From Beroe forskalii (Eukaryota > Ctenophora > Nuda > Beroida > Beroidae), in assembly GCA_011033025.1 (NCBI GenBank), contig WFMF01000092.1, forward strand, positions 450,977 through 514,976: a stretch of DNA of 64,000 nt. The letters run 5' to 3'. The notes under the pieces were generated by a model. It saw only the letters and a list, made by a program, of their open reading frames with translations, made no database searches and was not told where the DNA came from. A program made the position numbers and the translations under genes. Shown here piece by piece: positions 1-64,000 of this stretch (its first letter is position 1; every line of letters begins with the position of its first letter).

Positions 1-3473
<3,473 letters not shown>

Positions 3474-3885
3474 GAATCGGGAAATTCGCATTGTACATTG
3501 TACTTCAAATTAAATTATCATTTTAAGTGTTTTTCTGTCATCATTAATTTTATGCACCCACGCGACGATAAAGTACTTATGGCATATATCTGCCCGGGTA
3601 CTTCTTTTGAAGTATCTTTGAATGCCATGTCTCATATTCAACAAAGTGAAACGCGTGGTTTACGACAATAACAGTACTGCAATCGATTTTCTAATTCAAG
3701 GATTGACAGAGGCGGAAGGGACTAAACTGAATCATCATAGTATACGCAATGAAAGTGGATTCGAATCCGGTCGTTTCATAATATTAGGTGTGTAAACGCG
3801 CACGAGCCACAGGGATATCGTCCCCGTCCATCGAATGGACTGGAATAACGCGCACAATGACGTATGCGCGTGCGAAAAACTGCAA
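3474..3885. other. non-coding stretch after tubulin
   Basis: This holds the tubulin 3' UTR and intergenic DNA. No perfect AATAAA is seen close to the stop codon; 'attaaattatcattttaag' about 35 bases downstream is the nearest A/T-rich candidate. No credible ORF is present on either strand. Confidence 0.6.
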
Positions 3886-4151
3886 GGGGCCGTCCGCAAA
3901 ATTTCGGCCATTTTAGACCCCTCCCTCCCCCTTGTCGGCAATCCAGAAACCCCTCCCTCCCCCTGGACGTCGCATTTTTCCTGAAAATTTTCTGGGTCAT
4001 CATTTTTGGCCCCGAGATTTCATGATTTTCTAGTGAATCGCCCAAAATTTCCATGAATTCCGGACGTCCGCATTTGGCAAAACACCCCCCCCCCTACGTC
4101 CGCATTGGAAAGACTCCCCCCTCATTGCAGACGTCCTTTATGGACGGCCCC
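3886..4151. mobile_element. short TIR element (MITE), 266 bp
   Basis: The left end reads ggggccgtccgcaaaattt and the right end reads gtcctttatggacggcccc, giving a 10-bp perfect terminal inverted repeat (GGGGCCGTCC). The element is flanked on both sides by CAA (3883-3885 and 4152-4154), a plausible 3-bp target duplication. The interior is rich in C-runs and 'acgtccgca' motifs and has no coding capacity. Related ends occur at 33029 and 50105 (ggggccatccataaagg and ggggctatccataaagg). It is probably a non-autonomous DNA transposon; the superfamily is not certain. Confidence 0.7.
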
Positions 4152-4254
4152 CAAACAATTTGTTCATTTTTGTGAAGTTTTCAGGGTTTTTGGCAACGCC
4201 AGACAACATTTCATTCGATCGCGGACGAGGAACGATGCCCGAAAACGCACGTGT

Positions 4255-4400
4255 CTACAGGTTCCTAATAAGCCCGCATAGGTGTGTGTACGTGCTGCAC
4301 GCTTCCCTGAAGAAGTGCAATGCGAACAGGGATATGTGTTTAGCAATATTTTCATCTCTCTGGAAGATATCCCTGTTTGCGTTGCGATTCCCGTAGGGCT
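4255..4400 (+). repeat. dispersed repeat, copy 1 of 3
   Basis: The segment around 'taagcccgcataggtgtgtg' is found again, inverted, at about 46975-47105 and 62875-63000. All copies include 'agggatat', 'tgtttagcaa' and a small 'ttccctg' palindromic core. No coding capacity is seen. It looks like part of an interspersed element whose ends I could not fix. Confidence 0.6.
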
Positions 4401-5793
4401 TAGGAATTGAATATCGAAGCCATGATATGCAATTGCCACGACATGAGTTTTTATTGCAATTTAGCGGCCCTTTTGACTTGTTGCTTTCGACTCGACCTAG
4501 AACACTAAAATGTCTGAAATGTCAATTGTGAATTTGCACCACGCAGACAATCCCGCGCGCGCGGCTGGTGAAACAAGCGCGTGATTAACATTTAAAAGTC
4601 GTTCGGATTTCGCGCTTGAAATACTGCGATGTGCGCTCGGCTATAATTGGCCACAGAATTTTGAGCTTCGGTCATTTTCACGATTTATCGCCTCTTAAAA
4701 ACCCCCATTTGGGCTAAAAATGGACGTCTTTGTCTATAATATGACGGGCCTCCCTGTAATAATGGTTAACGCTGTGTTGGGAGTTTAGCCCAGATTTTGC
4801 ACTTGATTTATATTTTACTGTGCTATTTTGGCTAAGTAGGAAAGACAGAATGTTTTAACCTGAATGACATTGTGAAATATATTTCATGTAAAATTTGAAT
4901 TTTGAAATTTAAAAAAAAAAAAAAATTGGCCACAAGGACCAAAATTAAGGCTGAAAACTGCTTTTTCCCATGTGACTGCATTCCAGAGAGTGTACTAGAA
5001 CCAAATAATAATGCATATTTACACAGAGTTTTCCCCAAGTCCAATTGTGTCAGAGGATATTCTGAATTTCGATCAGTGTCTCATGAAGGAGCTTTGCAAG
5101 TATGAAAACTGAAGTGATAATTCTTAACTACAACATAATGTAGGATCGCAGCAAAGTGACAAATATATCAACGTTACGTATTTGGGTAGGGCCATAGTGC
5201 AGCAACAGATTTCTGTGGCGAAAAACCGCACCCATAGTCGAGAACCGAATTTTTACTCAGTGATCCATCTCACTGAGCGGAATTGTGTTGGGGGATTAGG
5301 GATAATGCAATCAATCAGCTCACGGGCCGTGTCTTGTTGAAAACTCCCTGTGCTGAGTGCGATAATTACATTCGATATGTGATAGCACACTCCCATTAAT
5401 TGTTGGTTAACTTTAAAGTTTAAAGGACTCAGGACTGGTAATACTGCAATGCATTTTTGCAGACGATTTGTGATGGAAAAAGGTCAAAGGCAGCTGTTAT
5501 TAAGTTGCTAATGCTATGGTGGACCCCAATTAAATATCAAATTCGAATTCCCACCCAATCCTTCAATGTTTAGATAATAAACATTTCATTTTCACGATAC
5601 GAGCCAGGTTTTTGAACAAATAACACCACGATATCAAAATCATCAATTTGATCGAGGCTAATACAATTACAAAACAGTTTAAGTCAATGCAACGCATTGA
5701 GTGTCAACCACTGAACCTCCCCAGACATCTTGCAATGAGGGGGTCCAGTAAACGGTAACAGCTGCTATATCCACGGTGTAGTGGTGTACTTGA
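4401..5793. other. non-coding, no gene seen
   Basis: AT-rich intergenic DNA with a poly-A run at 4911-4924. There are no ORFs with protein-like composition, no clear RNA gene, and no repeat boundary that I can define. Confidence 0.5.
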
Positions 5794-5856
5794 CATTGAC
5801 TAATCAGCGTGCGAGTAGACCACTAGACCGTAAACTCGCACACTGATTGGTCAATG
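5794..5856. repeat. perfect-stem hairpin / foldback
   Basis: Two arms of about 23 nt face each other: cattgactaatcagcgtgcg... and ...cgcacactgattggtcaatg, separated by a 17-nt loop, with only one or two mismatches. It may be the remains of a foldback transposon. No neighbouring gene uses it in an obvious way. Confidence 0.65.
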
Positions 5857-6014
5857 ATTATTTCGTGATCCTAAGCCAATAAGCCGCCAGCATTAGTGCT
5901 ATAATTTGTCTTTCATCTTTTAGCATGCCATTAAATCCTAAAATTCCATAAATTAGAATATCCTGAATGTTCTAAATTAGTTATGTGAGTTTCAGTTTCA
6001 CATTATGGGAGCAC

Positions 6015-6190
6015 ACTCAGTTATTTTTTTAAACAATTAGAAACCGTCTATTAGAAAATAAGCCAAAGATTGTCAAAAATTTAAGAAAATTTATAATATT
6101 TTCGGAAAAATAAGAAACTTCACTGATTTGCGATTATGAAATTAAAAAACTTATAATCTAGAATTTTGAAATTTGAAGAATAGTTAAAGA
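6015..6190. repeat. dispersed 'taagaaacttcactgatttg' repeat
   Basis: This AT-rich segment resembles 23815-23985 inside the large transposon (shared phrases include 'ttcggaaaaataagaaact', 'cttcactgatttg' and 'tagaattttgaaatttg'). It is therefore an interspersed repeat, not a gene. The rest of 5857-6571 is AT-rich and shows nothing else. Confidence 0.55.
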
Positions 6191-6571
6191 ATTTGAAGAA
6201 GACAATATCTTTTTAGGTCATTTTGACCTCTTATAAAGTCATTAGCCTAATATAACATTACAATAAAGTTATAATTTAATTCAATATTCATGATTTAGTT
6301 TATTTCAGTTGGAATGGTGCGGATGAATTTCTCAGAATTGGTTTTCTGAGAAAATGGATTGAATATCCATCGAATGAAAATCAATGCAATAATGCATACA
6401 AATGGGCTCTACGTTAGGATAATAAGTTGAATCTTTACGAGAGCTATATAACAATAGCAGAAGCTTTCGAATACCCATGTGATAATCGTCGTGTGAGTGA
6501 AGACGGAGGGAGTGCTGGTAGTGACGTCAATGAGAGCCGTGGAGTGAATATGTCACTAACTCACTCCTACT

Positions 6572-9500
6572 ATGTTTCATTACGTCGTGTTGACTGCCCT
6601 CGCTGTGCTCGCTGAGCCAAGACGCTCTGAGACTGTGACTCCCGGCTGGCGGACTGTACCCTACTACTACCCCTATCTCGACCCTCCGGAGGACCCGGGA
6701 CGACTGATAAAGTTAGAGATAACCGAGAAATACAACCTCCTCGTACGATGGAGGTGGGCTAATGACTCGGACACTCTGCCGGATTCCATCGTTAACCACG
6801 TCCTAGGGGAGGACTACGAGCAGCTGGGAGCACTGCTGCCGGGAATAAGGGAAAGGGAGCAGGAGGCACGGGAAGCAATGGATTCAGAGCAGGCAGTGCC
6901 CATGCGGGTGAAATCTACTCAGCAGTTCTACTCCTTGGCAATGAATGTAGCCGAGCAAGCCAACGTCACAGATGAGGCGCCCATTCGTTCATGTGTAGAG
7001 TGGCTAAAAGTCGAGGAATTGCTGTCTCCTAGAATTACTGACTTTTTCGATTACATGAGGAATACGGAAAATGAGGGCCACATGCCTCACCTCACGATGG
7101 GGCACGTCCTTAATAATTCGTACGGTACAAGAAAGAAATTGCAGAAAAGCATAGACTCTCTGAAGAGGGAGAAGAAAGTGGCTGCATCAATAGAAGTTAT
7201 CCGCTCCTTCAGAAATACTTACGTCTCCACAACATGGTCTGAAAATCCTGAAAACTCCTGTCTTTCAGCATTACACGACTTTAAAGCACTTCTCTCACTT
7301 GAACACGAATTACTTGAACATCTGGATATCAGGAGTGAGGAATGCAACGTTAACTTGCTTACAGATGCCACTGTTCTGACGTTTGACAAAGCTCTGCAGA
7401 TTCTTGAGTTTTATCTTGGAGATGAGGAGTTGCTCACAGCAGTCATGGATTACAACGTAGTGCAGGAACTTCGGGCGGCAGTTGATAAAACTAGGCGGAT
7501 TGTAGGGGAAGGGAAGTCTATAGCCCTGCTATCAATAGGCCTGGTCAGAGATATGGTACGAGAGAAGGTCACCATAAGGGCCTGTACCAACTGCAACTGC
7601 AGACTTCGGCACAAAGCTCTTCTCCTGGCGAGAGTCCTCAGCAAAATCAAGAAGGCAATACCGGCCTTTTTAAGTGATTGCAGGGGACAGATGCAAGGCG
7701 ATCCGGGCTATGATATCTTCTATGATTTGAGGTACGTGGACCGGAACATTAACATGATCTTCGAGACTTACAAACACAGGGAGGATGATTTTGAACAAAA
7801 GTATCCAATTTTGTTTTTTGAGCCTTACATGGGAATTTCCTTTCCGGAGATGGCTGTTAAGCACGCACACTGGTGGGTGGCAAGCCACCAGTTTCCCTTC
7901 TTTCGGTGCGGAGAGTATTACAAAGTCGAGTATGGCTTGAAGATGATGGAGAAATACGGTATCATAGCAAACTACCAGATAGACAACAGAGCGTTAGAGG
8001 AAGGCTGTGGGATTCTTCCAGTTGTAGAGTATTATGAGAGTGCGATGATGGCTGAAAAACAATATCACATGTTGGTCTACGACATTCTGAGGACATACCA
8101 CGTACATGAAGTTAAGGAAGCTTTGCCCTTTCTTGAGCTTGGACTTACACGGACACCCTTGGAGTATGAGGTTTCTGAAGCCACATAACACTAGATCTAA
8201 TAATAATGATGATTTATACCTTATTGGCCTTTATTTAGCCGGCCTTTTTCATAACCAGCCTTTTTTAACTGGCCCTATGGACAAAAATCGAATAATTTTT
8301 GAACCATTTTTTGAACCATTTTTTTCAAGCATTTGCCAAACCAAGGATTTTTTTGCAAAAAATATTCACTTCAACAAAATCACACTCAGTAAATTGCATC
8401 AGAAAACTCAAATCCTGGTCTATTATCATGATTTAATTTAACCAGCCTTTCGGGCAAAAATCTCTTAATCCATTTTTTCGGTTAAATAACGGTCAATAAA
8501 TCAATAAGTATCAGATATAAGTTTATACAATCAAATTTGAGGCTAAGTAAAATAAAAATTTATTGAAAGTGTTGTCAGACGTTGTCTGACCCCTACGCCT
8601 TCGGCGGGCGCGCGCGTCCGCCGAATGAAAGTGCTGACAATGAAAGTGCTGATGGATAAAAAATTAATTCTTTGCAGAAAAACTCGCTTTTTAGGAGTTG
8701 CTCTTAAATTTCCGTCAATTTCAGCAATTACTCTACGAAAACTACGTTCACTTCAAACGAGGAACCCTGTTACAGGAGGAAGTTGCTGAACCATGGGACA
8801 GTTACGAATACTTTGATCAGGTCATGAACTCTTACAAAGCAATTGACAAATGGTTCCGTGAGAGTTGTGCTACTTGTGAGGTGGCCCAATCCATGCAAGC
8901 GTTATTCAAGATTTCTGTGCAGTTGCACATGGCCTTCCAGGCTGGCGTACATTCACCCCTCCCGTATGAGCAGCAATCGTACACAGATGAGAGGAACAAG
9001 GTTAAGATCAAAGACTCAGAAGCATTGAGTCATTGTTTACCAGAAAGGGAAAATTTCCGAGCATTGATTCGTGCTAGAACACAACTTCTAGGGTCCGAAT
9101 TGATGCAAAACGAAAAGATTTTCCAGAGTTATTACAGTTATAAGTTTCATGCTAACGATATAGAAAAATACAACGCAACCACATTAGCAAAGATTTACAA
9201 GCAAATTGAAGCAGAATTGCCATTTTCAGAGGAATACTTTCCTCCAAGAGATTATGAGAATTACGTTGAAAACGCCCTTTATATTGGTGAGCCAATGCAC
9301 AAAATTTGCTTAGTATATTAAATACTTCAATTCATGCTGCGATATTCATATGGTCTAATTTTTGCCGACCATAATAATTATCCCTTCCTCATTCCTCAAT
9401 CGCGTGCACAAAATTTGGGTATTTTTGAGCAAAATCCCAATTTTTACCTACCCTACCACAATTCTAAACGCCATAATTATAGTTTTATCTTGTATTAATA

Positions 9501-10131
9501 CAACCGAGTCAAAAATAAATAACTCTCCTCAATCTCACTGAGCTATGAGACTCCTATTCAGCGACCCGCTCCGTGTAATCATAATTACAGTCCATAATCT
9601 ATAACTAGAATATCGCTCATAAGGTACTATTTAACTTTTAACGCCAGATATGGACTGATTTTCAAAATCTTTATAGTGTGATTAAAATTAAAAGTTAAAA
9701 CCAAAAGATGTTGACATATCAAGCTACATAGAAACATATCAAGCTACATAGAAACAATAAAAATACCCTAAAATACCCTATTTTCAGATTTACCGAGACC
9801 AGATGGTAGATCTATCTACGATTACTTCCTTGAGTTCGATCTCATATTCCCAGACAACCCCATCCGGAATGAGATCAAGCAGCGGGAGGGATGCTTGTTC
9901 ATGAGCCAAGGTGTCTTCAGGATGGACACTCTAACTTCAATGTATTCCTGTCAGAGGAGAATAGAAGGCTTCAAAGATAAGGCAGATACGGAACAAGCGC
10001 GTGGTAAGAAGAAGACGAGGAAGAAAATTAAGAAGAAGAATGGGAGAAAGCTAAAAAAGAAAGTGAAAACAGGCGAAAATGGAATACAAAGGAAGAAAAA
10101 GAGAAAATCAAGAGTAAAGAAAGAGACTTAG
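6572..10131 (+). CDS. unrecognised secreted protein, three exons, about 834 aa
   Basis: I do not recognise this family. Exons are 6572-8170, 8725-9286 and 9788-10131; phases (0, then 1) fit across both introns. The second donor is a good GTGAGC. The first donor is a weak GTTTCT, chosen because it removes a nearby stop and keeps phase with the acceptor tttccgtcaatttcag. The start at 6572 gives a signal-peptide-like N-terminus (MFHYVVLTALAVLAEP). The body is acidic and probably helical, with scattered Cys (a CTNCNC cluster near residue 340), many Tyr/Phe residues and NVT/NDS glycosylation sequons. The last about 55 residues are extremely Lys/Arg-rich (KKKTRKKIKKK), unlike the rest. If exon 1 is not spliced, the product is a 538-aa protein ending EVSEAT. 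The separate open stretch 8698-9321 then needs another explanation. Reality of the gene is likely; function is unknown. Confidence 0.65.
8571..8650. repeat. GC-rich palindromic repeat inside intron 1
   Basis: The segment gttgtcagacgttgtctgac is followed by a GC-rich 'cgccttcggcgggcgcgcgcg' block. Inverted relatives occur near 47455-47485, 63340-63385 and 63870-63935. The core CAGACGTTGTCTG is itself a palindrome. It is probably one end of a short mobile element. Confidence 0.55.
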
Positions 10132-10453
10132 TAAAACATAAAACTTTTAAGTGGCTGAATGATAAATCAGAGATAAGGAAAAAACATCCCTTTTCTGCAT
10201 GGTACAAGAAATTAGAAAATGGAGATTTTTCCTAGGGTACTTACCCAATGTAAGAGCTGGGCTGCTGGGGTGCTGAGTCTTAATAAGTTAGTATGAGAGA
10301 CGTTGTAGTTGGGGTGCAAGAGTCACAAATTCTTAATGCCTTATCTTACAAATATAATACGTAATACTCTTACCTATTTTAATCTACGAACTACAGTACA
10401 GAAGTGCTGTATGTGTGCTATATGTGTGCTCTTTGATCGAATTATTATAATTA
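10132..10453. other. non-coding gap
   Basis: 3' flank of the secreted-protein gene. I see no ORF of protein-like composition and no repeat family before the Helitron-like element. Confidence 0.45.
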
Positions 10454-10906
10454 CTAGCAGGCCCGTTCGGCGCTGCTACGCAGTGTATCGTCCGAAAATT
10501 TCGGACCTATGCAGTTCAAATTAATGAAAAACTTTTTACTACATCGAAAAATTCGAATCAGAACCAAAGTTTTTCATGGGAATAGCGTAACAAAATCAAA
10601 AAAGGAAGAAATGAAATTCACTCACTTCTCATGTTACCATAGCAACGCGAGCATTTCCGACTATCTGCACGTGTATGCCGACACAAATCCATACACACAT
10701 CGACACAGTGCCCATACACACGGTTTTCCCATTCTAATCTATGATGCCGACACAATGACCCATACACACGCCGACACAAAATCCACACACACGCCGACAC
10801 AGTGTCCATACACACGGTTTTCCCATTCTAATCTATGATGCCGACACAATAATCCACACACACGCCGACACAAAATCCATACACTCTTACGAAATTATAT
10901 ATGAGA
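10454..10906 (-). mobile_element. non-autonomous Helitron-like element with internal minisatellite
   Basis: On the minus strand the element would start TCTCATATATAATTTCG and end with a hairpin region followed by CTAG and a flanking T, as in the better-preserved copies at 30669-31618. It keeps the family's palindrome 'gcgctgctacgcag' and the 'gttaccatagcaac' motif. Its interior (10660-10880) is a tandem run of units such as 'cacacgccgacacaaaatcc'. No replicase/helicase coding is present. The terminal hairpin is degraded here, and the exact 5' end (10906 or 10909) is uncertain. Confidence 0.6.
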
Positions 10907-10987
10907 AGACTAGTTCGCCAGTAGCAACTTCTTGATATTTATCATGACACCCGGTCACTAAGCCCATTACTCCATTAACCAGATTCG

Positions 10988-12885
10988 TTGAGTATGTCTC
11001 TGAACGCGACTGGCTCCCCCAACTCTACCTCAGTGGACGATCTGTTCCCCCCTAATGCAGTAGCAGACAAGTTGCTGGCAGGCGTGCTGTTCCTGTGCAT
11101 GTGTGTGGGTATCCCAGGCAACCTCCTCTCCATGCTCTATTTCCTGCACAAGAAGAAGCGGGATCTAGCCACCTGTCTGTATGTGGCTGTCTGCACCGTC
11201 GACCTGTGTACCTCCTTCATCCACCTGCCCGTCATGCTCGCCTTCTTCAGCGACCGGAAACCCGTCCTCTTCGGGTACAAGAGTTTCTGTACGGGCTGGT
11301 CTGTGATATTCACCTTCCAGCAGCAAGTCTCCATTTTCCTGGTTCTCCTGCTGAGTGTAACCCGGACTATCCTCATCGTGCGACCCTTCATGTCCATCAG
11401 CAAGGCCGGGGTGATCGGGGCTTTGGTGACCTTCGCCACTTCCAAGCTGGTGTACGAACTGACGCTCTTCCTCCTGGGCGACTACTTCGGACTCTACTAC
11501 ATGTACTCGTCAGCAGCTGTCTACTGCTTCTACAACGTGAGCAAGGACCCGTGGAGTACGGTGGACGAGGTGCTGAGTGCCTTCATCCTGGGGGTGGTGC
11601 CTGTGGGCATCACCATTAGCTTCATCGTATAGTGCGTTCGGAAAAGATTGTCACTTGCAATTTCCTGGAGAAACGGCTGCCGGAAGTGACTTTTTGATGC
11701 GATATTCGTTTTTTTCAGACATTTTTGGATTAAGATAATCGGGTTTTACCGATAACTAAGTTTTCTTAGCCCATTCTACGGCGGATTCAAATTTCTAATT
11801 TTTTGCTCCGCTGTACGAAACTGACCACAAATTTCGTTATCAAAGAAAACATGCTATCAACGGACCCAGGAAGTGCGAGATAATCAAAATGAGGATGTTG
11901 CAGCACACGTGGATGCTTACTGGAACAAATGAACTGTTTTTCGTCGAGTTGAAATAATCTTAAGGGGGTGCTTTGACCTCAAAAAGGATATGCTCCAGAT
12001 AGGGCAATTGCAACTTTTGCTCTGACGATTGCCTAGAAATATAACATTTAAATAACTTGATACGTTCGGTTATCGTGTTAGGCTATTAGTTCAGACCCTT
12101 CCGTACACGGGACAACCATTTTTAAGATTTTGAGTTATTGTCTTAACTTCAGAAACGTGTGTGCAAGATGTGTACTGCATTATCGGTTACTGAACTGTTA
12201 AATTTGCCACATTTAGCTCCAATCTTTATCAATCATACACGGTTAAATTGTACATAAATTTGCCCCGAATGTCAACCAATCATCCTATTCTTTAGTTAGT
12301 TAGTTTTGGACCTGAACGCCCTGAATATGTCCTGAATAGTGAAATCGGACCATAAAAACATGGCCTAGAAGATGTAGAATTCGCCATACAGCGGAGCACC
12401 TGAAAGCAATCAAAAAACTAGCTAGATGACCCACTCAAAAATCTTCGTTAACACTGAAAATTTGCAATTCAGTCTGGTAGAGACCCTTGTACTCGAATAT
12501 GTCGAAATTTTGACATATTTGGTCATATTTGTCATTTTATGCCTGTAGTGACAATCATTTCCGAACGCCCTAATACATTGTACATTGCATAGCCATTGTA
12601 TACCAGTACCCAGGAACGATCTACAGGAACCACTTCATGTTCAACTACATCTGGCCCATCACGGAGGTGTGCTGCATGGCGCTGAACGCTGCTCTCAACC
12701 CTCTCCTCTACTTCTACCGCATGGAAAGACTCCGGTGGTTCGTCTTCAGGAGGAAGAGGATCGGCTTCGTGAAGATCCCCTTCAGTCGGCAGCACAATTC
12801 CAACAGTATTCGGTCTCAGGGTAACTTCAAGAACTCCGAAATACCTTCCCCGACCTATGCTCATATTAAACGTAGACAGTCCTGA
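10988..12885 (+). pseudogene. class A-like GPCR lacking TM6, interrupted by a TIR element
   Basis: Exon 10988-11626 encodes an N-terminus with NAT and NST glycosylation sequons and TM1 to TM5: TM1 about residues 26-50 with GIPGN, TM2 58-85, TM3 98-125 starting at the conserved Cys, TM4 138-162, TM5 195-214. A second exon, 12607-12885, encodes TM7 with an NPLLYFY motif (the NPxxY equivalent) and a basic cytoplasmic tail. The donor ATC|GTATAG and the acceptor tataccag are both phase 0, but no TM6 is encoded between them. A 939-bp TIR element sits in the gap. Either a TM6 exon was lost and this is a pseudogene, or the gene is a rare six-TM product. Ligand is unknown. It resembles peptide/amine-type orphan receptors only in general layout. 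Confidence 0.7.
11632..12570. mobile_element. 939-bp TIR element with TA target duplication
   Basis: The left end, after TA at 11630-11631, reads gtgcgttcggaaaagattgt. The right end is its inverted partner (acaatcatttccgaacgccc) followed by TA at 12571-12572. The match is about 23 of 26 bases. A TA target duplication is typical of Tc1/mariner-type elements. No transposase is encoded, so it is non-autonomous. It lies where the GPCR should encode its third intracellular loop and TM6. Confidence 0.75.
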
Positions 12886-13423
12886 AATTTGGAGCTAGTG
12901 TTAATTTAACATATGACCAAATTTCAATCCGGTAGATTGTAGAAATTTTAGAAATGTAGTAGGGTCATTTCTAATTCATTACCTATCTTTTATTCTAAAT
13001 GTTGATTTTACTTTAATTTTCGGTCTAAGTGCCCATGATTCTGGGAATTGGATTTTTTTAAATCTATCATTCCTCTGTGGATGGAATCTGCATGTTTGGG
13101 TAACTCCCAATCTTTGTTTTTTGGTTGATTGTGTTTATTTTTTAATTCATCGTATGATATTTCATGCTCAAAACCGACTGCTCATTCTGTTTTCTTTCAT
13201 TCCAGTTGTTTGGCCATTGCCATTAAAATTGAGTCACTGTATTCATGCCGAGTTATGGTTGTGGGATGATCGGCAGGGTGGGTTCTAGTTAAGGTCGAAA
13301 AGAGTATTTTTGAACTTATTATGTCAAAACTCAAATCATGTCACTTTGTATCCTCAAAATCCAAATTCAATAAGAACTCGTGGTTATAATTTTCGACTCA
13401 ACACCCCTTTCTAACCATTTCAG
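12886..13423. other. non-coding gap before the HDAC exon
   Basis: No ORF or repeat family is recognised. Upstream exons of the deacetylase were looked for here and not found. Confidence 0.45.
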
Positions 13424-16400
13424 CCTAAGAAGCAAGACGGAGACTACTTGAGAGCATTCTACGATATCATCCTCCCCCTGGCCATTGAGTACCAGCCTCA
13501 GATAACGTTCATAAGTGCAGGATTCGACTCGGGTCTCGGAGACCCACTGGTTAGTTAGAATTGTAATCGAATTTTATTCTTTCTTTAATCTCCAAAACGA
13601 GATCAACATAATATGTTGATATTCGACTGTGAGAATTGAATTACATTTTTCCGTTGGTTCTGCACACACCGTTTTGCAATATGCAAAAATATTATGCTAT
13701 TTTTGTTTAATCTTTGATATCCTTCTTGTGAGTTACAAAATGATTTGTCTGACTAAAATTATGACATGTACATGATTATTTAAGTAGCTCTTTTCTTATC
13801 TGTGCTGTTGTCTGTAGGTTCCCTAAATTTTTGATTCTTTGTTTTCGCAGCATTGATATGATGCGGGGGGGGATCAGGTACTAAGTGCTTGACACAGGGT
13901 GTACTAACCGAGTTTTTCTGAAAATTTTGAATCATGACCACCCACCCCAACACTTAGTACATTATACTAACTGCATTTGACCATGAAAAAAATGGGACCA
14001 CCCCTTAATTGCATTAAATCAGTATCTGAGACTCAATCTTTTTGGAAGAAATAAAATAAAGCAACTTATTGCACTATAAAATTCCATTGCTTGTGTATTC
14101 TCCATCATAAAAATATCAAAATCTGTTTTAAAACCTAAAAATGCAATTTCCATTGCAAAAATGTCCATTTTCAAAAAATATGTTTGAAAATAGATACCTG
14201 CATGAAATAAAAACCTTTCGAAAATAATACCTACTGCTAGTCTGTGATTGATGATATATGAAAATATTAAAAAGTCTTAAAAACTAGTCACATCAGTGTA
14301 TCATGAATAGATACATTATCATATTAATAGTATAAAATTTAATCTATGATAATATTGCATAATTGGCATTAAAGATTCAGGAAGATGTCAAAAACTTTTT
14401 CTCATTTTCCTCAATGAGTAAGGTTGAACTAATTTCAACGTCAGGATGTAAATTCTCATAGTGATGTGGGATGTTATATTTCCAAACATCAGCCTGACAT
14501 ACATGACACTTCACTACATGATTAGTACACCGATTTCTAGTAGAGTAAGTTGTTGGCGATTTACCCCATTTGACAAAGTATGGGCAGTTACTTTGTAATT
14601 TGAAAAAGACCTTAGTGCCCCTCTTAGAACTCTTGTTGAGACTGAATGAACATGTTGTCTCCCCACAAAATCCGCAACTGTTAGTTAAGTCCTGTTTCAG
14701 GATATGGACGCCTACATGCTGTCTCATATGTTCTAGTTTCACCTTGAGTGGACACAGTTTACATGCTATTTTAGCTCCATGTGATAGATCAGATGAGGCT
14801 TCTGAAAGAGTAAGCCCCATGTCCATGATGTAGCTCTTGTCAAAAGTAAACACTGTGCTACCCTCTGGTGGATTCAAGTTCAATTCTGGTTTTATTGGTG
14901 CAACTTCAGAACCTAGCACCTTCTCCACTGAGCCTTTGTGTTTACTATTCCAATTTAGCTTACCAGGAACAAGTTCGACGAGATCCAGTTCTTGAATAGT
15001 GAGCAAAAGAGTTGGACAATGTTGCTGATTTACATTGTAACTTTTAGCTGCTTTTCCTGCAATAATTATACCTCGTATTGCTGCAACAAAACACCTGTTC
15101 TGCTTCTTCATCAAAACCGAATCCCCAATCCTGATATCCTCTTCAATTTGATCAGCATCAGAGGATGTAGTACCTGCTGTTTTTAAATTGTGAATATAAT
15201 GTAACAATGGACTCAATATAATGCTAATATGATGCCATGATTAACCAAATTATTTAGTTTTTAACCATATATATTCTGGCCCAGTCTCTAATAACTTTGA
15301 CTTTGAGTTTTTGACTTTCATATTTGAGATAAATCAGGCATTCAATTAATAGTTACCATCGTTTCTAGTCATTCCCCTTATCCGTTTGAGTCGATCTTTA
15401 GATAGGGATTCACTTGAAAACATCTCCTTGATGATAGTTGCTTTGTAAACAACAGTATCATCAATATTGATTGTGTTTGAGGCAAGCAACTGCTCCCTAA
15501 GATCACTGCTCTCGTCTTCCTGGGATTTTCTCATTAGAATCAAATGTGACATGGGTAAATTATGATAATAGGTAAAGCTATTTAAAGCTATATGTAAACA
15601 TATAACCACCCTAACTACTGCTCCATTCATTGCTCAAAATTGAAATATGTGAAAGATGTGTAGTTTATCATTGATTCTACATCTGGAATAGAACATACTT
15701 GTATGTCATGATTCACGCCATCACTCGATTCATTGCTCAAGGAGTAAACTCGGTCCTCATTCAAGCCTATCAGCTTCCCCTTTGGTTTCTTGAGCGTTGT
15801 GAGATGACCATCACATGTTTCTTGAACTTCCTGTCCTAGATGCTTTAGAACATCAGCAAGTCCCTGCAATCTGCCAGTGTTCCAATGAAGAGAAACATCT
15901 TCATCTCCTATTGTGAGTTTATCAGCATTCCAAGATGCTGGGTTGGACTTATCAAGTGATATCCTTCCTGAAACTCTACTTGATTGTGACCATTCTGGAT
16001 GGTCAACAGTGAGAATTTTGTCACACTGTTCTATTGAAGAAAATGCATTAATCAATGATGCTGAATCATCGCTTTGGTTGGCTAAAACCATCCTACCTCG
16101 ACCAAAAGTTCTTTCTAGTGGGTCAGTCCCATTTTGGACCATATATAAAGGTTCTGTTGGGAAGAAAACTGCCGCTTTTGCTGAGCAAAAAATGGCATCT
16201 ATAAATGTACTCTGTATATCGTGGTACAGCTGATTGTTTATACATGAAGTATTATGCTGATACATCCCCAAAAGTATGTATGCTGCTCGGGAAAATGTGC
16301 TGATCTGCTTCATAATAGTGGTGTCCCTGTAGACATAGAAGTGTAACAAGCCTTCCATCACCAATGCATACAGTTTAAGCTCTGAAATGGCCTTTTGCAG

Positions 16401-19400
16401 ACGAAATGGAATTTTGCTATAGTTACCCTCATCTAGCATTACTTCAATGAATGTGAGAAAGAATTTTGAAGCTGCAGGCACATTCTGTTTGTCTCTAGGG
16501 TATACTAACCTCTCAAGGGAAAGAGGCTCCAAACCTGATAAACCTAAAAGGTCAATGAGGTCTCTTCTTACAATAGGAACTCCAGCCAGCTGCACCGACT
16601 CGTTAGTAAAGCTTTGCCATAATCTTTTAACTAGATGCTTAGGATCAAAGCTGACGGTCTCCTGCCCTTTGCCACACAACTGGTCAACCATGGGAAGCTT
16701 GGATATGATCTTACCAACATCAGTTGTCAAATCTAGTTGATGAGAAAGAAGACTTGCCAAAGAAATCCTGCGAATACCATCTCCATCTGTGCAATAGTTC
16801 ATCACATTCTTTCCAGTATGAAGATGAACAAACTTCCTTACCGATTCGAATATATCATTGGTTCCATGAAAATCATCTTTACTGCAAGTAGGCCAAGAAA
16901 TGGCTACTTTCACAACATCTGTGGTATTGAGCTTATTCAACCCAACAACAAGACTATCCTTAGGGACATGTATAACTCCCTCTTTCACTGCACTCTGAAT
17001 TAGCTGTGCTTCTTCAAAACTGTCAAATTTTAAAAGCTCTTTATGTTCTTTTCCATGTTTGTAACAAACTCCCTGCAATGAGTCTGAAGGTTCATCGAAT
17101 TTCAACCTTGGAGAAACATAGGTCTCATCAACCTTCACGGACACTGCATAAGAGTTGATGAAATCCACAGGAACATTACTATTCAAGCAGTCAGTGACAG
17201 ACCAAGTAATTGGTGAGCGAAATGGTTTCATTGTTCTTGCCAGTCTATATGCAGTTGATGATGATGGTAAAAGATTCGCTTTATAGCAAATATCAAGAAG
17301 GCGGGGACCACCAATTTTGAGGACCACAACAGCCAGGTCCTTGTCCTCTTGTGAGGGTCTCGCACGATAAATGCCATCTATGGCATCTTTAACTTTTTCC
17401 ACAATATAGTTCAGGCTTCTATGACCCTTCAAAGCCACAGTCAGTAGTTCTTTCAGTCTTGGAACATTGTTACTTGCCATTAAAGATACAAGTCTTTCAT
17501 GAAGACTTAAACATTTACCAAGTCTAGCTATCTTCCTTTGACAATTCAACTCTTCCAACTTAAGCTTATTTTTGAACGTTTCATGGGCTTGTATTCGTCC
17601 ACTTAACTGAGTAAAATTCAAATATTTACAACCATGGAACGTTAAATCAGCAGCCATGCTCGAAGCCCTCGTTATTATTTCATTTAAAGCTTTATTATAA
17701 CGAAGGTTATCACAGCATTTGTTTACTGGATTAACATCATGAACATATTCATCTCGTATGATAAAGTTACTATTAAAGCAAGTCTCATGGTGTATTTTGT
17801 CATGATTTATTCTTATATGTGACCATTTCGCAGAAACATCGTCGAGAAGTTGAAATGGAAATGTTTTGTGAATTGATTGGACATTCCACGTTAAACCACT
17901 ACAGTATTTCTCATGCGCTTCTGTAGCAATGTCATGAAAAGAAGACGTTGTTCCTTCAGTAGAGCCTAAATTCGTGCTTTCACCAGGTGGCATTACATCA
18001 TGCTGAACATGTTGAGTTACAGAGCTGTCATTAGTTGTTAGACAAGTTACATTCTGAGACTCAGCATAACCAGAACTATCATTAGTTGTTAGTACATTCT
18101 GAGACTCAGCATTACCAGAGCTGTCATTAGTTGTTAGTACATTCTGAGACTCAGCATTACCAGAGCTGTCATTAGTTGTTAGTACATTCTGAGACTCAGC
18201 ATTACCAGAGCTGTCATTAGTTGTTAGTACATTCTGAGACTCGGCATAACCAGAACTATCATTAGTTGTTAGTACATTCTGAGACTCGGCATTACCAGAG
18301 CTATCATTAGTTGTTAGTACATTCTGAGACTCAGCATTACCAGAGCTGTCATTAGTTGTTAGTACATTCTGAGACTCAGCATTACCAGAGCTATCATTAG
18401 TTGTTAGTACATTCTGAGACTCAGCATTACCAGAGCTGTCATTAGTTGTTAGTACATTCTGAGACTCAGCATAACCAGAACTATTTGATTCATCATTGGC
18501 TGGCCGTGGTCTCTGAAAAGAAGATGATTGGCAAATGGGGACTTACATTATGCTGTATGTAACTTGTACACATACTACATTTATACATAAACATGTAAGT
18601 ATAGGTGTATAATTGATAGTGTATATGGTGTATACAATATACACCATATTACATAGTATTTAAATGCGTTATTTCATGGGTTCAGTGCGTGAACATCACA
18701 TTGGAATTACCATGTCACAAGATTAGCATGTATCTATGCTATGTATGACTAAACCTCTATTAACTGACCCACAAATTCAAAAGTTAAGTATCAATTTATT
18801 TTTTCACTTTTATTGATTTCCTGACAAAGCAAATGTGACAACCCTTCCCCCCCCCCTTTACTTCCTCAGTGAAGTGGTACCTGCCGTGGGTCAAAACAAC
18901 TTAATAATTACGGAATATGTGACTTTGATAAGCATTTACCTTTGTCAAAAACTGGGTTATAAGCGTGTTATTGTTCCTACATGTGCTCCTTTGCAGTTGT
19001 TTGCAGGAACGGAGGTGCTTTGTTAGGTTATACTCATTCTTGCAATCACGTTTGCAATGAGAACACTGAAAGCTGTTAGACATACAAACCTGTATAATGT
19101 ATATAGTATCAACTAAGTTTAATGCGTTTAAAAGAATTAATCATGATTTAACAACGCTATTAGGTGGCTTATTAAGGTCGCCATTGACTTAACACAATCA
19201 ACGAAAGGAGGTGTCATGAATTACTTTGGACGATAGAAACTGTTGAAAATGCAATGAGGGGAATGAAACGAGTAACGACATAGTTATACCTTTAAACTAT
19301 AAAAAGTGATGTATAAGCATATACCATATTTCAACATTGAGCAGCAAAAATGCAATGTTTAAAATTTCTAACTTAAAGTTAAGTTCGAATAATTCAAATA

Positions 19401-22400
19401 ACGCATATATTCTATTTTCAATGTGATATGGACCTAACTAAGTATATAATCAATAATATATATCAGCAGCCCAAATCCTGATTCCTTACTTTGTCGAAGT
19501 CTCGGGCTTCGGCTCGTTGCACCTATAACAGTTTACCCTATGAGCGAAATTGTTGCAATCGCAGCAAGAGCAACGCCAGTCACCATCTTTAACCAAGAGA
19601 GATTCGCCCTGATCTTTTGGCTTTCTGCAATTGGTACATCTCAGAATGCTTAGACGAGACATTCGTGTGCCACATGAACACTTCCAAGCCTTAGATGAGC
19701 GTTGTACTTTCGGCATTCTATTATTGCAATATTACGGGATAACAATTTTGAAAACGTATATCTGTCATTTAAATATAAAATAACTTCTACCTCATTAACT
19801 AATTATTTAATTAGGCAATAAATAATCAAACCTGGTTAGAAAATATTAAGTCTCAATGACCAATGGACTACAGACAGATTACTAATTTTGCAATATGGTA
19901 TGCTATACCCTTTGGCAGTTATAGATGATACCAATCACAGAATTTTACGTTTTTAAAAGGGAGATTGGGAGTTCCAATGGATGAAGATTGCTGTACGATA
20001 ACAACAAGAAGAGTAATTAAGGTATACGTTGTCATACCGAACGAAGCAAATGAACGATACAAAGCAAACAAGCAACTAGAAGACTATTGAAAGGCGGACG
20101 TAATTCGAGGTTCCAGAAAAAATAACTTAATGATTCCATGTTAATTCAATAATTGGTAATTCGTACAATGATTCAAGATGGAGTTGTAAACAGGGAGACA
20201 CGTGAATTTTGAATGCCTACAATCCCTGAAAATTAATAGAAACAAATCCTCTTACACCGCTTACACACAATATCAATGTATGGTGAAAGCAATACCGGAT
20301 CACTTCATTGGCATTATCTAATAAAGCAATTAGTGCTTCAATGTGATTAGAGTTTTCTGCACCCATGTGTAAAGCTCAATCAAATTTGCTTGAGTGGAAC
20401 AGTACCACAAATTCCGTGAACACAAATTCAATTCCGAGATAATCAAGTCAGGGTTCGCTCTGCACCTTCTGGTAATAATGTTGCAATCAATGTATAGGCC
20501 TCTTGTTGTGATATAATTAAAACTTCACTGATTTGAAATTAAAGAAATTAAAAACTTCTAGCCTAAATTTTTGAAATTTGTGTATAAATACTATTGAAAC
20601 TGAAATTCTTTTAACATGAAACGTCTGGCTTCTGGGGCTGCTTGGGCCCCCACTTTAGATTGTGAACATTTGATACTCATTTGAAGTACTCTATTGGAAT
20701 TCTATTACAGTATTACACTGGACATGTACCAATACATATTGTAATAGTGATAATTTATATGCAAAGAAAAGTTAGAAATGGCTCTTCTATGATTTTTCGG
20801 TTAATAGTAGCATATTTAGATACCAAAGCACAAGCAGAAATTGCTGTTGAGTCTGACAGACTATACCTCCATATTTGTTCTCATAGGTCCAGAAAGCCAC
20901 TAGCTAGAACCTCTGTTCTTTAGACTTTTAGACAAAAACTTCATTTTCAAGCATTGAACTCGGCTAAATACTTCCAAATCTAAATTTGGAAATTCGTGAA
21001 CCTTTTCGGAAGAAATTTTAGACGAGCCATGAAAATTTTTATAAACCAACTGAAAATATCACAAAATTTTGATACAACTACAGTCTACAGTCAACTACAG
21101 TCTACAGAGAAGGTTTCTGTATAGAAAGTTTCAAGTAAATTCATGCTGGATAGTATGGTATGCTGAATTAAGAAACCGATTAAGAACTTTTTAGGCTCAA
21201 AATCGTCAAAAATAAGAAACTTGTAGCCTGAAGTTTAATAAGTTTCTTATAAAAAAAAAACTAGTGTAATGTGTAACTACTCTTATATGAGATGAGGGGC
21301 CGCTGCAGGCTCCGTAATAATGTTTCAAATACTAAAAATAAGGTACGTATACTAAGTGCTACTTGAAAAATTTCATAGACCTATCATTTAGTACACATTC
21401 TCGTACTAAGTGATACTTTGGGAAATTCTCAAGGATCACTCCAATTTTAGTACAATGATGACTAACTGTATTTCACACTCGGCCGGGACCCACCCACCCA
21501 CAACCCTGTGTCATACTTAGTACCTGATCCCCTGTATGATGATGTTTTCCCCAAATCACTTTAGAATCATGTCCTTGAGCTTGATAAAACAGAGGTTCCC
21601 GGAATAACCAGTGTCACTACGAAGTCCCACTGAAATACGGTAACCTACCTACCAACTCCTTCTGGCCCTGCGAGAATAACGTTTATCCCGTGAACGAGGG
21701 CCCGTCATTGAAACTTACAACCCAACGATACCTCTTCTCCATTCGTTTTTAACGGAACAGGAGTTTAAACTCAATCTTCGTCCACATCGAGATGAAAGCA
21801 AGTAGGAGAATTTGCTGATTTCTCAAGTAATATTCGACAATCTCGTCAGCAAGAACAAAACAAAAACGTTGTGGTCTAGGCTTCTCTGAGTTCGGGGCTT
21901 GAGTGGATTTAGGGCTGCAACAGGGGAGCTTTGGTGGTTTTGATGCTGACTTCTCTGCGGGTTGCCTGGCATTAAATATTTAAATGCGTTATTTCATGGG
22001 TTCAGTGTAGACATCACATTGGAAATTACCATGTCACAAAGATTAGCATGTATCTATGCTATGTATGATTAAACCTGTATTAACTGACCCACAAATTCAA
22101 AAGTTAAGTATCAATTTATTTTTTCACTTTTATTGATTTTCCTGACAAAGCAAATGTGACAACCCTTCCCCCTTTGCTTCCTCAGTGAAGTGGTACCTGC
22201 CGTGGGTCAAAACAACTTAATAATTACGGAATATGTGACTTTGATAAGCATTTACCTTTGTCAAAAACTGGGTTATAAGCGTATTATTGTTCCTACATGT
22301 GCTCCTTTGCAGTTGTTTGCGGAACGGAGGTGCTTTGTTAGGTTATACTCATTCTTGCAATCACGTCGGCAATGAGAACACTGAAAGCTGTTGAACATAC

Positions 22401-25400
22401 AAACCCGTATAATGTATATAGTATCAACTAAGTTTAATGCGTTTAAAGAATTAATCATGATTTAACAACGCTATTGGTGGCTTATTAGGTCGCCATTGAC
22501 TTAACACAATCAACGAAAGGAGGTGTCATGAATTACTTTGGACGATAGAAACTGTTGAAAATGCAATGAGGGAATGAAACGAAGTAACGACATAGTTATA
22601 CCTTTAAACTATAAAAAAGTGATGTATAAGCATATACCATATTTCAACATTGAGCAGCAAAATGCAATATTTAAAATTTCTAACTTAAAGTTAAGTTCGA
22701 ATAATTCAAATAACGCATATATTCTTTTCAATGGATATGGACCTAACTAAATATATAATCAATAATATATATCAACGCCCAAATCCTGATTCCTTACTTT
22801 GTCGAAGTCTCGGGCTTCGGCTCGTTGCACCTATAACAGTTTACCCCTATGAGCGAAATTGTTGCAATCGCAGCAAGAGCAACGCCAGTCACCATCTTTT
22901 AACCAGAGAGATTCGCCCTGATCTTTTGGCTTTCTGCAATTGGTACATCTCAGAATGCTTAGACAGAGACATTCGTGTGCCACATATGAACACTTCAAGC
23001 CTTAGATGAGCGTTGTACTTTCGGCATTCTATTATTTGCAATATTGCAGGATAACAATTTTGAAAACGTATATCTGTCATTTAAATATAAAATAACTACC
23101 TCATTAACTAATTATTTAATTAGGCAATAAATAATCAAACCTGGTTAGAAAATATTAAGTCTCAATGACCAATGGACTACAGACAGATTACTAATTTTGC
23201 AATATGGTATACTATACCTTTGGCAAGTTATAGATGATACAATCACAGAATTTTACGTTTTAAAGGGAGATGGGGAGTTCAATGGATGAAGATTGCTGTA
23301 CGATAACAACAAGAAGAGTAATTAAGGTATACGTTGTCATACCGAACGAAGCAAATGAACGATACAAAGCAAACAAGCAACCAGAAGACTTATTGAAAGA
23401 CGGACGTAATTCGAGGTTCAGAAAAAACAACTTAATGATTCCATGTTAATTCAATAATTGTATTCGTACAATGATTCAAGATGGGTTATAAAACAGGGGA
23501 GACGTGAATTTTTGAATGCCTACAATCCCTGAAAATTAATAGAAACAAATCCTCTTACACCGCTTACACACAATATCAATGTATGGTGAAAAGCAATACC
23601 GGATCACTTCATTGGCATTATCTAATAAAGCAATTAGTGCTTCAATGTGATTAGAGTTTTCTGCACCCATGTGTAAGCTCAATCAAATTTGCTTGAGTGG
23701 AACAGTACCACAAATTCCGTGAACACAAATTCAATTCCGAGATAATCAAGTCAGGGTTCGCTCTGCACCTTCTGGTAATAATGTTGCAATCAATGTATAG
23801 GCCTCTTGTTGTGATATACACTCAGTTTCTTTTATAAGAAACTGTCTATAAGAAACTTAGCCCAGGATTCTCAAAAATTTAAGAAACTTAGCCTAGAATT
23901 TCGGAAAAATTAAGAAACTTCACTGATTTGAAATTAAGAAATTAAGAAACTTCTAGCCTAGAATTTTGAAATTTGTGTATAAAATACTATTGAAACTGAA
24001 ATTCTTTTAACATGAAACGTCTGGCTTCTGGGGGCTGCGCCCCCAGACCCCCACTTTTAGATTGTGAACATTTTGATACTCATTTGAAGTACTCCTATTG
24101 GAATTCTATTACAGTATTACACTGGACATGTGTAATACATGTGTAATAGTGATAATTTATATGCAAAAGAAAGAAAATGGCTCTTCTATGATTTTCGGTT
24201 AATAGTAGCATGTTAGATACCAAAGCACAAGCAGAAATTGCTGTTGGTCTGACGACTATACCTCATATTTGTTCTCATAGGTCCAGAAAGCCACTAGCTA
24301 GAACCTCTGTTCTTTAGACTTTTAGACAAAAACTTCATTTTCAAGCATTGAACTCGGCTAAATACTTCCAAATCTAAATTTGGAAATTCGTGAACCTTTT
24401 CGGAAGAAATTTTTAGACGAGCCATGAAGATTTTTTATAAACCAGCTGAAAATATCTAAAAAATTTTGATACAACTACAGTCACAGTCAACTACAGTCTA
24501 CAGAGAAGGTTTCTGTATAGAAAGTTTCACAAATGAAATTCATGCTGGATAGTATGGTATGCTGAATTGAAACCGATTAAGAAACTTTTGGCTCAAAATC
24601 GTCAAAAAGAAAATTTCAAGGACCACCCAACTTAGTACACGATGACTAACTGTATTTCACACTCGGCCGGGACCCACCCACCCACACCCTGTGTCATGCA
24701 CTTAGTACCTGATCCCCCCCCGTATGATGATGTTTTCCCAAATCACTTTAGAATCATGTCCCTTGAGCTTGATAAAACAGAGGTTCCCGGAATAACCAGT
24801 GTCCACTACAGAAGTCCCACTGAAATACGCGGTAACTTACCGTACCAACTCCTTCTGGCCCTGTGCGAGAATAACCGGTTTGATCCAGTGAACGAGAGGC
24901 CTGTCATTGAAGCTTACATCAACTCCAACGATACCTACTTCTCTACCATCTACGTTTTTAACGGAACAGGAGAATTAATCTCAATCTTCGTCCACATCGA
25001 GATGAAAGCAAGTAAGGAGGAAGTTGCTGAATTTCTCAAAGTAATATTCCGACCAGATCTCGTCAGCAAGAACAAAACAAGAAACGTTGTGGTCCTGGGC
25101 TTCCAGTCTGAGTTCCGGGAGTCCTTGGTGAGTGGATTTAGGGCTGCAACAGAGGGGAGCTTTGGTGGTTTTGATGCCTACGACTTCTGGCTGCCTCCAG
25201 AGAGATTGGTCACTGAGACATCTCTTCCCACTGAGTACAGGTGCAGGAATTTGGAGAAGCAACACGCTCCCCACATAGCTATCAAATGGGATGAAGATGT
25301 GGGCAATGCGGTGTCGTATCAGGGAGGAGCTGAGGACATTGTGTTGAGAAACATCCTATTCCGACCTAGTGCTGGGGTCTTCTATAAAGAGGAAGAAACT

Positions 25401-26634
25401 CCCATAGCCTGGATACTGACATACAATCACGGTCAGTCCGGTATGCTTCATGTTGCACAGGGTCACCGGGGACAAGGCTTTGCTCAGCATCTGGTCAAGT
25501 TCATATATGATGAGATGAAGAAAAGCTATGGAACAGGATCCTATATTTCTATACATTCGGACAACGATGTGTCTTCTGCACTTTTCTCTAAATTAGGATG
25601 GATGAAACAAGACAAACCGTGTATTATGTTCGTTCAAAAGACAATTAGTAGTGTCTAATGTCCTGTGTGAATTGTTATTAATAAATTACGTGTTTCAGTA
25701 TAACCGATGTGTCTTTATTTTGACAGCTCATTCGTCATGTTTTTAGTCTCCGTCTACATTTCTATCGCTATCAAATATTCATTTATCGTTATCTGTCAGA
25801 TTTCTTCAGAAAAAAATCACGTTATATTAAGTAAGTAAATAGCAGACAGCTACAGGTACGCATATGCGTGCAGACCGCTCGATTGACAGAGGCCTCGATA
25901 AAGACGCGCGGATTTCCTTTGCGCGCTTCAACTTTCTATATGAATTCCGTCAAAAGCACACAATTTCGCGCGTCTTAATCGAGACCTTTTAATCGAGCGG
26001 TCTGCACACATAATATGGGTTACCTTTTCCTCGATCCAACTGTCCCCTCCCACAGCGTCTCGTGGCCTGTTTAAATACTCACTTCATTCCAGGGTAATTG
26101 CTGCGTCACCTCAGAGGGGTACGGAATGATGACGCACCATCTCATGTGTGTCTCCAGGGGCAAGGTTATAGTTGCTCTTGAAGTGAGTCATTGCATGATG
26201 TTCGTTCTTATTCGTCATTCGAACTTTATTGTTATTGACATTCGATAAAATAGTAGAAGTGCGTGTGACCTTTCCTGTTCTAGCCACTGTTTTATCACAC
26301 ATGGTACCATCAATGATCGATCCGGGCAGGAGTTGTGACCGAAGTCGAGGCTTCGGTCGACCCTCGAATCAAGTCTGAATTCCTTTTTGACGAAGGCCCA
26401 ATCCTCGGTAAATACGGAGGCTGAGAACTCATTCGATCACTGGGTACCCTAGATATCTCTCAACACCTAACCACCATAAACCTGCAGGGAGGGTACAACC
26501 TCAGTACAGTTTCCAGAGGCATCAAAGCGTGTACCAGTGTTTTATTGGGGGACCAACCTGAGCCTGTGGAACCTGAAGAGAGCATTCCTTCCGAGGGGTG
26601 GGTTTATCATGAGTGTTCTAGTTCAGAACAGTAG
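13424..26634 (+). CDS. class II histone deacetylase, last three exons (HDAC6/HDAC10-like)
   Basis: C-terminal part of a zinc-dependent deacetylase domain. Exon 13424-13549 encodes ILPLAIEYQPQ and then SAGFDSGLGDPL, including the zinc-binding Asp of the SAGFD motif. Exon 26093-26182 continues with VTSEGYGMMTHHLM and VIVALE. Exon 26488-26634 continues directly with GGYNLSTVSRG and VLLGDQPEP, then stops after a short tail. All junctions are phase 0 with GT/AG ends (donors GTTAGT and GTGAGT), and the joined product follows the family order SAGFD, GDPL, EGY, LEGGYN without a gap. The intron 13550-26092 is 12.5 kb as assembled; it contains the large transposon and the acyltransferase gene. The 5' exons (HHGNG region and earlier) are not in the window upstream, so the gene is partial or the contig is misjoined before 13424. 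Confidence 0.88.
13864..13902 (+). repeat. left terminal inverted repeat of the large transposon
   Basis: Begins CGGGGGGGGATCAGGTACTA and ends in GACACAGGGTGT. It is preceded by the target duplication TATGATG. One mismatch with the right repeat (T against A at position 26). Confidence 0.85.
14377..19716 (-). CDS. P-element-superfamily-like transposase, five exons, about 1,377 aa
   Basis: Minus-strand exons are 19716-19490, 19072-18940, 18512-15699, 15519-15357 and 15173-14377. Every intron is GT-AG and phases fit (2, 0, 0, 1), giving one frame of 4,134 nt. Residues 1-76 hold two RanBP2-type zinc fingers: a degenerate one (WKCSCG...CTNC) and a canonical one (DGDWRCSCCDCNNFAHRVNC). Next comes a C2H2 finger (FQCSHCKRDC...H), then ten 15-residue repeats (LTTNDSSGNAESQNV type). 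The core has SVKVDETYV (Asp near 582), YCTDGDGIRR (Asp near 696), FDPKHLVKRL (near 743) and DPLERTFGRGR (Glu near 920). That order recalls the P element/THAP9 catalytic D, D, the DxPHLxK segment and the LExxFxxxR Glu. The C-terminus has further Cys/His fingers (CKLCPLKVKLEHMRQHVGVH; CHVCQADVWKYNIPHHYENL). No THAP domain is present. Class assignment is inference; the gene model is well supported. Confidence 0.8.
18047..18490 (-). repeat. 45-bp coding tandem repeat in the transposase
   Basis: Ten units of exactly 45 bp ('...gagactcagcattaccagag...') lie in frame within exon 3. They encode a 15-residue polar Ser/Thr/Asn-rich repeat between the DNA-binding fingers and the catalytic core. Units differ by one to three bases and never shift frame, which argues the exon is translated. 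It probably acts as a flexible linker. Confidence 0.85.
21536..21970 (+). pseudogene. indel-ridden copy of the acyltransferase 5' region
   Basis: This matches 24723-25190 (start of the N-acyltransferase gene) but has many one- and two-base losses, so no frame stays open. It ends abruptly at 'gggttgcctggc', where the second copy of the upstream region begins. It is more likely an unpolished sequence end than a biological pseudogene. Confidence 0.7.
22270..23030 (-). pseudogene. second copy of transposase exons 1 and 2, frameshifted
   Basis: The C2H2 exon (FQCSHCRRDCKNEYNLTKHL) recurs at about 22260-22393 and the RanBP2-finger exon at about 22796-23026. Both contain single-base indels relative to 18940-19716 that break the frame. 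It belongs to the duplicated segment described separately and probably is not a real second gene. Confidence 0.7.
24684..24722 (-). repeat. right terminal inverted repeat of the large transposon
   Basis: The reverse complement of the left terminal repeat with one mismatch, followed by TATGATG at 24723-24729. A noisier version of the same end lies at 21496-21533 in the duplicated segment. Confidence 0.85.
24756..25658 (+). CDS. glycine N-acyltransferase-like GNAT enzyme, 300 aa
   Basis: A GLYAT/GLYATL-type acyl-CoA N-acyltransferase, the family that conjugates acyl-CoA to glycine or similar amines. The N-terminal half follows the GLYAT N-domain layout (for example the VYGTVFNI-like tract). 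The C-terminal GNAT domain has IAWILTYNHGQSGMLHVAQG followed by the acetyl-CoA pyrophosphate loop HRGQGFAQHL near residues 230-245. The ATG at 24756 gives the family's usual length of about 300 aa; the frame is also open back to 24642, but those codons lie in the transposon terminal repeat. The gene is intron-free here. It sits wholly inside the HDAC intron on the same strand, with the transposon ending 33 bp upstream, so its promoter may have been replaced or displaced. Confidence 0.85.
   Translation: MSLELDKTEVPGITSVHYRSPTEIRGNLPYQLLLALCENNRFDPVNERPVIEAYINSNDTYFSTIYVFNGTGELISIFVHIEMKASKEEVAEFLKVIFRPDLVSKNKTRNVVVLGFQSEFRESLVSGFRAATEGSFGGFDAYDFWLPPERLVTETSLPTEYRCRNLEKQHAPHIAIKWDEDVGNAVSYQGGAEDIVLRNILFRPSAGVFYKEEETPIAWILTYNHGQSGMLHVAQGHRGQGFAQHLVKFIYDEMKKSYGTGSYISIHSDNDVSSALFSKLGWMKQDKPCIMFVQKTISSV
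25680..25685 (+). terminator. polyadenylation signal AATAAA for the acyltransferase
   Basis: AATAAA lies 22 bases after the acyltransferase stop codon, with T/G-rich sequence (tgtgtctttattttg) about 25 bases further on. This supports an independent transcript inside the HDAC intron. Confidence 0.7.
25868..26007. mobile_element. 140-bp MITE with gtgcagaccgctcgat ends
   Basis: The left arm gtgcagaccgctcgattgac and the right arm ending aatcgagcggtctgcac are inverted copies. The inner parts also pair (aaagacgcgcg against cgcgcgtctt). A related end occurs at 47489-47505 and 47600-47616. It lies in the HDAC intron, 85 bp before the acceptor of exon 26093. Confidence 0.7.
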
Positions 26635-27551
26635 TTATTTCCAATTATGTTGATCAAAGTGGTGGTATTGCCGCTGTTTGGTGAAAGATTACTTTAGCCA
26701 ACCCACCGTGGGTTTTCAAACAAACAAACAGCATTTTGCATAATATCGCAGTCTTATCCGTTGTTCTTATAATTTTGTCTGTTATTTTTTCAACAAAATA
26801 ACAGATCCCATTTTTCAGCGCGCTTGAGAGCATAGCTACAACCGCTAAACACCTCTCTCACTTCTGGAAATCTCTGGCAAGATTCAGTAAGTCAGGACCG
26901 TCGTTATGATCATTAGCCAGTTTCTTTGATTTCGGTCGGTTTTTTGGAATTTTTTTGAAAATTCAAATTCGAAACCTCAAAATCCCCACTATATATTTTT
27001 CTTTCTATTTTTCTACAATTCCGAATTCCAATGAATATACTGCATAATATAGTGCTCAAGGTCAACACATATCAACATGCTCCAGCGTACCCAAAACATC
27101 TAGATTATGTAGTTTCAGTTATGCAGTTCGTTTTTCTCTATATCACAGTACCACCTGTCTAAACTTCTAAACTCGTCTAATTACTTTTTATACTCTGTGC
27201 TGTGTCAAATTCAGCATAGCACACGTGTATTTAGTTTACTTATGTCACCTTATGTAAGTTATATTATTCAGAGGGTTAAAGATCGGCTTATAATCGGTGC
27301 TAAATTTGTCAGTCTTCATTATGCACAGTGTTATATACTGCGATTATTGAGCCAGGTGCCAATGTGGCCGTATTACAGAGTGTAATGCGTACTGCAGTCT
27401 GCAACGTGGTTTGCTACATAATAGTAAAAAGAACGTTCTAGGTCATTTGGCCTAACGGGACATTTGGCTTAACGTCGAGATTCTCTACATCATCTATAAT
27501 ATTCGTGATGTTGAGTAATCGTGATACAAATTGACAGGTTATTATTTTCAG
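26635..27551. other. non-coding gap between HDAC and the Ser/Pro-rich gene
   Basis: AT-rich sequence with no supported ORF, RNA gene or repeat family. Confidence 0.45.
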
Positions 27552-29839
27552 GAGAACCCACAGCTCCTGAAAGAACGGATGCTAGCACTCGACATCATGT
27601 GTAAGCTATGAATTAGTGAGAATTGTTTAAACAATAAAGTTCAACAAGTTGTTATATACTATATTAAATATTCTACATTCAGGAAATTCCTATCTCATTG
27701 TATCACATCAATAAAAAACATAATAATATCCCCAGGAGCAGAAGAAGCAGATCACCAACTCACTCCACAACATCATCTCCCACCCCTGTAAAACCTGCAC
27801 CTGCATCATCTCCCACACCATCTCCCACACCATCTCCCAAACCACGTGCATCATCTTCCACTGTCAAACCAACACGTGCTTGGTACTCACGGCTATCGGC
27901 AGGGAGTGACATCTCACTGAATGGCATTTCACAGGATGCCACCACATTCCAGGGCATATCACAGGATGCTGCCACATTTCAGGGCGATATCTCACGAAAT
28001 AATGACACTTCACAGAATGAAAATTCTCAGAATGGCATGTCTTGCGACTCACACGGTGACTCGTCGTTCATTGTGCCCTCCAGCTTAGTGGCCAAGTCAT
28101 CCACTGCACATGGTCCTGTGAACAGTAGAGATGCTCTTGAAAATATCAATCAGGGAAATGCTTTATTCAACCAGACGTACCTTGTGAATTCACCTCAGAA
28201 AAACATTCCACCAAGATCACCTAGAGCATCACTAAGATCACCAAGAACATCACCGAGATCACCTAGAACATCACCAAGGTCACCTAGAACATCACCGAGA
28301 TCACCTAGAAAGTCCCAATCATCACCGATACCCCTACAAAAAGCACGTCCAGTGTCACCTAGATCACCTAAACGTCTGCAGGATCGCCAAGCGGCTCCCT
28401 TTGCCGGCTTGAAGAATGTAGCCGCCTCGGTGGCGAAGGCTTGCAGTCCCCGGAGATCGGTCAGACTTACACCCTTAAAACCCGTGCACAATCCTAAACC
28501 CACAGGGAAAGGAGCGGAGACGTTCGATGAGGTAATTAATCCCGAGGAAAGTTTGTTTACTGACTGACTGTCTGTATTCCTCAGCAATTCAGAGGGCGAG
28601 CAACTCTTTACGTTGGCGGAAGCTCTAAAGAGTTTGAATGTGAGTGCGGCTGATGGCCAGCCCTCTCCCCCCTCAACCACTCCTGACAGGGAGACACATC
28701 TGACACACCAACTTCTCTGGAATCCAGCGAGTCTTTTAGTACTGCTCCTTTAGCAAACAGCTCAAGTAGCACTGGGTCTCAGTCTCATGGAGAGTGCTCT
28801 CAAGAGTCTCTGTGTGACGAACCGACAACAACTGGGGGAAGTGTCGTAGAGCCGGTCACTCCGAGCGAGTCTACAGCAGAGGTAGGGTGCTGTGTCACAT
28901 GAACATTGAGGGTATATCACATGACTCATGTACAATGTACATTGTACACTCTGTCACACCAAAGTATCAGACATTCAAGCATTGTCATTCTGGAAATTCG
29001 CATACTCAATGTCACACCAGAAGATCTCTCAGCTCACGCACTGTGTCGCATAGTCATTTTAATGTCATGATTGTAAAGTGTAAACATAAATTAAATGCCA
29101 AATGCTTTTGTGATTTTATTCAATAACCTTGTATCTTGTGAAAAAATTCAGGCCTCCTTGACTTTGTTTTCATCCAGCTAAATAACCATCATCGATGTGA
29201 ACACTTTGTTTTGCTGAACACTTTTTTGTATCTTTAATAGTTCGAAATTCACAAATATGTTTCATCATATGGTCTTTGACTGATTGATCTTTCCCAACTG
29301 CAGTTGCATTTTGCATCCACTTTAACCTTTCTTAGGGTGCCAGCCTGGCCTTGCAGTGTCTGAAAACAGTGCTTTACATCGTAAATTATATTCTTATATT
29401 GCCATAAATTCAACCTTATATGTTAAAAAGTTTCCTCTAAATCCATATAGGTTATTTCAACACATGTGAATTATTGAAGGTTTCGCACAAAATGTAGTTT
29501 TATGCTTACATTTTTTGCTTAGAAAATTCTAATAAAGTGTCGATTATTATAATTAATTCAAGGAATGTAGGTAAAGGTTGTCATCAAGAAGTTAATGAGA
29601 GTCCTTCCTTAATTTATCTCGAGTTAATTAATTCGTTATTAGAAAAGTAGAGAAAAGAGCTGATAGCATACAGCTAAGGGAGTCCAACATGAAGAAATTC
29701 ATCCAATACCAACTTAGCAAGCCATTGATTTTTATTTTCCTTTTAGGATTTAACAAGAGAAGACCGATTCATGGCCGAGTTAGCTTCAAGTTCCTGCGCT
29801 AAAGAGGTGCCTCAGCTCCTCATGTTCAAGAAAATCTAA
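27552..29839 (+). CDS. Ser/Pro-rich, probably nuclear, unrecognised protein (multi-exon, 5' end unknown)
   Basis: Supported exons are 27552-27600 (donor GTAAGC), 27736 to about 28531 (donor GAG|GTAATT), 28690-28881 (donor GTAGGG) and 29747-29839. The last follows a good acceptor, ttttccttttag, and ends DLTREDRFMAELASS...FKKI and a stop. The large exon is disordered: SPTPSPTPSPKP, then tandem SPRTSPRSPRTSPRSPR repeats, then a basic RRSVRLTPLKP motif. An extra exon about 28585-28639 encodes NSEGEQLFTLAEALKSLN in the frame of the large exon, but an in-frame TGA at 28565 separates them and no phase-correct splice resolves it. That means a sequencing error, a broken gene or a missed splice site. 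SP/TP-rich repeats suggest a kinase-regulated chromatin or mitotic protein, but this is inference only. Confidence 0.6.
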
Positions 29840-29855
29840 ACTTTTTATTGATTTA

Positions 29856-30668
29856 CTAGCAGGCCCGTTGGGCCTGCTAGAATAATATATAAATGATGGA
29901 CCTGCTAGAATAATATATAAATGGATACATAGCTCACTCGGCGGCGCTTCGCGCCACCTCGTTCGCAAATTTTGAAAAAAGAACGGAATATTAAACCTTA
30001 TGTAGCAATCCAATTATTGACTTAAACGAAATAATGAATTTTATGAAGGAGCAGAGTGCAAAGTAGTTCGGTCAATCTTAGTCGTGCTAAACCATGTGCG
30101 TTTTGTTCCGTGTTGATTGCAAGATGATGTTGATTCTGATAACTGATAGTGATTCTCTTACTGACTTACTGTCATTGGACAACTTTGTTTTGATCACATT
30201 GATCCAGGTCAGGAATGGTCTTCGTAATCTGCTAATTTATCCGACTCGGTTAAATATAACTTTTGTAAACCTTAAATTGATCTTTACGGCTAATTTAAAA
30301 ACTACATTACGCCGACCGAGCATTGATTATCGGCCGACCTCTACCGCAGTTCTTTTTGAAAACCATCTATCTGGATTATCCTCCTTTATTTGAGTTATGT
30401 CCATCTTGAGATCTTGAATTTCAATTAAAGAGAATGTCAAATATTAAAAAACTGCAGCACAACATTTAACAGTAGCAGCGTAATAGAAAGCACTCTCAAA
30501 GAACTGATTATCATCTGCACGTGCGAAAATTGGTTTCCATAGCAACGGCGCCTCATTTCTCCCTTTTGCCTTTGTTTCTCTTGATATTTACTTGGCAAGC
30601 TCAAATTTAATGGTGTGCGCCCGCACAGACAAACATTATTCACGTGTGAATTCATTTTATATTAAAGA
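29856..30668 (-). mobile_element. Helitron-like element, long variant (813 bp)
   Basis: On the minus strand it would start TCTTTAATATAAAATG and end with the hairpin GCAGGCCCAACGGGCCTGC plus CTAG, then T. It is joined head-to-tail to the next unit at 30669 with no bases between. It shares the family's 'acctcgttcgcaaa' block but has a different interior and no replicase coding. Confidence 0.65.
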
Positions 30669-30988
30669 CTAGCAGGCCCGTTGGGCCTGCCAATACACAG
30701 CTCAATCGGCGCTGCTACGCAGCACCTCGTTCGCAAAATTCAAATCAACTAAATCCTTTTTTACTGCATCAAAAAAATTCCAATCAGATCAAAAGTTATT
30801 ACGGATCAACGTATTCAAAACAGCAGTAAACAGAAATGATCGCGCTCGCGCAATATGTAACCATAGCAACGCGCGCGCATATATCCATGCTGCACGTGGG
30901 AAACCCAAAATGTGTCTACAAAAGGACAAAAAACGTGACGGAGGTACAAAATAATAATATTACAGAGGTTGCGAAATTATATTAGAGA
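30669..30988 (-). mobile_element. non-autonomous Helitron-like unit 1 of tandem array
   Basis: Minus-strand 5' end TCTCTAATATAATTTCGC; 3' end hairpin GCAGGCCCAACGGGCCTGC then CTAG. Unit length 320 bp. It contains the palindrome gcgctgctacgcagc and the motif gtaaccatagcaac at 30857-30870. It is followed directly by the next unit. Confidence 0.8.
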
Positions 30989-31302
30989 CTAGCAGGCCCG
31001 TTAGGCCTGCAAATACACAGCTCACTCGGCGCTGCTACGCAGCACCTCGTTCGCAAAATTCGAATCAACTCAATACTTTTACCGCATCAAAAATTCCAAT
31101 CAGATGAAACGTTATTACGGATCAACGTATTCAAAACAGCATTAAACAGAAATGAACGCGCGCGCAATATGTAACCATAGCAACGCGCGCGCATATACCA
31201 AAACTGCACGTGGGCACCCCAAAATGTGTCTACAAAAGGACAAAAAACGTGACGGAGGTACAAAATAATAATATTACAGAGGTTGCGAAATTATATTAGA
31301 GA
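30989..31302 (-). mobile_element. non-autonomous Helitron-like unit 2 of tandem array
   Basis: 314 bp, same ends as the preceding unit. The junctions on both sides read CTAG|TCTC on the minus strand with no host base between them. Its 'gtaaccatagcaac' motif is at 31171-31184. Confidence 0.8.
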
Positions 31303-31618
31303 CTAGCAGGCCCGTTAGGCCTGCAAATACACAGCTCACTCGGCGCTGCTACGCAGCACCTCGTTCGCAAAATTCGAATCAACTCAATACTTTTTACCGC
31401 ATCAAAAAATTCCAATCAGATGAAACGTTATTACGGATCAACGTATTCAAAACAGCATTAAACAGAAATGAACGCGCGCGCAATATGTAACCATAGCAAC
31501 GCGCGCGCATATACCAAAACTGCACGTGGGCACCCCAAAATGTGTCTACAAAAGGACAAAAAACGTGACGGAGGTACAAAATAATAATATTACAGAGGTT
31601 GCGAAATTATATTAGAGA
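31303..31618 (-). mobile_element. non-autonomous Helitron-like unit 3 of tandem array
   Basis: 316 bp, nearly identical to unit 2. On the minus strand its 5' TC is preceded by A, which fits Helitron insertion between A and T. Its 'gtaaccatagcaac' motif is at 31487-31500. Confidence 0.8.
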
Positions 31619-32209
31619 TGTCCGATAAGGTAAGTTGATTACAACAGCCTGCTGCAGGCAAAATCTTTTATTGTTTCACAGTTTCACATCTGTGGCTGAG
31701 TCTGAGACCAATTAAGTAACAAGCCTAACATAATTTGATGGCCTACCGACAAGTGCGCACATAAGAATCTATTTCCCACGGTCTAACAGGGTGGCTTGTC
31801 AATGATTTGAGCTGAGTGAGCACATCAAATCCTGAAAACGACAACTGCGCACATTGCAGCTCAGCCAAGTCGGCATCTGATCCAAACTAAAACAAACGAC
31901 AAGTGGGCCCAATGTTTCAAGTGGAGACTGTGAGTGAACTTGAAGCGTCTCTTGGCGCTGCCCAAGAGTGCCCCACCATGTGCGCAGCCACAGTGCCCAT
32001 GCGAGGTCATGACGGGTGCTTTGTCATGCGAGGTCATGATGGGTTAGGTGCCGTTCAACTCACGTGATGCACCAGCTCACGTGATGCACCGTTACCAACA
32101 AGTCACTACTGATTACCACTTGGATCGGCTTGCCCGTGGCATGAACCCTGCCAAGAAGCGCAAATCCCAGAATCATGTTCTGTATGACATCTGTGTGACC
32201 ATTGACCAG

Positions 32210-33020
32210 TACAACAGCCCGCCCCAGGCGAAAATTTTAAATGCTTCGCATCTGTGGCTGTGTCTGAAACCTATTAAGCTATTAGTATTCAGTAAGTAAC
32301 ATAGTTTGGGCACAACAGCCCGCCACAGGCGAAAATTTTCAAGGTGTTTTGCACCTGAATCTGCCTCTAAAATCAATTTGGTAATGTATACGTTGATTAC
32401 AACAGCCTGCTGCACAAGTTTCTGTAGCTGTGTCTAATCAAAGCTGTTCCAATAAGGTCAATTTAGTAACAAAATTTGATAACAACAGCCCGCCGCAGGC
32501 AAACATTTTTACTGCTTCACATCTGTGGCTGTGAATGAGACCTATTCAGTGAGTAACGTAGTTTGATAACAACAGCGAGCCGCAGGCGAAAATTTTCAAG
32601 GTGTTCTGCATCTGAATCTGCGTCTGAAATCAATTTGGTAATGTATTAGTTGATTACAACAGCCTGCTGCAGGCTAAATCTTTTATTGTTTCACATCTGT
32701 GGCTGAGTCAGACCAATTTAGTAACAACCCTAACATAATTTGATCACAACAGCCCGCCGCAGGCGAAAATTCTAAAATTTTCATTTAAGTTTGATACTTT
32801 CATATCTGTAGCTGTGTCTAGTAAGGTTAACTCGGTAACAAAATTTGATAACAACAGCCCGCCGCAGGCGAAAATTTTTAATGTTCTACATCTGTGGCGG
32901 TGTCTGAGACCTATTAGTGTTCAGTAAGTAACATAGTTTGGGCACAACAGCCCGCCTCTAAAATCAATTTGGTAATGTATAAGTTGATTACAACAGCCTG
33001 CTACACAAGTTTCTGTAGCT
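32210..33020. repeat. satellite of about 90-100 bp with cagcccgccgcaggcgaaaa core
   Basis: About nine diverged units begin near 'gattacaacagcc(c/t)gc' and contain 'gcaggcgaaaatttt' and 'catctg(a/t)...'. The same array is present at 53270-54110, and a shorter-unit version at 33960-34505 and 35148-35410. No coding is seen. The upstream part 31619-32209 has a short frame (MPFNSRDAPAHVMHRYQQVT...) that is unrecognised and probably chance. Confidence 0.75.
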
Positions 33021-33028
33021 GTGTCTAA

Positions 33029-33077
33029 GGGGCCATCCATAAAGGACTTCCGCAAAATTTCGGCCATTTCAGACCCC
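33029..33077. mobile_element. left half of a MITE split by the Mutator-like element
   Basis: ggggccatccataaaggact begins a copy of the family seen at 3886-4151. It is interrupted at TCAGACCCC by the Mutator-like element and resumes at 41932 with tcagacccctccctccc. The interrupted target therefore predates the insertion. Confidence 0.65.
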
Positions 33078-33398
33078 GGGTCAGGGACGGAAGTTCGAAA
33101 CCCGGAAGTTCGACTGTCGACAACCCAGAAGTTAGACACTCTCACTGCTTGTCGAACTTCCGGGCGTCAACAGACTGAAGTCCGACAGTTCTAAAGCTCG
33201 ATAGCAGGATCAGGTGTCGAACTTCCGGTCGTCAACAGACCGAAGTTCGACACCCAGAAGTTCGACACCCTTTCTAAGCTCTACTAAAAAGTGAATTCGC
33301 CTTTTACATTGATGCCCCTTTATACTAAAGGTAATTACAGGCTTTGGTGAGACTTATATCGATAGATCTAATCAGACAAGAAGTTATAATATAACATG

Positions 33399-33488
33399 AT
33401 AATACCTTCGTACTTTGAGCGCCGCGCGTGATAACGCTCGAACGAAGTGAGAGCGTTTGCGCGGCGTCTCAAAGTACGAAGGTATTAT
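33399..33488. repeat. 90-bp near-perfect palindrome at the edge of the extra block
   Basis: The arms ataataccttcgtactttga and tcaaagtacgaaggtattat pair almost perfectly, followed by gcgccgcgc against gcgcggcg. A smaller inner inverted repeat is aacgctc against gagcgtt. Weaker pairing extends outward to about 33385 and 33502. The same 'gaaggtattat' closes the extra block at 39911-39921. Confidence 0.75.
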
Positions 33489-34505
33489 CTGTTATAATAC
33501 CTGAAGGAGGAATGTTCTGCGATTTTTCATGTGAAAAGCAGTTAAATAGTCGGGCCAATTATTTGACTGTGAAATGCATGTCCAATACTCGCTCTCGGGA
33601 GCTTTTTTGAGAGATTTACCTCTTCTAGAAAGTAAATGTTGAAAGTTTGAGTATAAATCTTCGAATTTTTTCAACCAACAGAAAGTTATTGCAGCAAAAT
33701 GTCAGAAATAACAGCACAACTATCAAAGAAACAACAGATTGAACACTGAAATAGACTGAAATTCTTAAATCAGGAACAGGATATTGATGATCTATGAAGC
33801 TGTGACAGGTCCGAGGCCCAGTGACAGAAAACCTCTTATGGGTCGTCGAGCGCAGAATTTTACCACTGAATTTGGTCGTCACCATCTCATGAATTTTTTA
33901 TCCATCCATTTTTTTTGCTGTAAATGGTATTTCCTATCTGAATATGCCTCTAAGATCAATTAAATGTAATACAGTATAAAATAATTTGATCACATCGGCC
34001 CGCCGCAGGCGAAAAATTTCATGGTACAGTATTTCCCATCTGAAAATGTCTCTGAAATCAATTTGCAATGTATAATTTGATCATAACAGCCCGCCGCAGG
34101 CGAAAAATTTTATGGTATTTTCCATCTGAATATGTCTTAAGATCAATTTTAAATATATAATTTGATCACAACAGCCCGCCGCAGGCAAAAAATTTCATGG
34201 TGTTTCCCATCTGAATATGCTTCTAAGATCATTTTTTAATGGATAATTTGATCACAACGGCCCGCTGCAGGCGAAAAATTTCATGGTGTTTCCCATCTGA
34301 ATACTTATGCCTCTAAGATCAATTTTTAATGGATAATTTGATCACAACGGCACGCCGCAGGCGAAAAATTTCATGGTAATTCCATCTGAATAGGCCTCTA
34401 AGATCAATTTGTAATGTATAATTTGATCAGAACGGCCCGCTGCAGGCGAAAAATTTCATGGTATTTCCCATCTGAATATGTCCTAAGATCAATTTTATAT
34501 ATATA

Positions 34506-34833
34506 CTAGCAGGCCCGTTGGGCCTGCTAATACAAAGCTCACTCGGTGCTGTTAAGCAGCACCTCGTTCGCAAAATTCAAACCAACTATATACTTTTTAC
34601 AGCATCAAAAAATTCCAATCAGATCATCATCAAAAGTGAAAAGTTATGAAGCAACGTATTCAAAACAGCATTAAACAGAAATGAACGCGCGCGCAATATG
34701 TTACCATAGTATAGAAACGCGAGCGCATATACCAAAACTGCACGTGCACGCTTCAAAATGTGTCTACAAAAGGACAAAAAACGTGACGGACGTACAAAAT
34801 AATATTACAAAGGTTGCGAAATTATATAAGAGA
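34506..34833 (-). mobile_element. non-autonomous Helitron-like unit (second array, unit 1)
   Basis: 328 bp. The minus-strand 3' end has the hairpin plus CTAG followed by host T. It is joined head-to-tail to the next unit with CTAG|TCTC. The X-box-like motif is disrupted in this unit (gttaccatagtatagaaac). Confidence 0.8.
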
Positions 34834-35147
34834 CTAGCAGGCCCGTTAGGCCTGCAAATACAAAGCTCACTCGGCGCTGCTACGCAGCACCTCGTTCGCA
34901 AAATTCAAATCAACTCATACTTTTTACCGCATCAAAAAATTCCAATCAGATGAAACGTTATTACGGATCAACGTGTTCAAAACAGCATTAAACAGAAATG
35001 AACGCGCGCGCAATATGTAACCATAGCAACGCGCGCGCATATACCAAAACTGCACGTGGGCACCCCAAAATGTGTCTACAAAAGGACAAAAGACGTTACG
35101 ACGTACATAATTATAATATTACAGAGGTTGCGAAATTATATTAGAGA
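34834..35147 (-). mobile_element. non-autonomous Helitron-like unit (second array, unit 2)
   Basis: 314 bp. The minus-strand 5' TCTCTAATATAA is preceded by host A, which fits A/T target insertion. It keeps gtaaccatagcaac at 35017-35030. Confidence 0.8.
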
Positions 35148-35410
35148 TAATTTGATCACAACAGCCCGCCGCAGGCGAAAAATTTCATGGTGTTTCCCAT
35201 CTGAATATGCCTCTATTTGCCTTTATTTGAAAAGATAGTTTTATTTAGATCAATTTTTAATGGATAATTTGATCACAACGGCCCGCCGCAGGCGAAAAAT
35301 TTCATGGTAATTCCATCTGAATAGGCCTCTAAGATCAATTTGTAATGTATAATTTGATCAGAACGGCACGACGCAGGCGAAAAATTTCATGGTATTTCCC
35401 ATCTGAATTT

Positions 35411-36400
35411 TGAAAAAATATCGGTCAGCCGCAATCTCCTAACCGAAAATAAATTTTCGAAAACTAAAAATTCCCTTGTCTTCAGACTGTTTGCCATTAA
35501 TACTCAACATATTTAAGCATGTCTAGAGACTATGCAAAAATTTATCTACCGGAGGAACAAAATCTGAAGAAATATCGATCAAACGCCATGTTATAGCCAA
35601 AACTTTTCATAAACTTAATATTTCCTTGTGTTTCAACAATTTGTCGTTCTCAACTTATTTAAGCGTGTTTAGAACCTTCACATAACATTCACCTACCCGA
35701 GGAAAAAAGAATTGTAAAGAAATATCGATCCGACGCAATGTTGTAGCCCAAACTTACTTTTCCAAAAAATTGATATTTTCTTGTGTTTCAACACCTTGTT
35801 AGTTAGACTCAACTTATTTACGCATGTTTAGAACCTTTGCAATAAATTAATTTACCAGAGGAAGAAAGAATTTTGAGAAATTTTTAGAAAAGACGCCATG
35901 TTATAGCCAGAATTTTTCATAACTTAATATTTCCTTGTGTTTCAACAGTTTGTCGTATATACTCAACTTATTTAAGCGTGTTTAGAACCTTCACATAACA
36001 TTCATTCACCCGAGGAAAAAAGAATTTTAAAGAAATATCGATCCGACGCAATGTTGTAGCCCAAAGTTACTTTTCCAGAAATTAAATATTTTCTTGTGTT
36101 TCAAACACCTTGTTTCTAATACTCAACTCATTTAAGCATGTTTAGAACCTCCGCGAAACAGTCATCTACCAGAGGAAACTGGAAAAAAGAATTTTGAATA
36201 AATATCGATCAGACGCAATGTTACGGCCGAAACGTTCTTTTTCAAAAACAAGATATTTCCTTGTGTTTCAACAGTTTTTTAGTAATAATAGACAAGCTTA
36301 AGCATATTTAGAACCTTCGCAAAACATGCATCTACCAGGGGAAAAAATAATTTTGAAAAAATATTGATCCGTTCTCAAGCTATAGCCAAAACAGTTTACA
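35411..36400. repeat. satellite of about 157 bp, six to seven diverged units
   Basis: The phrase 'aaatatcgatc(c/a)gacgcaatgtt' recurs at about 35418, 35569, 35724, 35880, 36043, 36202 and 36358, spacing 151-163 bp. Each unit also has 'ttccttgtgtttcaaca', 'ctcaacttatttaagc' and 'gtttagaacctt'. No coding capacity; this length is typical of satellite monomers. Confidence 0.8.
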
Positions 36401-37874
36401 CAGTGATTATTGTGAGTATTTATTTGACGGCGACCACACCATCGAGCGCAGCTCTGACGACCAGCGAGCGTAGGACGAGATTTTACCTGTAATTGTATTG
36501 TGGTCGTCGAGCATGGCGACCTCGACCAGCGAGCGTAGCTTTTTCTGACGACCAGCACATTTTAGAGCTGCGTGTGTCTTTATCATTTGAACTATCGTTT
36601 GAACGAGACTACTTTGAAGTTTCTCCATATGCTCAAATATTACAAATAATTAACGTATGGTTAATACAAGTCAATTTCAAACACAAGTATATATCCCACG
36701 CATAATAATAGATATTTGAAGTAAGTAAACTGATGTTTTGCGATACAGTACAGCTGCGAGGACTTGAGGCAGTTATCGTAAATGTAGTGAAGACTTTCGT
36801 CGGCATAATACCTACTCTTGACGCGTAAACCATGCTTTACACTTTTCAAACACAATGAAATACTCAGTCATTATAAAGTTTTAAGTAATGGCTATGATCT
36901 GTGGGCTGTTGTTAAGCATTGTAAGTAGTTTATAGTATGAAAAACTTCAATGATAATTTGGTTTTCATGGAAAAATTTGGTTGTCATGGTCCACTAGGTC
37001 GCCACAAATGTGGCTGTTGGTTGTCGAGCGACGCTCTCTCGCTCGCCACGGTTCTGTCACTGGGGTCCGAGGGCTGATAAGGCTGATATGTATCTACATA
37101 AATCATAGGTCAGAAGCATCAGATAGAGAAGTAGGTAGAAAAAGGTTGGCAAAATAAACTGGGGCAACGGTGCTCTACTCAAGCTGTAACTTTCTACTTG
37201 TGAAAACATATTCAGATATTGGTCAGAACTAAGGCTGCAAAATTCAATTTAATTCCAAACTTAGTGTATAGGCATGAGTCGCAATCAAACCATGATTTAA
37301 CTATTGAAGATACTGTGAATTCTGATTCAGGAGCTAGTAAACTCTGAACATTTTCGTGAGCCACAACCAAAATCCACAAAACGAGAAATTGAAATCGGTT
37401 GAAATAACGCATGCATCTTTTGAGAAATGACTGGATTGTGTAATTTAAAAAAAGCACTGAACACTGGTATGCCAGCTCAAAGAATGACACATCTTTGAAA
37501 ACTATGAATGGGAACATTTTATTGACCTGAAACGTCCTTAAAACAACACTACAACGTATGATAATTGCATCACACAAAACTTTTGAAATATTGAAAGGCT
37601 CTGTCGAGGGTACCGACTATAAGAAGTCGCGCACAGACAATATGCCCTCACATTGGTACCAGCAGTAACGATCCAAGCGCCTATTGTTCATGCGCGACAC
37701 ATAACATGCCCGGGCAAGTTAGACACAGTCTGGGAAATGTCGCGAAGTTGTTATGAAACATGGTGCTCGCTCGATAATTAGCGGGATACAGTGTTTGAAA
37801 TGTCTAGAAGGTATTATGGGATATTATTTTTCGCTCTGTTGGCCGTGCCTGTAACGTGGTAGCCACCTAGCGGC
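36401..37874. other. non-coding, some 'gtcgtcgagcg' repeats
   Basis: Short GC-rich motifs (gaccagcgagcgtag twice at about 36460 and 36526; gtcgagcgacgctctctcgctcg at about 37022) stand in otherwise AT-rich DNA. 37030-37070 is an inverted partner of 33808-33850 (cagtgacagaa motif). No gene seen. Confidence 0.45.
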
Positions 37875-37947
37875 CACGTGGTGACCACGTGACGGACCTT
37901 GTGGCAGGCAGTTACCACGTGACTGGGTCACCTGACCGTGTCACGTG
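37875..37947. promoter_or_regulatory. cluster of four CACGTG E-boxes
   Basis: CACGTG occurs at 37875-37880, 37886-37891, 37916-37921 and 37942-37947, mixed with GGTGAC/GTCACC. Four palindromic E-boxes in 73 bp is far above chance in AT-rich DNA. bHLH-zip factors bind this motif. No adjacent gene is recognised, so it could equally be part of a repeat terminus. Confidence 0.5.
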
Positions 37948-38124
37948 ACTTTGACTTGACCTGCCCCATCAGAATGATCCGATTTCAAACTTACTATATA
38001 GCAAACTTACTATATAGCAAATCTATATATAGCAAATCTATATATAGCAAATCTATATATAGCAAATCTACAAATATCCACGCACGAAAAATTGGCGGTT
38101 GTATGTCATTGACTTGCTACTTTG

Positions 38125-38265
38125 ATGACTGATCAATAAAACAATTGATGCTCTTTTATAATCCAAGAAACACAACAATGATATTAATTTGTCTACATGT
38201 TTCGGTCCATCTCCGTCTTCAGGACAATTAACATCTCATATATCATAAATAAGCCTTCTGGCTTC
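38125..38265 (-). mobile_element. retroelement-like 3' fragment (Penelope-like motif)
   Basis: On the minus strand the sequence reads gtcctgaagacggagatgg followed by accgaaacatgtagac and attataaaagagc. This phrase is characteristic of the ends of Penelope-like and similar retroelements in many invertebrates. An 18-bp tandem 'caaatctatatatag' lies just before it (37990-38070). No reverse transcriptase is present nearby. The 38266-39704 stretch shows nothing else. Confidence 0.4.
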
Positions 38266-39704
38266 CTACCTATAATAAAAGAAAGGTTAAAATATCTATC
38301 CAAGTTTATAAGGTAAAAACCTTAAAACATGAAGTCAATTCAAACCAAGATTCCTATTATTAAATTGTGCAAGCTATTAAAAAACCTAACGGTCGCCGAA
38401 AATCAAATGCAATTAACTCAATAGTCGTCCAAATATACAAACAACAACATATAAAAATAACAAAATTGATAACAAAAATTTTCCTAGAAAATAGAGATAG
38501 GCCTAAAAACTTTAAAACGATGAAGAAAATCGTTTTACAAAGATGAATTATTGAAACTAGTGTGGATGTAGCCAACAGATTAAATTAAAAAGAAGAAGAA
38601 GAAAATAATTTATTAAAAAAAGTTTAGAAAAATTAAAATCGAAATTAAAGATATTATATTTAAATTCAAAGATATTAAATAAATTCCCTCACATGAAAAT
38701 CATTAATAAGTTAATAAATTAAAACCTGGCATTAGAAAAAAATTCTCAGATCAGCCTTTCACCAATCCCAAAAGGTTTCTGAATATTGAGTCCAAAAGGT
38801 GTTAGAGTTTGCTACTTTGATACCTAATAATGAGCTCATATCAAGGCAAAAGTAACTGCACCCATGTACGTGACACATGATGGTATCTATTACCTATGGA
38901 GTAAAAAACTTGGATACGGGCCAATATGAATATTCTGGATGTCACACGAGAGGGGAAGAGCATGTTGCGTCATAGGTAGTTAGAATTTTTCGTCGGCAGG
39001 TTATGAAAAACGTATTGAAGAATAAGTATAATCACGTAATGGTTGCTTTAAAAAGAATCCAATTCCTTATCCTATGCCGTAATAATTGGAACTTCATTCA
39101 GTCATGGATACGATCATAGGCGTTGCGAATGGTGTAGATTACAGAAATGCTACAATAAACATTAGACAAATGGATTGTGTCGTGACGCGGGTACTACCTT
39201 TTTAGTAATTAGCATGTTTTTTCCATCATACGGTTTATGTACTTGAGCGCACATGATTGATACCTGTGAACTCCGGAGCAGAAAATGATTAAAACATTGG
39301 TAGTCAACAGCAAATGCGAAGAGCAAGCGCACAATCCGTAAAAATTTCTGAAGTGACTGCATTTACTTCCTATCAATTACAAGTACCGCAGCTGATCCTC
39401 CTGAGCTTGCCGTTCCATAAATCTCGTATTTTCTCCTCCATTCAACCTGACCGGGTCACGTGTTCTAGAGTGAATTATGCGTAGCACGCGGAACCGACGT
39501 GGCAGACATATCAGCCAGTAATGTAGCTGCATTGAAGTCACTAGTAGAAGCTCAAATGCCACGAGACAGGGTCAGGGGGAGGCCCGTATGGGCTGCTATT
39601 GGTGCACAAAGTCACGTGAATGAAAATGCATGAATGCATGCATTTAGGTCAACTTTTTTGACGGCAATCGATCCCTCTTATCTCCATAGCGAAAAATAAG
39701 AGCG

Positions 39705-39765
39705 TTATTGGTCGTGTAACATCGTGTCGTGCCTTCGGCACTCCACTCTGTTACACGACCAATAA
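39705..39765. repeat. hairpin with ttattggtcgtgtaac arms
   Basis: The 16-nt arms ttattggtcgtgtaac and gttacacgaccaataa are perfectly inverted around a 29-nt loop that itself contains tgccttcggca. It is followed by three 'aataactaca' repeats. A short foldback element is likely. Confidence 0.65.
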
Positions 39766-40101
39766 CTACAATAACTACAATAACTACACGACCAATAACT
39801 ACAATTCTCTCATGAGAACGGATTATCACCGTATGTTGACAATTCACTCTCCACGCACATGAAGGTTATGAATCATGAAGCACCATGAGGGTTATCGGAA
39901 ATAACGTGCTTGAAGGTATTATAATAAGAGTATATGATAAGTAAATATAATAACTATAAGATTTGACAATATAATAACTTTATAAGATAATAAATCCATG
40001 CATTACCTACTTAAACAATCCCAACAATGTACAATTATTCAATTCAAAATTCAAACGGCAATCAGAGTCCCTGCAGCCTTCAGGAAGGTCAGCTTGTTGT
40101 C

Positions 40102-40876
40102 TTAGGTGTCGTAGGCGTCGATGAGTCTGACAAGATTCTCGTCGTACTTCACCCAGCGATGATCCTGAGGAGGAGGAGGCTTCCTCATCGTCTGCTGAGA
40201 CATTTTCCACTCAGTGATGTCCTTCTCCTTTCTGAGGACGTCGAGGAACTTCCACATGGTAGGTTTGCAGGCGCCCATCAGGGAGTGGAATCCTCTGTGC
40301 CAACCCTCTGCGATGTTGCTGCTCCTAGAAAGAGAGGCGATGACAGAGTCATGGTGGTTCCACATGTAGGGAGAGAAGAGGGGAGGTGAGGAAGGAGTCC
40401 CGAACCAGGTCCTCTCCAGGTAGTCCGTGATGTCATCAAGGTCTGAGGGAAGGGAAGGCTTCAGCTGACTCCACACATCCCCAACATCACCCAGGTGGAC
40501 GAAAGACAAGGGCGCCAATCTGCTGGAAGGCTTCTTCAACAGGGGGATCCCTCACCACCAACTCCTCCTTCAGTCCCTCGTTGCAGAACTTCCGTAGCAG
40601 GGCCTGCTTGAAGTGGAAGAAACAGCCTCTGATGGTAGCGGTGGGCCAGACAGAGGATGCAGCTTGGAAGAGTAGGGAGGTGGCAGTGGGGAGTGGATTT
40701 GGTGACGGAGGAGTCCAGGTGGAGGTTGAGCTTCCCAGGGCACCCCTTGATGACACGGTCCAGTAGGAGCGTTCTCCACGTCGCTTGTTGAGGGAGTAGC
40801 GGTGAGACTCGTAGAGGACATTCTGCTTCGTGCCAGTGCGGGCTGGAACTAGAGTAGGAGTAGATGTGGAAGACAT
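40102..40876 (-). pseudogene. FLYWCH/MULE transposase remnant, copy A
   Basis: The N-terminal part resembles a FLYWCH zinc finger (RYSLNKRRGERSYW, CVIKGCPGKLNLH, STPHCH). The C-terminal part resembles the tail of FLYWCH-linked MULE transposases (GCFFHFKQALLRK; YLERTWFG; MWNHHDSVIASLSRSSNIAEGWHRGFHS is the recognisable tract, here read in two pieces). The catalytic DDE middle that normally lies between is missing, and several frameshifts are present. It lies inside the Mutator-like element, as expected of a deletion derivative. Confidence 0.7.
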
Positions 40877-41980
40877 GTTGGGGTATAATTTGGTTAGATT
40901 TTTCGGGCATATATACTCTTTGACCCCATTACATCAAGCGTTTCAACCTCATTACATCAAACGTTTCATCAAGTTTGCTGATCTTGTCAAAGACCCTTTT
41001 ATGACTCGTACCTACAACTCGTACCTATAACCCCTGATTAGGTTGGTGATCAAGGCCTCATTATATTGCCTATGCTTCAAGAATCGTACTGACAGCCTAT
41101 TATTCAAAGCAAAATCAAAAGTTCACAGATTTAACAAGTTAACAAGTTCAGTGATCAGTCATCCCTATCACAGTTCACGTCACGACTCGTGCTCGGAACC
41201 ATGATAGCCTGATGAGGTTGGTGTCTGGTGATAACAACCCCATCACATCGAGCGTTTACCGCTCATCAAGTTCTATTGTCCCCCTTATAGTTATCGAGGG
41301 TCACATGAAAGCTCGTACTGCAGAGTTTCCTTCGGCGGACCTAAGGCGGACTCGCTTTATCAGGCCTATGGAGAACCTAATCGGGGAAGGATAATGATTG
41401 GGATGATTGTAAGTGTTAGGTAAGTGTTTGGGTTCCTAGTTGGGGCAAAAATATAGAGGTATGGTTAGGGTTAGGGTGAGTCCGCCTTAGGTCCGCCGAG
41501 GAATGTCGGTGTTCCTCCAGACTGCCGAAAGCCTTACACTTTAACCGGTTCTCAAATCGCCAACTCAAAAGCCTAATGAAAAACATAATTGAAAGATTAA
41601 TAAACTTCATCAAAAGATGACATGACCACCAGACGTTAAAAATAATGGGCGCATGCAAGTACTTTATCCGATAAAACTTGGTGAGGTCGCCTTATTAAAC
41701 ATTAAAAGGGCTCTTCGAAGTGTAAGAAAAGGTGGAGAGCTTGTCGAACTTCTGGGCGTCAACAGACTGAAGTCCGACAGCCAGAAGTTCGACAGCGGGA
41801 TCAGATGTCGAACTTCCGGTCGTCAACAGACTGAAGTCAGACAGTCATAAAGCTCGACAGTGTCTAACTTCTGGGTTGTCGAACTTCTGGGTTGTCGAAC
41901 TTCTGGGTTGTCGAACTTCCGTCCCCCAACCTCAGACCCCTCCCTCCCCCCTTGTCTGCAAACGTCCGCAATCCAGGGAC

Positions 41981-42972
41981 CAATCGGGTGACCATGTAAG
42001 TATGTAGAAGTGTAGAATGTATAGCACATTAGCACGACTAAAAATTGACATTTGATTGTGAAATTCTGTGAATTGCATTTTACTGGTTGCTCATTCGCTC
42101 AGCATATTTGACAATTATGTGAATGTGAAACTGTGAATGGGTAGAAAGCCCGCTTATCAGCAACTGACGCTTGTAAGGTCGTATCAGATTTCACAATTCA
42201 CAGTCTTATGTTTCAACATTCAGCGGGACTCTGGTCGTCTTATTGCCGTTGTTTTGTGACCTTTCTACTTCGTCATGGTTGTAAATCTGAAAACCACTTA
42301 CAGTATTCACATTTACTGCATGTAATTTTAATTTCAAGTGTGGAAGCTTGCCAGAGCTGGCAAGCTCCTGCCCACATAAATGTGAAAATCAATTCTGTCA
42401 AGAGTTCTCATGAAAGTAGAAATAGTTTACATTCAGAAAAAATCATACAAACCTTTAAATTCTCAAGAGTGAATGAATATTTCACATCAATTCATCAATC
42501 GCAACATCGATCTTTACTGTAAGCTAAGTCAGTAAGTTGGAGAAGATGGTGGTATCTGAATAACTTGCTGTAAATTCGCATCATGCCTTTGCCTAGAACA
42601 TGGTATAGTAATAAGATATTGCTACAGGGTGCGCTAAAAGTCTTGATCCCTTTTTTGATCATTCGAAAAATACAGCAGATATTTCGATTCCGTAAAAAGT
42701 TTCTTTAAAATTATAACCAAAGAATGGCGGATAACGAGATTTTTTAGTTGCTATGACGTCCATAGCAACCACACGAGTTTCCATAGCAACCGACCCAACA
42801 ATTAACGATCTTTGGCATTTTGACATATAGATCAGATTGTAGGTAGTACAATGAAAGGGAATGAAAGTCTTAATTTTTACAATTGGAAATTTCTAACGAA
42901 AACTAAAAGGATCATTAAAAAAAAGTATTAGAACATTATTGTGAAACTAATACAACATATTTTCCAGAGAGA
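41981..42972. other. upstream region of transporter gene, copy A
   Basis: The sequence is shared with 57940-58875 in copy B. It includes an RFX-like/CRE-like patch at 42747-42784 (gttgctatgacgtc, catagcaac repeated). No separate ORF is supported. A copy-B-only insertion is absent from about 42030. Confidence 0.5.
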
Positions 42973-44448
42973 ATGTTTTCTGCAAAGCATGCCCGACCTA
43001 TCCCACTACTTAGTTCCGATCAAAGCTCGGAGGACGAGTTAATGGTTCCGACAAGAAAGCGACTTTCCTATACGGATTTGGTGAACAGTGAATCAGTGAC
43101 GCGCCAGCACACCCTCACCCTGGTAACTGTGTGCTGTGTCACCTTCTCCCAGTCCCTGCAGCTGTACCTACCCCTGCTACTGACGGGAGAGGTAGACTCC
43201 TCAGACATTACCCTCCTCCTCATCTCCTTCCCACTGGCGAGCTTCCTGGCTCCCCTCCTGGACACCCTCCTTCACTCCTGCCTCCCTCTCAACCGGAGGA
43301 TGTGTGCAGTGCTGGTGTCCTCCCTATCCTTCCTGCTCCTCTCAGTGCTAACCAAGGACTCTCTCCACACAGCAGTAGCGATGCGGTGTCTGGCTGGAGC
43401 ATTGGTGGTTCCCAAGTCAGTGCTGATACAGCTGTGGAGCCACGTGTTTCCAGAATCCCAGCATAAAAGATGTCAGTTAGCTACATCATCATCCAGTACA
43501 GCAGCATTAGCCACTGTTTTAATACTCATGATATGGTATGATGAAAATGATTACACTGTCCCAGTGGTATGTGTCATAGCATTCACTATGGTTACATACA
43601 TCACTTCAGCAATTCTCTCTTTTGGATTATTGAAAGCCCACTGATGCAACTCTAATAATGGAAAATACAGCCGAATCATGGAATCTATAAAAGCATTCTT
43701 CAAAGGTCCTCACATATAGACTCTCTCTTAAACTTCAAGAAATAGATTTCAGTATTGATTCAGCAACAGGTTTATGGAACCCAATGTTTCTTTATAATGC
43801 ACAGCATAACAACAGAAATGTATTGATACTGGGAATACACAAGTTTATATCTGGATTTAAGGGGGTAAAGTATTATGTGGTTTGTAATACAGTGCAGTGG
43901 AAAAATATTGCACTGTAGATGACCATGGATCAAAGAACAGTAACGTGTATTTGATGATGAGCTGTTCAGCTCTTTTTAAGTGCAAACTTTATACCTCTTC
44001 AGTTGAAATATCAAAAACATTATTTCAAGCTTGATAGGAGCACTTTCGTTTGCCTTTTTTTGTCCACAGGGATCCTTAATGTAACTGGGCAGATAATTTT
44101 CTTGTGCCTTACACTGGCATCTTTCTCTTCATTGATGTGTACCATATCAAACATTATCTCAACAGTTTCAATATCTGTAGCTGGTGAGTGCCTACTTGGA
44201 TTATCAGTCACAACAGGTTTAATCATGGGTAAACTCACGGTCGATGCAGAACTTCAGTATGCATTGATAGTGCACAATTTTAATGAGCAGTGCATTCATA
44301 TCTGGATGGTTGATACAGCTACCTCTGTGTAAGAATCTAGTTGGTGACAAGAAAATGATGGTAGAGATGGATGACCCACTAGTAGAGAAACATTGAAATG
44401 GAAGAAGAAAGGAGAGGATCAGATGCTCTGCTGTCTGATGCAGAGTAA
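42973..44448 (+). pseudogene. 12-TM transporter-like gene, copy A, frameshifted
   Basis: The first 223 codons match copy B (58876-60345) almost exactly, through TM6. After 'ctctctctttt' a missing T and several later one- or two-base insertions (for example tatata for tata, ctctct for ctct) break the frame. Short matching stretches continue to the same C-terminal stop. The changes look like length errors in short repeats, so this may be an unpolished allele rather than a true pseudogene. Confidence 0.75.
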
Positions 44449-44908
44449 TAATGTAACTGAAACTTAAATCGAGATTATACCTTACTATATGTCTTCATAA
44501 AATTATAGCCTGTATAAAGGTTAATGGTTATGGGTAGCATATTCTGGACCACCATATTATAAGAGGGCCCATAGCCAGATTTTCCAGGTATGGCCTGCAC
44601 AGTGAGCAAGCTACAGCAGGGGTTTAAAGTTCCCCGTGGGATTAGGGGTAAAGGGAGCCCCAGACAAATTTTGGAAAATAGGCGTTCTGACTGTTTTTGG
44701 AGGCCGAAAAATCGTGTGTAGTACACTTTGTGCTGCACAATCACCCTTGCCAACTGATGACCCATGATAGCCCTAGAGCACTAACCTTCACTTTCAGGCC
44801 TTAAATAACCTAGTTAGACCAAAATATGGTTCAGTCAGTTCGAAATGTGCAAGTTTAGTGTCAATTAATTGATGATTAATTGATAATTCATTGTCGCCAT
44901 AAAGTCAA

Positions 44909-45622
44909 CAAGAATTGCGGTCGTTTTTTTTTTTTTTTTTTTTTTTCTTCTAACTTCGGCGAGCACTTAAATTTCCCTCCCATTTAAAATTAATGGTTAC
45001 ACATGCATTGAGGATTCAATCTTATTATTTTTTTCAAAATGTGTTAATTTGTTTTTCCTCCACAAATTGTTTAATTGCTCGTTTTTCAAACATTGGTAAA
45101 ATGTGGACTTTGAGCTTAAATTTTAGCAAACAATTTGATCGGCTAGCTAAAGCTTAACTTGCGCATTGCCCTAACCAGTACCATGGTTTCACGCACAGAG
45201 TGCGCGGCGCGGCAAGCGCCCCTGGTTAAGGTATCTTGCGCGCACCACGCATGATGTTGAGCTGCAGTGCCGCACACAAAACTGGTCGAATGTCGATTTG
45301 TACATCCATCCTGATCTTGCAGAGTGAATTGCAGCGACTGCGCGACGTAATTAAGGTTGCTACGACTCCCCACCTGATGGTACCATTGTTGACGAAATCT
45401 CCCTCAAATATGGACATCTCCTCAAATTTGTGGACATCTCCCCTCAAAATTTGTGGACATATCTCCTTAAATTTTCCAGGCCCTTTTCAGAATTAACAGT
45501 ACGGATAAAGGTAGTATACACATCACCCTAATTTTTGTCGACCCAATCCTCTCAAAATACAATACACGATCTTGCTAACCTTTCATTTGCCTTTTGTTAA
45601 ACAAAAACGCAATTGAGAGGGA
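44909..45622. mobile_element. repeat element with 'aagaattgcg' left end, copy A
   Basis: It begins caacaagaattgcg and ends in aaacaaaaacgcaattg, weakly inverted. It shares 'ggataaaggtagtatacaca' and 'cacgatc...tgctaacc' with 60812-61520 and with the 1.35-kb insertion at 56587-57936. It contains short 'ctcaaatttgtggacat' tandem units. No gene. Confidence 0.5.
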
Positions 45623-46593
45623 AAAAATAGATTCCCAGTTGACAATTAATTGCCAAAATGCCATAACTAACAATTCAGTGTTTCCACTGCCTTCCATCAA
45701 AAAATCATGATTATTGCCAAAAGATTCATTTTCACCATTTTCACCAATGAATGATCATTCTCATCAATGAATTGCCATAGATGACAATAAAATCACAGCT
45801 GCCTTTGCCAAATACTCGTCTTGGTCATCAGTGAACCCTGAGTCATGCCCTGACTCTAACACCAGCCAAAATGAAGTGTGGGGTTTGTTTAGGCTTTAGG
45901 GGTTGGATTAATAAGTTGCTTCATTTTCCTTACTAATGATCCATTTTTGACAATGATGATCATATTGAATTCATTGCCAATGATAGAAAGTTTAGTTAAT
46001 CCATAATTGTCAATGTTGCCACTAATGTCAATGAAAATTTGTCAGATTCCCATACTGTGTACAACCTTTTGTCAATTGATGTATTGTGTTCAAATCAAGA
46101 TGTCTTGTAACTTCCTCCTTGTCTGACCAGATGATATTTGTATACTTAAACATTTAACATTTATACATTTAAAGTGATAACCTTGATACCAAATTAACAC
46201 AAAACTTATTATGAAACTATACACCAAATTGTGGTAGGAAGAGTATTGAGGTGTCCACCTTATGAATTTAAACATATTTATTTTTCAAATTTGCCTCAAA
46301 GTGTTATAATTAGGCTCTAATTGTAGTGACAATTGACTTTGTACTTTTTGACTCTTGTCTGACCAGATAAAGCTCCCTAACAAAGAAAAAGAATTCCCAA
46401 TGATGCACAAGGACAAACTTATGACACTGAAGCTCATGAAACCAACACACTCCATTGTGGTAGAGGGCATTAAGTTAATAGGTTAGGTACCTTTTACAAA
46501 TATTTTATTATTTGGACCTTGCACGTTCTTTTAACAATGTCTTAACGTGGAATAATTGACAGAGTTAGCTTTTTAAAACATGGTCATATCATT
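45623..46593. other. AT-rich stretch with two weak exon-like pieces
   Basis: Two acceptor-like sites, 'cttgtctgaccag', lie about 244 bp apart. After the second (about 46368) a frame reads IKLPNKEKEFPMMHKDKL and on to a GT. It has protein-like composition but no clear splice partner. The rest is 'aatgatcattgcc'-type low-complexity DNA. The same arrangement is in copy B at about 62260. Confidence 0.35.
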
Positions 46594-46809
46594 TTGTTGC
46601 CTCACCAATCATTTGAGTATTCTGCCCTGTTTCAAACTACCAAGACTCTGGTGGAGACATCCGATCAAGACCTAAGGAATAAGGATAGAGCTGATGGAAT
46701 TAAGTTTTGTCGTCAATCTTATTATTTTAGAAGTGTACAGGAAATAGATAAATTTATGAGTGTTTGCCATCTGATTAATGCAGTATTTGGCAACAACCAA
46801 CAAACTTAA
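46565..46809 (+). CDS. possible terminal exon, copy A
   Basis: The frame LLPHQSFEYSALFQTTKTLV continuing to DKFMSVCHLI and GNNQQT is kept with one amino-acid change in copy B (62461-62709). It stops just before 'tcctcaataaacattaaac', which contains AATAAA. A kept frame followed by a polyadenylation signal suggests the last exon of an unrecognised gene or a small gene. Start and upstream exons are unresolved. Confidence 0.4.
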
Positions 46810-47203
46810 TCATTATTCAATCCTCAATAAACATTAAACAGGTTACTGCTTTGAAGAAACAAGGACGTTCCCCAGAAATAAATCCAATAACAATCTACAA
46901 AGAAGAATCTACAACACAAATTGTAAATATATAATATTTTGATAATGTCAACAACACATCAAAAATTGTGCTGATGATTTTTCAAAGATATCCCTGAAAG
47001 TGCATGGGACACTTGCTAAACACGTATATCCCTGTGTGGCTCGCGTGGCGCGCTTCCCCAGGGAAGTGCGCTGCGCGTACACACACCTATGCGGGCTTAG
47101 GAAATGGAACACAAGGTTATCTAAAAACATAAACCAAGACAAGAATTTAGAATAGCACAAAAATTGTTTGATTTGAAAATTAAAAAATTTCCAGGACATT
47201 TGT

Positions 47204-47605
47204 GTCGACGGACGTTTCCGCGTTTATTTTGTTTGACTGGATGGCGCAAAATGACGTCCGAAATCCTTAATCCAAATGCGGAACGTTGCGCCGCGCGCGA
47301 GGGTAGGGTAACATCTGATCTTACGAGATATGTCATGGAATTGAAAAACCTAAATCAAATTTACGCATTTGGCATTGACTGTGCTTACTCATATTTCGTC
47401 GGCAGACTCATTATTTCACGACTCCGCAAATCATGGCGACATGGCGCGCGCCGCGCGCGAGGAGTCAGGCAACGCCTGACAACTCATATGTGTGCAGACC
47501 GCTTGTAGGATGTTACCCTACCCTCGCGCGCGCCGCGGCGCAACTTTGCGCTCTTGATAGCCATCCAGTCAGAAGAAATAAATGGGCAACGTCCGTCGAG
47601 CAGAC
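47204..47605. mobile_element. foldback element with GC-rich arms (copy A edge)
   Basis: The arm 47204-47315 (gtcgacggacgtttccgcg ... gagggtagggtaacat) is matched in inverted orientation by 47509-47605 (atgttaccctaccctcgcg ... aacgtccgtcgagc). Copy B keeps only the left arm (63105-63220). The duplication A/B ends inside this element. Confidence 0.65.
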
Positions 47606-48410
47606 CGCTCGATTTTTGACATTACAGTTTCGATTTCAGATAAAGAATTATATCGTCAATAAACTTTAAGATTAAAAATGTTCATGTTATAAGTTAATTA
47701 AAATCCCTGGTGTCAAGTCATCCCCTTGCAACATAAGATGATGCATTGATGCAATCAGGTACCAGCTGATTTCTAAATAATGGAAAATTAATCAATAAAA
47801 CATTTGTTGCATGTAAGCATGAATTTCTAATTATTTCAAGCTTATACCACAATTTATTTATTTGTAAATTTTGTTTTAATGATGACTGGAAAGACCTAGA
47901 TAGGGATGTTAATTGATATTGAAGTACTTTGCATTAAAAGTCAGATCGTTGTGGTTATTTGTGTTGTGGAACTTGACAATTACAGTGTTTTATTACTTTA
48001 TGCTGCATTTAATTATCTGTGGGATACAAATACAGTCATCTTTGTACAGTCAAGCCACAAAACTTTCCAACAGCTCTTTCCTTAGTCTTTGACAGGATCC
48101 AAGTGAGATACCTTTATCAGAGATCTAGGCAGATCCAAACAAATGATAATGAGACACCAAAAATGATATGGTGTAATGAAAGCTAACACTGTGGCACACG
48201 GACTTGTGACCGTGTTGTGGGGTTTAATGCATTTGACGGGCGCCCAACGCTCCCCCAGCCACTAGATGGTGTGTTAGTCTCATAAGCTTCAAGTTCATTC
48301 AGGAATTTAAGTTCATCATTAGTCTTTGTCCAGTGTAGGGAATTCAAAGCTCCATCTGGTCAAACTAGATCAAAAGATCAAGTCAACTGTCACATGCTGC
48401 ATTTAAGTTA
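47606..48410. other. non-coding gap
   Basis: AT-rich sequence unique to the interval between the two duplicated copies. No gene or repeat family recognised. Confidence 0.45.
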
Positions 48411-49587
48411 GGGATAGTTCACATATTACGTAATCAGCCGAGGGGGGGAGGGGGTTTCCAAATGATTACGTTTGATTACGAGGGGGGGGAGGGGGGGTTT
48501 GGCCAATGATTACGTAATCAGAATATCTAAATTTTCATGAAAATTTCAAGGATTTTTATGAAAATTTCACGAATTTTCATGAAAATTTCAAGAATTTTCA
48601 TGAAAATTTAAAGAATTTTTTATGAAAATTTAAAGGATATCCGAATTTTTATTACCAAAAATTAACCATTTGCAGAAAAAATTGTCAAAATTTCATAATT
48701 CATAATTATGATTAAAACATGATCTACTTTAACTCAATATGGTTCAGAATGTACAGTTCCTTTAGTGCTGCCCGTAGAGGACTTATAGGAGGGATGTACT
48801 CTATTCGTTGAACTCTTCCAAACCACTTCAGTGCCTCTTTGTATATAAGGTTTGCTGCTCTGTGCTTGATCAGAGGTTCGGAGGCCTTTCTTTCCCTAGA
48901 GCTCTAGAGTTGATGCCAGAGCAGGTCTTGGCGTTCATCCGCAGCTCCATTATCCAGCAATCAATCTTTTTGATGAAGGTGTAGGAAGCTGCAGTTGTTC
49001 AGAAGTTGCCAGACTCTGATCTGGCACTTAGGGGCTAGGGCTGATCTGGATCTTGGGTTCTGTCGGCTTTGGTGGCAGATGAGCTGGACACCGATACTGA
49101 ACTTTGGTTCCATCGGTTTTGAAGGAGGTTGAGGTGGGACCAAGACGTTGACTTCTGGCTCTTTAATGGAACTAGGGGCCTCAGGTGTAGAGGAGGAGGA
49201 GGATGATCTGTTGGAGGTAAAGGAGGATGATGAGCAGATGAGGATGTGTTGGAGGAAGGGAAAGAGGAGGAGGTGTCCATCTCATTGTCAGAGGAGTTGT
49301 CGTAGGCGAGATTTCCGTAGGAAAAACTAAATGAAGCTTTGAATGTCATCTTCAAGTCGATGATTTTGATGATTGAATTGAAACACACGATACTGTTCTA
49401 ATTTTTTGTCAGATACTATAGTTTTTTGTGACGTCAAAAAAACTGAAGGAGGGGGGGGGGTTGGGCCATGATTACGTAATATTTTCCGAAAAAGAGGGGG
49501 GTTTGGCCATGATTACGTTTGATTACGGAGGGGGGGAAGGGGGTAAAAAATGCCCAAAAATTGATTACGTAATATGTGACCGATCCC
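48411..49587. mobile_element. 1,177-bp TIR element with TTA target duplication (PIF/Harbinger-like)
   Basis: The left end gggatagttcacatattacg and the right end cgtaatatgtgaccgatccc form 26-bp inverted repeats with two mismatches. TTA flanks both sides (48408-48410, 49588-49590), the target preference of PIF/Harbinger elements. G-run blocks (gattacgaggggggg) follow each end. The interior has minus-strand coding-like relics but no nuclease. Confidence 0.8.
48730..49355 (-). pseudogene. coding-like relics inside the TIR element
   Basis: On the minus strand, 49035-49355 is open with a Ser/Pro-rich reading (YGNLAYDNSSDNEMD, then Pro-rich). 48735-48885 reads IKHRAANLIYKEALKWFGR and then YIPPISPLRAALKELY. 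Frameshifts separate them. They have protein-like composition and may be a captured host gene fragment or a decayed element protein. I do not recognise the family. Confidence 0.35.
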
Positions 49588-50104
49588 TTATGAAACCATG
49601 AACACATTGTAACACATGTTGAAATGAACAATGTAGTTTTGTGAAGAGTTTGTTGTGGAACTGTGTTGCTGTAAAGCAAAAAGTTTTATACTTTACTACA
49701 TGCTTAGACATTGAGAATTTTTTAGCCATTCAAGCATGCCAATATCAATGATAAATATGCCAATGATTCGGCACAATTGTTTGAAGAATTCACATGACTG
49801 ATGACATACATGTTACTGCTAGTTTCAAGTTGGTTAGTAGTTAATAAAAAAGTTTTGGGTCATAAAAAGTTGCAGGTCACCTCATCAAGGCGGTCAATAC
49901 CTACCCATTGCACCCAGTCTAGATAGTTAGTTCTATCTAGAGATCTAGGCAGTTGTATGGTATGATTCTCTACCTCATAAAAAGCTCTTGCAATTTAAAC
50001 ACCCCAAAAGCTGATGTAGGTATTTGACTGAAGATGCCTGCACATCACTCATCTTGGTGTGACTCACTTAGATCCTACTGCTCTCCACAGTCCACATTGC
50101 ATTA

Positions 50105-50470
50105 GGGGCTATCCATAAAGGACATCAGCTAAAAAGGGGGAGGGGGAGTCTGGCCAATGGAAATTTTTGCATATGTTGGAGGAAGGGGGGTGTTTGGCCA
50201 AATGCAGACATCCACATTTATGAAAATTTTGGTTGATTTGACTACTTTTTCACTGGGAAATAGTCGATTTTTTAGAATTTTGACCTAGATTTTCAACATT
50301 GAGTCAAATGATAAAGTTGATTTTGTCACCATATTCGAGAAAAAGGGCATGAAAGTGTCGACAGTATAGATTTTCAATGAAAATGTGGATTTCCAGAGGT
50401 GGGGGGGGGGGTATTTCAGGTTGTGGATGTTTGTAGACAAGTGGGGAGGGAGGAGTCCAAAAAAGCCAAA
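50105..50470. mobile_element. MITE-like fragment beginning ggggctatccataaagg
   Basis: The left end matches the family at 3886 and 33029, followed by the same G-run and 'tggccaaatgcagac' blocks. No inverted right end could be found. 49591-50104 before it holds nothing recognisable. Confidence 0.5.
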
Positions 50471-50504
50471 ATTGGCAATGTTGTACCACAGGAACATGAT
50501 GAAA

Positions 50505-51705
50505 ATTAGTATCCATTAGTTACCATTAGTATCCGTGGTAACTGGGTGGATACTGGGTGGATACTGGGTGGATACTAAATTTCAGATTTAGTATCCACGG
50601 ATACTAATGGATACTGGTGGCTAATTTTTCTAAAATAGTATCCACCGTGGATACTAAATTAGTATCCATTAGTTACCATTAGTTACCATCAGTTACCATT
50701 TAGTATCCACCCAGTTACCACGGATACTAAAAATAGCCGTTAGTTACCATTTAGTATCCATTAGTATCCACTGATGAATCAGTATCCATCAGTTACCACC
50801 AAACAACAAAATTGAATTTTAACTGCTCTTTAATCGGAGCCTTGGATATATTTTTACATTGCCAGTGGTAACTAAAGCCTCTCTGTGGATACTAAATTCG
50901 ATTAAATACACAGTTAAATTTCAGTATCCACCAAAATATATTAATACCTTAAATTGACATTTGCTGCCGATAAAAAGTTTAAATCATCTAGCCCCAAAAA
51001 GATAGATAATTTTCGATAATAACCTTGTTTCTTTTATTTAGCCTCCAAAAGCACCAATTATGAACATGTTATCCGCAGTTACCATTAGTATCCACCCAGT
51101 TACTATTAGTATCCACTCAGTTACCATTAGTATCCACCCAGTTACCATTAGTATCCACCCAGTTACCATTAGTATCCACCCAGTTACCATTAGTATCCAC
51201 CCAGTTACCATTATAGTATCCACCCAGTTACCATTAGTATCCATCCAGTTACCATTAGTATCCACCCAGTTACCATTAGTATCCACCCAGTTACCATTAG
51301 TATCCACCCAGTTACCATTAGTATCCACCCAGTTACCATTAGTATCCACCCAGTTACCATTAGTATCCACCCAGTTACCATTAGTATCCACCCAGTTACC
51401 ATTAGTATCCACCCAGTTACCATTAGTATCCACCCAGTTACCATTAGTATCCACCCAGTTACCATTAGTATCCACCCAGTTACCATTAGTATCCACCCAG
51501 TTACCATTAGTATCCATCCAGTTACCATTAGTATCCACCCAGTTACCATTAGTATCCACCCAGTTACCATTAGTATCCACCCAGTTACCATTAGTATCCA
51601 CCAGTTACCATTAGTATCCACCCAGTTACCATTAGTATCCACCCAGTTACCATTAGTATCCACGCAGTATCCACCCAGTTCCCATTATATCCACCCCGTT
51701 GGTTT
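50505..51705. repeat. 21-bp minisatellite (cagttaccattagtatccacc)
   Basis: From about 51078 to 51680 roughly 28 units of exactly 21 bp run in one direction, almost identical. 50505-50790 holds diverged and partly inverted units (ggtggatactgggtggatact against agtatccacggatact). Because 21 is a multiple of three and the unit has no stop in several frames, both strands stay open (VDTNGNW repeated on minus, TQLPLVS on plus). I see no promoter, splice site or unique flanking coding, so translation is unlikely. Confidence 0.9.
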
Positions 51706-52353
51706 ATTTATTTGACTCTGCTACCCAATTTATTGATTATATTGATCCGCCAGTTGTGATTGGTCCAATTTATTCAAACTTTCATTTGATTGGCTGAGTT
51801 GAGGAAATTATCTACACTTTGATCTTGGGATCTTCTATGATCCGCCCTGAAAGTGTTCCAATGTAATTTTCCTTTGATGCCCTAATATTATTGAACTCTG
51901 GATTTTGATTGGCCTGATCCGTCCAATATCATTTCTGATTGGCTATTCTGCAGAAATTATAGCGGAGACCAAAGTCTTAGTTTTCCATGAAATAGACTAC
52001 CGGGTTTGGTGTGACGCTCTTGAATTTGCACTTCCCTACAATTTCACCTTTACTCTAAATCATAATCTCGGACTTTCATTATTATATCTCGATATTTGGA
52101 AGATGATTTGCCATGGATCTGTATTATTAAGTTCCCGCTTTCAATGAAGTAAGTGGATTGGTGGTCTATGAGTCTCCTTCTCTTAAGACTCTTAACTTTC
52201 CCTCAAAGTCTTATGATAGTAATTATTTACTTTAAGAGTCTTACTTCATTCGGTGATATATCCTCAAAGTCTTATGATGGTATTATATACTTTAAGAGTC
52301 TTACTTCAATAGTTCAACGGTGATATGTTCTACTATGAACGAGGGATATATGA
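51706..52353. other. non-coding gap with a 60-bp direct duplication
   Basis: 'cctcaaagtcttatgat...tactttaagagtcttactt' occurs twice (about 52202 and 52261). Nothing else is recognised; a 80-codon frame at 51905 has no supporting context. Confidence 0.45.
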
Positions 52354-52664
52354 CAGCCCGTTGGTCCTGCTAATACACAGCTCACTCGGCGCTGCTACGC
52401 AGCACCTCGTTCGCAAATTTCAAATCCACGAAGTACTTTTTACCGCATCAAAACAATCCAATCAAATCAAAAGTTACAGGTCAACGTATTCAAAACAGCA
52501 TTAAACAGGAATGAACGCGCGCGCAATATGTAACCATAGCAACGCGCGCATATATCCATACTGCACGTGGGCGCCCCAAAATGTGTCTACAAAAGGACAA
52601 AAGACGTTACGACGTACATAATTATGATGATAATAATACAGAGGTTGCGAAATTATATTAGAGA
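52354..52664 (-). mobile_element. non-autonomous Helitron-like unit, single copy at left edge of copy B
   Basis: It matches the units at 30669-31618. The minus-strand 5' end TCTCTAATATAA preceded by A is intact. The hairpin end is altered (gacagcccgttggtcctgc). The motif gtaaccatagcaac is at 52530-52543. Copy A has a tandem array at the same place. Confidence 0.75.
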
Positions 52665-53269
52665 TGTCGGATAAGGTAAGTTGATTACAACAGCCTGCTG
52701 CAGGCAAAATCTTTTATTGTTTCACAGTTTCACATCTGTGGCTGAGTCTGAGACCAATTAAGTAACAAGCCTAACATAATTTGATGGCCTACCGACAAAG
52801 TGCACACATAAGAATCTATTTCCACGGTCTAACAGGGTGGCTTGTCAATGATTTGAGCTGAGTGAGCACATCAAATCCTGAAAACGACAACTGCGCTTTT
52901 GTGCAGCTCTCAGCCAAGTCGGCATCTGATCCAAACTAAAACAAACGACAAGTGGGCCCAATGTTTCAAGTGGAGACTGTGAGTGAACTTGAAGCGTCTC
53001 TTGGTGCTGCCCAAGAGTGCCCCACCATGTGCGCAGCCACAGTGCCCATGCGAGGTCATGACGGGTGCTTTGTCATGCGAGGTCATGATGGGTTAGGTGC
53101 CGTTCAACTCACGTGATGCACCAGCTCACGTGATGCACCGTTACCAACAAGTCACTACTGATTACCACTTGGATCGGCTTGCCCGTGGCATGAACCCTGC
53201 CAAGAAGCGCATATCCCAGAATCATGTTCTGTATGACATCTGTGTGACCATTGACCAGTACAACAGCCC

Positions 53270-54110
53270 GCCCCAGTATGAAAATTTTAAATGCTTCGCA
53301 TCTGTGGCTGTGTCTGAAACCTATTAAGCTATTAGTATTCAGTAAGTAACATAGTTTGGGCACAACAGCCCGCCACAGGCGAAAATTTTCAAGGTGTTTT
53401 GCACCTGAATCTGCCTCTAAAATCAATTTGGTAATGTATAAGTTGATTACAACAGCCTGCTGCACAAGTTTCTGTAGCTGTGTCTAATCAAAGCTGTTCC
53501 AATAAGGTCAATTTAGTAACAAAATTTGATAACAACAGCCCGCCGCAGGCAAAATTTTTTAATGCTTCACATCTGTGGCTGTGAATGAGACCTATTCAGT
53601 GAGTAACGTAGTTTGATAACAACAGCGAGCCGCAGGCGAAAATTTTCAAGGTGTTCTGCATCTGAATCTGCGTCTGAAATCAATTTGGTAATGTATTAGT
53701 TGATTACAACAGCCTGCTGCAGGCTAAATATTTTATTGTTTCACATCTGTGGCTGAGTCTGAGACCAATTAAGTAACAACCCTAACATAATTTGATCACA
53801 ACAGCCCGCCGCAGGCGAAAATTCTAAAATTTTCATTAAAGTTTGATACTTTCATATCTGTAGCTGTGTCTAGTAAGGTTAACTCGGTAACAAAATTTGA
53901 TAACAACAGCCCGCCGCAGGCGAAAATTTTTAATGTTCTACATCTGTGGCGGTGTCTGAGACCTATTAGTGTTCAGTAAGTAACATAGTTTGGGCACAAC
54001 AGCCCGCCGCAGGCGAAAATTTTCAAGGTGTTCTGCATTTGAAATCTGAATCTGCCTCTAAAATCAATTTGGTAATGTATAAGTTGATTACAACAGCCTG
54101 CTACACAAGT
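53270..54110. repeat. satellite of about 90-100 bp, copy B
   Basis: Same array as 32210-33020, with one extra unit near 54000 ('gcccgccgcaggcgaaaattttcaagg') relative to copy A. No coding. Confidence 0.7.
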
Positions 54111-54177
54111 TTCTGTAGCTGTGTCTAAGGGGCCATCCATAAAGGACTTCCGCAAAATTTCGGCCATTTCAGACCCC

Positions 54178-56476
54178 GGGTCAGGGACGGAAGTTCGAAA
54201 CCCGGAAGTTCGACAACCCAGAAGTTAGACACTCTCACTGCTTGTCGAACTTCCGGGCGTCAACAGACTGAAGTCCGACAGTTCTAAAGCTCGATAGCAG
54301 GATCAGGTGTCGAACTTCCGGTCGTCAACAGACCGAAGTTCGACACCCAGAAGTTCGACACCCTTTCTAAGCTCTACTAAAAAGTGAATTCGCCTTTTAC
54401 ATTGATGCCCCTTTATACTAAAGAAATTACAGGCTTTGGTGAAACTTATATCGATAGATCTAATCAGACAAGAAGTTAATGTTATGATATAATGGGTATG
54501 TATAAGAGTATATGATAAGTAAATATAATAACTATAAGATTTATTAATATAATAACTTAATAAGATAATAAATCCATGCATTACCTACTTAAAAAATCCC
54601 AACAAGGTACAATTACATTCAATTCAAAACTCAAACGGCAATCAGAGTCCCTGCAGCCTTCAGGAAGGTCAGCTTGTTGTCTTAGGTGTCGTAGGCGTCG
54701 ATGAGTCTGACAAGATTCTCGTCGTACTTCACCCAGCGATGATCCTGAGGAGGAGGAGGCTTCCTCATCGTCTGCTGAGACATTTTCCACTCAGTGATGT
54801 CCTTCTCCTTTCTGAGGACGTCGAGGAACTTCCACATGGTAGGTTTGCAGGCGCCCATCAGGGAGTGGAATCCTCTGTGCCAACCCTCTGCGATGTTGCT
54901 GCTCCTAGAAAGAGAGGCGATAACAGGGTCATGGTGATTTTACATGTAGGGAGAGAAGAGGGGAGGTGAGGAAGGAGTCCCGAACCAGGTCCTCTCCAGG
55001 TAGTCCGTGATGTCATCAAGGTCTGAGGGAAGGGTAGGCTTCAGCTGACTCCACACATCCCCAACATCACCCAGGTGGACGAAAGACAGGGCGCCAATCT
55101 GCTGGAAGGCTTCTTCAACAGGGGATCCCTCCACCACCAACTCCTCCTTCAGTCCCTCGTTGCAGAACTTCCGTAGCAGGGCCTGCTTGAAGTGGAAGAA
55201 ACAGCCTCTGATGGTAGCGGTGGGCCAGACAGAGGATGCAGCTTGGAAGAGTATGGAGGTGGCAGTGGGGAGTGGATTTGGTGACGGAGGAGTCCAGGTG
55301 GAGGTTGAGCTTCCCAGGGCACCCCTTGATGACACAGGTCCAGTAGGAGCGTTCTCCACGTCGCTTGTTGAGGGAATAGCGGTGAGACTCGTAGCGGTGA
55401 GACTCTGCTTCGTGCCAGTGCGGGCTGGAACTAGAGTAGGAGTAGATGTGGAAGACATGTTGGGGGATAATTTGGTTAGATTTTTCGGGCATATATACTC
55501 TTTGACCCCATTACATCAAGCGTTTCAACCTCATTACATCAAACGTTTCATCAAGTTTGCTGATCTTGTCAAAGACCCTGTTATGACTCGTACCTACAAC
55601 TCGTACCTACAACCCCTGATTAGGTTGGTGATCATGGCCTCATTATATTGCCTATGCTTCAAGAATCGTACTGACAGCCTATTCAAAGCAAAGTCAAAAT
55701 TTCATCGATTAAACAAGTTAACAAGTTCAGTCATCCCTATCACAGTTCACGTCACGACTCGTGCTCGGAACCATGATAGCCTGATGAGGTTGGTTTCTGG
55801 TGATAACAACCCCATCACATCGAGCGTTTACCGCTCATCAAGTTCTATTGCCCCCTTATCGAGGGTCACATGACGACTCGTACTGCAGAGTTTCCTTTGG
55901 CGGACCTAAGGCGGACTCGCTTTATCAGGCCTATGGAGAACCTAATCGGGGAAGGATAATGATTGGGATGATTGTAAGTGTTAGGTAAGTGTTTGGGTTC
56001 TAGTTGGGGCAAAAAATAGAGGTATGGTTAGGGTTAGGGTGAGTCCGCCTTAGGTCCACCGAGGGAATGTCGGTGTTCCTCCAGACTGCCGAAAGCCTTA
56101 CACTTTAACCGGTTCTCAAATCGCCAACTCAAAAGCCTAATGAAAAACATAATTGAAAGATTAATAAACTTCATCAAAGATGACATGACCACCAGACGTT
56201 AAATAATGGGCGCATGCAAGTACTTTATCCGATAAAACTTGGTGAGGTCGCCTTATTAAACATTAAAAGGGCTCTTCGAAGTGTAAGAAAAGGTGGAGAG
56301 CTTGTCGAACTTCCGGGCGTCAACAGACTGAAGTCCGACAGCCAGAAGTTCGACAGCGGGATCAGGTGTCGAACTTCCGGTCGTCAACAGACTGAAGTCA
56401 GACAGTCATAAAGCTCGACAGTGTCTAACTTCTGGGTTGTCGAACTTCTGGGTTGTCGAACTTCCGTCCCCCAACC
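54178..56476 (-). mobile_element. Mutator-like element, copy B (2.3 kb, compact)
   Basis: Same ends as copy A and the same 9-bp target duplication TCAGACCCC (54169-54177, 56477-56485). The terminal zones of gaagttcgaca units are about 190 bp each. It contains the FLYWCH/MULE remnant but no catalytic core, so it is non-autonomous. Confidence 0.82.
54682..55458 (-). pseudogene. FLYWCH/MULE transposase remnant, copy B
   Basis: It has the same parts as copy A, but the C-terminal piece is open for longer. One frame from 55458 runs through ATIRGCFFHFKQALLRKFC, then FVHLGDVGDVWSQLKP and YLERTWFGTP to 54943, where copy A is broken. The FLYWCH part is read in another frame (CVIKGCPGKLNLH). The central DDE region is absent in both copies, so the deletion predates the duplication. 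Confidence 0.7.
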
Positions 56477-56586
56477 TCAGACCCCTCCCTCCCCCCTTGT
56501 CTGCAAACGTCCGCAATCCAGGGACCAATCGGGTGACCATGTAAGTATGTAGAAGTGTAGAATGTATAGCACATTAGCACGACTAA

Positions 56587-57936
56587 CAAGAATTGCGCCT
56601 GCCAGCACATTTTTTGTGCCCGTTGTTCCCGTATGCAGGCGCTTAATTTCCTGTTCCCTGGGGCTGGTATTAAAACAAGCCGTCATTAAAATCGCTGTCG
56701 ACCATTGTCCGTCTCACTTACTGGATGAATTGAGGATAAAACGCTTTATCTATACTATCAAGTGTCACATCGCAATACTTATATTATTGGATCAATTTTA
56801 TAAATATTTCATTCGTAATTATAAACTGAAAACAATAATTTCGCTCGTTTCCTGTAATAACCTCTGCGTGCAATTTAATTTCATGAAAGCACGATAAAGG
56901 TCGCACGTGATCTCAAGTCGCACGTGCATCTTACTGCGCGCGCAAAATAATTCATGAACACCTGCCGTGTTCGGTTTGCGCGCGTACACATTCATTCTTG
57001 GTTGTTTCCTTTTGAGTTTTGCGCGCCGTCTCGTTCCCACATCAAGCATTGCGCATTATCAAGCGTTACCATTATTGAAAATAATTATATCATATGAAAA
57101 CACATTATTTTGTCCGGACAAGTTTCTGCAGTTTGATCCCATGTTGCTAAGATACCACAGTCAGAGGATCGAGGATTGCTCATGCATCATAGCGACTATT
57201 GATATTCAACCAAATGCAAGTGCAATGTTCTTCCTGGGCGTCGAAATTTGTGATTTTATGATCAACAGTGCAAACTTGAAGATAAAAAGAGGTATCACTA
57301 GCCAAGATTGAAGGTGTATATTTCGCAATTCATGAGTCGTAAATTCATGAGATAGTAGATACCGGGACAAATTTTCATCTCTTACTTTCCCCAGCGAAAT
57401 TGCTAAGGTCAATCATCATTGATCGAACTCTATTGCTCCTTGTCAATTGTTGTCTCCTGCTTAAAGAAAAATTTTAATTTGATTGAATCCCAATCATAAG
57501 ACAAAATTTGATAGAGAATTCCAAGAAAATCGAACGACATTCATGCACCTCTTATCATTGAAAAGTTTGATGAAATTAAAGAATGATGAAGATTTAAAAA
57601 AAGAATCAAGTTTCAACATTAGGATGAACAGAGCATTGAACCCGAATAACTGTAAGCTAGCTGCAGTGCACACTGCATGTACAGGATGCCACTACACCAA
57701 GCTATACTGGCGCGAGTAATATTATAAAGGAGCAGTTTGATGCTTGAAAATGATCGCAAAAGTGACATACCACCACGGATCGCATATGACCAAATTCGGT
57801 CGCGCGCAGCACCACCACCTATTTCAGATTTAACAGTACGCATAAAGGTAGTATACACACAAAACCCACAAAACACGATCTCTGCTAACCTTTTCTCAAT
57901 GCCTTTTTGTAAAACAAAAACGCGATTGGGAACAGG
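56587..57936. mobile_element. 1.35-kb insertion present only in copy B
   Basis: Copy A runs directly from 'tagcacgactaa' to 'aaaattgacatttg' at this point. The insertion starts caagaattgcg and ends near aaaacaaaaacgcgattgg, like the repeat element at 44909 and 60812, so it is another member of that family. Short frames inside (for example 57483-57719) are unrecognised. Confidence 0.65.
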
Positions 57937-58644
57937 AAAAAATTGACATTTGATTGTGAAATTCTGTGAATTGCATTTTACTGGTTGCTCATTTGCTCAG
58001 CATATTTGACAATTATGTGAATTTGAAACTGTGAATGGATAGAAAGCCCGCTTATCAGCAACTGACGCTTGTAAGGTCGTATCAGATTTCACAATTCACA
58101 GTCTTATGTTTCAACATTCAGCGGGACTCTGGTCGTCTTATTGCCGTTGTTTTGTGACCTTTCTACTTCGTCATGGTTGTAAATCTGAAAAACCACTTAC
58201 AGTATTCACATTTACTGCATGTAATTTTAATTTCAAGTGGAAGCTTGCCAGAGCTGGCAAGCTCCTGCCCACATAAATGTGAAAAATCAATTCTGTCAAG
58301 AGTTCTCATGAAAGTAGAAATAGTTTACATTCAGAAAAAATCATACAAACCTTTAAATTCTCAAGAGTGAATGAATATTTCACATCAATTCATCAATCGC
58401 AACATCGATCTTTACTGTAAGCTAAGTCAGTAAGTTGGAGAAGATGGTGGTATCTGAATAACTTGCTGTAAATTCGCATCATGCCTTTGCCTAGAACATG
58501 GTATAGTAATAAGATATTGCTACAGGGTGCGCTAAAAGTCTTGACCCCTTTTTTGATCATTCGAAAAATACAGCAGATATTTCGATTCCGTAAAAAGTTT
58601 CTTTAAAATTATAACCAAAGAATGGCGGATAACGAGATTTTTTA

Positions 58645-58688
58645 GTTGCTATGACGTCCATAGCAACCACACGAGTTTCCATAGCAAC
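58645..58688. promoter_or_regulatory. RFX/CRE-like patch upstream of the transporter
   Basis: gttgctatg-acgt-ccatagcaac is an imperfect 23-bp palindrome with TGACGTC at its centre. It is followed by gtttccatagcaac at 58675-58688. These resemble X-box (RFX) and CRE motifs. They lie about 190-230 bp before the transporter ATG and are kept in copy A (42747-42784). Confidence 0.45.
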
Positions 58689-58875
58689 CGACCCAACAAT
58701 TAACGATCTTTGGCATTTTTGACATATAGATCTAGATCATTGTAGGTAGTACAATGAAAAGGAATGAAAGTCTTAATTTTTACAATTGGAAATTTCTAAC
58801 GAAAACTAAAAGGATTATTAAAAAAAAGTATTAGAACATTATTGTGAAACTAATACAACATATTTTCCACAGAGA

Positions 58876-60345
58876 ATGTTTTCTGCGAAGCATGCCCGAC
58901 CTATCCCACTACTTAGTTCCGATCAAAGCTCGGAGGACGAGTTAATGGCTCCGACAAGAAAGCGACTTTCCTATACGGATTTGGTGAACAGTGAATCAGT
59001 GACGCGCCAGCACACCCTCACCTTGGTAACCGTGTGCTGTGTCACCTTCTCCCAGTCCCTGCAGCTGTACCTACCCCTGCTACTGACGGGAGAGGTAGAC
59101 TCCTCCGACATTACCCTCCTCCTCATCTCCTTCCCACTGGCGAGCTTCCTGGCTCCCCTCCTGGACACCCTCCTTCACTCCTGCCTCCCTCTCAACCGGA
59201 GGATGTGTGCTGTGCTGGTCTCCTCCCTGTCCTTCCTGCTCCTCTCAGTGCTAACCAAGGACTCTCTCCACACAGCAGTAGCGATGCGGTGTCTGGCTGG
59301 AGCATTGGTGGTTCCTAAGTCAGTGCTGATACAGCTGTGGAGCCACGTGTTTCCAGAATCCCAGCATAAAAGATGTCAGTTAGCAACATCATCAATCAGT
59401 ACAGCAGCATTAGCCACTGTTTTAATACTCATGATATGGTATGATGAAAATGATTACACTGTCCCAGTGGTATGTGTCATAGCATTCACTATGGTTACAT
59501 ACATCACTTCAGCAATTCTCTCTTTTTGGATTATTGAAAGCCCACTGATGCAACTCAATAATGGAAAATACAGCCGAATCATGGAATCTATAAAAGCATT
59601 CTTCAAAGGTCCTCACATAGACTCTCTTAAACTTCAAGAAATAGATTTCAGTGATGATTCAGCAACAGGTTTATGGAACCCAATGTTTCTTTATAATGCA
59701 CAGCATAACAACAGAAATGTATTGATACTGGGAATACACAAGTTTATATCTGGATTTAAGGGGGTAGTGATATTATGTGGCCTTGTAATACAGTGCAGTG
59801 GAAAAATGTGCACTGTAGATGACCATGGATTAAAGAACAGTAACGTGTATTTGATGATGAGCTGTTCAGCTCTTTTAAGTGCAAACTTTATACCTCTTCA
59901 GTTGAAATATCAAAACATTATTTCAAGCTTGATAGGAGCACTTTCGTTTGCCTTTTTGTCCACAGGGATCCTTAATGTAACTGGGCAGATAATTTGCTTG
60001 TGCCTTACACTGGCATCTTTCTCTTCATTGATGTGTACCATATCAAACATTATCTCAACAGTTTCAATATCTGTAGCTGGTGAGTGCCTACTTGGATTAT
60101 CAGTCACAACAGGTTTAATCATGGGTAAACTCACGGTCGATGCAGAACTTCAGTATGCATTGATAGCGTGCACAATTTTAATGAGCAGTGCATTCATATC
60201 TGGATGGTTGATACAGCTACCTCTGTGTAAGAATCTAGTTGGTGACAAGAAAATGATGGTAGAGATGGATGACCCACTAGTAGAGAACATTGAAATGGAA
60301 GAAGAAAGGAGAGGATCAGATGCTCTGCTGTCTGATGCAGAGTAA
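58876..60345 (+). CDS. 12-TM transporter-like membrane protein (MFS-like), 489 aa
   Basis: An integral membrane protein with about 12 hydrophobic segments: six between residues 47 and 218, a charged central loop of about 60 residues (SRIMESIKAFFKGPHIDSLK), then six between about 283 and 450. This 6+6 arrangement and length are usual for the major facilitator superfamily, but I recognise no subfamily signature. The N-terminus (RPIPLLSSDQSSEDE) and C-terminus (EEERRGSDALLSDAE) are cytosolic-type acidic tails with dileucines, which could sort it to endosomes or lysosomes. The ATG at 58876 follows an acceptor-like 'ttttccacag', so a 5' UTR exon may exist. Substrate unknown. The first copy at 42973 is frameshifted. 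Confidence 0.75.
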   Translation: MFSAKHARPIPLLSSDQSSEDELMAPTRKRLSYTDLVNSESVTRQHTLTLVTVCCVTFSQSLQLYLPLLLTGEVDSSDITLLLISFPLASFLAPLLDTLLHSCLPLNRRMCAVLVSSLSFLLLSVLTKDSLHTAVAMRCLAGALVVPKSVLIQLWSHVFPESQHKRCQLATSSISTAALATVLILMIWYDENDYTVPVVCVIAFTMVTYITSAILSFWIIESPLMQLNNGKYSRIMESIKAFFKGPHIDSLKLQEIDFSDDSATGLWNPMFLYNAQHNNRNVLILGIHKFISGFKGVVILCGLVIQCSGKMCTVDDHGLKNSNVYLMMSCSALLSANFIPLQLKYQNIISSLIGALSFAFLSTGILNVTGQIICLCLTLASFSSLMCTISNIISTVSISVAGECLLGLSVTTGLIMGKLTVDAELQYALIACTILMSSAFISGWLIQLPLCKNLVGDKKMMVEMDDPLVENIEMEEERRGSDALLSDAE

Positions 60346-60811
60346 TAATGCAACTGAAACTTAAATCGAGATTATACCTTACTACATGTCTTCATAAAAT
60401 TATAGCCTGTATAAAGGTTAATGGTTATGGGCAGGGCATATTCTGGACCACCATATTATAAGAGGGCCCATAGCCAGGATTTTCCGTGTATGGCCCTGCA
60501 CAGTGAGCAAGCTACAGCAGGGGTTTGGGGTACAGCCCCGGTGGGATTAGGGGGGGGGGCAGAGCCCCAGACAAATTTTGAAAAATAGGGCGTTCTTGAC
60601 TGTTTTTTGGAGGCCGAAAAATCGTGTGTAGTACACTTTGTGCTGCACAATCACCCTTGCCCAACTGATGACCCATGATAGCCCTAGAGCACTAACCTTC
60701 ACTTTCAGGCCTTAAATAACCTGTTAGACTCAAAATATGGTTCAGTCAGTTCGAAATGTGCAAGTTTAGTGTCAATTAATTGATGATTAATTGATAATTC
60801 ATTGTCGCCAT
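60346..60811. other. 3' flank of the transporter gene
   Basis: UTR and intergenic sequence shared with copy A. It has a G-run and 'gccccagacaaattttg' but no gene. No canonical AATAAA is seen close to the stop. Confidence 0.4.
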
Positions 60812-61520
60812 AAAGTCAACAAGAATTGCGCTCGTTTTCTCTAACTTCGGCGAGCACTTAAATTTCCCTCTCCCATTTAAAAATTAATGGTTACACATGC
60901 ATTGAGGATTCAATCTGATTATTTTTTTCAAAATGTGTTAATTTGTTTTTCCTCCACAAATTGTTTAAAATTGCTCGTTTTTCAAACATTGGTAAAATGT
61001 GGACTTTGAGCTTAAATTTTAGCAAACAATTTGATTGGCTAGCTAAAGCTTAACTTGCGCGTTGCCCTAACCAGTACCATGGTTTCACGCACAGAGTGTG
61101 CGGCGCGGCAAGCGCCCCTGGTTAAGGTATCTTGCGCGCACCACGCATGATGTTGAGCTGCAGTGCCGCACACAAAACTGGTCGAATGTCGATTTGTACA
61201 TCCATCCTGATCTTGCAGAGTGAATTGCGTGCGACTGCGCACGTAATTAAGGTTGCTACGCGACTCCACCTGATGGTACCATTGTTGACGAAATCTCCCT
61301 CAAATATGTGGACATCTCCCTCAAATTTGTGGACATCTCCCTCAAAATTTGTGGACATATCTCCCTCAAATTTTCCAGGCCCTTTTCAGAATTAACAGTA
61401 CGGATAAAGGTAGTATACACATCGCCCTAATTTTTGTCGACCCGATCCTCTCAAAATACAATACACGATCTCTGCTAACCCTCTCATTTGCCTTTTTGTT
61501 AAACAAAAACGCAATTGGAG
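60812..61520. mobile_element. repeat element with 'aagaattgcg' left end, copy B
   Basis: The same element as 44909-45622. The A/T-rich poly-T run of copy A (about 44928-44946) is absent here. Short tandem 'tccctcaaatttgtggacat' units lie at 61290-61375. Confidence 0.5.
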
Positions 61521-62460
61521 AGGGAAAAAATAGATTCCCAGTTGACAATTAATTGCCAAAATGCCATAACTAACAATTCAGTGTTTCCACTGCCTTCCAT
61601 CAAAAATCATGATTATTGCCAAAAGATTCATTTTCACCATTTTCACCAATGAATGATCATTCTCATCAATGAATTGCCATAGATGACAATAAAATCACAG
61701 CTGCCTTTGCCAAAAACTTGTCTTGGTCATCAGTGAACCCTGAGTCATGCCCTGACTCTAACACCAGCCAAAATGAAGTGTGGGGTTTGTTTAGGCTTTA
61801 GGGGTTGGATTAATAAGTTAAGCTTCATTTTCCTTACTAATGATCCATTTTTGACAATGATGATCATATTGAATTCATTGCCAATGATAGAAAGTTTAGT
61901 TAATCCATAATTGTCAATGTTGCCACTAATGTCAATGAAAATTTGTCAGATTCCCTACTGTGTACAACCTTTTGTCAATTGATGTATTGTGTTCAAATCA
62001 AGATGTCTTGTAACTTCCTCCTTGTCTGACCAGATGATATTTGTATACTTAAACATTTAACATTTATACATTTAAAGTGATAACCTTGATACCAAATTAA
62101 CACAAAACTTATTATGAAACTATACACCAAATTGTGGTAGGAAGAGTATTGAGGTGTCCACCTTATGAATTTAAACATATTTATTTTTCAAATTTGCCTC
62201 AAAGTGTTATAAGGCTCTAATTGTAGTGACAATTGACTTTGTACTTTTTGACTCTTGTCTGACCAGATAAAGCTCCCTAATAAAGAAAAAGAATTCCCAA
62301 TGATGCACAAGGACAAACTTATGACACTGAAGCTCATGAAACCAACACACTCCATTGTGGTAGGGGGCATTAAGTTAATAGGTTAGGTACCTTTTACAAA
62401 TATTTTATTATTTGGACCTTGCACGTTCTTTTAACAATGTCTAAACGTGGAATAATTGAC
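61521..62460. other. AT-rich stretch, exon-like pieces as in copy A
   Basis: It repeats the content of 45623-46593, including the two 'cttgtctgaccag' sites. The weak frame IKLPNKEKEFPMMHKDKL is kept. No complete gene model can be made. Confidence 0.35.
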
Positions 62461-62709
62461 AGAGTTAGCTTTTTAAAACATGGTCATATCATTTTGTTGC
62501 CTCACCAATCATTTGAGTATTCTGCCCTGTTTCAAACTACCAAGACTCTGGTGGAGACATCCGATCAAGACCTAAGGAATAAGGATAGAGCTGATGGAAT
62601 TAAGTTTTGTCGTCAATCTTATTATTTTAGAAGCGTACAGGAAATAGATAAATTTATGAGTGTTTGCCATCTGATTTATGCAGTATTTGGCAACAACCAA
62701 CAAACTTAA
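62461..62709 (+). CDS. possible terminal exon, copy B
   Basis: The frame RVSFLKHGHI continuing through QTTKTLVETSDQDLRNKD to GNNQQT is the same as 46565-46809, followed by AATAAA near 62728. In this copy the frame is open back to an ATG at 62419 (96 codons), so a small stand-alone gene is also possible. No family recognised. Confidence 0.4.
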   Translation, partial: RVSFLKHGHIILLPHQSFEYSALFQTTKTLVETSDQDLRNKDRADGIKFCRQSYYFRSVQEIDKFMSVCHLIYAVFGNNQQT

Positions 62710-63393
62710 TCAGTATTCAATCCTCAATAAACATTAAACAGGTTACTGCTTTGAAGAAACAAGGACGTTCCCCAGAAATAAATCCAATAACAATCTACAA
62801 AGAAGAATCTACAACACAAATTGTAAATATATAATATTTTGATAATGTCAACAACATCAAAAAAATTGTGCTGATGATTTTCAAAGATATCCTTGAAAGT
62901 GCATGGGACACTTGCTAAACACGTATATCCCTGTGTGGCTCGCGTGGCGCGCTTCCCCAGGGAAGTGCGCTGCGCGTACACACACCTATGCGGGCTTAGG
63001 AAATGGAACACAAGGTTATCTAAAAACATAAACCAAGACAAGAATTTAGAATAGCACAAAAATTGTTTGATTTGAAAATTAAAAAATTTCCAGGACATTT
63101 GTGTCGACGGACGTTTCCGCGTTTATTTTGTTTGACTGGATGGCGCAAAATGACGTCCGAAATCCTTAATCCAAATGCGGAACGTTGCGCCGCGCGCGAG
63201 GGTAGGGTAACATGAACATCTGATCTTACGAGATATGTCATGGAATTGAAAAACCTAAATCAAATTTACGCATTTTGCATTGACTGTGCTTACTCATATT
63301 TCGTGATAGACTCATTATTTCACGACTCCGCAAATCATGGCGCGCGCCGCGCGCGAGGGGGTCAGGCAACGCCTGACAACTCATATGTATGGT

Positions 63394-63854
63394 GGCCCAG
63401 CAGGCTCACTTTTTTTCACATGTGTTTTTTGTGTTTTAGGCGAAAAAAACACTAAAAACGTGTTTTAGACACAAAAATCATATAATTTTTACATAGTAAG
63501 TTTTTTCATGAAATTTGTGTTTTAGACGCATTTTTAGTGTTTTTGTGTTTTAGACGCTTTTTTAGTGTTTTTTGTGTTTTAGACACATTTTTAGTGTTTT
63601 TTGTGTTTTAGACGCGTTTTAAGTGTTTTTTGTGTTTTAGACATTTGTTTTCATGTTTTTCTGTTTTAGACACATTTTTCATGAAATTTGTGTTTTTAGA
63701 CGCGTTTTTACTGTTTTTTGTGTTTTAGACACGTTTTTCATGTTTTTTGTGTTTTAGACACATTTTTAGTGTTTTTTCTGTCTAAAACATAAAATTCATG
63801 AAAAACGCGTCTAAAACACAAAAACACATGTAAAAAAAGTGAGCCTGTTGGGCC
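63394..63854. mobile_element. TIR element filled with 'gtgttttagacac' tandem repeats
   Basis: The left end ggcccagcaggctcacttt and the right end aaagtgagcctgttgggcc are inverted with one mismatch over about 28 bp. The interior is a run of units such as 'tttttagtgttttttgtg', 'ttttagacac', and ends with inverted units near 63780-63830, so the whole can fold on itself. No coding. It marks the end of similarity with copy A. Confidence 0.7.
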
Positions 63855-63960
63855 ATGAGTGTTACAGAGTTGCCATCCAGGCGTTGCCTGGCCCCCTCGC
63901 GCGCGCGCCCCGCGCAGACAACGTCTGGCAAGCCCTAACCATGACCTTCCTAATACCCTT
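63855..63960. repeat. GC-rich palindromic repeat end
   Basis: ccaggcgttgcctggcc, a run of gc dinucleotides, then cagacaacgtctgg form paired palindromes, related to 8571-8650 and 63340-63385. Probably another short element terminus; the window ends soon after in a T/G run. Confidence 0.5.
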
Positions 63961-64000
63961 TTTTCGATACCTATTCGTCCTTTTTTTTTTTGGGGTTTGG

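Follow-up and report, generated by a model that had tools for sequence, protein, structure and literature searches.

The window analysed here, a stretch of 64,000 nucleotides from the Beroe forskalii genome, very probably carries a P-superfamily transposon of the cut-and-paste type, recently active and probably autonomous. Its transposase has no THAP domain; it has RanBP2-type and C2HC fingers at its N-terminal end and a Cys/His-rich domain at its C-terminal end. The sequence shows an intact five-exon frame, inverted ends, 7-bp target duplications, a catalytic signature and nonautonomous copies with the same ends.

The original prediction joined five exons, with all splice phases correct, into a single frame of 1,377 codons. 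This was confirmed by rejoining the five minus-strand exons: translation of the window gives a single intact frame of 1,377 aa plus stop (4,134 nt), and the four predicted introns all have GT..AG borders and compatible phases. The exons and the features of the encoded protein are as follows:

19490..19716, minus strand: exon 1, tandem pair of RanBP2-type zinc fingers
18940..19072, minus strand: exon 2, C2HC zinc finger (19000-19071) and basic tail
15699..18512, minus strand: exon 3, repeat tract and P-type catalytic core
18048..18484, minus strand: 45-bp (15-residue) repeat tract, 9.7 copies, with nine full units that each contain TGTACTAAC
17235..17330, minus strand: KIGGPRLLDICYKANLLPSSSTAYR, resembling AGPRAYNHLYKKGFPLPSRTTLYR of the P element in a low-threshold profile alignment
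16113..17129, minus strand: catalytic signature D582, D696, D743(2)H, E920, from motif comparison with the P element
16122..16643, minus strand: insertion domain between D743 and E920, with a predicted fold like the GTP-binding insertion domain of P transposase
15357..15519, minus strand: exon 4, part of the joined frame, with a homologous exon in relatives C914 and C499
14377..15173, minus strand: exon 5, C-terminal Cys/His-rich domain (14446-14763)

A chance origin of this exon set is unlikely, since homologous exons occur in the same order in four relatives with 40-56% core identity.

The coordinates first given, 14377..19716, are those of the transposase; the element extends beyond them, from 13864 to 24722. 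Its ends and surroundings are the following:

13864..24722, minus strand: whole element as assembled, 10,859 bp, with inverted ends and target duplication
13864..13902: 39-bp terminal inverted repeat, 3′ end, beginning with CGGGGGGGGATCAGGTACTAAGTGC and shared with the nonautonomous copies
24684..24722: 39-bp terminal inverted repeat, 5′ end, pairing with the 3′ end
13857..13863: target site duplication TATGATG, 7 bp, flanking the 3′ end
24723..24729: target site duplication TATGATG, 7 bp, flanking the 5′ end
21977..25177: second copy of 18657-21946, comprising the element 5′ end, exons 1-2 and the start of the neighbouring gene

The two 39-bp ends differ by one mismatch in 39. Such inverted ends, bordered by 7-bp target duplications, indicate that this is a real mobile element.

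The block present twice in the assembly was compared with the L005 derivative. The near copy (18657-21946) differs from it by 4 substitutions and 2 gap runs, and the far copy (21977-25177) by 27 substitutions and 17 gap runs. Both copies decay as they approach the junction near 21950: in the far copy the damage falls on exons 1-2, in the near copy on the neighbouring gene. We therefore consider the duplicated 5′ block to be probably an unmerged assembly overlap, i.e. a false duplication, and disfavour the alternative that the 5′ half was truly duplicated in tandem. If so, the real length of the element is likely about 7.6 kb. A neighbouring open frame, which encodes a protein matching GNAT acetyltransferase models, has its first in-frame ATG at 24756, ∼30 bp beyond the end of the element.

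Copies with the same ends are found elsewhere in the 216-Mb genome. The end pattern, with up to 3 mismatches allowed, gave 68 matches (31 forward and 37 reverse), and the reversed control of this pattern gave 0 and 0 in the same genome. Taking the both-ended loci among the 30 that were cut, adding L005 and removing duplicate views, 15 distinct elements were retained. Exact 7-bp duplications flank 10 of these 15, or 11 of the 16 paired elements when the window copy is included; those that do not have one are L037, L042 (6 of 7), L050, L062 (which has a poorly resolved end) and L063. Thirteen nonautonomous elements of 1.47 kb, in an alignment that omits L062 and L005, are 97.3-99.9% identical to their own consensus, which in turn matches the window element over 113 bp at 97% at one end and about 154 bp at 87% at the other. 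About 100 kb away on the contig of the window element, a deletion derivative has kept exons 1, 2, 4 and 5 and misses nearly all of exon 3; identity is 98-99% in its main blocks and 88% in one further block. A third identical exon 1 is present on the same contig. A long intact frame with four introns is also what one would expect of a P-like transposase domesticated as a host gene, but the inverted ends and target duplications flanking the window gene disfavour this origin, as do the recent deletion derivative, with its near identity over the main blocks, and the existence of a multicopy nonautonomous family. We therefore give a domesticated, immobile gene almost no credence, and keep the recently active transposon as our reading.

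Membership of the P superfamily was examined on the core. DET, TDGDG, FDPKHLVKR and DPLERTFGRGR, the four motifs expected in P-superfamily order, are all found in the translated sequence, in that order. In the motif comparison, D582, D696, D743(2)H and E920 correspond to D230, D303, D339(2)H and E531 of the P element, in the same order, and the DDE + D(2)H signature is also kept in C914, C311, C185 and C499. Fold comparisons of two AlphaFold models built without P sequences ranked P transposase first and second, and a P-type helical insertion domain is present in the predicted fold between beta5 and alpha4; both models are poor (pLDDT 46 and 44, the second, a trimmed core, being no more confident), and the RNase H-like region, with a pLDDT mostly between 25 and 50, is resolved in neither.

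Direct searches returned little. With the first model, plain Foldseek gave nothing at E ≤ 0.001 and no P transposase among the matches listed. PDB sequence searches, run up to E 10 with either exon 3 or the family profile as query, did not find P transposase. Pfam P-element models did not match the core, the sole Pfam match of which, up to E 10, was a phage protein (E 0.037). Searches of the element's own genome with PF12017 and PF21787 gave 0 matches and are uninformative, because the controls likewise found nothing. The hhalign probability for P is only 3.9%, or 1.2% with three rows. It is improbable that the core comes from another DDE superfamily (KDZ, Academ or Kolobok/Mutator-like) and has an insertion domain that merely resembles that of P. 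The catalytic signature, the weak profile similarity and the predicted fold of the insertion domain support the P-like core that had been proposed.

A RanBP2 pattern, and not a THAP domain, had been announced at the N-terminus, and both points hold. The clear RanBP2-type finger of exon 1 (residues 47-66) is preceded by a degenerate RanBP2-like finger (residues 11-30), detected by a pattern with two substitutions allowed. In the PDB, a profile made from exon 1 of the window copy, C311 and C185 matched RanBP2 (5e-16 over the many fingers of that protein), ZRANB2/ZNF265 (8e-5) and FUS (7e-4), all matches covering the second exon 1 finger. C311 passes the Pfam RanBP cut-off of 27 (28.9), and C185 (25.1) and the window copy (16.7) stay below it. 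For the exon 2 finger, described at the outset as C2H2, the best Pfam match is indeed zf-C2H2, with a score of 21 that is below the cut-off of 25.2; its ligands are C-x2-C-x12-H-x3-C, and it is named C2HC here because the fourth one is a Cys. No THAP match was obtained in the Pfam scan of exons 1 and 2, up to E 10, in which RanBP and C2H2-like models were listed.

The domain layout first drawn was incomplete, since the degenerate RanBP2-like finger and the C-terminal Cys/His domain were missing from it. The Cys/His ligands of this exon 5 domain are invariant across five genomic copies, one of them partial; the domain has no Pfam match above cut-off, and its best PDB match is no better than E 0.03. 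THAP sequences do exist in this genome, where a search gave 49 matches. Four of them, selected for their long frames, were examined, and all carry a core of the GD[GA]xFDSPG type, unlike that of the window element; one of the four was scanned with Pfam and is Mutator-like. The ligands of solved RanBP2-type fingers are mostly RNA or proteins. The fingers of the window transposase may bind DNA and have replaced THAP in that role.

In diverged relatives in the same genome, the non-THAP fingers, proposed earlier as a trait of the lineage, are kept in part. Core identity to the window copy is 56% for C185, 53% for C914, 51% for C499, which has stops in one stretch, and 40% for C311; C914 and C499 are each other's closest relatives (61%). 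The RanBP2 pair is present in the window copy, C185 and C311. The same scan found none in C914 and C499, which apparently begin just before the C2HC finger. The exon of this finger is clear in C185 (E 2e-4) and weak in C914 (0.046) and C499 (0.62), and was not found in C311 by the same search. C1002, a closer but decayed copy in which stops are numerous and exon 1 survives as traces, was excluded from the relative counts. Ends similar to those of the window element were found in C185, together with a 7-bp duplication (TTGTATA), and in C499, where there is no duplication. C914 has one eroded end, and two end scans revealed no end in the 16.9 kb of C311. Searches with a few short peptide patterns confirmed no relative in viral contigs or in prokaryotic genomes.

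The 15-residue repeat tract that had been predicted is present. Its word TGTACTAAC, contained in all nine full coding repeats, occurs once at one window end and near both C499 ends, and does not occur in the 52.7 kb of window sequence that remain once the element and its flank are set aside. The repeat unit and the two window ends have TCTGAGACTCA (11 bases), not TGTACTAAC, as their longest common word. Sharing of 11 bases with the ends was observed for 1.2% of 3,000 random 45-mers of the window, and for 7 of the 751 45-mers of exon 3. Counted over four end sequences, i.e. the two of the window element and the two of the nonautonomous consensus, the commonest 8-mer is TGTACTAA with its complement (9 counts, both strands). 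As this link between tract and ends was picked after being noticed, we treat it as suggestive only. The fact that each full coding repeat holds TGTACTAAC, a repeated word of the element's ends, is what would make the repeats an internal transposase-binding array serving copy sensing or self-repression. The tract was seen only in the window copy and in the decayed C1002 copy, which argues against a general function. Such an array, combined with an exchange of GTP-dependent, THAP-guided recognition for RNA-binding-type zinc fingers, appears unlikely to us.

Returning to the P-type transposon with substituted fingers, its mobility may be pictured as follows. The zinc fingers of the transposase and an HTH-like segment would recognise the terminal and subterminal words GGTACTAAGTGC and TGTACTAAC, and the insertion domain would grip the transposon ends. 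D582, D696 and E920, with metal ions, would cut and rejoin DNA, insertion 7 bp apart would produce the target duplication, and the 1.47-kb elements would be mobilised in trans by the transposase.

That no named family has this layout, as first suggested, stands as far as Pfam and open-licence papers reach. Among the titles and abstract openings listed for the open-licence literature, no P-type transposase with RanBP2 fingers was found. Many invertebrate families are named in Repbase alone, so this one may be catalogued there as a P-superfamily family, known by sequence, with its fingers undescribed. We regard this as a real possibility, although one we would not favour: no paper of the open-licence library combines RanBP2 with the five transposase terms used, and the P-superfamily elements in the available text of PMC8230255, PMC4168063 and PMC7776569 are THAP-bearing.

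Few animal cut-and-paste transposons have been studied as thoroughly as P elements, which are portrayed as guided by THAP and dependent on GTP. If our reading is true, a P core that lacks THAP, and in which most GTP contacts differ, would show that the P catalytic machinery can be separated from both traits. The lineage would then be a natural swap experiment on how transposases change their DNA-recognition modules, and, having young copies whose ends are nearly identical, it is well suited in practice to activity assays.

Like the Drosophila P element (PDB 6p5a, 6pe2), the window element has the D, D, D(2)H, E order, inverted ends, internally deleted derivatives and, between D(2)H and E, a helical insertion domain for which P comes first in two fold comparisons. 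It differs from P by the lack of THAP, by extra fingers at both protein ends, by a target duplication of 7 bp instead of 8, and by ends that start with CGGGGGGGG. Long staggered (17-nt) cleavage and a GTP requirement are given as canonical P/THAP9 traits in the accessible part of PMC7776569, where the GTP-contacting residues of P are D528, K385, K400, V401, S409, F443, D444 and N447. Motif alignment shows the window transposase to retain D528 and V401 but not K400, F443, D444 or N447; K385 and S409 do not align reliably. Galileo, a P-superfamily element of Drosophila, shares with the window element the 7-bp target duplications, DDE and D(2)H, but has a THAP domain (PMC4168063, available sections) and unusually long inverted ends (PMC3688188, abstract). 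Human and zebrafish THAP9 have an identical catalytic signature string (PMC8230255, in the text available), whereas their N-terminus is a THAP domain and the zebrafish duplications are of 8 bp (PMC7776569, same part). Finally, the window transposase has the W-x-C-x2-C-x3-N-x6-C-x2-C pattern of the RanBP2, ZRANB2 and FUS fingers; those are nuclear-pore or RNA-binding proteins, whereas the window protein is a transposase.

Exon 1 of the P-like transposon was found in three identical copies on C1047, the contig that holds the window (near 254, 361.6 and 464.8-475.7 kb). The three copies span about 220 kb, and such clustering is the pattern that local hopping would give. The deletion derivative L005, on the same contig, carries an insertion of ~625 bp (L005:3001-3626).

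In the window itself, one block is present twice (18657-21946 and 21977-25177), and both copies get noisy as they approach the junction near 21950. This pair is likely an assembly overlap left unmerged, which would also account for the second, broken versions of exons 1 and 2. Further along, positions 50105-50473 match an internal part of the nonautonomous 1.47-kb element at about 78%, which suggests that another repeat is nested inside that element.

The RanBP2-type finger pair also occurs elsewhere in the genome, as exon-sized copies with 37-43% identity at six further sites. At three sites many RanBP2-like fingers are clustered in open frames, the longest of which has 692 codons:

Sites of RanBP2-type pairs and RanBP2-like finger clusters in the Beroe forskalii genome
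C1013:338257, exon-sized pair copy
C407:12266, exon-sized pair copy
C525:549387, exon-sized pair copy
C550:111948, exon-sized pair copy
C189:106212, exon-sized pair copy
C225:616007, exon-sized pair copy
C743:59-74 kb, finger cluster
C1:1.71-1.74 Mb, finger cluster
C520:138-139 kb, finger cluster

Searches with the P-type catalytic core gave no match on the six contigs with pair copies. Downstream of the C525 copy lies a 463-aa frame (L069:2402-3793), for which Pfam returned no meaningful match. The pair module is perhaps shared with other transposon families, and the clusters are perhaps host multi-finger genes.

Four loci (L065-L068), picked for long frames among 49 THAP matches in the genome, carry THAP on long transposase frames of the GD[GA]xFDSPG type; the one that was scanned with Pfam is Mutator-like. 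Judging from these four frames, THAP in Beroe forskalii sits on other transposase cores.

Finally, a short motif follows the C2HC finger in exon 2 of the window (18940-18999) and in the diverged relatives on C914 and C499 (LITQFLTK, LTDIFKPKR, MMDFFVKK). By likeness, we take it to be reminiscent of PCNA-binding boxes, a putative assignment.
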